Assembly (NCBI GenBank): GCA_946540005.1
Contig: CAMNHY010000004.1
Location: 1 to 60,547, forward strand
DNA: 60,547 nt
Reading direction: 5' to 3'
DNA from: an uncultured Clostridium sp.
Lineage (GTDB): Bacteria; Bacillota_I; Bacilli_A; Acholeplasmatales; Anaeroplasmataceae
Shown: piece by piece, positions 1-60,547 of the stretch
Position numbering within the stretch: the first letter of the stretch is position 1
Layout: the number at the start of each line of letters is the position of its first letter
Made by a program: the position numbers and the translations under genes
Notes under the pieces: generated by a model
The model's input: the letters and a program-made list of their open reading frames with translations, nothing else
Told to the model about the DNA's origin: nothing
Database searches by the model: none

Positions 1-502
1 TTGTTTCAAGTTCATCAATATCATTTCCATAATATTCAAAAGCTCTTTGAGCAATTATTTTGCCACCATCTAATTCGCTAGATACATGATGTATAGTTAC
101 ACCATATACTTTGCATCCATAATTAAATGCGTCTCTAATTCCATGTGCCCCTTTAAAAGATGGAAGTAAAGCTGGATGAATATTAATAATCCTATCCTTA
201 TACGCTTCTAATAATACATTAGTAATAATCTTCATATAGCCTGCTAAGACTATTAAATCAATATTTAATTCTTTTAAAATATTTATAATTTCTAATTCAT
301 ATTCTTCTCTACTATTAAATTTTGTAGAGTTTACATACTTATATGGAATACCTAAATTTTTAGCTCTTGTGATTGCGTATGCATTTTTTCTATCAACAAT
401 TAAAATTTTGATTTCACAATTTGAAATTGTTTTATTTTTAATTGCGTTTGATATAGCTTCAAAATTAGTTCCATTACCACTTGCAAATACAGCTATATTC
501 AT
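1..502 (-). CDS. purN: Phosphoribosylglycinamide formyltransferase, C-terminus cut by window edge
   Basis: Transfers a formyl group from 10-formyl-tetrahydrofolate to GAR in the third step of de novo purine synthesis. The start ATG is at 502 and about 167 codons lie in the window. The reading begins MNIAVFASGNGTNFEAI, the glycine-rich PRPP-side loop of the family, and later reads NIHPALLPSFKG with the catalytic Asn and His, followed by a GVTIHHV strand. It is the last pur gene visible. It starts 4 bases after the purM stop, so its ribosome binding site lies in the purM tail. The length seen fits a normal protein of 180-200 residues missing only its C-terminal part. Confidence 0.93.
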   Translation of the reverse strand, partial: MNIAVFASGNGTNFEAISNAIKNKTISNCEIKILIVDRKNAYAITRAKNLGIPYKYVNSTKFNSREEYELEIINILKELNIDLIVLAGYMKIITNVLLEAYKDRIINIHPALLPSFKGAHGIRDAFNYGCKVYGVTIHHVSSELDGGKIIAQRAFEYYGNDIDELET

Positions 503-506
503 AATT

Positions 507-1544
507 CTATTTTATAAGATCAATGTTTACACCAACATTATCTACAACGCTTCCTATAACATATGATTTTCTTCCATAATCAGATAATATTTGTTGGGCT
601 TTTTTAACATCATCTGCAGGAAGTGCTAAGACCATACCAATACCCATATTGTAAATATTAAACATTTCTCTGTGGTTTATATTTCCATATTTTTCTAAAA
701 AATCAAAAATAGGAAGGATTGGCCAAGAACCTTCAATAACATGAATTCCTTGTCCTTCCTTTAAAATACGTGGAATGTTTTCATCAAAACCTCCACCTGT
801 AATATGTGCAACTCCGTGTACATCTAATCTTTTAATTACTTCTAGAACTTCTTTTACATAAATATTTGTAGGAGTTAATAAAACTTCTCCTAATGTCTTA
901 TATGAATCTAATTCATTATATATTTTATGTAAATCAAGTTTTGCATCTTTAATTATTTTTCTAACTAAAGAAAAGCCATTAGAATGCACACCACTTGACT
1001 CAATACCAAGTAATACGTCTCCTACATTAACACGAGTACCATCTATTAATTTTTCTTTAGATACTACACCTGTTGTAAAACCTGCAATATCATATTCACC
1101 ATTTTCATACATACCAGGCATCTCAGCTGTTTCGCCACCAATAAGTGCACAATTAGCTTGCTTACAACCATTAGCAATACCTGATACAATAGCCTCTACT
1201 TTTTCAGGATTAGTTTTTCCTTGAGCAATATAATCTAAGAAAAATAAAGGTTCTGCACCTTGTGCTAAAACATCATTAACACACATCGCTACCGCATCAA
1301 TACCTATAGTATCATGCTTATCCATTTCAAATGCTATTTTAAGTTTAGTACCTACACCATCTGTTCCTGATACTAAAATAGGATCCTTTATATCTAATTT
1401 TGTTAAATCAAACATTCCACCAAATGAGCCAATATTTCCCATTGTTCCAATACGTTCAGTAGATTTAACATGCTTTTTTATTCTTCTTACAACATCATAA
1501 CCGGCTTCTAAACTTACGCCGGCATTTTCATAATCGATTGCCAT
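507..1544 (-). CDS. purM: Phosphoribosylformylglycinamidine cyclo-ligase (AIR synthetase)
   Basis: Closes the imidazole ring of FGAM to give AIR using ATP. The 345-residue length is normal. It opens with [19 protein letters not shown], contains the ATP-binding [13 protein letters not shown] segment near residue 60, and further on [11 protein letters not shown] and [13 protein letters not shown], all hallmarks of the PurM/AIRS fold. A GAGG-type ribosome site lies 6 to 8 bases before the ATG. It sits 12 bases after purF and 4 bases before purN, in one transcription unit with the rest of the pur operon. Nothing is missing or unusual. Confidence 0.97.
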
Positions 1545-1556
1545 ATATACCTCTTT

Positions 1557-2966
1557 TTAGAATTTGTGATCTTTATTTGCATCATATATTGATGAATATA
1601 ATTCAGTAGGATATTTTCCTGAGAAACAAGCAGTACAAAGTTCATGTCTTTTTGATATTTCAAATAAAGCTTTCTCAGATAAAAATGCTAATGAATCCGC
1701 TCCTATAATTTTTCTTACTTCTTCAATTGTATGATGTGCTGATACAAGCTCATCATAAGTTGAAATATCAACACCGTAGAAACAAGGAGATATTATTTGT
1801 GGTGAAGCTATTCTTACATGAATTTCTTTAGCTCCTGCTAATCTTAATTGTTTAATAATTCTTTTACTAGTTGTACCTCTTACAATTGAGTCATCTATTA
1901 GTACTACTCTTTTACCACTAACAATAGATCTAACAGGGGATAATTTCATTCTTACAGCTCGCTCTCTCATTTCTTGACTTGGTTCAATAAATGAGCGACC
2001 TACATATTTATTCTTTACAAGTCCCATTTCATATGGAATATGACTTTCTTCAGAATAACCTATTGCAGCACTTAAGCTTGAATCAGGAACTCCTATTACA
2101 ATATCTGCATCTACAGGTGCTTCTTTATATAAATATCTTCCAGATTCTTTTCTAAATGCGTGGACATTCATACCTTCAATATCACTATCAGGTCTTGAAA
2201 AATATATAAATTCCATAGCACACATATGATGATGTTTAAACTTTGAATAGTCATAACTATGTAATCCATCTTTATCTATTACTACAACTTCACCAGGATT
2301 AACATCTCTTACAAAAGTAGCTCCTACAATGTCTAATGCGCAAGTTTCACTAGCTACAATATAACCATCATCTAATTTACCAATTGATAATGGTCTTAGA
2401 CCATATTTATCTCTTGTAGCATATAATTTATCTTTTGTAACAATTAAAAACGCAAAAGCTCCTTCGAGCATATTAAGCGCTCTAATTATTACTTCCAATC
2501 TATCGCTATCTACACTATCTTTCTTAATTAAATGTGCTAATACTTCAGAATCTGATGTAGATTGGAAAATAGAACCTTTATCTTCTAAATATCTTCTTAA
2601 TTCGTTTGAATTAACTAAATTTCCATTATGTGCAAGAGCAAAATCTCCACCATGATGTCTAAATAGGAACGGCTGAACATTTTCTATTCCACCACCACCT
2701 GATGTAGCATATCTAACATGCCCTATTCCCATATTTCCTTTTAATGAACGTATTTTATCTTGATTAAAAATTTCACTAACTAAACCTTCACCTTTAATTC
2801 GTTGTAACATAGAAGAATTAACTGTAACAATACCACAACCCTCTTGGCCTCTATGTTGTAAGGCATGAAGGCCAAAATATATAAGTTCACTAGCGTTATT
2901 TACATTATATACTCCAAATATTCCACATTCCTCATGGAGTCCACGAAACACTTTTGAATCAGTCAT
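1557..2966 (-). CDS. purF: Amidophosphoribosyltransferase
   Basis: Catalyses the committed step of purine synthesis, PRPP plus glutamine to phosphoribosylamine. The 469 residues comprise an N-terminal Ntn glutaminase domain, whose nucleophile should be Cys14 after a short propeptide (MTDSKVFRGLHEEC then GIFG), and a C-terminal phosphoribosyltransferase domain with the PRPP loop VVLIDDSIVRGTTSK. Bacillus-type PurF carries a similar propeptide and an Fe-S cluster; the cysteines near the C-terminus (HELCTACFSG) are consistent with that. It lies 9 bases downstream of purC and 12 bases upstream of purM. Confidence 0.97.
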   Translation of the reverse strand: MTDSKVFRGLHEECGIFGVYNVNNASELIYFGLHALQHRGQEGCGIVTVNSSMLQRIKGEGLVSEIFNQDKIRSLKGNMGIGHVRYATSGGGGIENVQPFLFRHHGGDFALAHNGNLVNSNELRRYLEDKGSIFQSTSDSEVLAHLIKKDSVDSDRLEVIIRALNMLEGAFAFLIVTKDKLYATRDKYGLRPLSIGKLDDGYIVASETCALDIVGATFVRDVNPGEVVVIDKDGLHSYDYSKFKHHHMCAMEFIYFSRPDSDIEGMNVHAFRKESGRYLYKEAPVDADIVIGVPDSSLSAAIGYSEESHIPYEMGLVKNKYVGRSFIEPSQEMRERAVRMKLSPVRSIVSGKRVVLIDDSIVRGTTSKRIIKQLRLAGAKEIHVRIASPQIISPCFYGVDISTYDELVSAHHTIEEVRKIIGADSLAFLSEKALFEISKRHELCTACFSGKYPTELYSSIYDANKDHKF

Positions 2967-2975
2967 AGATTCACC

Positions 2976-3689
2976 TTATCTAATAGTATTTAGTCTTCTT
3001 AAAATTTCCTCATAAGCTTCAATAACTTTACCTAAATCTCTTCTAAATCTATCCTTATCAAGCTTATCATTAGTACTCATATCCCATAATCTGCATGTAT
3101 CAGGTGATATTTCATCAGCTAAGACAATTTCACCATCACATGTCTTACCAAATTCAATCTTAAAATCAACTAAAGTGATGTTAATTGATTTAAAAATCTC
3201 TTTTAAAATTTCATTAATTTTTAATGTATAGTCACGAATAATATTTAATTCATCATAGCTTGCAGCATTAAGTGCTACTGCATGGTCAAAATTAATTAGT
3301 GGATCACCTAATTTATCATTCTTATAACATAATTCAAAAATTGTATTATTTAATTTTTTTCCTTCTTCAATGCCTAATCTTTTAGCCATTGAACCTGCAA
3401 CAATATTTCTAACAATTACTTCAAGAGGAAAAATAGTAACTTTCTTACATAATTGATCTCTATCATTTAATTTTTCTACAAAATGTGTAGGAATTCCTTT
3501 TTCTTTTAGCTTATTAAAAATAATAGTTGTAATTTCATTATTTAAAATACCTTTATCCTTAATTTGAGCTTTCTTAATTCCGTTAAATGCAGTTGCATCA
3601 TCCTTATAATGCATAATAATTAAATTTGGATCCTCACATCTAAATACTTGTTTAGCCTTTCCTTCATAAAGCATTTCTAATTGTTTCAT
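2976..3689 (-). CDS. purC: SAICAR synthetase
   Basis: Joins aspartate to CAIR with ATP. At 237 residues it is the usual bacterial length. It begins with [15 protein letters not shown], the family's ATP-binding N-terminus, and holds [19 protein letters not shown] and [14 protein letters not shown], the substrate-binding segments. An AAGGAGA ribosome site lies before the ATG. It is placed between purL (25 bases upstream) and purF (9 bases downstream). Confidence 0.97.
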
Positions 3690-3714
3690 ATTCTTGTCTC
3701 CTTTTGTTTCTTAA

Positions 3715-6700
3715 TTAGTTTTCTTTTCTAAAATACAATACGGCATTTTTAAATATATTTTGTTCCTTTTGGCCATATATATTTTTAAAATTATATTTTT
3801 CATAACGTTCTGAATGACCCATTTTACCTAAAATAAGACCATCTTCAGATACAATACCTTCTATTGAATAATTACTTCCATTTGGATTATTTGGAGAAGT
3901 AGTTGCGATTGAACCATCTAAATTAGCATATTGGAATGCTACCATACCTTTATCAAATAATTGTTTTGCTAATTTTTCACTACATACAAACTTACCTTCT
4001 CCATGACTTACCGCAATCTTATGTAAATCACCTGATTTAAATCCTTTTAACCATGGTGAATTAGTTGAACATACTCTTGTTGTAACAATTTGAGATACGT
4101 GTCTATTGATATCATTTCTAAATAATGTAGGACTATCTTTTGTTAAAGAATTTAATTTACCATATGGTAATAAACCTGATTTAATTAATGCTTGGAATCC
4201 GTTACATATACCAAGTATTAATCCTTTACGTTTAATCAAGTTTTCAATTGATTCTTTTATTAATTCATTATTTAAAATATTTGCGATAAATTTACCAGAA
4301 CCATCTGGTTCATCTCCTGCAGAGAATCCTCCTGCAAGGAATAAAATATTACATTTATCAATATTTTTCTTCATATCAAGAATTGATTTATATACATCTT
4401 TACTAGTTAAATTTCTAAATACAGATGTCTTTACTTTAGCTCCAGCTGTGACAAACGCTTTTTCTGAATCATAATCGCAATTAGTACCAGGGAAAATAGG
4501 TATATATACTAATGGATGCATAATTTTATCATATGGATATTTAATTTCTTCTTTTACTACTTCTTTTGTATAATTCTTTGAGATACCATCAGATTTAATA
4601 GGGTAAACTTTAGAATAATCATTGAAGTTTGCATCAAATAATTCTTCAAAACTAAATTTAGTTTGATTAATTCTATATGTATTTTCTCTTGTATGTCCTA
4701 ATAATATAGCATTCTTATAATTAAGTAATTTTTTAGATTCAACAATTATAGAACCATATTGCTTATTAATTAAATCTTCATCGCTCTTAATATAAAAACC
4801 AACTTTATTTCCAAATGACATCTTAGCTAAAGCTTCGATAATTCCCCCAAAGCCTACTGCATAAGCTGATACAATATTTTTATCTATAATATTTTGATTA
4901 ATAAAATCAAAATTTTCTGTTAAATCTTTAATGTTAGGCATTAAATTATTTAATGGTTGATGTTTAATTAAATAAATATAATTTCCAGCTTTCTTAAAAT
5001 CAGTTGATATAACATTCTTAGCATCTACCATAGTTATACCAAATGCCATTAACATTGGTGGTACATGTAAATTATCAAATGTACCAGACATAGAGTCTTT
5101 ACCTCCAATTGAAGGTAATTTTAAATCATTTTGAATTTTTATTGCGCCAAGAAGAGACTCAAATGGTTTACCAAAAGCTTCTTTTGAATTCATTTTTTCA
5201 AAATATTCTTGGAAGCTAAATCTTATATTATTATATTTAGCTCCTGCAGCTACAATTTTGCTGACAGCATCAATAACTGCATATTGGCTACCTAAGAATG
5301 GAGATGATTCAGATAAATATGGATCATATCCAAATGCCATAATAGAAGCTGATGTTGTAAATTTATCACCAACAGGTAATTTTTCACAAGAAACTTGAGT
5401 TTCTGATAATTGATATTTACCACCATATGGCATTAATACAGTAGATCTACCTATTGTTGAATCAAACATTTCAACTAAACCTTTTTGGCTTGATACATTT
5501 TTTTCTTTTAATACATTAAGGCAATCTTCCTTAAAGTTTGAAGTATGTTCTCTTTCAAAAAAGTTTTTAAATTCATTTTTTACAACATGGCATTTTGAAT
5601 AATGTTTAGAACCTGCACTATCAATAAAATCCCTTCTTAAATTGACATATAATGTATTGTTGTAATACATCTTTAATCTATTTTCATCAGTAACATCAGC
5701 TATATGAATAACTTCTAAGTTTTCTTCATGGCAATATTTAATAAATTTTTTCATATCATCTTTACTAACTACTACTGCCATTCTTTCTTGTGATTCAGAT
5801 ATAGCTAACTCTGTTGGGTTTAGACCTAAATATTTTACTGGTATTCTATCTAAATAAATTGTTAGTCCATCAGCTAATTCACCAATTGCGACTGATACAC
5901 CACCTGCACCAAAATCATTTGATTTTTTAATTAATTTACAAACTTCTTTTCTTCTAAATAAATGCTCAATTTTTCTTTCTTCAGGCGCATTACCTTTTTG
6001 AACCTCAGATGAACAGTCTTCAATAGAATGAACATTATGATTCTTAGATGAACCTGTAGCTCCTCCTATTCCATCTCTTCCTGTTCTTCCACCAAACATA
6101 AGAACTACATCACCTTTTGAAGGCTTTTCTCTTCTTACATTACTAGCTCTAACTGCACCTACTACAGCACCTACTTCAAGTCTTTTTGCAACATATCCAT
6201 CATGATATAGTTCGTGTACATTAGTAGTGGCAAGTCCTATTTGATTACCATAGCTTGAATAACCTTGTGCAGCCTTTGTAGATATTAAACGTTGTGGAAG
6301 CTTACCACAAATTGTATCCTCCATCTTTTGGTAAATATCACCGCTACCTGTTACACGCATTGCTTGATATACATAACTTCTTCCTGAAAGAGGATCTCTA
6401 ATAGCTCCTCCAAGACATGTAGAGGCTCCACCAAATGGTTCAATTTCAGTAGGATGGTTATGTGTTTCATTTTTAAATTGTAATAACCATTTAACTGTCT
6501 TTGAATTTTCTAATACATTTACATAAATTGAACAGGCATTATTTTCATCAGATTCCTCTAAATCATCAAGATAACCATGTTTCTTTAAATATCTTGCGCT
6601 TATAGTTGCCATATCCATTAAGCAAATCTTTTTATCTTCTCTATTTAAATCTTTTCTCATCTTTAAATACAAATCATATGCTTCATTTAATTCCTTAGAA

Positions 6701-7413
6701 ATAAATGATTCATCGATTGTAATATCTAATAATTCAGTATTAAATGTAGTATGTCTACAGTGATCTGACCAATATGTATCTAATATTCTTAATTCAGTTT
6801 CAAATGGATCTCTATTTTCCTTTTTAAAGTAATCTATTACACATAATAAATCAGCTTTATTCATAGCTAATTTATATTCGCTTATTACTGATTCTAAATC
6901 ATTTTCATCTAAATTTCTAAATCCATTTAAAATTTTAACATTTTTAATTTCAGCTTTATTATTATCTCTTAAGCTCTTTAAATTTTTAATTCTTGATTCT
7001 ACTTTATTTATATAATAATTACTAATTTTATCTAAATCTGCTTGAGATAAATCATCATCAAAAATTAATAATTTAGCTGATTTGATTTTAGCTTTTGTCT
7101 TTGGATTAATAAGTCTTAAACAAGATAAAGCTGAACTAGCTCTTTGATCAAATTGTCCTGGAAGATATTCTACTGCTAAATATTTCTTTCTTTTTAAATC
7201 TAATTCTTCCATTACATTATCAGTAACTATCTCACCAAATACACTATATTTAGCTTTTTCAAGTAAATCTTCCTCAATATTAAATATGTCATAAATATTA
7301 ATAAGTCTTAATGATTTCATTTGCATAAACAAATGATTATTAAAATCATTTAATAATGATTGAGCTTCTACTCTAAAGCCTTCCTTTTTTTCTACATAAA
7401 TACGTTTTTTCAT
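3715..7413 (-). CDS. purL: Phosphoribosylformylglycinamidine synthase, single-chain form
   Basis: Converts FGAR and glutamine to FGAM. At 1232 residues it is the large fused form, not the PurS/PurQ/PurL set of Bacillus; Clostridia and streptococci use a similar clade. The middle holds the paired AIRS-like synthetase halves (FKNETHNHPTEIEPFGGAST near residue 310, and GGKDSMSGTF). The C-terminal glutaminase has PGTNCDYDSEKAF, the nucleophile elbow GICNGFQALIKSG and the catalytic SHGEGKFV. Start context: it lies 2 bases after the purK stop, which suggests translational coupling. Confidence 0.96.
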   Translation of the reverse strand: MKKRIYVEKKEGFRVEAQSLLNDFNNHLFMQMKSLRLINIYDIFNIEEDLLEKAKYSVFGEIVTDNVMEELDLKRKKYLAVEYLPGQFDQRASSALSCLRLINPKTKAKIKSAKLLIFDDDLSQADLDKISNYYINKVESRIKNLKSLRDNNKAEIKNVKILNGFRNLDENDLESVISEYKLAMNKADLLCVIDYFKKENRDPFETELRILDTYWSDHCRHTTFNTELLDITIDESFISKELNEAYDLYLKMRKDLNREDKKICLMDMATISARYLKKHGYLDDLEESDENNACSIYVNVLENSKTVKWLLQFKNETHNHPTEIEPFGGASTCLGGAIRDPLSGRSYVYQAMRVTGSGDIYQKMEDTICGKLPQRLISTKAAQGYSSYGNQIGLATTNVHELYHDGYVAKRLEVGAVVGAVRASNVRREKPSKGDVVLMFGGRTGRDGIGGATGSSKNHNVHSIEDCSSEVQKGNAPEERKIEHLFRRKEVCKLIKKSNDFGAGGVSVAIGELADGLTIYLDRIPVKYLGLNPTELAISESQERMAVVVSKDDMKKFIKYCHEENLEVIHIADVTDENRLKMYYNNTLYVNLRRDFIDSAGSKHYSKCHVVKNEFKNFFEREHTSNFKEDCLNVLKEKNVSSQKGLVEMFDSTIGRSTVLMPYGGKYQLSETQVSCEKLPVGDKFTTSASIMAFGYDPYLSESSPFLGSQYAVIDAVSKIVAAGAKYNNIRFSFQEYFEKMNSKEAFGKPFESLLGAIKIQNDLKLPSIGGKDSMSGTFDNLHVPPMLMAFGITMVDAKNVISTDFKKAGNYIYLIKHQPLNNLMPNIKDLTENFDFINQNIIDKNIVSAYAVGFGGIIEALAKMSFGNKVGFYIKSDEDLINKQYGSIIVESKKLLNYKNAILLGHTRENTYRINQTKFSFEELFDANFNDYSKVYPIKSDGISKNYTKEVVKEEIKYPYDKIMHPLVYIPIFPGTNCDYDSEKAFVTAGAKVKTSVFRNLTSKDVYKSILDMKKNIDKCNILFLAGGFSAGDEPDGSGKFIANILNNELIKESIENLIKRKGLILGICNGFQALIKSGLLPYGKLNSLTKDSPTLFRNDINRHVSQIVTTRVCSTNSPWLKGFKSGDLHKIAVSHGEGKFVCSEKLAKQLFDKGMVAFQYANLDGSIATTSPNNPNGSNYSIEGIVSEDGLILGKMGHSERYEKYNFKNIYGQKEQNIFKNAVLYFRKEN

Positions 7414-7415
7414 TT

Positions 7416-8510
7416 CTATTCCTCAATTTTTAATTTCTTTTTGTAACTTGAAAATAATTCTTCATTCATATTTCTATAGGTAATATGTCCTAATTTTCTA
7501 TTTATTCTTTTTTCTTTTTTATGATACATATGAATATATCCATTAGGTATTTCAAATAATTTATCTAAATTTATTAAATCTTTACCTAATATATTTTTCA
7601 TGAGTGTCTCACTCTTTAGTTTCGGTATTTCAAGTTTTTCTTCTTTTAAAAATTTAATTAATTCTTTGAATTGATTTGTTTGACATCCCTCAATTGTATA
7701 ATGGCCACTATTATGAGGTCTTGGTGCCATTTCATTAAAATAAAATTTATCCCCTTTAACAAAGTATTCAATTGTAAGAATTCCATAATAATTAGCATTA
7801 ATCATAAAATTTATACTTTGTTTAATCATTTCTTCTTCTAATTTTTTATCAATTTTTGCTGGTACTATGCTTAAATCTAGTATTCCATTTTTATGAATAT
7901 TTCTACTAATAGGAAAATGTATAATTTGATCTTTAGATCTAATCATAATAATCGAACATTCAAAATCAAAATCTATTTTTTCTTCTATTATTCCTAAATT
8001 ATTTTCTAAATATGGTTTTACTTTTTCAATATCAGATTCACAATTTAAAATTACTTGTCCATGTCCATCATATCCATCTCTTCTTGTTTTATATATACAA
8101 GGAAAACCAATAATAGAAATAGCTTTTTTTAAATCTAAAATGGATGAGCAATCATAAAATTTACAAGTTTTAAGACCATTTTTTAGCGCATTCATTTTTT
8201 CTCTTAATCTATCTTGTGAATCTAAAAGAGGTTTAATACCTTGCGCAATATTATATTTATCATCTAATTTTGATAGGATTTTACCATCTACATTTTCAAA
8301 TTCATAAGATAATACTTCACTTACTTTAGCTAATTTATCTAAATCAGCTAATTTATTAAAAGATCCTTCAATAAAATAATCACAGACTTTTGAACAAGGA
8401 CAATCTTTTGATGGGTCAAGGACTGCACATGTATACCCTAATTTATGTGCTTCTTCAACCATCATCATTCCTAATTGACCGCCACCAATTATTCCAATAT
8501 TATAATTCAC
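7416..8510 (-). CDS. purK: 5-(carboxyamino)imidazole ribonucleotide synthase
   Basis: ATP-grasp enzyme that carboxylates AIR to N5-CAIR. It opens with [20 protein letters not shown], the PurK signature, and has the ATP-grasp elements [13 protein letters not shown] and [15 protein letters not shown]. The start codon is GTG at 8510, inside the last codons of purE, an 11-base overlap typical of coupled purEK pairs. The protein is 364 residues, the normal length. The presence of both PurE and PurK means the two-step N5-CAIR route is used. Confidence 0.96.
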
Positions 8511-8970
8511 TTTCTAATACTTCCTTTGTTTGAAAATATCTAAAGTCTTCTAATTTCTTTCTAATTGATTCATCACTTATAGCTAATATTGAAATAGCAT
8601 AAAGCGCAGCATTTTTACTACCATTAATAGCCATAGTACCAACAGGAACTCCTCCTGGCATTTGAACAATTGATAGAAGTGAATCTAATCCATTTAAGGC
8701 CCTAGATTTAACAGGAACTCCTATAACAGGAATAGTTGTGTTTGCTGCAACCATACCCGGTAAATGAGCAGCCCCTCCTGCTCCTGCAATAATAATTTTT
8801 ATTCCCTTATCCTTAGCACTTTTAGAGTATGATTGTAATAATTCTGGTGTTCTATGAGCTGAAACTATTCTTTTCTCATACTCGATACCAAATTCATCAA
8901 GTACATCACACGCATCTTTCATTACTTCATAATCGCTTTTAGATCCCATAATAATTCCGACTTGTATCAT
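8500..8970 (-). CDS. purE: N5-carboxyaminoimidazole ribonucleotide mutase
   Basis: Rearranges N5-CAIR to CAIR. I place the start at the ATG at 8970 ([17 protein letters not shown]), preceded by a perfect GGAGG ribosome site at 8975-8980. An in-frame upstream ATG at 9033 would run through the terminator hairpin and has no ribosome site. The 156 residues carry GSKSD, the SAHRTPE catalytic loop, [11 protein letters not shown] and the substrate loop [12 protein letters not shown]. It is the first gene of the pur operon, immediately behind the riboswitch-controlled terminator. Confidence 0.96.
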
Positions 8971-8988
8971 ATTTTCCTCCATTGAGTA

Positions 8989-9022
8989 CAAAAAAACAGA
9001 GCTTAGTAAAAAAAGCTCTGTT
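8989..9022 (-). terminator. Intrinsic terminator between purine riboswitch and purE
   Basis: On the minus strand AACAGAGCTT pairs with AAGCTCTGTT (10 bp, 8-base loop) and is followed by a run of eight T. It lies 19 bases before the purE start, so it must be conditional. A nearby AAGCTGT element at about 9050-9056 can pair with part of its 5' arm and is a candidate antiterminator. Confidence 0.9.
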
Positions 9023-9164
9023 TGCGTAGCCAAAAATCATTGTATATAATACAGCTTTGGATATAGATTAAATTTTTTAATACATTATTTCTCATATTTA
9101 CATACCATCCACTATAAAATGAATGATAAGCAACTTTTTAGAAATGAAAAAATCATTTCTAGAA

Positions 9165-9239
9165 ATATCTCATAGTCTCTAAATTTACGGTTTAGAGGTA
9201 GAAACTTGCTTACCACATTTAAGCCATTATACAAGATAT
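9165..9239 (-). promoter_or_regulatory. Guanine-class purine riboswitch of the pur operon
   Basis: The minus strand shows all purine aptamer parts. P1 is ATATCT/AGATAT. P2 is GCTTA/TAAGC with a 7-base loop ending GTGG. J2/3 reads AAGTTTCTACC. P3 has the loop ACCGTAA. J3/1 is GACTATG, whose C (position 74 in the xpt numbering) selects guanine or hypoxanthine over adenine. About 140 nt separate the aptamer from the terminator before purE. The P1 3' arm can alternatively pair with ATATC near 9060-9064, which suggests the usual OFF logic: ligand stabilises P1, frees the terminator and shuts off pur expression. Confidence 0.95.
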
Positions 9240-9322
9240 AGCTATTAAATTATTACAATATTATTCTAACATAATAAATTTATAGTGAGTAGAAATTTTT
9301 TATAGAAAACGGTTTCTAAATG

Positions 9323-9367
9323 AAAAAAATGAGTTTTCATTCTTCTTTTTTAAATATGAAAACTCAT
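9323..9367 (-). terminator. Terminator after the glycosyltransferase pair
   Basis: ATGAGTTTTCAT and ATGAAAACTCAT form a 12 bp stem on the minus strand followed by seven T. It lies 9 bases past the stop at 9376 and separates the glycosyltransferases from the pur leader. Confidence 0.9.
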
Positions 9368-9375
9368 TATTAACT

Positions 9376-10584
9376 TTACTTAATTTGATTTAAAATATCT
9401 AAGGTATACTTAGCTTCCTTAGTTTTACCTTCTTTTAAAACCTTATCAAGTTTATTTATAATATTAACATTATCTAAATCATTATTTTCAATTACAAAAT
9501 ATTTTGCAAAAATCATACCTGCACAATAAATTGAAATAAGACCTTCAGGTTTTTGTTTGTAGTATGTATCAAATAAAACATATAATGCATGATTTAATTG
9601 ATAAACGATATGATTTAAATCTTTATCTAAAAATGATCTAAATTTTAATCCATATTGTTCCTGAACTTTACAAGCTTTGTGGAAAAAAGTATTTTTGAAT
9701 ATATTCATCATTTCAAGATATAAAGAATCTTCAGATATGCCAAAACAATAATAAGCTGCATATTGATAGAATGCATAATCAAATAAACGTTGATACAATA
9801 CATCTTCAATTGATTTAATTGGTATCACTTTTTCTTTAATTTGTCTTTCAAATGATTCTATCTTTGCAGGTAGGCATTCCATTTCTCTATAGAATATACT
9901 TGTATGATTTATCCAAAACTTTGAAGCTTTAATGAAGGAAGTCATTGCAGAATTTCCTTCATTGCTGTTTGAGATAAAATAATGATATAAAACTTTTGAT
10001 GTAGATACTATTTTATTAATTCTTCCTACAATTTGGCAAAAGAATACTTCATCTTCTGCAAATGTTATATCTTCTTCAAAGAAACAACCTTTTAATATTT
10101 CCGCTTTATAAAGCTTATTCCATGGGAATGTAGGCGCAAATGTATGTTGATAGAATTTTAAGAACTCATCATGGTCCTTCATATCATACACATAATCAGT
10201 TAAATGTGTTGTAAAGAATGGATGATTATTGTTGCAGATTGCACACTCACAATCATTTTCTTCCATTAATGAAGTCATTATTTTAAAATAATTTAGGTCT
10301 AAGTCATCATCAGAATCTACAAATTGTATGTAATCTCCGCTAACTTCTTTTAATCCTACATTTCTAGCATGTGAAACACCTTGATTTGGGATATTTATTA
10401 ATTTAATTCTTTTATCATTTTTTTGATAATCTAATACTATATTTTTTGATTGGTCGTCAGAACCATCATTTACAATAATTATTTCTAAATTATCATATGA
10501 TTGGCTCAAAATGCTTTCTAAACAACGTCTAATAGTTTTTTCAGCATTATACATTGGTATAACGATGGAAATTTTTTTGTTCAT
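9376..10584 (-). CDS. Family 2 glycosyltransferase, downstream copy
   Basis: A 402-residue enzyme expected to transfer a sugar from a nucleotide sugar to a cell-surface polymer or lipid; the acceptor is unknown. The N-terminal GT-A domain shows ISIVIPMYNAEKTIRRCLES, IIIVNDGSDDQS and the metal-binding VDSDDDLD near residue 93. The C-terminal 200 residues are helical, lack membrane segments and are shared only with the upstream paralogue. It starts 46 bases after that copy with an AAAGGA ribosome site. No other polysaccharide genes are nearby, so the product cannot be inferred from context. Confidence 0.88.
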   Translation of the reverse strand: MNKKISIVIPMYNAEKTIRRCLESILSQSYDNLEIIIVNDGSDDQSKNIVLDYQKNDKRIKLINIPNQGVSHARNVGLKEVSGDYIQFVDSDDDLDLNYFKIMTSLMEENDCECAICNNNHPFFTTHLTDYVYDMKDHDEFLKFYQHTFAPTFPWNKLYKAEILKGCFFEEDITFAEDEVFFCQIVGRINKIVSTSKVLYHYFISNSNEGNSAMTSFIKASKFWINHTSIFYREMECLPAKIESFERQIKEKVIPIKSIEDVLYQRLFDYAFYQYAAYYCFGISEDSLYLEMMNIFKNTFFHKACKVQEQYGLKFRSFLDKDLNHIVYQLNHALYVLFDTYYKQKPEGLISIYCAGMIFAKYFVIENNDLDNVNIINKLDKVLKEGKTKEAKYTLDILNQIK

Positions 10585-10630
10585 AATAATATGTCCTTTA
10601 TAAGAATTTTCCTATCGCATCTTTCCTCTA

Positions 10631-11836
10631 TTACTTAATTAAGCTATTAACGTATTGAGCTTCTGGTGTACTATTTTCTTTTAAAGCTTTGTCTAATTGG
10701 TTAACCCAGTTTACGTTATTTAAATCATTATCCTCTACTACAAATAATTTTGTAAAAATTGAAATCGCAACATAAGTAGGTTTTAATGGCAATTTCTTAC
10801 TATATATATCTTGATAAGCTATATAGATATAATGATTTATCTCTCTAACTTTTTCACTTAATTCCTTTGAATTAAAGTCAAAGAACTTCAATCCATATCT
10901 TTCTTGTGTCTTAACAGACTCATAGAAGAATGCATCAGTAAAGATATTCATCATCTCTTGATACATATTCTCTTCAGGTACCATAAATCCTGCATATGCA
11001 GCATATTGGAAGAATGCATAATCAAATACACGACAGTATAATATTTCAGTAATATCTGAAATAGGAATTTGTTTATTAATAATTGCATCTTGGAAATCTT
11101 TTAATCTATGTGGAATACATAACAAACCTTTATAATAGAAAGAACTCTTATATTCCCAGAATTTTGACGCATTTATCAAATCATTTATTGTTGATTTCTC
11201 TTCATCACCATTTGAAGCTTGAGCTAAAAAATAATGATATAAAACTTGTGATGTAGTAACAATCTTCTTAATATTTTTAACAATTGAGCAGAAGAATAAT
11301 TCATCTTCAGCAAACTTTATATTTTCAGCAAAACTAATACCTTTAATCGCACTAGCTTTAATTAACTTATTCCATGGTAGAGTTGGTGCATATGTGTGTT
11401 GATAGAATTCAATGAAATCATCATGATTTGTCATATCATATACTCTATCAGTTAAATATGTTAAGAAGAATGGGTGAATGTTGTTACAAACAGCCATATC
11501 AGCTCCTGTTTCATGTATTTTACCTAATTGAATCTTAAAATAATCTAAATCTAGGTCATCATCAGCATCAACAAATTGAACATAGTCTCCTGTTATATGT
11601 TTCAAGCCTTCATTTCTTGCATAAGAAACACCATGATTTTCTTGATTATATAACTTTATTCTATTATCTTTCTTTTGAAATTCTTCAATTTTTTTAACAG
11701 AACCATCTGTTGATCCGTCATTAATAATAATAATCTCTAAATTCTTATAACTTTGATTAAGAATAGAACCGATACTTCTATCTAAAAACTTTTCCGCATT
11801 GTACATTGGAACAATAACTGAAATTAAATCTTCCAT
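10631..11836 (-). CDS. Family 2 glycosyltransferase, upstream copy
   Basis: A paralogue of the next gene with the same layout (401 residues): LISVIVPMYNAEKFLDRSIG, IIIINDGSTDGS and VDADDDLD near residue 93, then the same C-terminal module with HPFFLTYLTDRVYDM and LPWNKLI motifs. I choose the ATG at 11836 because AAGGAG stands 7 bases before it; the in-frame ATG at 11866 has no such site. Matching motifs along the full length point to a tandem duplication followed by divergence. Sugar donor and acceptor are unknown. Confidence 0.88.
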   Translation of the reverse strand: MEDLISVIVPMYNAEKFLDRSIGSILNQSYKNLEIIIINDGSTDGSVKKIEEFQKKDNRIKLYNQENHGVSYARNEGLKHITGDYVQFVDADDDLDLDYFKIQLGKIHETGADMAVCNNIHPFFLTYLTDRVYDMTNHDDFIEFYQHTYAPTLPWNKLIKASAIKGISFAENIKFAEDELFFCSIVKNIKKIVTTSQVLYHYFLAQASNGDEEKSTINDLINASKFWEYKSSFYYKGLLCIPHRLKDFQDAIINKQIPISDITEILYCRVFDYAFFQYAAYAGFMVPEENMYQEMMNIFTDAFFYESVKTQERYGLKFFDFNSKELSEKVREINHYIYIAYQDIYSKKLPLKPTYVAISIFTKLFVVEDNDLNNVNWVNQLDKALKENSTPEAQYVNSLIK

Positions 11837-11883
11837 ACTTTTTCTCCTTTTCAAATGTAAAGTCAACTATACATTTTGATATA

Positions 11884-11912
11884 ATTATAAATCTAATGAA
11901 ACATAAAGTCAA
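11884..11912 (-). promoter_or_regulatory. Promoter for the glycosyltransferase pair
   Basis: TTGACT (11907-11912), 17 bp spacer, TATAAT (11884-11889) on the minus strand. A second TTGACTTTA copy lies 45 bases further downstream, closer to the gene; it may be a chance repeat or a binding site. Confidence 0.75.
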
Positions 11913-11934
11913 TTATTTACTTTTAGCATAATAA

Positions 11935-11971
11935 ACGAAAAAAGCCATAAGTTAAAAAACTTATAGCCTTT
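11935..11971 (-). terminator. Terminator after phosphoketolase
   Basis: Minus strand AAAGGCTATAAG pairs with CTTATGGCTTT (11 bp with two G-T pairs) and is followed by six T. It lies about 20 bases after the xfp stop. Confidence 0.85.
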
Positions 11972-11992
11972 AATTATTAATATATATATATA

Positions 11993-14365
11993 TTATTTTT
12001 CTTCTGGAGTATGCCATTTCCAGTTCTTAACTTCTGGAATATCCTCACCAAAGTCATCAATATGTTGTTTATGATATACTAATGTATCTCTCATCTTTTG
12101 GATTAAATAAGCCTTCTTATCACCAATACCCTTAATATTGTTAAGAGCATCAATTACAAGATGGAATCTATCAATCTTATTTTGTACACGCATATCGAAT
12201 GGAGTAGTAATACTACCTTCTTCTTGATAACCTCTAACGTGTAAATCACGATTATGTCTTCTATATGTTAATTCATGAATAACAGTTGGATAACCATGGA
12301 ATGCAAATATGATTGGCTTATCTTTTGTAAAGATTGCGTCATATTCTACATCTGTTAAACCATGAGGGTGTTCAGCGCTTGGTTTTAACTTAAATAAGTC
12401 AATAACGTTAACGAAACGAACCTTTATTTCTGGTAAATTATCACGTAGAATGCTTGTTGCAGCTAAAGCTTCAAGAGTTGGAGTTTCACCACAACCTACC
12501 ATAACTACATCTGGATCTCCACCTTGGTCATTACTTGCCCATTGCCAAATAGATAAACCTTGTGAACATTCAGCAATTGCTTCTTCCATTGTTAACCATT
12601 GTGGTCTTGGATGCTTAGAAGCTACAATTGTATTAATGTAATTCTTTGTACGTAAACAATGATCCATTGTGCAAATTAAAGTATTGCTGTCAGGTGGAAG
12701 ATAGATACGTGTAACATCTGGTTTCTTAGCTACCATATGGTCAATGAAACCTGGATCTTGGTGTGTAAATCCATTATGGTCTTGTTGCCATACTGTAGAT
12801 GATAAAATTAAGTTTAAAGATGCGATTGGAGCTCTCCATGTTAATTGGTTACAAATCTTTAACCATTTAGCATGTTGTGAAACCATTGAGTCAACAATAC
12901 GCATGAATGCTTCATAACTTGCGAAGAATCCGTGTCTTCCTGTTAATAGATAACCTTCTAACATACCTTCACACATATGTTCAGATAGCATTGAGTCCAT
13001 TACTCTACCATTAGCTGATAGATGATCGTCATTCTTTAATGTCTCAGCATCCCACATTCTATCAGTTACTTCAAATACATGATTTAATCTGTTAGATGCA
13101 GTTTCATCTGGTCCAAAGACTCTGAAATTATCATTATTTAATTTAATAACATCACGAATATATGCACCTAAGTTAGTCATATCTTGGCTCTCTTTTGAAC
13201 CATGATTTTGAATATCATATGCATATTGTCTGAAATCTGGTAATCTTAAGTCAGTTAATAATTTACCACCATTAGTATGTGGGTTAGCACTAATTCTATG
13301 ATTATAATGTGGACATAAAGCCTTTAATTCAGGAACTAGCTTACCTTCTTTTGTAAATAATTCTTCTGGATGGTAACTTCTTAACCACTTTTCAAGTAAT
13401 GGTAAATGTTCTGGGCTAGACATATCAATTGGAACTTGGTGTGCACGCCAGTATCCTTCTACTTGCTTACCATCAACTTCTTTTGGTCCTGTCCATCCTT
13501 TTGGAGAACGTAATACAATCATAGGCCATGTCTTTGTAGATAAATCATGTCTAATTCTTGCATCTCTTTGATTCTTATGAATCATACGAATTGATTTCTC
13601 TAAAGCTGCAGCCATTAATTGGTGCATCTTCATTGGATCATCACCTTCAACAAAAATAGGTTCATATCCTAATCCCTTGAAATACATTTCAAGTTGCTTA
13701 TGAGGGATACGTGATAAAATTGTTGGGTTTGCGATCTTATAACCGTTTAAGTGTAAAATTGGTAATACAGCACCATCTTTTACTGGGTTAATAAATTTAT
13801 AACCATGCCAGCTTGTAGCTAGTGGTCCTGTTTCAGCTTCACCATCACCTACTACACATGCAGTAATTAAATCTTTATTATCTAATACTGAACCAAATGA
13901 GTGAGCTAATGAATAACCAAGTTCTCCACCTTCATGAATTGAACCTGGAGTTTCTGGTGCAACGTGTGATGAAATACCACCTGGGAAGCTAAATTGCTTA
14001 AATAATTTCTTTAATCCTTCTTCATCTTCTGAAATGTTTGGATAAACTTCGCTATATGTGCCCTCTAAATATGCATTTGCAACGAAGAAATTACCACCAT
14101 GACCTGGACCTGAAATTAAAATCATGTCTTGATCATATTTTTTAATTATACGATTTAAATGCGCATAAATGAAATTTTGTCCTGGAACTGTTCCCCAGTG
14201 ACCAACAATCTTTTTCTTTACGTCTGAAGCCTGTAATGGACGCTTAAGAAGAGGGTTGTCTAGAAGATATAATTGTGCTGCTGATAAATAATTAGCAGCA
14301 TTCCAATACTTATTTATAAGTACTAATTCTTCTTGTGTTAAAGGTCCTTCTACCTTTTTACTCAT
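11993..14365 (-). CDS. xfp: Xylulose-5-phosphate/fructose-6-phosphate phosphoketolase
   Basis: Thiamine-diphosphate enzyme that cleaves xylulose 5-phosphate (and often fructose 6-phosphate) to acetyl phosphate plus glyceraldehyde 3-phosphate (or erythrose 4-phosphate). The 790 residues match the family. Visible signatures are [35 protein letters not shown], the [26 protein letters not shown] segment in part, and the ThDP motif [15 protein letters not shown]. It supports a heterofermentative or bifid-type carbon route; no acetate kinase is in the window. An AGGAGG site precedes the ATG. It is cotranscribed with the unknown gene 40 bases upstream. Confidence 0.97.
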
Positions 14366-14405
14366 AAATTTGTCCTCCTAAATATTTTTTATAAGTAAAG
14401 AAAGA

Positions 14406-15080
14406 CTATAGTTTACTTAAAAACTTATTTGTTCTTTCCTTAGCTAACATAATATAATCTGACAATAGCTTTAAGCTTGATTGCCATGTAAAACGAGGCT
14501 CTCTAGCAAATGCAGATGAGTTGATATCATTATTAATAAAGATAACAGCTTCTCTATCATTTGAGCCTTTCTTTTGAACTGCACCGTCTTGAATAACTAA
14601 TACAGCATTTGTACTTTCACCAGAAACATTTTGAACATTATTTACTCTAATTTGTAATTCGTCTCCATTATTTCCAAAAACATTAGCAACATTGAAGCAA
14701 TCATTAAATGCTTTCATATTTTCTTCACTTCTTCTTACAAATTGAGCATCTGTGTAAGCTACTCTGTTAAATTTTGAATCAGCTATTGAAGTTAATTTTT
14801 CTACTGACTCATTAACAAAAGCTAAGAAATTCTCAACACTATCTTGTGAATCATCACTATATCCATATTGAATATCAATACGATAACTTCTAATTACAAC
14901 GGCTTTGTTATCGATATGAAATACGTGAGTTACAGTAGGTAGGCCATTTGGTAATGTACCTTTTGATTCTTCATGCTTAAAGTCTTTGAATAATTCTCCA
15001 ACTTTGTCAATCTTCGCAACTAAATCATTTCCATTTCCAAAGACTGAGAATGTGCTTGTTACACTTGTTAAATTTTCCAT
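14406..15080 (-). CDS. Unrecognised protein upstream of phosphoketolase
   Basis: I do not recognise this family. The 224 residues are soluble, with no signal peptide or membrane segment. Alternating beta-like stretches (AVVIRSYRIDIQYGY, NAVLVIQDGAV, AVIFINND) precede a helical C-terminus ending in LLSDYIMLAKERTN. The ATG at 15080 has an AGAGGAA ribosome site. It shares a promoter (TGTTATAAT near 15145) and transcript with xfp, with only 40 bases between them, so a link to phosphoketolase or acetyl-phosphate metabolism is possible, but this is context only. Confidence 0.75.
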   Translation of the reverse strand: MENLTSVTSTFSVFGNGNDLVAKIDKVGELFKDFKHEESKGTLPNGLPTVTHVFHIDNKAVVIRSYRIDIQYGYSDDSQDSVENFLAFVNESVEKLTSIADSKFNRVAYTDAQFVRRSEENMKAFNDCFNVANVFGNNGDELQIRVNNVQNVSGESTNAVLVIQDGAVQKKGSNDREAVIFINNDINSSAFAREPRFTWQSSLKLLSDYIMLAKERTNKFLSKL

Positions 15081-15140
15081 ATGTTATTCCTCTTTCTGAA
15101 AAAGTTTGTTTTTAAACCAAAAAATTTCTCTACGTTTATT

Positions 15141-15149
15141 ATTATAACA
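15141..15149 (-). promoter_or_regulatory. Extended -10 promoter for the xfp unit
   Basis: TGTTATAAT on the minus strand, a perfect extended -10 (TGN-TATAAT) with no good -35. It lies 60 bases before the ATG at 15080. The same nine bases recur before cdaA and before the FAD protein. Confidence 0.65.
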
Positions 15150-15385
15150 CATATTTTAAATAAAAATAGCGTTTTCATAAAAAATATATTAAAAATTTTT
15201 CGACATTTTTAAAAAACGGAGATTTTTTTAGCACACTTTTTTGACGCCTTCTCAAAAAAGCTTTATTTTAAAATCACATTTTTGCATTTAGGCACAAATT
15301 TTAAGCCTTGTTTTTTCAAAAAAATGAAAAAATATCATTTTTAAACGCGTATTAAAATATCTAAAATACTCTTTTTTAAATAAAT

Positions 15386-15441
15386 AATAAAAATACCACT
15401 TATCTTATCTAGATTTACTCTAGTATAAGTTAAGTGGTATT
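15386..15441 (-). terminator. Terminator after pgi
   Basis: AATACCACTTA and TAAGTGGTATT close a long imperfect stem on the minus strand (with further pairing CTAGA/TCTAG inside), followed by TTTTATT. It ends the long cdaA-to-pgi run. Confidence 0.88.
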
Positions 15442-15463
15442 ACTATAAATTAATTATTTTATA

Positions 15464-16792
15464 TTATTTATTCAATTTAGCTAATAATTCTTTTCTTAAA
15501 TCAGAATATCCTGGTTTATCAAGTAATGCGAACATATTTTTCTTATATGATTCAACACCTGGTTGATTAAATGGATTTACTTTTAGTGTATATGCAGATA
15601 ATGCACATGCAAATTCAAAGAAATAAATCATTTGTCCAAATGTTTCTTCACAAATTGAATCAATATTAATTCTCATATTAGGTGTTCCACCATCTTTATG
15701 TGCAATAGCTGTTCCTTCCATTGCTTGCTTATTAACATAATCCATTGTATGACCTTTTAAGAAATTTAGTCCATCTAAATTTTCCTCATCGAATGGAATT
15801 TCTAAATCAATTTCTGGTTTAACTACATTAATAACTGTTTCAAAGAAATGTCTCTTACCATCTTGAATCATTTGACCTAATGAATGAAGATCTGTTGAAA
15901 AAGAAACACTTGATGGATAAATTCCCTTATGATCTTTTCCTTCAGACTCACCAAATAATTGTTTCCACCATTCTGCAAAATAATTTAATCTTGGTTCATA
16001 ATTAACTAAAAGTTCTACATCATATCCTTTATTATATAATGCATTTCTAATAGTTGCATATTGAATAGCTAAATTATCATCTGTCTTATTTAATAAGATT
16101 TTTCTCATGTTATTTGCGCCGTCAATCATCTTCTTAATATCAATTCCGGCACATGCAATAGGTAGTAAACCAACTGCTGTAAGTACAGAAAATCTTCCAC
16201 CTACATTATCAGGAACTACAAATGTTTCATATCCTTCATTTGAAGCTAAAGTTTTTAATGCACCTTTCGCTTTATCAGTAGTTGCATATATTCTATTCTT
16301 TGCTTCCAAAACACCATACTTTTCAATTAAGGCTTTTCTTAAGATTCTAAATGCGATTGCTGGTTCAGTTGTTGTACCTGATTTTGAAATTACATTAATA
16401 GAATAATCTTTATCCTTAATATAGTCTAATAATTGTGCTAAATATGTTGAAGATATTTGATTACCAACAAATATTACTTCAAAATCATCACCATTAAAAT
16501 ATTTTTTAAATAATTCAACAGCACACTTAGCACCAAGATATGATCCTCCAATACCTACAGATAGAAGAATTTTTGAATTACTTCTTATTTTTTTAGCTGC
16601 TGCTAAAATACGATTAAATTCATCTTTATCATAATCTTGTGGTAAATTTAGCCATCCAAGGAAATCATTTCCTTCTCCTTTTTGGCTAATCAATGTATCA
16701 AAAGAATTAAATACTTCTTTTTTAACACTTTTGTATTCTTCTTCACTAACAAAGCTTTTAACATTTGATAAATCTAAAGTTAACTTTTCCAT
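15464..16792 (-). CDS. pgi: Glucose-6-phosphate isomerase
   Basis: Interconverts glucose 6-phosphate and fructose 6-phosphate. The 442 residues are the normal short bacterial length. Signatures: [18 protein letters not shown], the SIS-domain sugar-phosphate motif [30 protein letters not shown] and the catalytic [13 protein letters not shown] region. A GAGAGGAAAG ribosome site precedes the ATG. It is the last gene of the run and starts 15 bases after the DUF212 gene. With xfp and fba it gives entry and exit points for glycolysis and the phosphoketolase route. Confidence 0.97.
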
Positions 16793-16807
16793 ATTCTTTC
16801 CTCTCTA

Positions 16808-17344
16808 TTAACCAACAAATGGTGGTATATTTGCACATAAAATGTAAATCCATGCGATAGATGTCCCTATAACACATCCAAATATTCCACCTACCAATAC
16901 TTCCATTGGTTTATGTCCTAATTTTTCTTTTAATATATCAGTTTCAGGATTAAATCCTACTTTTCTTTGCATTGACTTACTTTCATTTTCCATAATTTCG
17001 TTTAATAGTTTAGCATGTTTTCCTGCTTCCCATCTAACACCCATAGCGTCAAATATAACTATAAATGAAAATACAACTCCAATTGCAAATTCATAACCAA
17101 TACCACCTTGGATTCTAAATTGCAAAACTCCAAGACTAGTTAACATTGCTCCCATTGTTGAAGTATGTGAGCTTGGCATTCCACCATTGTTCATTAAATA
17201 ATCTATCGCAAATCTTTTTTCAGTTATTGAATGAACAATAACTTTATATAATTGTGCAATAAACATACCAAGGAAACCAGCTATCATAATAATAAATGCA
17301 CTAGCTGATATACTCCAATCAATTTTAATTGTCTCAAGTATCAT
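16808..17344 (-). CDS. DUF212 (YuiD-type) integral membrane phosphatase-like protein
   Basis: A 178-residue membrane protein of the divergent PAP2 family. About five hydrophobic segments are visible (from residues 10, 68, 88, 130 and 155). The motif NNGGMPSSHTSTMGAM is the family's SxH core, comparable with the acid-phosphatase signature, and VRWEAGKHAKLLNEI follows. The biochemical role is not established; a lipid-phosphate substrate is a reasonable guess. It starts 22 bases after the NifU-like gene and runs into pgi. Confidence 0.88.
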   Translation of the reverse strand: MILETIKIDWSISASAFIIMIAGFLGMFIAQLYKVIVHSITEKRFAIDYLMNNGGMPSSHTSTMGAMLTSLGVLQFRIQGGIGYEFAIGVVFSFIVIFDAMGVRWEAGKHAKLLNEIMENESKSMQRKVGFNPETDILKEKLGHKPMEVLVGGIFGCVIGTSIAWIYILCANIPPFVG

Positions 17345-17366
17345 TTTATTATAACTTCCTAAATCT

Positions 17367-17618
17367 TTATTTTATTTGTTTTACTCCAATAACACCAGGT
17401 ACAGAATCTATCAACATTGCCTCAATACCTTCAGATATATCTAAGTCAATTAAACCACAATCAGCACATGCACCAACTATCTTTAAATAAACATAACCAT
17501 CTTTGAATTCAATAAATTGTATATCTCCGCCCTCAGCGTTCATATATGGTCTCATTTTATCAATTATTTCATTAATTGCATAAATTTGATCATCTAAATT
17601 TTGCATATTATTTTCCAT
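17367..17618 (-). CDS. NifU C-terminal-domain protein, Fe-S cluster scaffold or carrier
   Basis: An 83-residue single NifU-like domain of the YutI type. It shows IRPYM-like and NAEGGDIQFIEFKDG segments, then GACADCGLID with the CxxC pair that binds a 4Fe-4S cluster. It likely helps deliver Fe-S clusters to apoproteins such as IspG/IspH of the MEP route or PurF; that link is inference. It lies 9 bases after the YutD-like gene. Confidence 0.9.
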   Translation of the reverse strand: MENNMQNLDDQIYAINEIIDKMRPYMNAEGGDIQFIEFKDGYVYLKIVGACADCGLIDLDISEGIEAMLIDSVPGVIGVKQIK

Positions 17619-17627
17619 ATTTAACCT

Positions 17628-18218
17628 CTAATTGCTGTTCTTATGAGTAAATACCTTTTCTTTCTTATTATTTTGATTATTGTTATTATTTTTGAACTTC
17701 TTTTTACTATGATTTCTAAGTTCGTTTTGTTTTTCTTTAATTATTTCGTTTTTTATATCATCAGGTAGTGGATATAATTCAATTGTTGAAAAATTATCAC
17801 GACTTAAATCAATATTCTTTTCATCAGGTAAAGTATGTTCAAAAGATAAGTTTTCTTTATCAAAATTTTCTTTTTCAATTGGACTTACATATCCAAAAGG
17901 TTTTGTAATTTCGTCATTAATCTTATCATCTTTATGTTCAAGATATTCTTTTTCATTAATACGTCTTAATATAGCATAAGGCGCAAGATAATTACAACTC
18001 TCTACAACATAATCTAAAATATAATGAAAATAATCATTAGATTGATTATCTTTATTAAAACCTTTAATTCTTGGTTTATCATCTGCAATATCTATTACAA
18101 GAAATGCATACTTATCATACATTTCTTCGATGTAATATGATTCAAATTGTTCAACATTAAATGCGCCACGAACATTTTTTAAAATTTCAAAATAACCTTT
18201 ATTAGTTTCTATAACCAT
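17628..18218 (-). CDS. YutD-like protein (DUF1027)
   Basis: The first 100 residues match the YutD family: GYFEILKNVRGAFNVEQFE, a KYAFLVIDIADDKPRIKGF segment, and YVVESCNYLAPYAILRRI. The C-terminal 90 residues are charged and disordered, ending in a Lys/Asn-rich tail (KKKFKNNNNNQNNKKEK). I choose ATG 18218 because AGGAGGTGAC lies just upstream; the in-frame GTG at 18227 sits inside that ribosome site. Function is unknown. It sits beside the NifU-like gene, as yutD and yutI sit near each other in Bacillus. Confidence 0.8.
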   Translation of the reverse strand: MVIETNKGYFEILKNVRGAFNVEQFESYYIEEMYDKYAFLVIDIADDKPRIKGFNKDNQSNDYFHYILDYVVESCNYLAPYAILRRINEKEYLEHKDDKINDEITKPFGYVSPIEKENFDKENLSFEHTLPDEKNIDLSRDNFSTIELYPLPDDIKNEIIKEKQNELRNHSKKKFKNNNNNQNNKKEKVFTHKNSN

Positions 18219-18266
18219 ATAAGTCACCTCCTAAAGTATATCACAAAATAATATATTGTGTATAAA

Positions 18267-18740
18267 TTAACACTCGACAAGAAGTGTGCACTCGCAAGAA
18301 ATTCCTTCATTTCTTCCAATATATCCCATCTTTTCTCCTGTGGTAGCTTTAATTGATATTTGCGAAATATCGCAACCTAATATATTAGCTACGCTTTCTC
18401 TCATTTTTTCTCTAATTGGAGAAATTTTTACCTTTTCAGCAAAAATCATTACATCCATATTAACTAAATGAAATCCTTTATCTAATACTTTTTTATAACA
18501 TTCTTTTAATATTACTTTAGAATCCATATCAAGGGTAGCTTCACTATTATCAGGAAAGAATGTTCCTAAATCTCCTAAAGCTAAAGAACCTAAAAAAGCA
18601 TTCGCAATAGCGTGTAATACAACATCTGCATCAGAGTGTCCTAAAAGACCTAAAGGATAATCTACCAATATTCCACCTAAATATAGTTTTCTACCTTCTA
18701 CTAAGCGATGTGTATCATATGCATTTCCAATACGAATCAT
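18267..18740 (-). CDS. ispF: 2-C-methyl-D-erythritol 2,4-cyclodiphosphate synthase
   Basis: Cyclises CDP-methylerythritol 2-phosphate in the MEP isoprenoid route. The 157 residues begin IRIGNAYDTHRL with the zinc ligands of DxH, followed by GLLGHSDADVVLHAIANA (second metal His and active-site loop), FFPDNSE-type loop and the C-terminal KATTGEKMGYIGRNEGISC. It starts one base after ispD ends, so the two are translationally coupled. Confidence 0.97.
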   Translation of the reverse strand: MIRIGNAYDTHRLVEGRKLYLGGILVDYPLGLLGHSDADVVLHAIANAFLGSLALGDLGTFFPDNSEATLDMDSKVILKECYKKVLDKGFHLVNMDVMIFAEKVKISPIREKMRESVANILGCDISQISIKATTGEKMGYIGRNEGISCECTLLVEC

Positions 18741-18741
18741 A

Positions 18742-19359
18742 TTAATCTCCTTTTACAATATGTTCAAAAATTTTAAGATCAAATCTTGTAGTTATCTTAA
18801 AATTATAATCATTTCCTTCAATTTTTTCTATATTAATATCTAAATTATCAAAAGAAGAAATATCATCAGTAGTAGATAGATGTTCATATTTTTTAAATAA
18901 TTCAGTATCTCCACCCTGAGGTGTTTGAACACTTACTAATAAAGATCTATCAAGTGTTTTATCACTAAATTTATCTCTTATTGTATCTTTTAAATCTATA
19001 CAAACATAATAAGCACTAGCTTTAGAATCTATACAACGACCTATTATATCTTCAGTGATTAATGGTCTTGCCGCATCATGAATCATAACTCTATCAGTTT
19101 TAACTAATTCTAATGCGTTTTTTACTGATTCATTTCTAGTTTTACCACCAATGACAATTTTAACTTTATCTCCAACCTCATTATACACTGTTTCATAATC
19201 AGCCTTAGATACAACTAAAATTACAGGAAGAGACATTTTTAAAAATGTATCAAGCGAATATTGATAAAGTCTTCTATTATTAACTTTATACATTAATTTA
19301 TTCATATCAAGTCCAACACGACTTCCGCTACCAGCCATTAGTAATATTACTGTTTGCAT
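18742..19359 (-). CDS. ispD: 2-C-methyl-D-erythritol 4-phosphate cytidylyltransferase
   Basis: Transfers CMP from CTP to methylerythritol 4-phosphate. It is 205 residues, slightly short (usual 220-240). The N-terminal nucleotide loop reads LLMAGSGSRVGLDMNKLMY, a variant of AAGxGxRMG...PKQ. Later VMIHDAARPLI and VSVQTPQ match the family. It overlaps the end of the cyclo-ligase gene by 13 bases and is followed directly by ispF. Confidence 0.94.
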   Translation of the reverse strand: MQTVILLMAGSGSRVGLDMNKLMYKVNNRRLYQYSLDTFLKMSLPVILVVSKADYETVYNEVGDKVKIVIGGKTRNESVKNALELVKTDRVMIHDAARPLITEDIIGRCIDSKASAYYVCIDLKDTIRDKFSDKTLDRSLLVSVQTPQGGDTELFKKYEHLSTTDDISSFDNLDINIEKIEGNDYNFKITTRFDLKIFEHIVKGD

Positions 19360-19841
19360 AAAATTACACCACCAAGCTTTACATCATTTTCTTCTTCTAA
19401 AAAATCAAGATATAAATCCTTATAACAAATACCTATTGTTTTAACATTTGTATTTTTAAGATATCTATCATAATATCCTTTCCCATATCCAATTCGATAA
19501 TTTCTTTCATTAATGATAAGAGCTGGCACAAACATTATGTCTATATCGTTAGAAGAAATAAGTGTGCCATCAATAGGTTCTAATACATTAAAATTACCTT
19601 TTTTAAATTGAGTTGGATTTAAAAAGAATTTTAAATTAGTCCCATCAGTCTTTGGAAAACATAAATTTAAATCATACTTTTTTAAAAATAATAAGTCTAT
19701 TTCAAATTCTAGTGGGTAATAAATTGCGATATTTTTCTTATCTCCTATAATATCTAATACATCTTTTTCAAGTTGATTTTTGTCATAGTATAGATTTTTT
19801 CTTAAATTTATCGCATATTTTCTTAATTCTTTTTTATTCAT
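19347..19841 (-). CDS. 5-formyltetrahydrofolate cyclo-ligase
   Basis: Converts 5-formyl-THF to 5,10-methenyl-THF with ATP, returning stored folate to the one-carbon pool used by PurN and PurH. The 164 residues carry an N-terminal basic helix (KKELRKYAINLRKNL), IAIYYPLEFEID, and the conserved FVPALIINERNYRIGYGKGYYDRYL region that binds ATP and folate. It overlaps its neighbours on both sides (8 and 13 bases). Confidence 0.93.
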   Translation of the reverse strand: MNKKELRKYAINLRKNLYYDKNQLEKDVLDIIGDKKNIAIYYPLEFEIDLLFLKKYDLNLCFPKTDGTNLKFFLNPTQFKKGNFNVLEPIDGTLISSNDIDIMFVPALIINERNYRIGYGKGYYDRYLKNTNVKTIGICYKDLYLDFLEEENDVKLGGVILCKQ

Positions 19842-21363
19842 AGAAACTATATCTTTTTTGTTTGCCTTTAGTTAATTCAACAGCCATTTTAGCAAACTTA
19901 ACTAAAGACTTAGGATCTTTATATTTGTGATTATTTACAATACCCATTGAAGCTTCTACTTTTACTTTATTAGAACCATACACTGCACCAACGTCTAATA
20001 TTTTACCAGCCTCAAGATGGTGCTTTAAACTTTCCATCTTCTTAAAATCTTTAATAATAAAATAGAATTCAAGACCGCTAGTTCTAAACATTAATCCATC
20101 ATCAACAAATGCTGACATTATAGCTCTTATATAATCATTCATTGCTATATTACCAGTTCTTCTTCCAAATTGTTCATTTATATCCCTTATATTATTAAGT
20201 TTTAGACAAACAATTTCATATGGAATATTATCATCAAAAGAAGCTAATGCGTCATATAAATCTTCTTCAGTATGTAAATCATCTAATACATTCAAACCTG
20301 TTTTTTCATAACTTGATGCACGTATCTTTTCAATAACAGATACTATCTCACTTTCAGGTCCAAATACCTTTTTTCCTTTTTCATGGACATAGACATAATC
20401 ATAATCTTTTTTAAATCTATACTTAATATCATATTGAGGATGAGAAATAGTTAATCCCTCAATAGTCTCCATATAATAGGCTAAATCATCAGGATATATA
20501 CGTTTCTTATATTCTTCAAATGATATAGAATTACCACTAAATCCTAACTTTTCAATTAATGAATCATTTGCCCATATTGAATTAGATGCTAAATTTAGGA
20601 AGAATAATGGTTCATTGCCTTCTTCAAGTAAAGCTCTAAATCTTAATTTATTCATCTCAAGAGCTGTTGATTTTTCATTTAATTGAGTTTCAGTTTTATC
20701 TACATCTTCGCTACCTTTAGATTGACCATAAATAATATGGGCAATAAATTTATTATTTGTAGAATAAATAGGTCTATCAATTAAATTTAAAAAGATTTCT
20801 CTACCACGAACATCTAAACATTTAATTTCAAATCTTAAATCATTTTTAGATGAAGAAATATTATTAAAAATATTCTTAATATTATCTGCAGTATAATCAT
20901 TATTATTAATAATAAGATTAGAATAACGTTCAGAAAGTAATGTGGTAAATGTTTTACCAATTACATCATTTTTATCCATGCCTAAAAAACGTGCAAATGA
21001 TTTTGAAATATTTTTAATTTTATGTCTTTTATTTAAATAAACAAAATAATTATTTGATTCAACACAATGAAAATAAGCTTCTCTTATTCTTTTTTCTCTA
21101 ATAGATAAAAATAAGCTATTAAACATTAATAAACCAATTATAACTATAAATGCTGAACAAATATAACTTAATGTTAAATAACCCCATTTTTCAACAATAA
21201 CATTATAAAATGCACTTATAGCTATAGTTGAAAAAGTTAAAATCAAAGCTAAACTTAATCTAAATTTTAATAATTCATTTCTAACTAAACTTTCTCTTAT
21301 AAGTGTAGCAATTAATAAAATAGATAATACTACAACTGAAAGAGGTAAAATTAAATTTTGCAT
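19834..21363 (-). CDS. Membrane protein with PAS domains and a degenerate GGDEF domain
   Basis: 509 residues. Three hydrophobic segments lie in the first 95 residues, then a PAS-like sensor region at about 100-215 (FVYLNKRHKIKNISKSFARFLG), a second at about 245-345, and a C-terminal GGDEF fold (CLKLNNIRDINEQFGRRTGN). The active-site motif that should read GGDEF is SGLEF near residue 425, and the upstream metal Asp positions are Asn or Lys (LKLNNI in place of LDxDxF), so it should not make c-di-GMP. It may bind a nucleotide or act as a sensor scaffold. It belongs to the cdaA transcript, which suggests a tie to c-di-AMP signalling. It resembles the N-terminal half of GdpP (TM-PAS-degenerate GGDEF) but has no DHH phosphodiesterase domain. 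Confidence 0.8.
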   Translation of the reverse strand: MQNLILPLSVVVLSILLIATLIRESLVRNELLKFRLSLALILTFSTIAISAFYNVIVEKWGYLTLSYICSAFIVIIGLLMFNSLFLSIREKRIREAYFHCVESNNYFVYLNKRHKIKNISKSFARFLGMDKNDVIGKTFTTLLSERYSNLIINNNDYTADNIKNIFNNISSSKNDLRFEIKCLDVRGREIFLNLIDRPIYSTNNKFIAHIIYGQSKGSEDVDKTETQLNEKSTALEMNKLRFRALLEEGNEPLFFLNLASNSIWANDSLIEKLGFSGNSISFEEYKKRIYPDDLAYYMETIEGLTISHPQYDIKYRFKKDYDYVYVHEKGKKVFGPESEIVSVIEKIRASSYEKTGLNVLDDLHTEEDLYDALASFDDNIPYEIVCLKLNNIRDINEQFGRRTGNIAMNDYIRAIMSAFVDDGLMFRTSGLEFYFIIKDFKKMESLKHHLEAGKILDVGAVYGSNKVKVEASMGIVNNHKYKDPKSLVKFAKMAVELTKGKQKRYSFYE

Positions 21364-21384
21364 GAATGATCCTTTCCAAAATCA

Positions 21385-21579
21385 CTAACCTATGTTATAT
21401 GTTTTCATAAATTTATGAGCTAAAAATACAATCAAAGCTGAAATAATTATAGAAATTATTACAGCTAATGCTATATTAATCCATCTTCTTCTAGTGATTT
21501 CTCTTCCTTTAATATCAATATTTAATAATACTTTAAAAGGATTTATTATAAACAAAAAAATATAACCTAATATTTTCAT
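21385..21579 (-). CDS. Small membrane protein between cdaA and the PAS protein
   Basis: 64 residues with an N-terminal hydrophobic helix (1-20), a charged loop KGREITRRRW and a second hydrophobic helix (33-54), so a two-pass membrane protein with both ends probably on the same side. An AGGAGG site lies just before the ATG at 21579. It holds the position where the CdaR regulator usually follows cdaA, but it has no YbbR repeat. Function unknown. Confidence 0.7.
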   Translation of the reverse strand: MKILGYIFLFIINPFKVLLNIDIKGREITRRRWINIALAVIISIIISALIVFLAHKFMKTYNIG

Positions 21580-21589
21580 ATAATACCTC

Positions 21590-22351
21590 CTATTGTAAGA
21601 ATAAATCTAGATATTCTAAAAGTTTTGTCTTTTCATTAGCTTCAATCATCATACCTTCTGTTGCAAGTGAAATATCACCTGTTTCTTCTGATACACAAAT
21701 TGTTAATGAATCAGTAACTTCTGAAATACCAAGTGCGGCTCTATGACGAGATCCTGTAGTCTTGTCAATATCTTCTTGATTTGCAGTTAAATTATAATAT
21801 GCACCAGCACATCTTATTCTATTGCCACGAATAATTACAGCACCATCATGAAGTGGTGTATAAGGAGTAAATATATTAATAATAAGTTCCTTAGATACTT
21901 CACTATCAATTGTAATAGCTTTTGAAGCATATTGATCTAGTGAATTATGCTTTTCAATTGTAATTAAGGCACCAATTTTTTTCTTTGATAAGTGAATACA
22001 AGCATCTGCAACTTCATTTTTAGTTTTAATTGAGCTTGATAGTAGCGTAATATTTTTATTTTTATTATGGCTTTGTTCAAAATCTTTTTTAATATTAGGT
22101 GCTAAATATACAAATAGCGCAATAGGATAAAAAATTGTTAAATATAGATAAATATAATAAGAAACTTTTAATTCAAATTTATATGAGATAAATAATATTG
22201 CAACTATTAAAAAATAAATTAAAAAAGGAACGATAACCTTTTTATTTTTTAATGCGTAAAATACAATTAATGATACTATAAATAATATTAAATAGGCTTC
22301 TAAAAACCATTTCCAATAATCTTGGAAAAATTGTTGAATTGTAAAAATCAT
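21590..22351 (-). CDS. cdaA: Diadenylate cyclase CdaA
   Basis: Makes c-di-AMP from two ATP at the membrane. I choose ATG 22351 (MIFTIQQFFQDYWK); the in-frame ATG at 22393 is upstream of the apparent -10 box and therefore unlikely. The 253 residues hold three membrane helices in the first 85 residues, then the DAC domain with TPYTPLHDGAVIIRGN (DGA motif) and TGSRHRAALGIS (RHR motif), both intact. The usual cdaR and glmM partners are absent here; the gene leads a long unit ending in pgi. Confidence 0.95.
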   Translation of the reverse strand: MIFTIQQFFQDYWKWFLEAYLILFIVSLIVFYALKNKKVIVPFLIYFLIVAILFISYKFELKVSYYIYLYLTIFYPIALFVYLAPNIKKDFEQSHNKNKNITLLSSSIKTKNEVADACIHLSKKKIGALITIEKHNSLDQYASKAITIDSEVSKELIINIFTPYTPLHDGAVIIRGNRIRCAGAYYNLTANQEDIDKTTGSRHRAALGISEVTDSLTICVSEETGDISLATEGMMIEANEKTKLLEYLDLFLQ

Positions 22352-22375
22352 ATCTTTTTCACCCACTTTAATATT

Positions 22376-22384
22376 ATTATAACA
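22376..22384 (-). promoter_or_regulatory. Extended -10 promoter for cdaA
   Basis: TGTTATAAT on the minus strand, 25 bases before the chosen cdaA start, with only a weak TTTAAA near the -35 position. Confidence 0.6.
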
Positions 22385-22556
22385 AATTATCAATTTCTTT
22401 TAAAGTTATGTTAAATGACAAATTAAAAGAAACATCTTTTATTTACTATTTAAAATTTATCTAAAATTGAATAAACTTTATCTTAAATTTAATATATTCT
22501 TTGCTAAAAAATGATATGTATGATAATATCTAATAAGTAAACGTGAGGTGATTCTT

Positions 22557-23840
22557 TTGAAAACAGCTATTTTAGTTTGTGTAGATAAAGATATAAACGA
22601 TGCAAATGACAGTTTAGATGAACTTGCTTCTTTAATTGAAACATTAGGGATTAAGGAAGTTCAAAGAGTAGTTCAAAAAGCTTTAAAACCAAATATTAAA
22701 ACTTATCTTGGTAGTGGTAAAATAGATGAGCTTAAACAAATGGAAACAGTTGAACCTGTTGATTATATCGTATTTGATGACGAATTAACTCCTGCTCAAA
22801 TGTTTAATGTAGATGAAATATTTAATGCTTCTGTAATTGATAGAGCTTATGTAATTCTTGATATATTTAGAAAAAGAGCTACAACAACAGAAGCTCAATT
22901 AGAAATAAAGATTGCTAATCTAAAATACTTATTACCACGTATAAAGACATTCCATGAAGGATTTGATAGACAAAGTGGTAAAATCGGTTCTAAAGGTAGT
23001 GGTGAAACACAACTTGAACTTGATCAACGTTTTTTAGCTAATCAAATATATGACAATGAACAAAAATTAAAAGAAGTTTTATCTAGAAAGAAACATGAAG
23101 TTAATAAAAGAAAGAACAGTAATTTAAAAACTATAGCCCTAGTTGGTTATACAAATGCAGGTAAATCTTCTACATTAAACGCCTTGTTAAATTATTTAAA
23201 TAAGGTTGAATATAAAAATAATTTAATTAATAAAAGCGTTGAAGCTGAAGATAAATTGTTTAAAACATTAACTACATCTGTTAGAAAATTAACTTATAAA
23301 AATATTCCTTTCTTATTATCTGATACAATAGGATTTATTAATAAAATTCCAAATGAACTTCTATCTTCATTTATGACTACATTAGAAGAAGCTAAAAATG
23401 CTGATTTGATAATCGTTGTCGCAGATTTAACAGATAAAAAGCTTAATATGCAATTAGAAACTACTATAAGAACGCTTGAAAAAATATTAGGTGATAAAAA
23501 ACCTGAAATTATTTTCTTATTCAATAAGATTGACGAGTTTAATGATATACCAGATATTAGATTTGAAGTATCAGGATATAAATCACTTGGTTATTCAAAT
23601 AAAGATGAAAAATATCAATATAAATTATTAGAATTAATAAAAGAATTCTTATTACAGGATTATGAAATAATTGATCTAAATATTCCCTATCAAGATCAAA
23701 AATTAATTCATAAATTAGAAACTACAACTTCTATCATTTCTAAAACATATTTTGATGACTATATTCTTTATAAAGTATACTGTCCTAAATCATATACAAA
23801 AGAATATTCTATATATCGTGCAATTGATATGGTAATGTAA
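22557..23840 (+). CDS. hflX: GTPase HflX, ribosome splitting and rescue factor
   Basis: Ribosome-associated GTPase that splits stalled or stressed 70S particles. The N-terminal HflX domain ends in FDRQSGKIGSKGSGETQLE, followed by a coiled segment and a G domain: G1 LVGYTNAGKSSTLNAL, G3 LSDTIGFINKIP, G4 FNKIDEF. I choose TTG at 22557 because GAGGTG lies 6 bases upstream; the GTG at 22548 is inside that site. The G domain carries an insertion (YKNNLINKSVEAEDK) before switch I. 427 residues, normal length. Confidence 0.94.
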   Translation: MKTAILVCVDKDINDANDSLDELASLIETLGIKEVQRVVQKALKPNIKTYLGSGKIDELKQMETVEPVDYIVFDDELTPAQMFNVDEIFNASVIDRAYVILDIFRKRATTTEAQLEIKIANLKYLLPRIKTFHEGFDRQSGKIGSKGSGETQLELDQRFLANQIYDNEQKLKEVLSRKKHEVNKRKNSNLKTIALVGYTNAGKSSTLNALLNYLNKVEYKNNLINKSVEAEDKLFKTLTTSVRKLTYKNIPFLLSDTIGFINKIPNELLSSFMTTLEEAKNADLIIVVADLTDKKLNMQLETTIRTLEKILGDKKPEIIFLFNKIDEFNDIPDIRFEVSGYKSLGYSNKDEKYQYKLLELIKEFLLQDYEIIDLNIPYQDQKLIHKLETTTSIISKTYFDDYILYKVYCPKSYTKEYSIYRAIDMVM

Positions 23841-23915
23841 AAAATGTAAGAAAATGCCGTATCTAAAGGAAAATTTATTTTTTAAAAAACATCTTTAAGA
23901 AATTAAAAAAAGTGT

Positions 23916-23943
23916 TTGACTTTCAAAAATAAAAGTGTATAAT
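23916..23943 (+). promoter_or_regulatory. Promoter driving the orphan guanine riboswitch
   Basis: TTGACT (23916-23921), 16 bp spacer, TATAAT (23938-23943). The predicted start, about 23950, leaves a few bases before the aptamer. Confidence 0.8.
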
Positions 23944-23960
23944 TGATAAATGTAGTTCGA

Positions 23961-24031
23961 TGTATCATATATATTAGGAAATTGGTCCTAATGTTTCTAC
24001 CCTTGAACCGTAATTTAAGGACTATGGTACA
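23961..24031 (+). promoter_or_regulatory. Guanine-class purine riboswitch with no downstream gene
   Basis: P1 is TGTATC/GGTACA. P2 is TTAGG/CCTAA with a loop containing TTGG. J2/3 reads TGTTTCTACC. P3 is CTT/AAG with the loop ACCGTAA. J3/1 is GACTATG with the guanine-selecting C. Loop GG and CC can kiss as usual. The 3' arm of P1 is also the 5' arm of the hairpin at 24027-24055. No reading frame follows on this strand before tilS at 26526, more than 2 kb away and behind opposing genes and terminators. Confidence 0.9.
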
Positions 24032-24061
24032 AAAAACTCTATTTGTTTTTTGTACTTTTAT
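24027..24061 (+). terminator. Riboswitch expression-platform hairpin
   Basis: GTACAAAAAAC pairs with GTTTTTTGTAC (11 bp, 7-base loop), then TTTTATTT. Its first four bases are shared with the aptamer P1, so aptamer and hairpin compete. Confidence 0.75.
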
Positions 24062-24066
24062 TTATA

Positions 24067-24092
24067 GACCACTTCGGTGGTCTTTTATTTTG
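24067..24092 (+). terminator. Strong intrinsic terminator after the orphan riboswitch
   Basis: GACCAC-TTCG-GTGGTC, a 6 bp stem with a UUCG tetraloop, then TTTTATTTT. It would end any transcript that passes the first hairpin. Confidence 0.9.
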
Positions 24093-24093
24093 C

Positions 24094-24126
24094 CAAAAAA
24101 AGCTATCTAAATTAATAGATAGCTTT
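24094..24126 (-). terminator. Terminator of the membrane protein-dus-maf unit
   Basis: AAAGCTATCTA and TAGATAGCTTT pair (11 bp, 6-base loop) with seven T after it on the minus strand; the stem touches the stop codon of the membrane protein gene. Confidence 0.88.
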
Positions 24127-24785
24127 TAAATATAATCATTATTAAATATCATATTTATAACTGATAAAATTATTACAATAATTGAAAACGCAAATAATGG
24201 TGAATAAAAAGTTAATTTTATTCCAACTACTATTATTACAACAGAATAATACACAGCCAATAAGAAATGTGATAATTTAAAATATTTACTAGGCATTTTT
24301 AATGCGTCTAATATAATTATAGGTAAATATACTGAAAAAGCTGGTATTAAATATATAGTTTGATCAGCCAAATTATTAATATATAGCGCTATTAATGTAG
24401 TAATGATTAAACTCATACCTATAATTGATGTGATCATTTCTAATCTTTTTTTAAGATAATCTTCTGCATATGTTGAATAATAAATTATCGCTACACATCC
24501 CGCTGCATAACTCATTAAACCACCTAAGGTTGCGATAGCATATCTATCAACTGTCTTTGGTGTAAAAGTTAGCGAAAATAAACTTGTTATAGATATTGCA
24601 AGGGTTAAAATAGCTACTACAAATGGTTCATATTTATTATATTTTTTAATAAATATAAATTCTAAAGCTAACAAACAAAATGCAATATTAATTATTCCAT
24701 AAAATGGTGTAGAAGCACCTGCTATTAAAAATATAGCCCCAACTATAGCTAAAATGATTGATATAAATAACGAAACTTTTCTCAT
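24126..24785 (-). CDS. Unrecognised multi-pass membrane protein
   Basis: 219 residues with about seven hydrophobic segments spread evenly through the chain and very short loops; no soluble domain and no motif I recognise. The start ATG at 24785 is preceded by AAGGAAG; an in-frame ATG at 24827 lacks a ribosome site. It is probably cotranscribed with dus and maf, which end 73 bases upstream. Function unknown. Confidence 0.7.
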   Translation of the reverse strand: MRKVSLFISIILAIVGAIFLIAGASTPFYGIINIAFCLLALEFIFIKKYNKYEPFVVAILTLAISITSLFSLTFTPKTVDRYAIATLGGLMSYAAGCVAIIYYSTYAEDYLKKRLEMITSIIGMSLIITTLIALYINNLADQTIYLIPAFSVYLPIIILDALKMPSKYFKLSHFLLAVYYSVVIIVVGIKLTFYSPLFAFSIIVIILSVINMIFNNDYI

Positions 24786-24857
24786 GTTCTTCTTCCTTGA
24801 TAATTTAATTATACAAGAAAATAACACTTTTGAATAATATTTTTAACGATTTAATAA

Positions 24858-25829
24858 TTATTTATCTAACAAGAATGATTTTAATATTTTCTTTACATTT
24901 TCAAAATCAGTTTGTTGATTAATCTCATTCTTTATAGGTCCTGCTAGTGGAATACCTTTTAGATAATATCCTATATGTCCTCTCATCTCAATTAATGCTA
25001 GATGAGAGCCTTTTAATTTTTCAAGCATTTCATGTTGACGAACTATCATATTATATTTATCTAAATTTGAAGGTCTTTCTGGCATTTTAGATGTTTCTAA
25101 ATATGTTGTAATTTCATTAAAAATCCAAGGATTTCCTAATGAACCACGACCAATAGCTACTGCGGTACAACCAGTTTGTTCAAGCATATCTATCGCATCT
25201 TTTGCACAAGTTATATCGCCATTTCCAATGACAGGGATATTAACTGCGTCAACTACTTGTTTAATATATTCCCAATGAGAATGACCACTATAGAATTCTG
25301 AACGAGTTCTTGCGTGTATTGTTAAAGCTTTAGCACCTGCTTTTTCCATTAATTTTGCCATTTCTACAACATTAATATTATCTTTATCAAATCCCAAACG
25401 CATTTTTACAGTAACAGGCTTTTTAACTGCATCTACTACCGCTTTTACAATCTCATACGCTTTTTGAGGATTTTGCATAAGTGCTGAACCTGCACCAGTC
25501 TTTACAACCTTAGGTACAGGACAACCCATATTAATATCTATAATGTCACAATCACTATTCTCATCAATGAATTTTGCAGCATTCACCATTGAATCAACAT
25601 CAGATCCAAAAATTTGAAGAGAGACAGGATGTTCAAGTGGTGAAACTTTTGTCATTGCAACTGTTTTTTCATTTTTAAATCCTAATGCCTTATCGCTAAC
25701 CATTTCACATACAACAAGACCAGCATTTTGTTCATGACATAATATTCTAAAAACTTCATTACAAAATCCAGCCATAGGAGCTAAGGCTACTTGGTTTTTA
25801 ATAACGACATTGCCAATTTTCCATTCCAT
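24858..25829 (-). CDS. tRNA-dihydrouridine synthase, DusB type
   Basis: Flavin enzyme that reduces specific uridines in tRNA. The 323 residues form a TIM barrel opening with VALAPMAGFCNEVFR; the catalytic Cys is in DINMGCPVPKVVKTGAGSAL; KMRLGFD and ALTIHARTRSEFYSG (with the FMN phosphate-binding GNGDI and AIGRGSLGNPW) complete the family. Its start overlaps the last base of maf. DusB-like enzymes are the usual Firmicute form; the exact uridine modified is not visible. Confidence 0.93.
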   Translation of the reverse strand: MEWKIGNVVIKNQVALAPMAGFCNEVFRILCHEQNAGLVVCEMVSDKALGFKNEKTVAMTKVSPLEHPVSLQIFGSDVDSMVNAAKFIDENSDCDIIDINMGCPVPKVVKTGAGSALMQNPQKAYEIVKAVVDAVKKPVTVKMRLGFDKDNINVVEMAKLMEKAGAKALTIHARTRSEFYSGHSHWEYIKQVVDAVNIPVIGNGDITCAKDAIDMLEQTGCTAVAIGRGSLGNPWIFNEITTYLETSKMPERPSNLDKYNMIVRQHEMLEKLKGSHLALIEMRGHIGYYLKGIPLAGPIKNEINQQTDFENVKKILKSFLLDK

Positions 25830-26386
25830 TAAATTAAAACCTCATCTAAAACTTTCTTAACTTCTTCAATAGGTAAACCTACGATATTTTCATATGAACC
25901 TGTATAGCCTTCAATAAGTTTATTACCCAATCCTTGTATAGCGTAACTTCCTGCCTTATCTAGTGGCTCATTAGTATTTACATATTCAATTAAATCAGAA
26001 AGTGAATTTTTCTTAAATGTAACATGTGATTCAACATAAAATCTATATTCTTTATCTTTTGTAATAATCGCAACACCTGAAATAACACTATGAGTATTTC
26101 CATTTAATAATTTTAAAGTCTCAAGTGCATCTTCTCTAGATTTAGGTTTACCATATATTTTATTGTTATATACAACAATAGTATCACAACCTAATACGCA
26201 ACTATCTTGATGATCTAAAAAAACTTGACGCGCTTTTTCATAAGAAACATTCAATACATTTTGATATACTGATAACTTATCAGACATTATTTCTGCTGTT
26301 TCTTTAGATTCAATAATAAATTCATACTTAGCATTTGTAAGTATTTCTTTTCTTCTTGGAGACTTACTCGCAAGGTATAATTTCAT
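25829..26386 (-). CDS. maf: Maf-like nucleoside triphosphate pyrophosphatase
   Basis: House-cleaning pyrophosphatase acting on dTTP, UTP or modified nucleotides. The 185 residues begin with LYLASKSPRRKEIL, the Maf signature, and hold VLGCDTIVVYNNKIYGKP and the C-terminal AGSYAIQG...GSYENIVGLP region. It overlaps the following dus gene by one base. Confidence 0.94.
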   Translation of the reverse strand: MKLYLASKSPRRKEILTNAKYEFIIESKETAEIMSDKLSVYQNVLNVSYEKARQVFLDHQDSCVLGCDTIVVYNNKIYGKPKSREDALETLKLLNGNTHSVISGVAIITKDKEYRFYVESHVTFKKNSLSDLIEYVNTNEPLDKAGSYAIQGLGNKLIEGYTGSYENIVGLPIEEVKKVLDEVLI

Positions 26387-26525
26387 AGTTAATCACTTCT
26401 TTCGCAAAACATTTTACATTATTTAATTAATTAAATCAAATTATTCATAACAATTACATAATTATCAGTTAATTGTAGAATATAATAAAATATGCTAAAA
26501 TATTTGAAGAATAGGATTTTTTATC

Positions 26526-27833
26526 ATGAATAAGTTTGAATTAAAAGTTAAAAATTATATTTCAGATAATAATTTAATAGAAAAGAATAAAAAAATTATT
26601 TTAGCATTTTCTTATGGAATTGATTCAAGAAGTTTATTAAATGTTTTGTTTAACCTAAATTATGAAATTATTGTTGCACATGTTAATCATAAAGTCAGAA
26701 AAGAATCTGATATTGAGGAAGATGAAACAATTAAACTTTGTAAGGAATTAAATATTAAATATTATATTAAACATTTAATTCCACAAGAAGAAAATTTCGA
26801 AGACTATGCTAGAAGAGAGAGATATAAGTTCTTTGAAGAAGTTGCAAGAATAGAAAATACAAATATTTTAGCAACTGCACATCATAAAGATGATAATTTA
26901 GAAACTATATTATTAAAATTAATGACTGGTTCTAATTTATATGGATATGCTGGCATTCATAATAGCGTTAAAAGAGGAAATTTAACTATTATAAGACCAT
27001 TTTTATCAGTATCTAAAGATGAGATAAAAGAATATCAAAAAGAATTAGGATTTAAATATTTTGAAGATTATACCAATTCATTAAATATTCATAAGAGAAA
27101 TTATATTCGCAATAATATTATTCCTCTTCTTAAATGTGATAATCTTGACATATTAAAAAAAGCCATTGATTATTCAAATATTTTAAATGATTCATTTAAT
27201 TATATTAGAAATAATTCTATTTCTTATTTAAATAAATGGAATAATCAAATCCTAGTTTCTGAGTATATTAGTTTAGAAAATGCGCTAAGGCATGATATAA
27301 TTTGCTTACTGCTTGAAGAAAATAAAATTAATAGAAGTTATAAATTAATTTTATCAATTGATAAAGCATTATTAAAAAATAAAGCGCAATTTGAAATTAA
27401 ACTTGAAGGAGATTTTTATTTATTTAAACGATATAATAAAGCTTATATATCTAAAAAAATAGATATTGAATATAATAGTATATTTTTAATGCCAAATGAA
27501 AAAAAATCATTTGGAAAATATAATTTTTATTTTTCAACCAAAGCTCCTTCTTCTAATGAAAATTACATTAAACTATGTTATAATAGCATAGAATTCCCAG
27601 TAGAAATTAGAAACAGAAAAGACGGGGATAAAATTACTTTATCTTATGGAACCAAAAAGGTTAAAGACCTTATGATTGACAAAAAAATTGATAAAGAAAT
27701 TAGAAAAAATATACCAATAGTTTTAATTGGTGGAAAGATAATATGGATATGTGGTATTGCAAAATCTAGTCTAATAAAAGATGGATTAGATAATGGTGAT
27801 ATCTATTTAATCCAAGAGGTGAATTATGGATAA
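26526..27833 (+). CDS. tilS: tRNA(Ile)-lysidine synthetase
   Basis: Attaches lysine to C34 of tRNA-Ile(CAU) with ATP so that it reads AUA. 435 residues. The N-terminal PP-loop ATPase domain runs to about residue 200 and carries HVNHKVR, TAHHKDDNLET and the FEDYTNS motif. The C-terminal substrate domain ends with FPVEIRNRKDGDKI and KVKDLMIDKKI. The PP-loop itself reads SYGIDS near residue 30 in place of SGGxDS; see findings. The gene is followed by hpt with an 8-base overlap, the classic tilS-hpt-ftsH order. Confidence 0.92.
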   Translation: MNKFELKVKNYISDNNLIEKNKKIILAFSYGIDSRSLLNVLFNLNYEIIVAHVNHKVRKESDIEEDETIKLCKELNIKYYIKHLIPQEENFEDYARRERYKFFEEVARIENTNILATAHHKDDNLETILLKLMTGSNLYGYAGIHNSVKRGNLTIIRPFLSVSKDEIKEYQKELGFKYFEDYTNSLNIHKRNYIRNNIIPLLKCDNLDILKKAIDYSNILNDSFNYIRNNSISYLNKWNNQILVSEYISLENALRHDIICLLLEENKINRSYKLILSIDKALLKNKAQFEIKLEGDFYLFKRYNKAYISKKIDIEYNSIFLMPNEKKSFGKYNFYFSTKAPSSNENYIKLCYNSIEFPVEIRNRKDGDKITLSYGTKKVKDLMIDKKIDKEIRKNIPIVLIGGKIIWICGIAKSSLIKDGLDNGDIYLIQEVNYG

Positions 27834-28368
27834 CGATATTAAAGAAGTATTAGTTTCAAAAATGGAAATTGAAAACATTTGTGAAAGACTAGGTAAACAA
27901 TTAGAAAACGATTATAAAGATAAAAATTTAGTTGTAGTAGGATTACTTTCAGGTTGTCTTCCTTTTATGGCTGACCTTGTAAGACATATTAATCTATATC
28001 TTGCAACTGATTATATTAAAGTCTCAAGTTATAATGGTGGTACTGCTTCTTCAGGACACATCGAAATTAAATCAGATTTAAATATTGATGTATCTGGTAA
28101 AGATGTTCTAATAGTTGATGATATTATTGATACAGGATTAACTTTAAAAGAAGTTGTTAATTACTTCTCAAATATAAAGAAAGCTAAAACTGTTAAAACA
28201 TGCGTTCTATTAGATAAAAAAGAAGGAAGAAAAGAAAAGATTGAAGCTGATTATGTAGGAACTCTTGTGCCTAAGAAATTCGTAGTTGGTTATGGTCTTG
28301 ACTATGAAGACTTCTATAGAAATTTACCATATATTGGTGTACTTAAAGAAGAGGTTTATAATAAATAG
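27826..28368 (+). CDS. hpt: Hypoxanthine phosphoribosyltransferase
   Basis: Salvages hypoxanthine and guanine with PRPP, complementing the de novo pur operon. The 180 residues show LVVVGLLSGCLPFMADLVRH, the SSYNGGT flexible loop and the PRPP motif VLIVDDIIDTGLTL. It overlaps tilS by 8 bases and lies 11 bases before ftsH, with AGGAGGG between the two. Confidence 0.96.
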   Translation: MDNDIKEVLVSKMEIENICERLGKQLENDYKDKNLVVVGLLSGCLPFMADLVRHINLYLATDYIKVSSYNGGTASSGHIEIKSDLNIDVSGKDVLIVDDIIDTGLTLKEVVNYFSNIKKAKTVKTCVLLDKKEGRKEKIEADYVGTLVPKKFVVGYGLDYEDFYRNLPYIGVLKEEVYNK

Positions 28369-28379
28369 GAGGGATTTAA

Positions 28380-30407
28380 ATGACAGATAAAAATCAAAAT
28401 GCTAATCCACAAAAGCATAAAAAATTGGATATAGGAGTTTATATAATAACATTTATTTTGTTAATTGCTGTTGCGTTTGCATTCTATAGATTAACAAGAA
28501 CTACACCAGAAAAATTAACATATAATCAAATTGTAGAAATAGTTAATAATGATGGAAAAGGTGATGGAAAGCTTGATAAAGTTAAATATGCTAGACATGG
28601 AAATGACTGGGATATGTCAGGCGTTGTAACTCTAGCAAATGGAAAAACTTTTGAATTTAAAGCTTATATTGATGAAGCAAATAAAACAAGCCTAGAACAA
28701 ACATACAAAGTTGAAGGTGAATCAATTCCACCTGCTGACACAACTTGGCTTGCTGTATTACTTAACTTATTACCTTTATTTGCAACAATTTTCTTATTCT
28801 TCTGGCTAATGAAAGCTAATTCAGGTAGTAAGGCTATGGATTTTGGAAAATCTACTGCTCGCCTTGCAAGAGGTACAACAGTAACATTTAATGATGTTGC
28901 TGGATGTGATGAAGAAAAGCAAGAACTTGTTGAAGTTGTTGATTTCCTAAAAAATCCTGGTAAATATGTTGAAATTGGTGCAAGAATTCCTAAGGGTGTT
29001 CTTCTATGTGGTAACCCTGGTACAGGTAAGACATTACTTGCAAGAGCTGTTGCAGGGGAAGCTGGTGTTCCATTCTTCTCTATTTCAGGTTCAGATTTCG
29101 TTGAAATGTTCGTAGGTGTAGGTGCTAGCCGTGTAAGAGATTTATTCAAACAAGCTAAGCAAAATGCTCCATGTATCGTATTTATCGATGAAATTGATGC
29201 TGTAGGTAGACAACGTGGTACTGGTATGGGTGGAGGAAACGATGAACGTGAACAAACACTTAACCAATTATTAGTTGAAATGGATGGTTTCTCTACTAAT
29301 TTAGGTATTATCGTAATGGCTGCAACAAACAGACCTGACGTTCTTGACCCTGCAATTTTGCGTCCAGGTAGATTTGATAGACAAATCACTATTTCATTAC
29401 CTGATGTAAATGGAAGAGCTGCTATATTAAAAGTTCATGCAAGAAATAAGAAATTTGCATCTGATGTTGATTTTGAAGATATCGCACATAGAATTCCAGG
29501 ATTCTCAGGCGCAGATATTGAAAATTTATTAAATGAAGCTGCATTACTTGCTGCACGTGATAATCGTAAAGTTATAAATAGATTTGACATTGATGAAGCA
29601 ACAGACCGTGTAATGATGGGACCTGCTAAGAAGAGTCATAAGATGACTGATAAAGAACGTAACAGAGTAGCACATCATGAAGCAGGACACGCTGTAATTG
29701 GTTTAAAACTTGAACACTCTAATGTTGTTCAAAAGGTAACAATTATTCCACGTGGTCAAGCTGGTGGTTACGCATTAATGATGCCTGAAGAAGAAACTTA
29801 TTTATCAACAAAGAGCGAATTACTAGAGCGTATTACAGGATACCTTGGTGGTCGTGTTGCTGAAGAAATAGTATATGGTGATGTATCTACAGGTGCATCT
29901 AACGACTTCGAACAAGCTACTAAAATTGCTCGTTCAATGGTAACTCAATATGGTATGTCTGGTCTTGGTCCTGTAACTTATGAACAAAATCAAGGTTCAG
30001 TATTCTTAGGTAGAGATTATCTAAAAGATAAGAATTTCTCTGACCAAGTAGCATTCGATATTGATAAAGAAACACGTAAGATTATTGAAGAATGTTATGT
30101 TAATGCTAAAAACTGTTTAATCGAAAATAGAGATCTATTAGAAAAGATTGCATATTATCTTGAAGAGATTGAAACAATCACTAAGAAAGATATCGATGAA
30201 ATCAATGAAACAGGCTCTCTAAAGTGGTATGATGATCAAAAAGCTGCTAAAGAAGCTTTAAAAGAATCTCAAACTAAGGAAGAAACAGTTGTAGAAAATA
30301 CTGAAAATAAGAGTGCTGAAGAAACAATCACTTCTTCTAACGAAAATGTTGAAACTACTACTTCAAACGAAGCATTAGATGATACTTCTTCTAAAGATGA
30401 GGAATAA
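28380..30407 (+). CDS. ftsH: ATP-dependent zinc metalloprotease FtsH
   Basis: Membrane-anchored AAA+ protease for quality control of membrane and regulatory proteins. 675 residues. A transmembrane helix at about 20-40, an extracytoplasmic loop, a second helix at about 115-140, the AAA module with Walker A GNPGTGKT near residue 211 (usual GPPGTGKT), Walker [10 protein letters not shown] and the SRH region. The zinc site HEAGH is near 433 with the third ligand in the [12 protein letters not shown] region. The last 50 residues are an acidic Ser/Thr/Glu tail. AGGAGG precedes the ATG. Confidence 0.97.
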
Positions 30408-30412
30408 TATCA

Positions 30413-30685
30413 ATGAGAATTGATAAATATCTTAAGGTTTGTAGAATCATTAAACGTAGAACATTAGCTAAAGAAGTAACTGAAAGTGAAAGAATCTTAG
30501 TTAATAATAAAGTTGTAAAGCCAAGTTATCAAGTAAAAATTAATGATTTAATTACTATAGAATTTGGAAATAAAGACGTTACAGTTAGAGTTCTATCAAT
30601 TGATGAATATACAAAAAAACAAGATGCTAATACAATGTATGAATTAGTAAGTGAAAAGATAAAAACAATATCAAAGGTTGCGTAA
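30413..30685 (+). CDS. rqcP: S4-domain RNA-binding protein, ribosome quality control factor RqcP
   Basis: A 90-residue S4 domain (MRIDKYLKVCRIIKRRTLAK, then ILVNNKVVKPSYQVKINDLI) of the YabO/RqcP group. In Bacillus, RqcP works with RqcH on split 50S subunits during alanine tailing. The start is 5 bases after ftsH, with GAGG in the ftsH tail as ribosome site. The assignment to RqcP rather than to another S4 heat-shock protein rests on size and Firmicute origin. Confidence 0.85.
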   Translation: MRIDKYLKVCRIIKRRTLAKEVTESERILVNNKVVKPSYQVKINDLITIEFGNKDVTVRVLSIDEYTKKQDANTMYELVSEKIKTISKVA

Positions 30686-30701
30686 GGCAACCTTTTTATT
30701 T
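30673..30701 (+). terminator. Terminator of the tilS-hpt-ftsH-rqcP unit
   Basis: AAGGTTGC-GTAA-GGCAACCTT followed by TTTATTTT; the stem overlaps the rqcP stop codon. Confidence 0.9.
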
Positions 30702-30715
30702 TGTGTTTACTTTAA

Positions 30716-30744
30716 TTGAAAAGATAGATTAAATGTTCTATAAT
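30716..30744 (+). promoter_or_regulatory. Promoter of fba
   Basis: TTGAAA (30716-30721), 17 bp spacer, TATAAT (30739-30744), with an AGGAGG site just before the gene. Confidence 0.8.
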
Positions 30745-30793
30745 TAAAGCATACTAATATATAAATTTTAAAGAAAAAAACAGGAGGATTTAT

Positions 30794-31747
30794 ATGCCAT
30801 TAGTTGATACAAGAGAAATGTTTAAAAAAGCTTATGATGGACATTATGCTATTGGAGCATTTAACATTAACAACATGGAACAAATTCAAGGAATTGTTGA
30901 TGCATGTAATGAATTACATTCACCAGTTATCCTTCAAGTTTCACGTGGTGCAAGAAAATATGCTAAACCTATCTATTTAAGAAAGATGGTTGAGGCAGCA
31001 TGCGAGGATTCTAATATTCCTATTGCGTTACACTTAGACCATGGTGATACATTTGAAACATGTAAAGATTGCATTGACCAAGGATTCTCATCAGTTATGA
31101 TTGATGGTTCTTCTTTATCTTATGAAGAAAATGTAGCATTAACACGTAAGGTTGTTGAATATGCACACGATATTAATGCACACCCATCAAATCCACGTTA
31201 TATTACTGTTGAAGGTGAACTTGGTGTACTTGCAGGTGTTGAGGAAGATGTTCAATCTGAAACACATTCATACACTGACCCAAATATGGTTGAAGACTTT
31301 GTAAAGAGAACAGGTGTTGATTCACTTGCGATTGCAATTGGTACAAGCCATGGTGCTTACAAATTTAAACCAGGCACAAAACCACAATTACGTTTTGATA
31401 TTCTTGAAGAAGTTTCAAAGAGACTTCCAGGATTCCCTATCGTTTTACATGGTGCTTCTTCCGTTATGCAAGAATATGTAAAAATGGTTAACCAATATGG
31501 TGGTTCAATGCCAAATGCAATTGGTGTTCCAGAAGATTTACTTGCAAAAGCTGCTAAAATGGCTGTATGCAAGATTAACATTGATTCAGATGTAAGATTA
31601 GCTTCTACTGCTATGGTAAGAAAGCACCTTGTTGAGCATCCTGATCATTTTGACCCACGTCAATATCTAACAGATGCTAGACAAGCAATACACGATATTG
31701 TAGCACACAAAATAAAAAATGTTTTAGGTTCAGAAAATAAAGCTTAG
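30794..31747 (+). CDS. fba: Class II fructose-bisphosphate aldolase
   Basis: Zinc-dependent cleavage of fructose 1,6-bisphosphate to two triose phosphates. The 317 residues open with PLVDTREMFKKAYDGHYAIGAFN. Metal and substrate ligands lie in ALHLDHGDTFETC, TVEGELGVLAGVEED, AIGTSHGAYKF and VLHGASSV. It is a single-gene unit with its own promoter and terminator. The repeated GYAI/GAFN start and HPSNPRYITVEGE stretch match Firmicute class IIB enzymes. Tagatose-bisphosphate activity cannot be excluded from sequence alone. Confidence 0.94.
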   Translation: MPLVDTREMFKKAYDGHYAIGAFNINNMEQIQGIVDACNELHSPVILQVSRGARKYAKPIYLRKMVEAACEDSNIPIALHLDHGDTFETCKDCIDQGFSSVMIDGSSLSYEENVALTRKVVEYAHDINAHPSNPRYITVEGELGVLAGVEEDVQSETHSYTDPNMVEDFVKRTGVDSLAIAIGTSHGAYKFKPGTKPQLRFDILEEVSKRLPGFPIVLHGASSVMQEYVKMVNQYGGSMPNAIGVPEDLLAKAAKMAVCKINIDSDVRLASTAMVRKHLVEHPDHFDPRQYLTDARQAIHDIVAHKIKNVLGSENKA

Positions 31748-31763
31748 TAATTAATTTGAAATG

Positions 31764-31792
31764 ACCATATATTATATATATGGTTTTTTCAT
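31764..31792 (+). terminator. Terminator of fba
   Basis: ACCATATAT and ATATATGGT pair, followed by TTTTTTC. Confidence 0.82.
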
Positions 31793-31915
31793 TTATTTTT
31801 GCAAATCTCTTTTTATTTTGACAAATATAGTGTATAATTTGAAAAGGACACTGATTTTAAAAAAATAAAATTTTTAAAATACTATATCTTAACTATTTTC
31901 ATGGAGGTTATAATT

Positions 31916-33427
31916 ATGTCTGATCAATTAACACAACAAGAACAAGTAAGACGTGAAAAGTTAGAAAAATATAAAGAATTAGGACTTGATCCATTTGGTC
32001 AAAAATTTGATGTAAAAGACCATGCTCAAGACTTAAAGGATAAATATCAAGATAAAACTGAGGAAGAATTAGAATCATTACATGCAACAGGAACAGTTGC
32101 AGGTAGAATTATGTTTATCCGTAAGATGGGTAAAGCTTCATTCTTCTCAATTCAAGATAGATCTGGATTTATGCAAGTATACATCAGAAAAGATGTAGTT
32201 GGTGAAGAACAATATGCATTATTCAAATTAGCTGACATCGGTGATATCGTTGGTGTTGAAGGTTCTATGATGAAAACTCAAACTGGTGAGTTAACATTAC
32301 GTGCAACTAAATATACACATTTAGTAAAAGCTTTAAAACCTCTTCCAGAAAAATTCCACGGATTAACTGATACTGAGGAACGTTACCGTAGAAGATATCT
32401 TGATTTAATTATGAATCAAGATTCAAAACGTGTTGCTATTTTAAGACCACGTATTATTCGTGCATTACAACAATATTTCGATGAGCACGGATTTATTGAA
32501 GTAGAAACTCCAGTTCTTCAAAATATTCAAGGTGGTGCAAGTGCTAGACCATTCATTACGCATCATAACGCATTAGACTGCGACTTCTACTTACGTATTG
32601 CAACAGAATTACACTTAAAGAGATTAATCGTAGGTGGACTTGAAAGAGTTTATGAAATTGGTAGAATCTTCCGTAATGAAGGTATGGATAAAACTCATAA
32701 CCCTGAATTTACAACAGTTGAACTATACCAAGCATATGGTGATTTATCAAGCATGATGGAATTATGTGAAGGTGTAATCAGATTTGCAGCTCAAAAGGTT
32801 GTAGGTAAGGAATTATTCCGTAACCCATTCAATCCTGAAGGTGAACAAATCGACATTTCTAAGCCATTCAGAAAAGTTACTATGTGCGAATTAATCAAAG
32901 AAAAGACTGGTATTGATTTTAAAGCAAACAACTATACATTAGATGAAGCTAAAGCTTTAGCTAAAGAACATAATGTTCCAGTTGAAGCTCACTTCCAAGT
33001 AGGTCATATTATCAATGCATTCTTCGAAGAATTCTGTGAAAAAGACTTAATTCAACCTACATTCTTAATGGGACACCCACTAGAAATTTCTCCATTAACT
33101 AAGAAAGATCCTGAAGACCCAAGATTCACTCAACGTTTTGAATTATTCATTGGTGGACATGAATTTGCAAATGCTTATACAGAATTAAATGACCCAATTG
33201 ATCAAAAAGAGCGTTTCTTAGAGCAATTAGCTGAAAAGGATGCTGGTAATGATGAAGCAAATGGTATGGACCAAGACTTCTTAGATGCCCTAGAATATGG
33301 TATGGCTCCTGCTGGTGGTATTGGTATTGGTGTAGACCGTTTATGTATCTTCTTAACTGAATCAGATTCAATTAGAGATGTAATTTTATTCCCTCAAATG
33401 AAGTTACGTAACGAAAACAAACAATAA
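31916..33427 (+). CDS. lysS: Lysyl-tRNA synthetase, class II
   Basis: Charges tRNA-Lys. 503 residues from ATG 31916, which has GGAGG 9 bases upstream; the in-frame ATG at 31901 overlaps that ribosome site. An N-terminal OB-fold anticodon domain (TVAGRIMFIRKMGKASFFSIQD) precedes the class II core: motif 2 FRNEGMDKTHNPEFT and motif 3 GGIGIGVDRLCIFLT. No T-box is seen in the 110-base leader. A TATAAT at 31833-31838 may be its -10 box, but the only TTGACA is 9 bases away, so the promoter is uncertain. Confidence 0.97.
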   Translation: MSDQLTQQEQVRREKLEKYKELGLDPFGQKFDVKDHAQDLKDKYQDKTEEELESLHATGTVAGRIMFIRKMGKASFFSIQDRSGFMQVYIRKDVVGEEQYALFKLADIGDIVGVEGSMMKTQTGELTLRATKYTHLVKALKPLPEKFHGLTDTEERYRRRYLDLIMNQDSKRVAILRPRIIRALQQYFDEHGFIEVETPVLQNIQGGASARPFITHHNALDCDFYLRIATELHLKRLIVGGLERVYEIGRIFRNEGMDKTHNPEFTTVELYQAYGDLSSMMELCEGVIRFAAQKVVGKELFRNPFNPEGEQIDISKPFRKVTMCELIKEKTGIDFKANNYTLDEAKALAKEHNVPVEAHFQVGHIINAFFEEFCEKDLIQPTFLMGHPLEISPLTKKDPEDPRFTQRFELFIGGHEFANAYTELNDPIDQKERFLEQLAEKDAGNDEANGMDQDFLDALEYGMAPAGGIGIGVDRLCIFLTESDSIRDVILFPQMKLRNENKQ

Positions 33428-33432
33428 TAATA

Positions 33433-33470
33433 AAAGCTCTTTATTCAAATAAGAATAAAGAGTTTTAATT
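33433..33470 (+). terminator. Terminator of lysS
   Basis: AAAGCTCTTTATTC and GAATAAAGAGTTTT pair (14 bp including one G-T), then TTTTAATTT. Confidence 0.85.
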
Positions 33471-33492
33471 TATTAAAGAAAGGAATTTAATT

Positions 33493-34086
33493 ATGACAAT
33501 TTATGAAGATTATACAAGCTGGAAAGAAGAAAATTCTAGCCTTATTCAAGAATTAATTAAATTAAAAAGTCCAATTATTACAAGAATTATTCACGTTTTA
33601 GCCGTAATAGATTATCTAAATAATCAATACTATAATCAAGGCGGTCTTGATAATGATAGTGAAGTAATTTTTGAAACAGGATTTGACTATATAACTAATC
33701 ACTTTATCACTATCTCTACAATATTACAAAAAGAATTTAGAGGCAATTTAATTCAAATGAACCAAATTGCAAAAACAATCAATCTTCTTCTTTATACTAA
33801 TGATTTTCAAAAAGAATTAGAATATAGTGATGATTATAGTGAAAGCGATAAAGAAAAACTTAATGATTTTGAACAAAAAGTTCTTTCATATATTGATAGA
33901 CATGAAGAATGCCCTGATGAAATGTTTGGTTTATTAAATGATATAACATTTGATATTTTTGATTCAAACTATCGTTCAATTAACGATATTATGTATGATA
34001 TTGCAATCGAGCTAGATTTAGTTCCAAATCCAGATAATAATGAAGCTATTGATAATATATTTGGAATAAAAGCTAATGAACTATAA
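33493..34086 (+). CDS. Unrecognised acidic cytoplasmic protein
   Basis: 197 residues, helical by composition, acidic, without membrane segments or cysteine motifs. Segments such as IITRIIHVLAVIDYLNNQYY and MYDIAIELDLVPNPDN show no family I recognise. AAAGGAA precedes the ATG. The next gene, a GNAT acetyltransferase, overlaps its end by 11 bases, so both are probably translated from one message. Function unknown. Confidence 0.75.
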   Translation: MTIYEDYTSWKEENSSLIQELIKLKSPIITRIIHVLAVIDYLNNQYYNQGGLDNDSEVIFETGFDYITNHFITISTILQKEFRGNLIQMNQIAKTINLLLYTNDFQKELEYSDDYSESDKEKLNDFEQKVLSYIDRHEECPDEMFGLLNDITFDIFDSNYRSINDIMYDIAIELDLVPNPDNNEAIDNIFGIKANEL

Positions 34087-34603
34087 TTTTAGAAAAGCTA
34101 TTTACTCAGATTTAGATCAAATATTAAACATTGTAAAAGATGCGAAAGCGTATTTAAAAGAAAGTGGTTCAAACCAATGGAATGGACCAAACGGATATCC
34201 AAATTTATCAGATTTCAAATTAGATATTGATAATGGTAATTTATATGTTTTAACAGATTTAGATAAAGTAATTGGCTTTGAAGCTTTAATCATAGGAAAT
34301 GATAAAAGCTACCAAAAAATAGATGGAAAATGGTTAACTAATTCTACTAATTATATGTCTATCCACAGAATAGCTATATCAAAAGAGTATAGAGGAAAAA
34401 ACATTTCAAAATATTTAATTCAAAACGCTATAAATTTAGCCAAAATTTTAAATATAGACGCTTTAAGAGGCGATACTCATCAATTAAACGTTCCTATGCA
34501 AAAACTCTTTCTAAGCCAAAATTTTAAGCATTGTGGAACAATTGAATTAGTTGATACAAAATTTGATAATTTAAGATTGGCATTTGAATATAAAATTGAA
34601 TAA
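34076..34603 (+). CDS. GNAT-family N-acetyltransferase
   Basis: A 175-residue single GNAT fold expected to move an acetyl group from acetyl-CoA to an amine; the substrate is unknown. It begins NFRKAIYSDLDQILNIVKDA, has a Trp-rich acceptor loop (SGSNQWNGPNGYPN) and the CoA-binding motif A HRIAISKEYRGKNISKYLI (Q/RxxGxA replaced by EYRGKN). The tail LRGDTHQLNVPMQKLFLSQNF is typical. It overlaps the preceding unknown gene. Confidence 0.88.
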   Translation: MNYNFRKAIYSDLDQILNIVKDAKAYLKESGSNQWNGPNGYPNLSDFKLDIDNGNLYVLTDLDKVIGFEALIIGNDKSYQKIDGKWLTNSTNYMSIHRIAISKEYRGKNISKYLIQNAINLAKILNIDALRGDTHQLNVPMQKLFLSQNFKHCGTIELVDTKFDNLRLAFEYKIE

Positions 34604-34604
34604 C

Positions 34605-34658
34605 AAAAAAGATGTTATAAATAGTATTCGTTACTATCTTATAACATCTTTTATTTTT
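34605..34658. terminator. Bidirectional terminator between GNAT and RpiB-family genes
   Basis: AAAAGATGTTATAA and TTATAACATCTTTT form a 14 bp stem flanked by A runs on one side and T runs on the other, so it can stop transcripts from both convergent genes. Confidence 0.88.
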
Positions 34659-35292
34659 AAGCTAATATTTCATCTACTACTTCTTTTAATTCTTTATCTT
34701 TACAATTAGCATTAAAATACTCAATAAATGAAGGTCTAAGAAGAGCTCCTCTAACTAATTCTCTATCAATAGTTTTTAAAGATTCAGTTAATGGCTTAAA
34801 TGTATTTGTTTTTACTACATCTAAAATCTTCTTATTTCTTTGTTCAGGTTCTCTACGCTCTTTTGGATATCCTTGACCTGATTGACCATTAAATAATTGT
34901 TCAAAACAATATTTAAGATTAAGTTCTGCACCCCAACCAAATCCTTTTGCGAATGGAAATGAAGCACAATTACCATCATTAATTTGTGCAAACATATATG
35001 CATCAGATGGATCAACAATTAATCCACAGTTTACACCTGGGAATGCATTGCATGCTAACATAGCACCACTACCTGTACCACAACCTGTGATAACGAAATC
35101 AGCAGCACCACTATTTAATAATACAGCAGCTAAAATACCATTTTGAACATATGTTAATGATTTATCATTACTATCAAACATACCAATGTTATATACAGTA
35201 TGACCTTTTGGTTCAACAACTTCTTTTAAAGTATTGAATACTAATTCATTTTTAGCAGCTTGTGAATTTTCATTAATTAATACGATTTTCAT
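34657..35292 (-). CDS. RpiB/LacA/LacB family sugar-phosphate isomerase
   Basis: Predicted to interconvert an aldose and ketose phosphate (ribose 5-phosphate/ribulose 5-phosphate or a related pair). The N-terminal 145 residues match the family: KIVLINENSQAAKNELVF, the FVITGCGTGSGAMLACNAF anion loop with its active-site Cys, and NDGNCASFPF. The chain is 211 residues, about 60 longer than RpiB, with an extra helical C-terminus (KTIDRELVRGALLRPSFIEY). The substrate could therefore differ. AAGGAGAAC precedes the ATG, and its own promoter overlaps the end of pyrG's downstream spacer. Confidence 0.85.
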   Translation of the reverse strand: MKIVLINENSQAAKNELVFNTLKEVVEPKGHTVYNIGMFDSNDKSLTYVQNGILAAVLLNSGAADFVITGCGTGSGAMLACNAFPGVNCGLIVDPSDAYMFAQINDGNCASFPFAKGFGWGAELNLKYCFEQLFNGQSGQGYPKERREPEQRNKKILDVVKTNTFKPLTESLKTIDRELVRGALLRPSFIEYFNANCKDKELKEVVDEILA

Positions 35293-35316
35293 ATAATAAA
35301 GTTCTCCTTCGCCTTA

Positions 35317-35325
35317 ATTATACCA
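35317..35325 (-). promoter_or_regulatory. Extended -10 promoter for the RpiB-family gene
   Basis: TGGTATAAT on the minus strand, 25 bases before the ATG at 35292. The -35 region would fall inside the last codons of pyrG. Confidence 0.6.
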
Positions 35326-35332
35326 TAAACTC

Positions 35333-37049
<1,717 letters not shown>

Positions 37050-37059
37050 GTGATTTAAA

Positions 37060-37132
37060 ATAAAAAATTGAAGTAGATAAACATGTATCGCTTATTCTTA
37101 ATTTGAATAATACAACATCATCTACTTCAATT
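37060..37132 (-). terminator. Terminator of the aminopeptidase gene
   Basis: AATTGAAGTAGAT and ATCTACTTCAATT form a 13 bp stem across a long loop, followed by TTTTTATTTT on the minus strand. It lies 5 bases past the stop. Confidence 0.85.
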
Positions 37133-37136
37133 ATGT

Positions 37137-38375
37137 TTACTTATTTAAATAAATATTATTTTCTTCCATAAATTTTTCAATGTCTTCTGGCTTCTTTAAT
37201 ATTTTGCTTGAAAGACATACACATCCATCCTTAGTGATTAGCACATCATCTTCAATTCTAATACCAATGTTTTCTTCAGCAATATATAACCCTGGTTCAT
37301 TAGAAACTACTGAACCCTCTTTAAGAGGTGTATAATCACATAAGTCATGGCAATCTAGACCTAAATGATGGCTTACACCATGGAAATAATATTTTTCTAC
37401 TTCATCTTTATTTTTAATTAAACCAATCTTTAATAATTCTTCTTCATAATATTTAACAAGAATTTGATTACATTCTCTTAATGTAATACCTGGTTTCATT
37501 GTATTAAACATTAATTCTTGACCTTTTAATACAATATTATAAATTTGTTTTTGTCTATCACTAAATTTTCCATTTACTGGAAATGTACGTGATATGTCTG
37601 AACAATAATAATTATAAGTTGAACCTAAATCAAATAAGATTAATGAATTTTCTTCAATCTTATCTTTATTTTCAGAATAGTGTAGACAGCATCCATTTTT
37701 ACCTGATGCTGCAATTGTATCAAATGCATATCCATTTGCACCATTAAACTTAATTGCTTGATCAAAATAACTTTCTAATTGATATTCATACATACCAGCT
37801 TTTGCATGTTTCATTAATTCTTCAATGCCAAGACGGGTAATATGAATAGCTTTTTTAATTTCTTCAATTTCATTTTGAGTCTTAATTGTTCTAGCATGTT
37901 TAAAAATATCTCTACCTTGTCTAATTTGAACAAATGGATATTTTTCTAAAACACTTTTTGCAAATGTTTCAACAAATGATAATGGATCATCTGGTTCAGC
38001 TCTATTTATATCTAAATATAAATTTAATCCATCTTTAACATTATTCATAAACCAATTATCAAAGTTATCAATATAATTAATATTTTCAATACCAGATATT
38101 TCTTTAGCTTCTTCTTTATTTAATCCTCTTCCAACCCATTTTTCTGCAACAGGGTCATATGGTTTAATAAATAAGAATGTCATACATTTTGATTCTTTAG
38201 TCTTAATTAATACGACAATATCTCTAGATTCTTTTATACCTGTTGTATAAAAGAAATTACGACAAGGATTATATTTATCTTCTCCTTCTTTTGGTGCAAA
38301 TGATATTAACATTGAGTTATTATCTAAATATTCAAATAATTTTTTTCTATGTTCTATATATTCAAATTTATCCAT
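37137..38375 (-). CDS. Xaa-Pro aminopeptidase, M24B family
   Basis: Removes N-terminal residues before proline; needs two metal ions, usually Mn. From ATG 38375 (GGAGGC 7 bases upstream) it is 412 residues; an ATG in frame at 38456 would run through the terminator hairpin. The N-terminal creatinase-like domain precedes the pita-bread core with metal ligands in LFDLGSTYNYYCSDISRTF, HGVSHHLGLDCHD, VVSNEPGLYI and IRIEDDVLI. Expression may depend on the structured leader upstream. Confidence 0.92.
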   Translation of the reverse strand: MDKFEYIEHRKKLFEYLDNNSMLISFAPKEGEDKYNPCRNFFYTTGIKESRDIVVLIKTKESKCMTFLFIKPYDPVAEKWVGRGLNKEEAKEISGIENINYIDNFDNWFMNNVKDGLNLYLDINRAEPDDPLSFVETFAKSVLEKYPFVQIRQGRDIFKHARTIKTQNEIEEIKKAIHITRLGIEELMKHAKAGMYEYQLESYFDQAIKFNGANGYAFDTIAASGKNGCCLHYSENKDKIEENSLILFDLGSTYNYYCSDISRTFPVNGKFSDRQKQIYNIVLKGQELMFNTMKPGITLRECNQILVKYYEEELLKIGLIKNKDEVEKYYFHGVSHHLGLDCHDLCDYTPLKEGSVVSNEPGLYIAEENIGIRIEDDVLITKDGCVCLSSKILKKPEDIEKFMEENNIYLNK

Positions 38376-38407
38376 TTTAATGCCTCCAAAAAATCTTATA
38401 AAAAAGA

Positions 38408-38445
38408 AAAGACTCCTGAAAAAAAGCTCAGGAGTCTTTGGAACC
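38408..38445 (-). terminator. Terminator in the aminopeptidase leader
   Basis: AAAGACTCCTGA and TCAGGAGTCTTT form a perfect 12 bp stem (8-base loop) followed by TTCTTTTT on the minus strand. It sits between promoter and gene, 33 bases before the ATG, so it must be conditional. Confidence 0.9.
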
Positions 38446-38528
38446 TTGGTACACACGCGGGTTCATTTGTGATTATTTATTTTAGGGAGAGAGTTCACAA
38501 ATGTTCCGTTAATGCATGAGACTTCGAT
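38446..38528 (-). promoter_or_regulatory. Unclassified structured leader before the Xaa-Pro aminopeptidase
   Basis: Nested pairings are visible on the minus strand: AGTCT (38519-38523) with AGACT of the terminator 5' arm, GGAAC (38503-38507) with GTTCC (38440-38444), and CATTTGTGA with TCACAAATG (9 bp). The outer pairing would prevent the terminator, so folded leader and terminator are alternatives, as in a riboswitch or attenuator. Unpaired islands include ACTCTCTCCC and CCCGCGTGTGTACC. It is not a T-box (no GGTGG-ACCGCG) and matches no class I know. Confidence 0.6.
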
Positions 38529-38609
38529 TCTTTTAAAAAAAATTGTTTTAGTTAGTTTTTATTTTATTGTTTTGTTGTTTGTTTACCTTATTTTTCATAA
38601 GGCAATATT

Positions 38610-38638
38610 ATTATAATATATAAACCATTATTAGACAA
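38610..38638 (-). promoter_or_regulatory. Promoter of the aminopeptidase leader
   Basis: TTGTCT (38633-38638), 17 bp spacer, TATAAT (38610-38615) on the minus strand, giving a leader of about 228 nt. Confidence 0.7.
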
Positions 38639-38678
38639 GCAGCAAATTATGTTTCAATGTGAAAATAATGTGAATTTT

Positions 38679-39965
38679 CTATTTAATTGGTTTTAATACT
38701 TTCTTACCACCCATATATGGTTGAAGTGCTTGTGGAACATTAATTGAACCATCTTCATTATAATTATTTTCAATAACAGCAATTAAACCACGTGGTGATG
38801 CTACTACAGTATTATTTAAAGTGTGGCATAAGTGTGTACCATCTTGATCTTTATAACGTATACCAAGTCTTCTTGCTTGTGCATCACCTAGTGTTGAACA
38901 AGAACCTACTTCAAAATACTTTTGTTGTCTTGGTGACCAAGCTTCAACATCGCATGATTTAACCTTTAAATCAGCTAAATCACCTGTACAGCATTCAAGT
39001 TGACGAACAGGAACATCTAAGCTTCTGAAATAATCTACAGTTAATTTCCATAACTTATTGTACCAAGTCATAGAATCCTCTGGCTTACAAATTACAATCA
39101 TTTCCTCTTTTTCAAATTGGTGTACACGATATACTCCACGCTCTTCAATACCATGAGCACCAACTTCCTTACGGAAACATGGTGAATATGATGTAAGTGT
39201 TAAAGGTAATTGTTGATCTTTAATGATTTGACCTTTAAATCTACCGATCATAGAGTGTTCAGAAGTACCGATTAAATATAAATCTTCTCCTTCAATCTTA
39301 TACATCATGTTTTCCATTTCAGCAAATGACATAACACCATTTACAACATCACCATGAATCATGAATGGAGGAATAACATATGTGAATCCATTATCACACA
39401 TATAATCACGTGCATAAGCTAACATTGCTGAATGAAGTCTTGCAATATCACCTACTAAATAATAGAATCCATTACCTGATGTACGAGCTGATGCATCTTT
39501 ATCAAGACCATCAAAACGTGCCATAATATCAGCATGGAATGGTACTTCATAAGGAGGAACAACTGGTTCACCAAAACGTTGTACTTCAACATTGAATGAA
39601 TCATCTTTACCAACAGGAACTGATGGGTCAACAATATTAGGAATTACATACATTTTCTTTAAAAATTCTTCATTTAATGATGGTAATTTAGCATCTAATT
39701 CATCAATCTTATTAGCATATTCACCAACAGATTCTTTAACCTTTTGTGCTTCATCTTTCTTACCTTCACGCATTAATTTACCAATTTCACCTGAAGCTTT
39801 ATTCTTTTGTGCCTTTAAACCTTCAACTTCAGTTTTGATAGCTCTAATTTGTCTATCTAATTCAATAACTTCATCAACTAAAGGTAATTTTTCATCTTGG
39901 AATTTTTTCTTAATGTTTTCCTTAACAATTTCAGGATTTTCTCTTACAAATTTAATATCTAGCAT
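38679..39965 (-). CDS. serS: Seryl-tRNA synthetase
   Basis: Charges tRNA-Ser. 428 residues. The N-terminal coiled-coil arm (about 30-100) binds the long variable arm of tRNA-Ser, and the class II core has TSPCFRKEVGAHG-type motif 2 (YSPCFRKEVGAHGIEERGVYR) and the C-terminal NNTVVASPRGLIAVIENNY motif 3. AGGAG precedes the ATG. Transcription is controlled by the serine T-box just upstream. Confidence 0.97.
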   Translation of the reverse strand: MLDIKFVRENPEIVKENIKKKFQDEKLPLVDEVIELDRQIRAIKTEVEGLKAQKNKASGEIGKLMREGKKDEAQKVKESVGEYANKIDELDAKLPSLNEEFLKKMYVIPNIVDPSVPVGKDDSFNVEVQRFGEPVVPPYEVPFHADIMARFDGLDKDASARTSGNGFYYLVGDIARLHSAMLAYARDYMCDNGFTYVIPPFMIHGDVVNGVMSFAEMENMMYKIEGEDLYLIGTSEHSMIGRFKGQIIKDQQLPLTLTSYSPCFRKEVGAHGIEERGVYRVHQFEKEEMIVICKPEDSMTWYNKLWKLTVDYFRSLDVPVRQLECCTGDLADLKVKSCDVEAWSPRQQKYFEVGSCSTLGDAQARRLGIRYKDQDGTHLCHTLNNTVVASPRGLIAVIENNYNEDGSINVPQALQPYMGGKKVLKPIK

Positions 39966-39996
39966 AATATTTCTCCTATAATAAATTTATTATATT

Positions 39997-40209
39997 AAAA
40001 AAGTCCCTAAGACTTTTTTAAATCTTAAGGACGAATTATCGCGGTGCCACCTTAATTCTGAATAAATCAGCTCTCTTTTTCTGTAACGTAGAAATTACGA
40101 AAAATCTCCAAAGTAGATTCATTATAATCTTGTTTAACTATTTTCACCACACATAGTCTCTCTACAAAACTCCAATTATAATTACTTGTCTTTTTCATCA
40201 ATTTTTAAC
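39997..40209 (-). promoter_or_regulatory. T-box leader of serS
   Basis: The minus strand carries the T-box sequence AAGGTGGCACCGCG (40040-40053). Its bulge UGGC matches acceptor GCCA with discriminator G73, as in tRNA-Ser. A Ser codon UCU stands in a likely specifier loop at 40115-40117. Terminator stem GTCCTTAAGA/TCTTAGGGAC plus six T lies at 39997-40032, and its 5' arm overlaps the antiterminator partner. Uncharged tRNA-Ser should turn serS on. Confidence 0.93.
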
Positions 40210-40215
40210 AACATA

Positions 40216-40244
40216 ATTATAATCTATTTTACAATCTCTTGCAA
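40216..40244 (-). promoter_or_regulatory. serS promoter
   Basis: TTGCAA (40239-40244), 17 bp spacer, TATAAT (40216-40221) on the minus strand. Confidence 0.8.
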
Positions 40245-40261
40245 GTAAATTTAATCGAAGA

Positions 40262-40482
40262 AAAATAAAGACATTCTAAATTTTTAGAATGTCTTCATTA
40301 TTTTTATAATTTCCTAATAGTTTAAATTTCTAGTTCTTTTTCTATAAATTAATTACAACTTTGTAGAACCCAATTTTAAATATATATTTACAATTCATAA
40401 ACCCTACAATTTAATTACAAAATTATTTTTAATTTACTTTCCTTTTACTAGATAATCCTTTCTATAAAAGATTATAATTTAC
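40262..40482 (-). ncRNA. Candidate non-coding RNA, 6S-like
   Basis: A strong promoter and an intrinsic terminator (AAGACATTCTAAA/TTTAGAATGTCTT plus TTATTTTT at 40262-40295) bracket about 220 nt without an open frame. Nested long-range pairs make a rod: TCTAGT 40447-40452 with 40329-40334, TAAATTA 40430-40436 with 40345-40351, TTGTAG 40404-40409 with 40361-40366, and an apical palindrome. A purine-rich bubble (AAAAGGAAAG facing about nine bases, TAGAAAAAG) separates the first two helices. Size, rod shape and central bubble recall 6S RNA, but no sequence identity is claimed. Confidence 0.55.
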
Positions 40483-40488
40483 TTCTTT

Positions 40489-40518
40489 ATTATAAACTAA
40501 CTTATATGTAGCTGTCAA
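40489..40518 (-). promoter_or_regulatory. Promoter of the candidate ncRNA
   Basis: Perfect TTGACA (40513-40518) and TATAAT (40489-40494) with an 18 bp spacer, among the best promoters in the window. Confidence 0.82.
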
Positions 40519-40527
40519 TATATGTCG

Positions 40528-40556
40528 AAAAAAGAGAGAAGTTTTTTTCTCTCTTT
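40528..40556 (-). terminator. Terminator of the ABC exporter operon
   Basis: AAAGAGAGAA and TTCTCTCTTT pair, followed by TTTTTT-CG on the minus strand; the stem touches the stop codon of the second ABC gene. Confidence 0.85.
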
Positions 40557-42372
40557 ATTCTTCTATGCCATCTATTTGTTTTCTAAATTGATTTTTATAT
40601 AATTCAAAATAATATCCTTTTTTATTTAGTAATTCTTTATGAGTACCACTTTCTACAATTCTTCCTTTATCCATTACGATAATTAAATTAGAATTAACGA
40701 TAGTTGAAAGTCTATGTGCAACGATAAAGCTAGTTCTATTCTTTAATACCTTAGATATAGCATTTTGTATTTTTTCTTCGCTCTTTGTATCAATTGAGGA
40801 TGTAGCTTCATCTAAAATCAATAATTTAGGATTTGCAACAATCGCACGTGCAAATGATATCAATTGCCTTTCTCCTTGAGAAAGTCTTGAACCACCTTCA
40901 CCTACATTTGTATTGTATTTATCTGGTAAGGATTCAATAAAATCTTTTGCATCTACTATTTCAAGCGCTTTAATACATTCTTCATCACTAGCACTTAAAT
41001 TACCATATCTTACATTATCTAAGATTGAACCTGAAAATAATTGTGGTGATTGCAATACATAACCTAGATTAGAATGAAGCCAACCTACAGATCTATCTTT
41101 ATAATCAACATCATCAATTAATATTGAACCATTAGTTGGTTCATAAAATCTAGATATTAAGTTTATAATTGTAGATTTACCACTTCCTGTGTGTCCTACA
41201 AGGGCCACAGACATACCAGATTCTACTTTTAAATTAAAATCATGTAAAACTTCTTCTCCAGTATTATACTTAAAATCTACATTTTTAAATTCTACTTTTC
41301 CTATTAATTCTTCATAATTTTCTTTTTTAGGATTATAAATATCTCCATATTTTTCAATTACATCTTCTCTATCAACTATTTCAGGTTTTGTATTAATTAA
41401 TGAAATAATACGCTCAGCTGAAGCTTGTGCTTGTTGGAAATCACCTAAGATTTGTGCAATTGATAAAATAGGTCCAAACATTTTTAAAGTATAATCTATT
41501 CCAATATAAATTTGAGGTCCTGTTAGTCCAAATATTAAACCACTAACCATTACAGTAGATACATCTACATAAGTTAGGAAAAATGCAAACGGACCAAAAA
41601 ATGACGAAAATGCGATTGCAATTAAAGTCATTTTTCTATATTTATTTGCAAGTGAATTAAATTCATATTTATTACTGTCTTCTATAACTAAAGATTTAGT
41701 AGTTTTAGATCCTAAAAATCCTTCTGAAAATTTACCTGTTACTTCACTATTTACTTTTCTTGAATTTCTATAACCTTTTAATATTTTCTTATTTATAAAC
41801 CATACAAATAATAATAAAACGGGTAAGAATGCAATAGATACTAATGCTAATCTATAATCAACGAATACAAACATTACTACAATAATACCAATTACATCAA
41901 TTGCACCCCATAAGAAATCATGAAGTCCCCATGACAATATTTCTGCTAATTTTCTAGAATCACTTGTAACACGAGACATAATCCATCCTGATGGAGTTAC
42001 ATCAAAATATGAAAATGATAATTTTTGTAGTTGTTCAAAGCTTTGTTTACGCAAAGAATATGCAGTATGTATTTGTATTCTTCCTACAAATCTTAAGAAT
42101 GAATAACTAGATAATCCAAATAAAATACATACAATAATGTAAAGTGGAATAAACCATTTAAGTGAATCATATTTAGGTTCATTAATAAAGTAGTTTTCTA
42201 GCGCAAATTTATTCAATAAAGGATATAGAATATCAATTAATGATTCTATAACTACAGATATAATCATACCTATAGCACCAAATTTATCTAAAAATACTGT
42301 ATGGATGATTTGTTTCCAAGTATTTAGGCTAGCTTTTTGGTTACTATAATCTTCCTCTTCTAACTCTTCCAT
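40555..42372 (-). CDS. ABC exporter half-transporter (permease plus ATPase), second subunit
   Basis: 605 residues: six-helix type 1 exporter domain to about residue 330, then an ATPase with Walker A VALVGHTGSGKSTI, signature LSQGERQLISFARA and Walker B PKLLILDEATSSID. The intact catalytic Glu after Walker B marks this as the subunit with the competent site, whereas the partner has Asp there. It overlaps the partner by one base. Together they probably form a heterodimeric multidrug or lipid exporter of the BmrCD/YheHI kind; substrate unknown. Confidence 0.93.
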   Translation of the reverse strand: MEELEEEDYSNQKASLNTWKQIIHTVFLDKFGAIGMIISVVIESLIDILYPLLNKFALENYFINEPKYDSLKWFIPLYIIVCILFGLSSYSFLRFVGRIQIHTAYSLRKQSFEQLQKLSFSYFDVTPSGWIMSRVTSDSRKLAEILSWGLHDFLWGAIDVIGIIVVMFVFVDYRLALVSIAFLPVLLLFVWFINKKILKGYRNSRKVNSEVTGKFSEGFLGSKTTKSLVIEDSNKYEFNSLANKYRKMTLIAIAFSSFFGPFAFFLTYVDVSTVMVSGLIFGLTGPQIYIGIDYTLKMFGPILSIAQILGDFQQAQASAERIISLINTKPEIVDREDVIEKYGDIYNPKKENYEELIGKVEFKNVDFKYNTGEEVLHDFNLKVESGMSVALVGHTGSGKSTIINLISRFYEPTNGSILIDDVDYKDRSVGWLHSNLGYVLQSPQLFSGSILDNVRYGNLSASDEECIKALEIVDAKDFIESLPDKYNTNVGEGGSRLSQGERQLISFARAIVANPKLLILDEATSSIDTKSEEKIQNAISKVLKNRTSFIVAHRLSTIVNSNLIIVMDKGRIVESGTHKELLNKKGYYFELYKNQFRKQIDGIEE

Positions 42373-44183
42373 TAGATATTCCCTCCTTCATTAAGTACTT
42401 TATTAAACTCATCTTCAAGTCTACCTTGTAGTTCCCATAATTCACTATATAAACCATTATTCTTTAATTGTTCATGTGTTCCTATAGCTTCAACTGTACC
42501 ATTATTTAGAACTATAATTTTATCAGCCTCTTTAGCTGTTGTAATTCTATGAGTAATAATAATCATTGTTTGATTTTTATTATGCTTTTTCAAAGCTTGT
42601 CTAATAATTAAATCAGTTTTTGTATCTAGAGCTGACAATGAGTCATCAAATATTAAAACTGGCGCATTTGATGTTAATATTCTTGCAATCGCAAGTCTTT
42701 GTTTCTGACCACCTGATAAAGTAGTACCTTTTTCTCCTACAATTGTTTTATAACCATTTTTAAAGTTTTTAATCTCATCATATATATCAGCAATTTTACT
42801 AGCCTCTATTACTTTTTCTTCTGGCATTTCTTTATTCATAATAGATATATTTTCATAAATTGATTTGGAATATAAGAATGGATCTTGTAATACAATTCTT
42901 ATATTATTTCTTAAATATTTTTTATTAATATCTTTAATATTAGTATTATTTATGAAAATATCACCACTATTTACTTCTAAAAATCTTGTAATAAGATTAC
43001 ATATTGTAGACTTACCACTTCCAGTTTTACCAACAATTGCTACTGTTTCACCTGGATTAATTTCAAATGAAACATTATCTAATAAATGTTCTTTTTCATC
43101 TTCAAACTTAAATGAAACATTTTTAAATACAATCTTACCATTAATTACTGGTTTTTCTTTACCATCTATTTCAAATTCTGATGGCATTTTTATTATTTCA
43201 TCTATTCTTTTTGCAGCAACTACTGATTTAGAGAAATTAGATACAGTTCTACCTAAACCTCTCATAGGCCAAACAATCATTTCAAGTAATCCAAGACATG
43301 TAACCATTTGTGACATAGTGATTGCACCATTTTTAGTTAAGATAATACCTATAAGTACAGCTACAAAATATTGTAATAAAGTAATGGTGTCTGATATTGC
43401 CCAATATAAACTCATTATCTTATTAACTTTAAAGTCTATCTTACAATATTCTTTATTATCCTTATCCATTTTTTCTATTTCATATTTTTCGTTAGCGAAA
43501 GCCTTAACAACTCTAATACCATTGATATCCTCTTGAATATCTGTAGTCATTTTACTTTCTTTTTCTTCTACTTTTTCAATCAATTTAGTTACATATTGAT
43601 AATACATTATAGACGCAATAACAGTAATTGGAATAACTATAACACCAACTAGCATCATTTGCCATGAAATGCGAGCCATTTGAATTGTACCTACTATTAC
43701 TGTGAATAGAGTATCAATTAAATTTGGCATTTGAGAACCAATAAAGCTAGAAGATGAATCAATATCTGAAGTACATCTTTGAATTAAATCTCCAGAATCA
43801 GCTCTATTCAAATATGAGTAAGATAAATCACTTACTTTATCATAGAATTTTATTCTCATATCTCTGCCAATATTTTGTGTTATAAGACCTGACATATAAT
43901 TTGTGCTAAAACGCATAATAGATCTTATAAATTGAACACAAATCAAGCTTACTCCTGTCATAATTATAGCTAAATATAGACCTTTATTTTGATTTATATT
44001 TACCAATATATTTTCAAGGAATGACGGAATAAGTCCTTTTGTTGATTCATTGTTAATAAGTGCAATAGAAAAACCAACTATTTTTGATAAATAGCTATAT
44101 AACCATTCTAGTAAAAACAATAAAATAGTAATTACAATAAGATGCAAAATATATTTTTTTGCCCATTTAAATAATACCCTCAT
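42372..44183 (-). CDS. ABC exporter half-transporter, first subunit with degenerate ATPase site
   Basis: 603 residues from ATG 44183, which has GGAGGAT just upstream (the in-frame ATG at 44198 overlaps that site). Exporter membrane domain followed by an ATPase with Walker A VAIVGKTGSGKSTIC, signature LSGGQKQRLAIARI and Walker B APVLIFDDSLSALD, where the catalytic Glu is Asp. Such asymmetry is normal for heterodimeric exporters with one degenerate site. The Lrp terminator lies only 16 bases upstream of the start. Confidence 0.93.
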   Translation of the reverse strand: MRVLFKWAKKYILHLIVITILLFLLEWLYSYLSKIVGFSIALINNESTKGLIPSFLENILVNINQNKGLYLAIIMTGVSLICVQFIRSIMRFSTNYMSGLITQNIGRDMRIKFYDKVSDLSYSYLNRADSGDLIQRCTSDIDSSSSFIGSQMPNLIDTLFTVIVGTIQMARISWQMMLVGVIVIPITVIASIMYYQYVTKLIEKVEEKESKMTTDIQEDINGIRVVKAFANEKYEIEKMDKDNKEYCKIDFKVNKIMSLYWAISDTITLLQYFVAVLIGIILTKNGAITMSQMVTCLGLLEMIVWPMRGLGRTVSNFSKSVVAAKRIDEIIKMPSEFEIDGKEKPVINGKIVFKNVSFKFEDEKEHLLDNVSFEINPGETVAIVGKTGSGKSTICNLITRFLEVNSGDIFINNTNIKDINKKYLRNNIRIVLQDPFLYSKSIYENISIMNKEMPEEKVIEASKIADIYDEIKNFKNGYKTIVGEKGTTLSGGQKQRLAIARILTSNAPVLIFDDSLSALDTKTDLIIRQALKKHNKNQTMIIITHRITTAKEADKIIVLNNGTVEAIGTHEQLKNNGLYSELWELQGRLEDEFNKVLNEGGNI

Positions 44184-44198
44184 ATATCCTCCATACAT

Positions 44199-44230
44199 AA
44201 AAAAAGAATTCTATAGATATAGAATTCTTT
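44199..44230 (-). terminator. Terminator after the Lrp regulator, before the ABC genes
   Basis: AAAGAATTCTATA and TATAGAATTCTTT form a 13 bp stem followed by seven T on the minus strand. It lies between the lrp stop (44241) and the ABC start (44183). Confidence 0.85.
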
Positions 44231-44240
44231 TAATACAAAA

Positions 44241-44735
44241 CTATTTTTCAGTTAGTGGAATTACTGTTGTAGTTTTATCTTGATGTGCAACAAGACTTGA
44301 TACAACATTAGAAACATGATCAATTGACATAATCTTATCAACTACAAAATTTCTATATTCTTCAAGATCTTTTGCAACTACTTTTAACAAGAATGAACCA
44401 TCACCAGTAATTGTATAACATTCAACAACTTGTGGAATGTCACGAATTAATTTAACAAAATTATCAGAAACTTCCCTAGTTAAACGAGTAACTTCAACAC
44501 GTGCGAATGCAACAATTTCATAACCTAATTTCTTCTCATCAACTAGTATACTAGTTTTTGCGATAATTCCATTATCTCTTAATGCTTTTGTACGTAATAA
44601 ACAAGATGAAGGTGCTAAACCAATTTTTTTAGATAAATCTAAATTTGAAATAGAACCATCCTCTTGTAAAAATTCTAATATCTTCTTATCATATATGTCT
44701 AAAGCCTTAGCTCTCTCGCCATATGAAACTTTCAT
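44241..44735 (-). CDS. Lrp/AsnC family transcription regulator
   Basis: 164 residues from ATG 44735 (AAGGAG 8 bases upstream; an in-frame GTG at 44744 overlaps it). N-terminal winged helix-turn-helix (LDIYDKKILEFLQEDGSISNLDLSKKIGLAPSSCLLRTKAL) in part, followed by the RAM ligand domain (GYEIVAFARVEV, PQVVECYTITGDGSFLLKVV). Such proteins bind an amino acid or related effector. Immediate downstream genes are the ABC exporter pair, which it may regulate; upstream lies threonine aldolase. Confidence 0.92.
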   Translation of the reverse strand: MKVSYGERAKALDIYDKKILEFLQEDGSISNLDLSKKIGLAPSSCLLRTKALRDNGIIAKTSILVDEKKLGYEIVAFARVEVTRLTREVSDNFVKLIRDIPQVVECYTITGDGSFLLKVVAKDLEEYRNFVVDKIMSIDHVSNVVSSLVAHQDKTTTVIPLTEK

Positions 44736-44897
44736 CGATATCACTCCTTAACTATTATTCTATTTTCATAAACAATTATATCAAAATAAATAATTAAAGT
44801 AAATATAAATCATAAAAAAATATTTAATTAATAATTTTATTTAAAGATTTAAATTTTACAAAATGCACTGTTTTTTGTGTTTTGTTTGTCATACAAA

Positions 44898-45917
44898 CTA
44901 AATATTTGAAAGAATTGTATCAAGTTCATCAATATCTTCATTTGTTGTATTAAAATTTGTTACAAATCTAGAAACAATATAATTATTGTTTTCTTCCCAT
45001 TTTTCAAACAAAACCTTATCTTTTAATTTCAAAAATTGTTTACTATCTAAGTTAACAAATACTTGGTTTGTAGGATTAATATATGCTTCAGATATATTAT
45101 GCTTTTTAAATACATTACGAAGCTTTTTAGCCATCTCTACACTATTTTTAGCATTTTTATAATATAAATTATCTTTAAAAAATTCTTCAAATATAATGCC
45201 AACTACAAATCCCTTTGCAAGTAAACCACCTTGATTTTTTAATAAATATGAAAAACCTTTTTTTAAATCATTATTTAAAATAATTAATGCCTCACCAAGT
45301 GGTGCACCATTTTTTGTACCACCAATATAAAACATATCACAGCATTTAGCTATATCTTTTAAACTTAAGTCATTTTCATCACATTCAAGTGCACATCCTA
45401 AACGAGCACCATCAATGAATAAATATAAATTATTATCTTTACATACTTTATATATTTCTTCTAATTCTTTTTTATTATAAATTGTACCAATTTCAGTAGA
45501 ATTAGAAATATATACACAACGTGGTAATACTTTATGGAAATCTTCATGTTCTTTCAATACACTTAAAATAAGACTTGAATTAATCTTTCCATCTACGCCT
45601 TTAACTGTTAATATTTTGTGTCCATTTGATTCAACTGCGCCTGTTTCATGAACATTAATATGACCACTATCAACACATATAATAGCTTCATAAGGGCGTA
45701 ACATTTGAGCTAAGCCAATTTTATTAGTAATAGTTCCACCTGATAAAAAATAAATATCAGCATCACTATTTCCAATTTCTTTTTGAATTAATTTTTTAGC
45801 ATTTATTGTATGTTTATCTAATCCATATCCAATATTAGTTTCATTGCTTAATTCTAATAATTTATTAACAATATCCTTATGTCCAATAGAATTATAATCA
45901 TTTAAAAAACAAACCAT
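44898..45917 (-). CDS. Threonine aldolase family PLP enzyme
   Basis: Low-specificity L-threonine aldolase or related beta-eliminating lyase (threonine to glycine and acetaldehyde). 339 residues from ATG 45917, preceded by GAGGT; an upstream in-frame ATG at 45947 overlaps the previous gene. Signatures are FLSGGTITNKIG, the PLP Asp in LFIDGARLGCALE and the Schiff-base Lys in YIGGTKNGAPLGEALI. It is the last gene of a minus-strand run that starts at 47863. Glycine made here could feed purine synthesis, which is inference. Confidence 0.9.
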   Translation of the reverse strand: MVCFLNDYNSIGHKDIVNKLLELSNETNIGYGLDKHTINAKKLIQKEIGNSDADIYFLSGGTITNKIGLAQMLRPYEAIICVDSGHINVHETGAVESNGHKILTVKGVDGKINSSLILSVLKEHEDFHKVLPRCVYISNSTEIGTIYNKKELEEIYKVCKDNNLYLFIDGARLGCALECDENDLSLKDIAKCCDMFYIGGTKNGAPLGEALIILNNDLKKGFSYLLKNQGGLLAKGFVVGIIFEEFFKDNLYYKNAKNSVEMAKKLRNVFKKHNISEAYINPTNQVFVNLDSKQFLKLKDKVLFEKWEENNNYIVSRFVTNFNTTNEDIDELDTILSNI

Positions 45918-45928
45918 AATTACCTCTT

Positions 45929-46633
45929 CTAATACTTGATAAAACAAATATATTCCATATCTCTATTTACAGCTTGATTTAATAATTTAAAAAAGCCTGT
46001 ATTTTTTCTAACTGTTGTTATAGATTTAACATTTAAATCATCAACATAATCATGCAATAATTTTAATACTCCTTCATTATCGCTCTTATCAAATAAATGA
46101 AGTCCTATTTGGTGATTATGAAATGAATCTCTGACAGATACACAGCGCACGCCTTCAACAACTAATGAATCAATAGATAATCTAATTTGTCCATAATTAT
46201 CAACCATGAATTTATATTCATTTTTAATATTTTCTTTATAATCTTGTTCAAGAAGGGACAATTCTTTACTAGCAATATTATCTATATTTCTATCGCTTAT
46301 ATCTATACCCATTAAAGCCAATTTAGCGCATATTTTTTCACGTGAAATACCTTTTTTCTTTAATACAGTAATCAGTGTAATTATTTTAGCGCTGTATGTA
46401 TAGCCCTTCAAACAAAACTTAGATGCAGTTTGACTTGTAAAAATTACATCTTTACATCTGCATTCTTTATTTGTACAAGAATAACCTAAATTCTTTACTC
46501 TTGCTTTATGGCCTGATGAAAATTGAATGACTTTATTAGATACAGTATATCTATAAAAAAGCTTTGAGTTACAAACAGGACATCTACTAATTTCAGGTTT
46601 ATATACTCTAGTTGTCATGTTCATTTCAATCAA
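45929..46633 (-). CDS. Transposase-like zinc-ribbon protein, probably truncated or domesticated
   Basis: 234 residues. An N-terminal zinc ribbon (CPVCNSK ... CTNKECRC), a helix-turn-helix-like part (KKKGISREKICAKLALMGIDIS) and then a strand LSIDSLVVEGVRCVSVRD that looks like the first Asp strand of a DDE nuclease. The strand where a second Asp is expected reads ITTVRKNTGF, with no Asp, and the C-terminal catalytic part is absent; the protein ends soon after with MEYICFIKY. No inverted repeats were found. It is embedded in an operon, 12 bases before threonine aldolase, so it may have another role now. Confidence 0.6.
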   Translation of the reverse strand: MIEMNMTTRVYKPEISRCPVCNSKLFYRYTVSNKVIQFSSGHKARVKNLGYSCTNKECRCKDVIFTSQTASKFCLKGYTYSAKIITLITVLKKKGISREKICAKLALMGIDISDRNIDNIASKELSLLEQDYKENIKNEYKFMVDNYGQIRLSIDSLVVEGVRCVSVRDSFHNHQIGLHLFDKSDNEGVLKLLHDYVDDLNVKSITTVRKNTGFFKLLNQAVNRDMEYICFIKY

Positions 46634-46640
46634 CCCCTTT

Positions 46641-47303
46641 TTATTCTAAATTTTTATCTATTTCTTCAAAATGTAATTTATTCATTAATACATTTTTACT
46701 ATAGCTATGCATCTTAGGATCAATTGCATTAGCTTCAATTAAAATATTCTTTTCACTATCTAATATGAATGATTCATATAAGACTTTATCTCCTGTAAAG
46801 CTTAAATTAGGAGCTTTATCAAAAATATTATCTTCATTATTAGTAAATATTTCAAATCCAATAAATTCATTACATCTTTCAAGACCTTTTGTTGCGGTAT
46901 TATCATTTTTATCTTTATCCGGATTTAAATATTCTTTAACGTTATCAACAATAGTTACTTTATAGCATGTTTTCCCTTCAATCTTTACTGCTACATAACC
47001 AAACGAATTCTTTCTAAAAGTAAAATTATCATTCTTTAAGCTTGATACTATATCAAGTTCTGCAATGTATTTATATTCTTTTGTAGGAAAGTTTTCTTTT
47101 TTAGGCTTAAACTTAATTACTTTAGACATAAAAGCTTGAGTATTAATACTAAATAATAAAAAGAATAAAATTGAAGCCCATAGGATTGATTGATTATTTT
47201 TATTTACAGATAGAAAAACAAATAAAATTCCAAGTAAAAAACAAACAATAGATATAACTAAATATACCCATTTATTAAATCTCATAAAAAAAGGTAATTT
47301 CAT
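46641..47303 (-). CDS. Unrecognised membrane-anchored protein
   Basis: 220 residues. Two adjacent hydrophobic helices at about 12-30 and 38-56 (WVYLVISIVCFLLGILFVF), then a soluble domain of about 150 residues rich in Asn, Asp and Lys. Motifs such as FRKNSFGYVAVKIEGKTCYK and ECNEFIGFEIFTN match no family I know. It starts at the stop codon of the preceding gene and is followed 7 bases later by the transposase-like gene. Confidence 0.7.
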   Translation of the reverse strand: MKLPFFMRFNKWVYLVISIVCFLLGILFVFLSVNKNNQSILWASILFFLLFSINTQAFMSKVIKFKPKKENFPTKEYKYIAELDIVSSLKNDNFTFRKNSFGYVAVKIEGKTCYKVTIVDNVKEYLNPDKDKNDNTATKGLERCNEFIGFEIFTNNEDNIFDKAPNLSFTGDKVLYESFILDSEKNILIEANAIDPKMHSYSKNVLMNKLHFEEIDKNLE

Positions 47304-47863
47304 TATTCTTCATCTCCATTTCCTGATTGAGCTAAATCAAATCTTATAGCTGTATTATATAAATTATATAATTTACCAAAATCCTTTAACAACTTATAAT
47401 ATTTGATACAATGATTCTTTTCATCAAATCTAAATACCATTTGATAATTATTTTTATCTTGATATGAATTTAAGAAACAATATTTTTTTATTAATTCGAT
47501 ATGTTCATTTTCATCTTTAATAATTATGATTGTAATAGTTTTTAAATCAAAATCACTCATTTGAAGATTATCTAAAGCTCTATTTTTTGCATAATTAACT
47601 AAATTTTGATTTGAAAAATCAAAATTAGATAAATCTTTTAATGATTCAGTTAATATAAATTTAAATAATGAATTATGATATCTTCTTGCGTAAATATGAA
47701 TAGTATCATTATTAAAAATTTCTTCATCTTTTGCATATTTTAAATCATAATATAGTTGAGAATAATTATTTGAATAATAATATCCTACAGATGGGATTAA
47801 TCCCTCTTCTTTTTTTATAATATTTTTTTCTTTATCTGGGGCTAAAATATCAACTAATGACAT
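47303..47863 (-). CDS. Unrecognised soluble protein
   Basis: 186 residues with no membrane segment. It opens SLVDILAPDKEKNIIKKEEG, then an alternating helix-strand body (TIHIYARRYHNSLFKFIL, TITIIIIKDENEHIELIKKY) and an acidic tail. The ATG at 47863 has GAGGAAT before it. It is the first gene of the run that includes the membrane protein, the transposase-like protein and threonine aldolase. Function unknown. Confidence 0.7.
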   Translation of the reverse strand: MSLVDILAPDKEKNIIKKEEGLIPSVGYYYSNNYSQLYYDLKYAKDEEIFNNDTIHIYARRYHNSLFKFILTESLKDLSNFDFSNQNLVNYAKNRALDNLQMSDFDLKTITIIIIKDENEHIELIKKYCFLNSYQDKNNYQMVFRFDEKNHCIKYYKLLKDFGKLYNLYNTAIRFDLAQSGNGDEE

Positions 47864-47967
47864 AATTAATTCCTCTATTCTTTAATTTAAATTAATTATA
47901 TCATTTAAATATGACATTTTCAATTTTCAAGCATCTATGTTAAAATTAAAAAAAAGAGGTAAATTTT

Positions 47968-48972
47968 ATGAATTATCCAAAGTTTTTAAATGATAAAATA
48001 AATCTAATTGCTCCATCATTTGGTTGCACAACAGAACCATATAAGTCACGTTTAAAACTAGCTTGTAAGCATTTTAAAGATTTAAATATAAATGTTATTG
48101 AAGGTCCTAATATTTATAGTTCTATAGGATATAGATCTAATACTAATACTCTTTGTGCAAAAGAATTTATGGATTCTTATAAAGAAAATAATTTTATATT
48201 AAGTGTTGGAGGAGGTAATTTATTAAATGAAATATTAGATGATATTGATTTTAATGAATTAAAAAAATATAAACCAACCTATTTTATGGGTTATTCTGAT
48301 AACACGTTTTTAACATTTTTAATCACTACATTATTAGATTGTGCATCTATCTATGGATATAATGCACCTGAATTTGGCGGTATTGAATTTGATAAGTCTG
48401 CAAAAGATCAATTGGCTTTAATGAAAGGCGAAAAATTTAAATTTATTGGATACGATAAATTTGAATTAGAAAGTTTAAAAAATGAAGATAATCCATATGC
48501 AGGATATAATCTAGATACAAAAAAAGAATTAATAGTTAATAACTATACATCTTCTTTTAAAGGTAGATTAATTGGAGGATGTCTTGATTGTTTAGTATCT
48601 TTAATAGGAACTAAGTATGATAACGTTAATAACTTTTGTGAAAAATATAAAGAAGATGGATTTATTTGGTTCTTAGAAAGTTGTGATCTTGAGGCTGATG
48701 GCATAAAAACTGCACTATTACATATGAAAAGAGCAGGATGGTTTAAGTATTTAAAAGGTTTTATAATTGGAAGACCTTATAAATATAATACTGATTTTTG
48801 TGGTTTAACTGTAAATGATGCATATTTAGATGTGTTAAAAGGATTTAATGTTCCTATTATAATAAATGCTGACTTTGGACATTTAAAGCCTTGTCTTCCT
48901 ATCCTTTGTGGTTCTATTGGAAATATAAGTGTTCAAAATGATAATTTTGAAATAGAGTATATATTAAAATAA
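47968..48972 (+). CDS. S66 peptidase, LD-carboxypeptidase or MccF-like
   Basis: 334 residues, the usual S66 length. The serine nucleophile sits in FMGYSDNTFLTF, and the Glu and His of the triad in WFLESCDLEADGIK and NADFGHLKPCLPI. Members either trim the terminal D-Ala of muropeptides (LdcA) or detoxify microcin C-type nucleotide peptides (MccF). No signal peptide is seen, which fits a cytoplasmic enzyme of either kind. Single gene with AGAGGT before the ATG. Confidence 0.9.
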   Translation: MNYPKFLNDKINLIAPSFGCTTEPYKSRLKLACKHFKDLNINVIEGPNIYSSIGYRSNTNTLCAKEFMDSYKENNFILSVGGGNLLNEILDDIDFNELKKYKPTYFMGYSDNTFLTFLITTLLDCASIYGYNAPEFGGIEFDKSAKDQLALMKGEKFKFIGYDKFELESLKNEDNPYAGYNLDTKKELIVNNYTSSFKGRLIGGCLDCLVSLIGTKYDNVNNFCEKYKEDGFIWFLESCDLEADGIKTALLHMKRAGWFKYLKGFIIGRPYKYNTDFCGLTVNDAYLDVLKGFNVPIIINADFGHLKPCLPILCGSIGNISVQNDNFEIEYILK

Positions 48973-49023
48973 ATTATACTTTTATCTTTATTATTTTTTA
49001 TTAAACAATATAGAGATTTTTTA

Positions 49024-49080
49024 AATAAAAAGAGTGAACCAATATAAGCGCATTAGCTTATAGAGTTCACTCTTTATTTT
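49024..49080. terminator. Bidirectional terminator between the S66 and DUF523 genes
   Basis: AAAGAGTGAAC and GTTCACTCTTT plus inner TATAAGC/GCTTATA make a long stem with T runs on both sides, serving the convergent genes. Confidence 0.88.
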
Positions 49081-49084
49081 TTAA

Positions 49085-49516
49085 TTATAATAATTTATCT
49101 ATTTCATTTTCAGAATATACTTCAATATTATTATCAATTAATAACTTTGCTGATATTCCACTTCTTTCAATTAATTTATTACTAAATGTTCCATCATATG
49201 TATAATTCTTACCACATGATGGACTTTTTTCTTTTAATAATGCTTTCTTACAATTATATATTTTAGCTAATTCTAAAGCCTTTTTAGCTCCAGCATTAAA
49301 ATTAATTGTAACATCTTCAAAAGATGAATTAATAACTACACCATTTTTTATTTCTGAAGGCTTTCTTGGAATAGGTAAGCCTCCATCATATTCAGGACAT
49401 ATTAGAATAAAATTATATTTTTTCATTAATTCTAATATCTTAGAATTATAATTATTGCCACCATTATATTTGCAATTTAAGCCTACAAGGCATGCACTTA
49501 CTAATAAATTTTCCAT
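49085..49516 (-). CDS. DUF523 family protein
   Basis: 143 residues, the full DUF523 domain: LLVSACLVGLNCKYNGGNN at the N-terminus, ICPEYDGGLPIPRKPSEI, and the LLKEKSPSCGKNYTYDGTFS motif with conserved cysteines. The family is widespread in Firmicutes and uncharacterised; the conserved Cys residues suggest metal or thiol chemistry. It overlaps the purA stop codon by one base, so the two are coupled. Confidence 0.9.
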   Translation of the reverse strand: MENLLVSACLVGLNCKYNGGNNYNSKILELMKKYNFILICPEYDGGLPIPRKPSEIKNGVVINSSFEDVTINFNAGAKKALELAKIYNCKKALLKEKSPSCGKNYTYDGTFSNKLIERSGISAKLLIDNNIEVYSENEIDKLL

Positions 49517-50796
49517 TAGAATACTTTTTTACGTACAATTGTTTGTAATCTATCAGGACCAACAGAGAACATATCTACAGGACATCCAGTCATTTTTTCA
49601 ATAAAATTAATATAATTCTTTGCATTTTCTGGAAGTTCTTCAAATGATTTCACATTTGTAATGTCTTCAGTCCAACCTTTTAATGTTTCATAAACAGGTT
49701 GACATCTTTCAAATACTGATAATGTACCTGGTTCATAATCAATTAATTTACCATCTAGCATATAATGTGTGCATACTTTTAATTCATCAATTCCAGTTAA
49801 TACATCAAATAGCATTAAACTCCATGAAGTAACACCTGCTAAACGTACAGCGTTCTTAAGTACGACACCATCTAAATATCCTACACGACGAGGTCTCTTT
49901 GTAACTGTTCCATATTCATGTCCACGTTCACGAATTAAATCACCTAATTCATTATTGATTTCAGTTGGGAATGGACCTGCACCAACACGTGTTGTATATG
50001 CTTTACAAATACCTACAACTGTATTTATATATTTAGGCGCAATACCAGCATTTAAAGGAATTGATGATGCAAGTGGTGATGATGATGTAACATATGGGAA
50101 TGTTCCATGATCAAGACATAACATTGCACCTTGTGCTCCTTCAAATAACACCTTTTTATCTTCTTCTAAATACTTGTTTAATAATACTGAAGTATCACAA
50201 ACATATGGAGCTAATTCTTTTCCATATTCTAAATACTCATTATATATTTCTTCTTCATTAACTTCTTCTAAGCCATACATCTTAAGTTCTAAATTCTTAA
50301 TCATTAATGCATCATGAAGACGCTCTTTAAAATAAGCTGGTTCTAATAAATCACCCATTCTAATACCAATACGACTAGCTTTATCAGTGTAACAAGGTCC
50401 AATACCTTTTTTTGTTGTACCAATTTTCTTATCGCCTTTTAAATTCTCACTAGCACCATCTAGCATTAAATGGTATGGCATAATGATAGAAGCTCTATCT
50501 GATATCTTTAATTGATACTCTGTAATACCTCTTTTTTCAAGACCATGTAATTCTTCTAAAAAAGCTTTTGGGTTTAATACAACACCATTTGCAATTACAT
50601 TTACAATATGAGGATTAAATATTCCGCTTGGGACTGATTGAAGAGCGAACTTTTCGCCATTAAATACGATAGTATGTCCTGCGTTATTTCCTCCTTGATA
50701 TCTTACTACTACATCAGCATCTTGGGCAAGGAAATCGGTAATTTTACCTTTTCCTTCATCACCCCATTGGCTACCCATTACAACACAAGTACTCAT
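49516..50796 (-). CDS. purA: Adenylosuccinate synthetase
   Basis: GTP-dependent joining of aspartate to IMP on the way to AMP. 426 residues, normal. N-terminal VMGSQWGDEGKGKITDFLA with the GTP loop and catalytic Asp, NAGHTIVFNG with the catalytic His, KGIGPCYTDKASR and the C-terminal TTRVGAGPFPTE and SVGPDRLQTI. An AAGGAG site precedes the ATG. It lies 18 bases after the FAD protein gene and is not part of the pur operon at the window's left end; no riboswitch is seen before it. Confidence 0.97.
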   Translation of the reverse strand: MSTCVVMGSQWGDEGKGKITDFLAQDADVVVRYQGGNNAGHTIVFNGEKFALQSVPSGIFNPHIVNVIANGVVLNPKAFLEELHGLEKRGITEYQLKISDRASIIMPYHLMLDGASENLKGDKKIGTTKKGIGPCYTDKASRIGIRMGDLLEPAYFKERLHDALMIKNLELKMYGLEEVNEEEIYNEYLEYGKELAPYVCDTSVLLNKYLEEDKKVLFEGAQGAMLCLDHGTFPYVTSSSPLASSIPLNAGIAPKYINTVVGICKAYTTRVGAGPFPTEINNELGDLIRERGHEYGTVTKRPRRVGYLDGVVLKNAVRLAGVTSWSLMLFDVLTGIDELKVCTHYMLDGKLIDYEPGTLSVFERCQPVYETLKGWTEDITNVKSFEELPENAKNYINFIEKMTGCPVDMFSVGPDRLQTIVRKKVF

Positions 50797-50814
50797 TTTT
50801 TGTTTCTCCTTTTA

Positions 50815-52251
50815 TTAATCTATATCTACATCTTTTGTTTCTTGACCTGTTATATTTAACATATCACGAGCAACCCATACACCATTAGCACTTGCTTGAG
50901 CAAGTCCACGTGTAATACCTGCACCGTCTCCACCAACATAAAGGCCTTCAATTTTTGTCATAAATTTATTATTAACTACAGGTCTTGAACTATAGAATTT
51001 AGCTTCTACACCATATAATAATGTATGTTCATTTGCAATACCTGGAGTTACATGATCTAGCGCTTCAATCATTTCCATTATTGATTTCATAGTATTATAA
51101 GGTAATACTAATCCTAAATCTCCAGGAACAGCTTCCTTTAAGGATGGTTCAATGAAACCTTCTCTTAAACGCTTTTCTGTTGTTCTTCTACCTTTTAATA
51201 AATCTCCATATCTTTGAACAATTACTGAACCACATGATAATTGATTAGCTAAACGACTAACCTCATGTGCATATTCATTAGGTTCATTAAATGGTTCAGA
51301 GAACTTATGAGATACAAGTAACGCAAAGTTTGTGTTATCTGTACCAAGTTTAGGGTCACCATATGCATGACCATTCGCAAGTATTGTTCCTGAATGGTTT
51401 TCAACAACTACGTGTCCACTTGGATTTGAACAGAATGTTCTAACCTTTGTACCTACACTTGTTGAATATACAAATTTACCTTCATATAGATTTTTATTTA
51501 TATCTTCCATAATTAAGTTAGATGTTTCAACACGAACACCAACATCAACTTGGTTATGCTTCATTTTAATATTATGTTTTTTACAAATGTCTTCAAGCCA
51601 TAATGAACCATCTCTTCCTACAGCTAGTAAAACCTTATTTGTTTCAATTAATTCTTCACCAATCTTAACACCACTAACTTTACCATCAGTTACAATAATA
51701 TCTGATACAACAGTATCATAGCGCATATCGATATGTTCTTCTAAGAATAAGAAGATCTTCTTTAAGATTTCTTGATTACTTTCAGTACCAAGATGTCTTA
51801 CTCTGCTTCTTAAAAGCTTTAATCCTACACCGATAGCTTTTCTTTCAATTTCTCTAACCTCTGGAGTTGTTGGGTCTGTTATAACAGTAGTAGCTCCATA
51901 TTTTAATTGAATTTCATCTACATACTTGATTAAGTCAAGTACTGTGGAATCATCTAGATATTCAGTCATCCATCCACCAAATTCTGATGTGATGTTAAAT
52001 TTACCATCTGAATATGCTCCGGCTCCACCAAATCCATCTGTTATTGAACAAGATGGGTAACATCCAGAAACGCCTTCTTTATTTACTGGACATTTTGCTA
52101 ATTTATGCATTAGCACTGGACATTTTCTCTTAAATATATCATGTCCTTTGTCAACCAATAAAACCTTCATTTCAGGATTTTTAGCTATAAGTTCATATGC
52201 ACAAAATATGCCACATGGACCAGCTCCTACAATCACAACGTCATAATTCAT
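50815..52251 (-). CDS. FAD-dependent dehydrogenase-like protein (COG2509 type)
   Basis: 478 residues. The N-terminal dinucleotide fold reads YDVVIVGAGPCGIFCAYEL. A Cys-rich stretch CPVLMHKLAKCPVNKEGVSG in part, then GFGGAGAYSDGKFN, LLAVGRDGSLWLE and the C-terminal VGGDGAGITRGLAQASANG, characteristic of the uncharacterised FAD-dependent family. Substrate unknown. GAGG lies 10 bases before the ATG. It leads the transcript that continues into purA and DUF523. Confidence 0.88.
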   Translation of the reverse strand: MNYDVVIVGAGPCGIFCAYELIAKNPEMKVLLVDKGHDIFKRKCPVLMHKLAKCPVNKEGVSGCYPSCSITDGFGGAGAYSDGKFNITSEFGGWMTEYLDDSTVLDLIKYVDEIQLKYGATTVITDPTTPEVREIERKAIGVGLKLLRSRVRHLGTESNQEILKKIFLFLEEHIDMRYDTVVSDIIVTDGKVSGVKIGEELIETNKVLLAVGRDGSLWLEDICKKHNIKMKHNQVDVGVRVETSNLIMEDINKNLYEGKFVYSTSVGTKVRTFCSNPSGHVVVENHSGTILANGHAYGDPKLGTDNTNFALLVSHKFSEPFNEPNEYAHEVSRLANQLSCGSVIVQRYGDLLKGRRTTEKRLREGFIEPSLKEAVPGDLGLVLPYNTMKSIMEMIEALDHVTPGIANEHTLLYGVEAKFYSSRPVVNNKFMTKIEGLYVGGDGAGITRGLAQASANGVWVARDMLNITGQETKDVDID

Positions 52252-52289
52252 ATCTTATCTGCCTCACATTTTAATAGACATTACGATTA

Positions 52290-52298
52290 ATTATAACA
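52290..52298 (-). promoter_or_regulatory. Extended -10 promoter for the FAD protein-purA unit
   Basis: TGTTATAAT on the minus strand, 39 bases before the ATG at 52251, without a strong -35. Confidence 0.6.
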
Positions 52299-52355
52299 AA
52301 ATGTATTATAAAATTAAAGGGCTACGCTTTTATTTTATAAGCTTAAGGAAAAGAA

Positions 52356-52382
52356 AAAGTATTGCAGATTCTACAATACTTT
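52356..52382 (-). terminator. Terminator after the c-di-GMP-controlled gene pair
   Basis: AAAGTATTG and CAATACTTT pair (9 bp, 9-base loop) followed by TTCTTTT on the minus strand; the stem touches the stop codon at 52381. Confidence 0.82.
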
Positions 52383-54348
52383 AATTAGTTAATTCATTTA
52401 TACTATCTTTTTTAATAGGGTTACCCATAGGTATTAATTCAATACCATCACCTTTATAATAATAATATACTTGATTGCCATTTTGAATTGATCTATACAC
52501 ATATAAATATACTTCACTTACAGAACCATATTTTAATGTAAATCCTACTTTAGATAATACAAATCCCTCATCACTAGAAACTTCTTTATATCCAGAAATT
52601 GTATCAACAGATTCATAAGTAAAATCAATATCTACTATTGAACCAATATTTGATGTAGATGTACCTTCTGTACCTAAATCAACATATAGGAAGTAACAAC
52701 CGTTATCACCATTACCTTTAGTTATTATAAATTCATAACCTTTGTTAATATCATCTTTCGTTACTTCATATTCATAATAATAGAATCTATTTTTCTTAAG
52801 TCCTCCACTACCATCCGCATCAAGTAATGTTTCTGTAGTTGTACTTTCAAATCCAGTGCTAAAGTTACCAGGTATTCTTCTTTTTATTCGTTTAAAATTA
52901 AATGATCTATTTGTGTTATCTGTATTATATACAACAAATTTAATTGTACCAGGTTCAACAGGCGCAACCCAAATTGTTCTTGTAGGAACAATTATAGTAC
53001 CTTGATATCCTGAAACTATACCATCTTCTACCGCAAGAACATTGTTTAAATCTGCAGTTTCGTTTAAACGAGCACCATAAATATATTCGCTAAAATTATC
53101 TTTTAAATATTTTACTACATCATCTGTAGGATAATTATGTGTAACACCGTTATAATCTGTATAAGGTAATGTTGCATCATTATTATCATTAATAGGATAA
53201 TAGAACTTGTCAAAATTAAAAGATGAACTACTTTTTTGATACATTTTAGTAGATGCACCAACGAAATATCCAATGTTATTATTACCAGCTTTTTGAGTTT
53301 TTGCAGTTTCAATAACTTTAGAATTTGAACCATCATATTTATTAATTGTAACTGATGAATTAGTTGGGGTTATTTCATCCATTGATACAGACTTAATTGG
53401 ATATGCACTACCAGCTAATACACCTCTTGAGCCTATTTTATCAAATAATTTTTTCATATCAAGTGTACCACCATATCCAAATTCTCCACCAGTTGGTCTC
53501 TTTTGCCAATTTATACCAGTAGTATCTGAATCATAATCTCCAACTAAACTATATAAGGATAAATATTCATATTTCTTTTCTTGACCATTTATATCAACGT
53601 TTACTGGATTTACATTTTTAGATATATCAAAATGTGAATTTGCAACACCTATTTTTGATAAATCATTGTCTGCATATCCACAAATAAATCCAACCAAAGT
53701 ATCTTTTAGTACTTCAATTCTTTCATTTGCGATTGTAAAATTAGTTATAGAAGTATCTAATTTCTTTTGATATGTCTTTGAACCAATATAACCAAAAAGT
53801 CCCATATATTTTGTTACTATAGAACCGTTTAATATAGTTTCTTCATGAGCGTCAAGAACAAATTTTGAAGGGGTAATATAATTTGAATTAGTAAAATCTG
53901 TTGATATAAATAAATTATCAATTTTATATCCCGCTCCGTCAAAATTTCCAACAAAAGGATGTTCATCAATTCCAATAGTAGGAATTGGTGAAACAACACC
54001 ATCATTTTCTAATGTCTTCATATCAACATTTGCGCCTAATTTAAAATAAAATGGTTGAATACCATCTTCTGATAAATCAGAATCAACATTCTCATCATAA
54101 TATCCTAAATCTTGAAGCCACGCAAGATTATATAAATGTCTGGCTGATGTAATAATATATGGATCATCTTTTGTTCCTTCGCCTGACTCATAATACTTTC
54201 CCATTGATGACAATTTTATATCATTAACATCAGTTCTTATACCTGCATATCCAACATACCAAGCATATGTTCTTGTAATAACTAAAACTGATAAAATTAT
54301 AATTGATATAAAAGAAAATATAAGACGTATTTTATATTTATTTTTCAT
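52381..54348 (-). CDS. Exported surface protein with GLUG-like adhesion segment
   Basis: 655 residues. Basic start and one hydrophobic helix (KNKYKIRLIFSFISIIILSV, to about 25) followed by TRTYAWYVGYAG, the AWY-type context seen after signal segments of SipW-processed matrix proteins. Residues 60-150 read GTKDDPYIITSARHLYNLAW and FVGNFDGAGYKIDNLFIS, the GLUG-type pattern of surface adhesins. The rest is Thr, Ser and Asp rich without membrane anchors or LPXTG. It follows a smaller exported protein by 12 bases, behind a c-di-GMP-I riboswitch, so a role in attachment or matrix is likely. Confidence 0.75.
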   Translation of the reverse strand: MKNKYKIRLIFSFISIIILSVLVITRTYAWYVGYAGIRTDVNDIKLSSMGKYYESGEGTKDDPYIITSARHLYNLAWLQDLGYYDENVDSDLSEDGIQPFYFKLGANVDMKTLENDGVVSPIPTIGIDEHPFVGNFDGAGYKIDNLFISTDFTNSNYITPSKFVLDAHEETILNGSIVTKYMGLFGYIGSKTYQKKLDTSITNFTIANERIEVLKDTLVGFICGYADNDLSKIGVANSHFDISKNVNPVNVDINGQEKKYEYLSLYSLVGDYDSDTTGINWQKRPTGGEFGYGGTLDMKKLFDKIGSRGVLAGSAYPIKSVSMDEITPTNSSVTINKYDGSNSKVIETAKTQKAGNNNIGYFVGASTKMYQKSSSSFNFDKFYYPINDNNDATLPYTDYNGVTHNYPTDDVVKYLKDNFSEYIYGARLNETADLNNVLAVEDGIVSGYQGTIIVPTRTIWVAPVEPGTIKFVVYNTDNTNRSFNFKRIKRRIPGNFSTGFESTTTETLLDADGSGGLKKNRFYYYEYEVTKDDINKGYEFIITKGNGDNGCYFLYVDLGTEGTSTSNIGSIVDIDFTYESVDTISGYKEVSSDEGFVLSKVGFTLKYGSVSEVYLYVYRSIQNGNQVYYYYKGDGIELIPMGNPIKKDSINELTN

Positions 54349-54360
54349 AATTCACCAAAT

Positions 54361-55062
54361 TTAAATCATTCTAAATTCTAAGTCTTCACGGAAGAATATA
54401 TCACTATCTCCACCTGAAGTTCCTAAATTATCACTATAAATCTTTTGAATATTATCTGTATTATAATCAAATAATAAATATATACTTACTATAGAGCCTG
54501 GTAAAACTTCATAATCATTAATAAGATCAATTGTTTGAATACCTTCACCATAAGAGATATATTTATATTCAGATCCATCTTTAAAATTAGTTGTTGTATA
54601 ATATGTTTCACCATTATAATCAATCTTTTGAAGATAATAGAATTTTGCAACATTAGATAAATAATTTAGATAAATAGTCTTACCATCTTTATCTACAGAT
54701 GTTGTAATAAATGATGATCTTTCTTTAATTGTATTAGATAATTGAATAGAAAAACTATCACCATTAACTTCACAAGTCAATTCATATACAACCTTATTGT
54801 AACCTAATTCATTGTATTGAATTTCACTTATATCTTTTAAATTATTAAGATTTTGGCCAAGAGTATAGACACCATTATATTCAGTTGGAGAAGCAATATA
54901 TCTTTGTAAAAAACCGCCTACAACATTATTTTTAGAACTACTAACACTAATACCATCTGCAATAGATGTAGTAGTTAATGAAAACCATGCGAAAACAGCT
55001 GTAATAGACGACAAAAAAATCATTATAAGGGAGCTTATAATTTTTAGCAGTTTTTTATTCAT
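54361..55062 (-). CDS. Small exported protein, SipW-type signal segment
   Basis: 233 residues. The N-terminus NKKLLKIISSLIMIFLSSI then TAVFAWFSLTTTS is a basic-hydrophobic signal ending in an AWF motif, like TasA/CalY-family matrix proteins, which also begin their mature part with a Phe/Trp-rich strand. The mature part is predicted to be mainly beta with VLPGSIVSIYLLFDYN near the C-terminus; no sorting motif. AAGGAGATG precedes the ATG. First gene after the c-di-GMP switch; no sipW is in the window. Confidence 0.72.
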   Translation of the reverse strand: MNKKLLKIISSLIMIFLSSITAVFAWFSLTTTSIADGISVSSSKNNVVGGFLQRYIASPTEYNGVYTLGQNLNNLKDISEIQYNELGYNKVVYELTCEVNGDSFSIQLSNTIKERSSFITTSVDKDGKTIYLNYLSNVAKFYYLQKIDYNGETYYTTTNFKDGSEYKYISYGEGIQTIDLINDYEVLPGSIVSIYLLFDYNTDNIQKIYSDNLGTSGGDSDIFFREDLEFRMI

Positions 55063-55086
55063 TATTCTTCATCTCCTTACAAAATC

Positions 55087-55116
55087 AAAAAAGCCAATTA
55101 CTTTATGCAACTGGCT
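55087..55116 (-). terminator. Terminator of the c-di-GMP riboswitch
   Basis: AGCCAGTT and AATTGGCT pair with a loop that contains the aptamer's P1 3' arm, then TTTTTTGATTTTG on the minus strand. It shares bases with the aptamer's P3 and P1. Confidence 0.85.
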
Positions 55117-55186
55117 GTCATATCTAACTTAGACCCTATAGCTTTGCGTCACAACTTTTCAGTTGCTTTGCCAAAAAAGCACAAAA
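55101..55186 (-). promoter_or_regulatory. c-di-GMP-I (GEMM) riboswitch
   Basis: The minus strand shows P1 TTTTGTGC/GCATAAAG, then GGCAAA, a P2 stem CAACT-GAAA-AGTTG with its GAAA tetraloop, the invariant GACGCAAAGC, and P3 with a receptor TCTAAG facing TATGA, then AGCC. The G before CAAA corresponds to the position that contacts c-di-GMP (A there marks the cGAMP variant). The terminator 5' arm overlaps P3, and its loop holds P1's 3' arm, so ligand binding should prevent termination and switch the genes on. Confidence 0.9.
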
Positions 55187-55189
55187 TCT

Positions 55190-55217
55190 ATTCTACAACA
55201 TTTTTATAAAAAGTCAA
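55190..55217 (-). promoter_or_regulatory. Promoter of the c-di-GMP riboswitch unit
   Basis: TTGACT (55212-55217), 16 bp spacer, TAGAAT (55190-55195) on the minus strand, so that the transcript begins close to the P1 5' arm. Confidence 0.75.
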
Positions 55218-55346
55218 AGTTTTTTTTATTTAATTATTATTTAATGTTTAACTTTTTTACTTTAATTAAAGTCTTTTTCCTTTTTTAACATCTTTATCTA
55301 TATTATATTACAAGTTAGTTTTTTTTCAATTCTATAAAATCAAAAA

Positions 55347-55374
55347 AAATCTGGAATTAATCAATCCCAGATTT
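55347..55374 (-). terminator. Terminator of mfd
   Basis: AAATCTGGGATT and AATTCCAGATTT (12 bp with one G-T, 4-base loop), then a run of eight T on the minus strand; the stem includes the mfd stop codon. Confidence 0.9.
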
Positions 55375-58300
55375 ATTACAAATTTTATCCATAAAATTAG
55401 CTAATATAATAATATATTCATTATTCTTAAGATTTTTCTTATTTAAATTAATTGAAATTTGTTGATTGTGATAATGCAATTTTATATTCTTATTTACTTC
55501 TATTGAAGCTTCAAACAATTCATTGCCATTACTATTATTAGTAGCTTCTTTTGACATAAATAAAGTGATCTCACTATCGTTATTTATTACATTTTCAATA
55601 CCCATTTTCTTCAATAAATAATTATATAGCTTTTCATACATATAAATATATAATGTTTCATCATAATCGCCAAATCTATCATGTAATTCATCTGATAAAG
55701 AATTAAGCGCTTTAACAGATATAAGCTTATCAATTTTCTTATGTATTTCAATTTTTACATCATCATTTGAAATATATTTATCATTAATTGTTCTACTAAC
55801 TAATGCTTGTGACACACTTACATCTTCACTCTTAGTTTCTGTATTATTTCTTATTCTATCCATTTCCTCATTTAATATTTGAAGGAATGTTTCAAGACCT
55901 ACTGTTGTGATAAATCCTGATTGTTCATCGCCTAATATATCACCAGCACCTCTAATTGCTAAATCACGCATAGCTATTTTATATCCACTACCTAATTCAT
56001 TAAACTCTTTAATAGCTTCAAGTCTTTTTCTAGCTTGTTCGGTCAAATTTCTTCTTGGTTCATACATCATATATGCATACGCAATTCTATCACTTCTACC
56101 AACACGACCTCTTAATTGATACAATTGAGATAATCCTAGTCTTGTAGAATCATGAATAATTAATGTATTACAATCAGGAATATCTATACCTGTTTCAATA
56201 ATTGTTGTGCATACAAGTATATCATATTCATGATTTATAAATGAACTTATTACATCTTCTAATTCATTTTTTTCCATCTTTCCATGACCGACACAAATCT
56301 TTGCATCAGGTACTAGCGATTGAATCTTAGATGCAATATTTTCTATATCTTCAACCAAATTATACATATAAAATACTTGGCCACCACGTGCTAATTCACG
56401 CAATATTGCATCTTTAATAATTGCGTCATTTCTTTCAAGAACATATGTTTGAATTGGATATCTGTTCTTTGGTGGAGTTTCAATCATTGATAAATCTTTA
56501 ATTCCAGCAATAGACATTTGAAGTGTTCTTGGGATTGGTGTTGCAGATAATGTTATAGTATCAACATTAACCTTAATCTGTCTAATTTTCTCTTTATGAA
56601 GTACACCAAATCTTTGTTCCTCATCAATTATTAATAATCCTAAATCTTTAAATTTTATATTATTAGATAATATCTTATGTGTACCGACTAAAATATCAAT
56701 TTGACCTTTTTCAAGACGTTCTAAAATTTCCTTTTGTTTCTTCATAGGAACAAATCTATTTATAAGTCCAATTTCAACGCCAAAGTGATCCATACGATTC
56801 TTGAAATTAACATAATGTTGATGTGATAAGATAGTAGTAGGTGCAAGTATTGCCACTTGTTTACCACTCATTACCGCCTTAAATGCCGCTCTTAATGCTA
56901 CTTCAGTCTTACCATATCCAACATCACCGCAAATAAGTCTATCCATAACTTTATCGCTTTCCATATCGCGTTTAACATCATTAATAGCCTTTTCTTGATC
57001 ACGTGTTAATTCAAAACTGAATTCATTTTCAAATTCCATTTGTTCACTATTATCAGGAAAGAATTCAAATCCTTTAGCTTCTCTTCGCTTTGCGTAAAGC
57101 TTAACAAGCTTATCTGATATATCGTGAACTCTTTTTCTAACTCTTTCTTTAGCTCTTTCCCATTGATGAGAACGAAGTTTAGTAACTTTTACATCATTAA
57201 CTTCACCAGCATTATATTTTTCAATTTTATTTATTTGTTCAATTGGAATATATAATGTATCACCATCAGCATATGCAATATGAAGATAATCTCTTAATAT
57301 TCCATTATTATCGATAGTCTTTAATCCTTTATAAATACCAATACCATAGTCAAAATGTACTACATAATCTCCATCCTTTAATTCATTATAATGGCTTATT
57401 TTTGTTGTATTTTTAAATACAGATTTATATTTAGGCTTTCTAATTTCATATTTATATTCAAATAAAGTTTTTTCATTTATGATATTTATATAATTATCTA
57501 AAATAGATAAAGAAATAAAATATGAACCAAAGATTATATTAACTTGGCCTTTTTTAATTTGACTTGGCTTGTCTATTGATTGATATGGAATAGATGATTC
57601 TAGTAATATTTCTTTTAATCTATCATATCTAAGTTCATTTGAAATAGGAACTAATACAATTCCTTTTTTTAACATTTGAGTTAAATTTTTAGCAATAATA
57701 TCAGGAATACCTTTAAAATCTTCGATTGTGCTTACATAAGGATTAAGTCCTTCTTTATAATAATCACTTACTCCTTCACTTATAACATTTGCATATTTTA
57801 ATAATTTATCTTTATCTATAAAATAATCTAATTTTAGTAATGAATAACCATTTATAGAATCACAATAATTACTTAAGTCTTCAATCATATGATTATAGTT
57901 TTGTTCAATTTGACCTATATCTGATAAATAGATTCTTTTATCTTTAACATAATCAAAAATTAATTGTTTATTAGAATCAAAAAAACTAATATATCTTAAT
58001 AAATTATCAGTATTTTGGCGAGTATTAAAATCTAAAATATCATTATTTAATTTAGTTTCTTCTTCAAGTGAAAATTTATTATCTTTTTTAAATATATTAA
58101 TTTTTTCAATTGCCATTTCTAATTCATTATCAGAATAGAATAATTCACTTACAGGTAAAATTGTTATTCTATTAATTTCATGAATTGATTTTTGACTATC
58201 AATATCAAATTCTTTTATTGATTCAATTTCGGTATCAAAGAAATCAATACGAATTGGATTATTTGAATTTAGTGGAAAAATATCAATAATTTCTCCTCTT

Positions 58301-58809
58301 TGTGAAAATTCTCCTGTTTTTGTTACAGTATATTGTTTATTATAACCAATTGAAATTAAATAATTAATTAAAGATTTAGGCTCAATATCTAAGCCTTTTT
58401 TTAATTCTTTAATTCCATTTAACCATTTTTCTTTATTTAATTCATATTTTATTGCGCTATTTAAATTAAGTATTACAATGTATTTAATATCTTCATTTAA
58501 TAAAGAAACAATTGTGTTAATACGTTCATATTTAAAATCACCAGATACGTTTAATAATTCTGCCGCAATAAGTTCGTCTCCTGGAAAAAATAATACTTTA
58601 TTTTCGTCTATAATATTTGTAATTTTATCATATGTTTTTTGAGCTTCATATAAATTAGATAATATTAAAAATATAGTTTTATTATTTTTTTGATAATCTG
58701 CAACAACAGAAGAAATTAAAAAATCTGTAGTTGAATTTTTAATAACTACATTATCCTTGTCTATTATTTTTTTATAAAAATCTAATTCAGATAAATATTT
58801 TGAAATCAT
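55357..58809 (-). CDS. mfd: Transcription-repair coupling factor
   Basis: Removes RNA polymerase stalled at DNA lesions and recruits the UvrABC system. 1150 residues, usual size. UvrB-like N-terminal domains with GEFSQRGEIIDIFPLN, the RNA-polymerase interaction domain (DGDYVVHFDYGIGIYKGL, then LHIAYADGDTLYIP), the RecG-like motor with Walker A ICGDVGYGKTEVALRAA and LLIIDEEQRFGV, YQLRGRVGRSDR, and the C-terminal TRCF domain. Single gene; the ATG at 58809 has little ribosome-site signal (CACGAGGTTTAT). Confidence 0.97.
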   Translation of the reverse strand: MISKYLSELDFYKKIIDKDNVVIKNSTTDFLISSVVADYQKNNKTIFLILSNLYEAQKTYDKITNIIDENKVLFFPGDELIAAELLNVSGDFKYERINTIVSLLNEDIKYIVILNLNSAIKYELNKEKWLNGIKELKKGLDIEPKSLINYLISIGYNKQYTVTKTGEFSQRGEIIDIFPLNSNNPIRIDFFDTEIESIKEFDIDSQKSIHEINRITILPVSELFYSDNELEMAIEKINIFKKDNKFSLEEETKLNNDILDFNTRQNTDNLLRYISFFDSNKQLIFDYVKDKRIYLSDIGQIEQNYNHMIEDLSNYCDSINGYSLLKLDYFIDKDKLLKYANVISEGVSDYYKEGLNPYVSTIEDFKGIPDIIAKNLTQMLKKGIVLVPISNELRYDRLKEILLESSIPYQSIDKPSQIKKGQVNIIFGSYFISLSILDNYINIINEKTLFEYKYEIRKPKYKSVFKNTTKISHYNELKDGDYVVHFDYGIGIYKGLKTIDNNGILRDYLHIAYADGDTLYIPIEQINKIEKYNAGEVNDVKVTKLRSHQWERAKERVRKRVHDISDKLVKLYAKRREAKGFEFFPDNSEQMEFENEFSFELTRDQEKAINDVKRDMESDKVMDRLICGDVGYGKTEVALRAAFKAVMSGKQVAILAPTTILSHQHYVNFKNRMDHFGVEIGLINRFVPMKKQKEILERLEKGQIDILVGTHKILSNNIKFKDLGLLIIDEEQRFGVLHKEKIRQIKVNVDTITLSATPIPRTLQMSIAGIKDLSMIETPPKNRYPIQTYVLERNDAIIKDAILRELARGGQVFYMYNLVEDIENIASKIQSLVPDAKICVGHGKMEKNELEDVISSFINHEYDILVCTTIIETGIDIPDCNTLIIHDSTRLGLSQLYQLRGRVGRSDRIAYAYMMYEPRRNLTEQARKRLEAIKEFNELGSGYKIAMRDLAIRGAGDILGDEQSGFITTVGLETFLQILNEEMDRIRNNTETKSEDVSVSQALVSRTINDKYISNDDVKIEIHKKIDKLISVKALNSLSDELHDRFGDYDETLYIYMYEKLYNYLLKKMGIENVINNDSEITLFMSKEATNNSNGNELFEASIEVNKNIKLHYHNQQISINLNKKNLKNNEYIIILANFMDKICNKSGID

Positions 58810-58888
58810 ATAAACCTCGTGAAATAAATAAGAAATTCTTATATTTTCATCTATATTTTAACATAACTATTTTTTTCTTACAAACGAT

Positions 58889-58918
58889 GAAAAGAGATTG
58901 AAACTAAATTCAATCTCT
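58889..58918 (-). terminator. Terminator of the adenosine deaminase gene
   Basis: AGAGATTGAA and TTCAATCTCT pair (10 bp, 6-base loop) then TTTTC on the minus strand. The 3' arm overlaps nothing downstream; the 5' arm includes the stop codon. Confidence 0.78.
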
Positions 58919-59926
58919 AATTCTATCTATTTCTTCATTAATTTTATTAATTAATATTTTCTTTTCATCAAAATTTAAAAATGCAGCATTAGCACTATTA
59001 ATTAATAATTTTTTAAATTCTTCATTCGTTAAATCATATTCATCATTTAATAGTTCATATTCTTTAACAATATTTGTGCTTGATACAGATAAATTATCTG
59101 TATTAATTGTGATATTTATACCATTACTTAAAAGGTTTCTTAAATCATAATCTAATACAGAAGAAATAGCTTTAGTATCTAAATTTGATTTAGGACATAC
59201 TTCATATGTTACATTATTTTCTTTTGCTAATTTTAATACTTCTAAATCTTTAAATGACTTAACTCCATGTCCTATTCTTTTTGCGCCGTATTCAATAGAT
59301 AATTTTACTGAATCAGCACCTGCAGCTTCTCCTGCATGAATTGTAAAAGGAATATGATATTGTCTTGCAAGACTAAATTCATCTCTAAAGCTTGAAGTAG
59401 GATATAAAGCTTCAGCACCTGCTAAATCTAGGGCTTTAATTCCTTTATTTAAATATTTATATGCTAATCTTACAGTTTCAATATTTTCTTCTCTATTATT
59501 AGATCCTCTCATTAAGCATAAGATTATATTTGATTTAAAATTAGATTTATTATTTCCTCTAATAACCGCATTTATAACTTCTTCTTGAGTTAGTCCCTTT
59601 TGAAGATGAAATTGAGGTGCAAATCTAATTTCAGCATAAATATATCCTTCTCTTTTTAATCGTTCATTCAAGCTATATATTGCATATTCTATAGCTTCTT
59701 TAGTTTGAAGTAATGTTTGAGGAAATGCAAATTTTGATAAATATTCATTTAAATCTTTATTATCATCTTTTACCATTAATTTTTCTCTTAGTTCTTCATC
59801 TGTGTAATTATCATTAATTTTATTAATTTTCATTAATTCTCTTACTGTAGGTATATCTAATGAACCATCTAGATGAAGATGTAGGTCAATATATCCTCTA
59901 AATTTTTCAATATTTACTTTGTTCAT
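58910..59926 (-). CDS. add: Adenosine deaminase family protein
   Basis: Predicted to deaminate adenosine to inosine. 338 residues. Zinc ligands IDLHLHLDGSL (HxH), TIHAGEAAGA and the RIGHGVKS region are in place, with catalytic Glu in HAGEA. The canonical NTDDP near the C-terminus reads NTDNL here, so the second Asp is Asn. It is the one gene for which I could confirm a TGA stop. Function in purine salvage together with hpt is likely; a shift of substrate is possible. AAGGAGATAATT precedes the ATG. Confidence 0.88.
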   Translation of the reverse strand: MNKVNIEKFRGYIDLHLHLDGSLDIPTVRELMKINKINDNYTDEELREKLMVKDDNKDLNEYLSKFAFPQTLLQTKEAIEYAIYSLNERLKREGYIYAEIRFAPQFHLQKGLTQEEVINAVIRGNNKSNFKSNIILCLMRGSNNREENIETVRLAYKYLNKGIKALDLAGAEALYPTSSFRDEFSLARQYHIPFTIHAGEAAGADSVKLSIEYGAKRIGHGVKSFKDLEVLKLAKENNVTYEVCPKSNLDTKAISSVLDYDLRNLLSNGINITINTDNLSVSSTNIVKEYELLNDEYDLTNEEFKKLLINSANAAFLNFDEKKILINKINEEIDRIRD

Positions 59927-59945
59927 AATTATCTCCTTAGATTAA

Positions 59946-59987
59946 CAAAAAAAGAATAGTCTTGGGTTTAAAAAATGACTATTCTTT
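59946..59987 (-). terminator. Terminator after the edge gene
   Basis: AAAGAATAGTC and GACTATTCTTT pair (11 bp) and are followed by seven T on the minus strand. It closes the unit at 60095-60547 before add. Confidence 0.85.
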
Positions 59988-60094
59988 CGTTTCTTTTTTA
60001 TAATAGTGTTTAATAATTTAATTTCAAACAGTTTAACTGTCCACTAACATATCTAATTATATATATAGTTTACATAAATGTCAAATATAAATAA

Positions 60095-60547
60095 TTACAA
60101 TCTTGTATTAAACTTTTCTATTCTAGAATATAGATACAATGTATCTGCTTCAAATTGTGCATGGATTATGATTGTATTTTTATCTTTCTCTATTCCAATT
60201 AAAAATGAATCGTCACCTATTTCAGAGTCAGTTTCATCATTTTCAGATAATAAATTATTATACATTTCCATCAATTTTTCTTTTGAAAAATTAGTATTCA
60301 ATAGTTTGGCATTAAAACCTTGATATTTTCCAAAACTATATGTGCGCTTTTTATATTCAACATCATAATCATATATAAAACTGATTGAATTACTATTTAC
60401 TCCAATATTTTTAAAATCAGCTTCAACAATTTTATCTTTTGTATTACTTGTTATTTCAAATTTAGGATATAAAATGTTGAACTAGGTAGTTTATCTTCTG
60501 TATGTAAAGCTATTAGAAATCTATTTGATAAGATTGGTATAGAACTA
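60095..60547 (-). pseudogene. Unknown gene, open at window edge, probably frameshifted
   Basis: Two adjacent minus-strand frames are open and join poorly. One is open from the edge and reads ...FLIALHTEDKLPSSTFY before stopping at about 60452. The other opens after a TAG near 60486 and runs to 60095 (FEITSNTKDKIVEADFKN to the end KFNTRL) with no good start. Removing two bases in TTTTATATCC near 60460-60470 would fuse them as STFYPKFEITSN. No family recognised; about 150 residues visible. Either a real frameshift or a sequencing slip in an AT repeat. Confidence 0.55.

Follow-up and report, generated by a model that had tools for sequence, protein, structure and literature searches.

A conserved free-standing guanine-aptamer RNA in Anaeroplasmataceae and its possible action in trans

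The window, a stretch of 60,547 nucleotides from an uncultured member of the Anaeroplasmataceae, carries a purine aptamer that stands in front of no gene, and gene-less counterparts occur in two further genera of the family. Judged by its sequence, this orphan is a conserved free-standing guanine-aptamer RNA, whose aptamer is of a known kind and whose stand-alone, self-competing form is new. We consider the chances slightly better than even that it represents a small guanine-responsive RNA gene, present in at least three Anaeroplasmataceae genera, in which the ligand would free the 5′ end for action in trans.

Layout of the orphan RNA

Covariance-model searches with Rfam identify two purine riboswitches in the window, one on the minus strand (9153–9254) preceding a purE-K-L-C-F-M operon, and the orphan on the plus strand (23945–24044). 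The orphan matches the guanine aptamer RF00167 with 72.3 bits (gathering score 37, E 7e-11), and the pocket nucleotides of the guanine class (U47, U51 and C74) are intact and invariant in the three genera, which bears out an earlier note on this DNA in its claim of a complete guanine-class aptamer. One further purine match in the window's genome, the third, is weak (32.8 bits, under the cut-off); it falls within a protein-coding frame and is attributed to chance. The window also contains a c-di-GMP-I riboswitch (55103–55182, minus strand, 64.7 bits) upstream of the genes for two proteins that look secreted (54361–55062 and 52381–54348), and a T-box leader (40024–40207, minus strand) that precedes a seryl-tRNA synthetase-like gene (38679–39965).

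The element begins with a promoter, TTGACT-16-TATAAT (23916–23943, plus strand, as are all parts of the element), which has 11 of 12 consensus bases and is the best among 33 promoter-like sites in 3.3 kb, in agreement with the strong promoter of its own noted earlier. The RNA is predicted to start 7 bases past the −10 box (5′ end at 23950–23958), and its leader contains GUAGUUC (23952–23958), a putative competitor strand of aptamer helix P1 (anti-P1) and possible seed. It is followed by the P1 5′ strand GUAUCAUA (23962–23969), which includes UAUCAUAUA, the hairpin P2/L2 (23973–23992), the ligand pocket J2/3 GUUUCUAC (23993–24000), the hairpin P3/L3 (24001–24020), and GGACUAUGGUAC (24019–24030), which comprises J3/1 and the P1 3′ strand; within the latter, GGACUAUG is also the pairing partner of the 5′ GUAGUUC. 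L2 and L3 both fall one base short of the consensus length. The cytosine at 24022 (position 74) is the specificity base and places the aptamer in the guanine/hypoxanthine rather than the adenine class; by sequence, then, the element is a guanine-class aptamer with guanine or hypoxanthine as its predicted ligand.

Two hairpins lie downstream, as the earlier note had described. The first, T1 (24026–24056), has 12 bp with 3 GC and is followed by T-rich sequence; it shares GUAC (24027–24030) with P1, again as noted before. The second, T2 (24066–24090), consists of a 7-bp UUCG hairpin (24066–24083) and a T tract, and marks the predicted 3′ end of an RNA of about 108–140 nt. Two terminator-like hairpins are thus found near the orphan versus 0.7 expected, and the predicted fold exceeds those of shuffled versions of the RNA in stability (z −3.7 to −4.5).

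The upstream neighbour is hflX (22557–23840, plus strand; Pfam GTP-bdg_N/GTP-bdg_M/MMR_HSR1). Downstream lies a convergent gene for a membrane protein of no known family (24126–24827, minus strand), which is not conserved in relatives and whose terminator, as read from the sequence (24098–24127, minus strand), makes the two transcripts abut with no overlap. The next plus-strand gene, tilS, begins at 26526, beyond convergent minus-strand genes, so that the absence of a controlled gene also holds. A 55-codon TTG frame (23943–24110) traverses the structured RNA and is not credible as a gene.

Conservation in three genera

In 55 Anaeroplasmataceae genomes, a search with the purine model identifies 44 purine aptamers, 41 of which precede genes for purine synthesis, guaB, formate-tetrahydrofolate ligase, permeases, lipoproteins and a deaminase (names by sequence reading). 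The remaining three are gene-less, i.e., the window's and those of the uncultured Anaeroplasmataceae assemblies G030 (L034) and G054 (L043); all three orphan genomes are metagenome-assembled drafts. No plus-strand gene under possible cis control lies behind the orphan in any of them. The G054 aptamer scores 43.2 bits under the 2′-deoxyguanosine model in clan competition (cut-off 51) and 46.3 bits in another search, above the purine cut-off. As in the window, hflX is the immediate upstream neighbour of the G030 orphan, and its far side is flanked there by cdaA (named from sequence); the G054 orphan is located elsewhere. Among roughly 30 hflX loci, only those of G030 and the window's genome (G000) are followed by the orphan, the hflX of G001 being cut by a contig end.

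The RNA gene is far better conserved than its surroundings. From the −35 box to the last terminator, the G000 and G030 copies are 77% identical (z 18.8), whereas their flanks align no better than shuffled DNA (z 0.8 upstream and 0.6 downstream); HflX is only 45% identical between the same two genomes. Both relatives keep the −35 (TTGACA/TTTACA) and −10 (TATAAT) boxes. The three RNAs were aligned free of gaps, loops and linkers being padded by hand with N. Of the 21 aptamer pairs, 10 differ at both bases, an outcome seen in 0 of 500 shuffles, and 98% of the cells are paired, leaving a single unpaired one; the covarying helices are P2 and P3. No variation is seen in the pocket sequence, in GUAGUUC or in UAUCAUAUA, and the hairpins past the aptamer do vary, so that the conserved part consists of the 5′ half and the aptamer. 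A conserved RNA gene with covarying helices between random flanks argues for selection on an RNA and against decay, and it is well supported at sequence level that the orphan is under selection in three genera and its flanks are not.

This comparison bears directly on the possibility that the element is a conventional riboswitch acting in cis, with a gene that was lost through an assembly error or is small and unrecognised. Such a reading would fit the 41 aptamers of the family that do precede a gene; it is nevertheless extremely unlikely, since the independent assemblies G030 and G054 are equally gene-less and no reading frame common to the three RNAs is evident. The same gene-less arrangement behind hflX in G030 indicates that no gene was lost here by assembly error, which the earlier note had left as a way to refute its reading. 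The draft assembly of the window's genome (0.93 Mb, completeness 75.7%) lacks guaB, a gene preceded by a riboswitch in congeners, and also guaA and gpsA, the neighbours of guaB in a congener. A guaB-leader remnant was therefore considered and rejected: with gpsA and guaA equally missing, the guaB locus, riboswitch included, has probably escaped assembly and lies elsewhere rather than being lost.

A convergent gene follows the orphan in all three genomes, which could point to antisense or transcription-collision control of that gene. We regard this as very unlikely, because the three convergent genes are unrelated (one of no Pfam family, one YgjV and one TMEM164), 54 relatives contain no homologue of the one in the window, and in each genome a terminator belonging to the convergent gene separates the two transcripts. 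With no same-strand gene to control, and convergent genes that are unrelated and separated by terminators, what remains for the orphan would be a role in trans or that of a sponge.

In covariance-model searches of 160 genomes of the order and 395 of the class, every further match that was read has a gene, save for leaders that a contig end truncates and a single leader parted from its permease by an insertion element. An exact-pattern scan of 85,000 species recovers only the two known relatives, one Clostridium NCS2-permease leader and chance matches, among which we count a match in a viral contig.

Probable descent from permease leaders

When a covariance model of the orphans is run over the 160 genomes of the order, the three orphans rank first (100.9, 97.9 and 77.6 bits), partly by construction as the model was built from them, and the next matches are mainly leaders of NCS2-type permeases in the sister family (60–77 bits). 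Pairwise alignment with one of these, L113, gives z 11–15 for the G000 and G030 orphans and 4 for that of G054. The NCS2/AzgA-type guanine leaders (L113–L138) share with the orphans the promoter spacing, a hairpin after P1 and a GACCAC..GTGGTC terminator, which T2 of the window RNA resembles, and their 5′ GTA-TTCAATGTATCGTATA is similar to the GTAGTTCGATGTATCATATA of the orphans. These likenesses suggest that the ancestor of the orphan RNA was probably an NCS2 purine permease leader with a guanine riboswitch.

In L113–L138 the permease lies directly downstream, whereas the orphans have no gene, and the leaders carry GTAGAAACC, an element that is complementary to the aptamer's GTTTCTAC and looks like an antiterminator, and which sets them apart from the orphan. 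The sister-family leaders begin with GTATTCAATGTATCGTATA, at the place taken by GTAGTTCGATGTATCATATA in the orphans. In these leaders the 5′ GTATTC has its pairing partner in a GAATAC immediately ahead of the ribosome site of the permease, and a partner-like hexamer is present in 21 of 25 permease leaders, while neither this pairing nor the GAATAC partner is found in the three orphans. The permease leader L136 shows a compensatory GTCTTC/GAAGAC pair. Where the permease leaders have GUAUUC, the orphans have in common the derived GUAGUUC. Their history was likely one in which the permease was lost and the 5′ arm was re-used to pair inside the aptamer.

Descent from a leader raises the question of whether the orphan is simply a relic, i.e., a permease leader that outlived its permease and is still transcribed and terminated without function. 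The clear resemblance to sister-family leaders noted above, the lack of any NCS2 permease in the window's assembly, and a recent case in G078, where an insertion element has come between an NCS2 permease and its guanine riboswitch leader (L219, 5577–7579), are all in keeping with this idea. It is however unlikely in view of the conservation of the RNA over three genera, with covarying helices between random flanks, of the common derived GUAGUUC that permease leaders lack, and of the permease with its own riboswitch that G030 and G054 retain besides the orphan. The earlier suggestion of a remnant of a lost transport gene hence stands as to origin, the nearest relatives being NCS2-permease leaders, and is probably wrong as to function, because the RNA is selected in three genera while its flanks are random.

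The sister family also presents an unusual partner of guanine riboswitches, which in many of its genomes precede an inorganic pyrophosphatase gene (MNIWHDI..., Pfam PF00719; loci L141–L143, L146, L153, L157, L159, L165, L169 and similar).

A candidate switch and comparison with known systems

The sequence GUAGUUC is complementary to GGACUAU, i.e., J3/1 including C74 and the beginning of the P1 3′ strand, and by pairing with this ligand-binding strand it would compete with P1. The minimum-energy folds of all three orphan RNAs contain the GUAGUUC/GGACUAU helix, and in the absence of ligand the anti-P1 state is computed to be more stable than P1 by 4.4, 4.6 and 0.8 kcal/mol, gaps that, on these models, would be within reach of the ligand bonus. 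Such complementarity is uncommon: at least seven contiguous pairs between the 5′ leader and J3/1–P1 are found in 4 of 131 distinct purine leaders, namely the three orphans and one purL leader, so that a comparable 5′ complement occurs in just 1 of the 128 other leaders examined. No covariation of the anti-P1 helix is observed among the three orphans, both of its strands being nearly invariant. A GTAG-type 5′ strand with 6–7 pairs to J3/1–P1 is present in the purL leader L226, from another family (at about position 30–75), and in a permease leader of G054 (L042), which indicates that the anti-P1 arrangement occurs in cis too.

A small RNA that would act in trans is the best reading of the sequences. 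In the absence of guanine, GUAGUUC would pair with GGACUAU and hold the pocket base C74; upon guanine binding, P1 would form, the pocket would close and the 5′ GUAGUUC would become single-stranded, possibly to pair with other transcripts or to bind a factor. Alternatively, the conserved UAUCAUAUA may be the actor in the ligand-free form. The fuller scenario, in which a riboswitch left its gene and became an independent small RNA, with guanine toggling the seed GUAGUUC between self-paired and free forms and so directly setting the RNA's activity in trans, possibly on the de novo purine operon, is one we entertain more tentatively, at somewhat short of an even chance.

We also looked for pairing with other messages, as suggested in the earlier note. 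A duplex-energy search against 777 gene starts of the window's genome ranks purE first (−16.3 kcal/mol) and purM third, and both starts (purE 8500–8970 and purM 507–1544, minus strand), which are predicted to pair with the 5′ end of the orphan, lie in the guanine-controlled purine operon. However, the energies tail off smoothly, purE falls to rank 125 of 416 in the part of the G030 genes searched, and no target conserved between the window's genome and that part of G030 was found at gene starts. The purE pairing would moreover require both strands of the switch to be free, and no exact complement to the orphan RNA of 15 bases or more exists elsewhere in the window's genome. We therefore treat the predicted purE/purM pairing as a lead only.

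The proposal that ligand favours reading to the second terminator, yielding an RNA of two lengths, is weakened by the comparison. The hairpin sharing GUAC is restricted to the window copy, as G030 lacks the 5′ GUAC arm and G054 the hairpin, and in the window RNA a four-pair P1 with full T1 (−25.4 kcal/mol) is predicted to be more stable than a full P1 with truncated T1 (−23.3 kcal/mol). In the window's genome ligand may also move the 3′ end from T1 to T2, and such control of RNA length is possible, thermodynamically doubtful on these energies, and not a conserved feature.

Free-standing riboswitch RNAs are very rare. A review terms trans-acting riboswitches 'rare examples' (PMC7266159), and the literature examples that we found use cobalamin or SAM aptamers. 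EutX/Rli55, a small RNA built on an adenosylcobalamin riboswitch, stands free, has a promoter of its own and can take two lengths (PMC5821096); the orphan could likewise be a sponge, binding a protein or guanine itself rather than an mRNA, with the ligand altering the binding element. The layout is indeed EutX-like, with a constitutive-type promoter, an aptamer, a ligand-adjacent hairpin and a second hairpin (PMC5821096); to this explanation we nonetheless assign a small probability, given that the post-aptamer hairpins are not conserved in the three RNAs and the conserved part is the 5′ half with the aptamer.

A conserved guanine version of such a free-standing RNA would show how a cis switch can turn into a metabolite-gated small RNA, with presumed ancestral-type permease leaders and the derived orphan both available for comparison, and with GUAGUUC versus P1 as a concrete, testable switch. 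With the guanine aptamers of RF00167 the orphan has in common the three-way junction, the pocket GUUUCUAC, C74 and the GG/CC loop-loop contact, and it differs from them in controlling no gene, in its 5′ anti-P1 GUAGUUC, and in the shorter L2 and L3. Like EutX/Rli55 it appears from its sequence to be a free-standing aptamer RNA with its own promoter, although its aptamer is of the purine and not the adenosylcobalamin class, and it shows no sign of an EutV-binding dual hairpin. Finally, the SAM riboswitches SreA and SreB act in trans, SreA also controlling an operon in cis (PMC8079631); pairing in trans by a terminated riboswitch RNA is what we propose for the orphan as well, which, unlike SreA, has no operon to control in cis.
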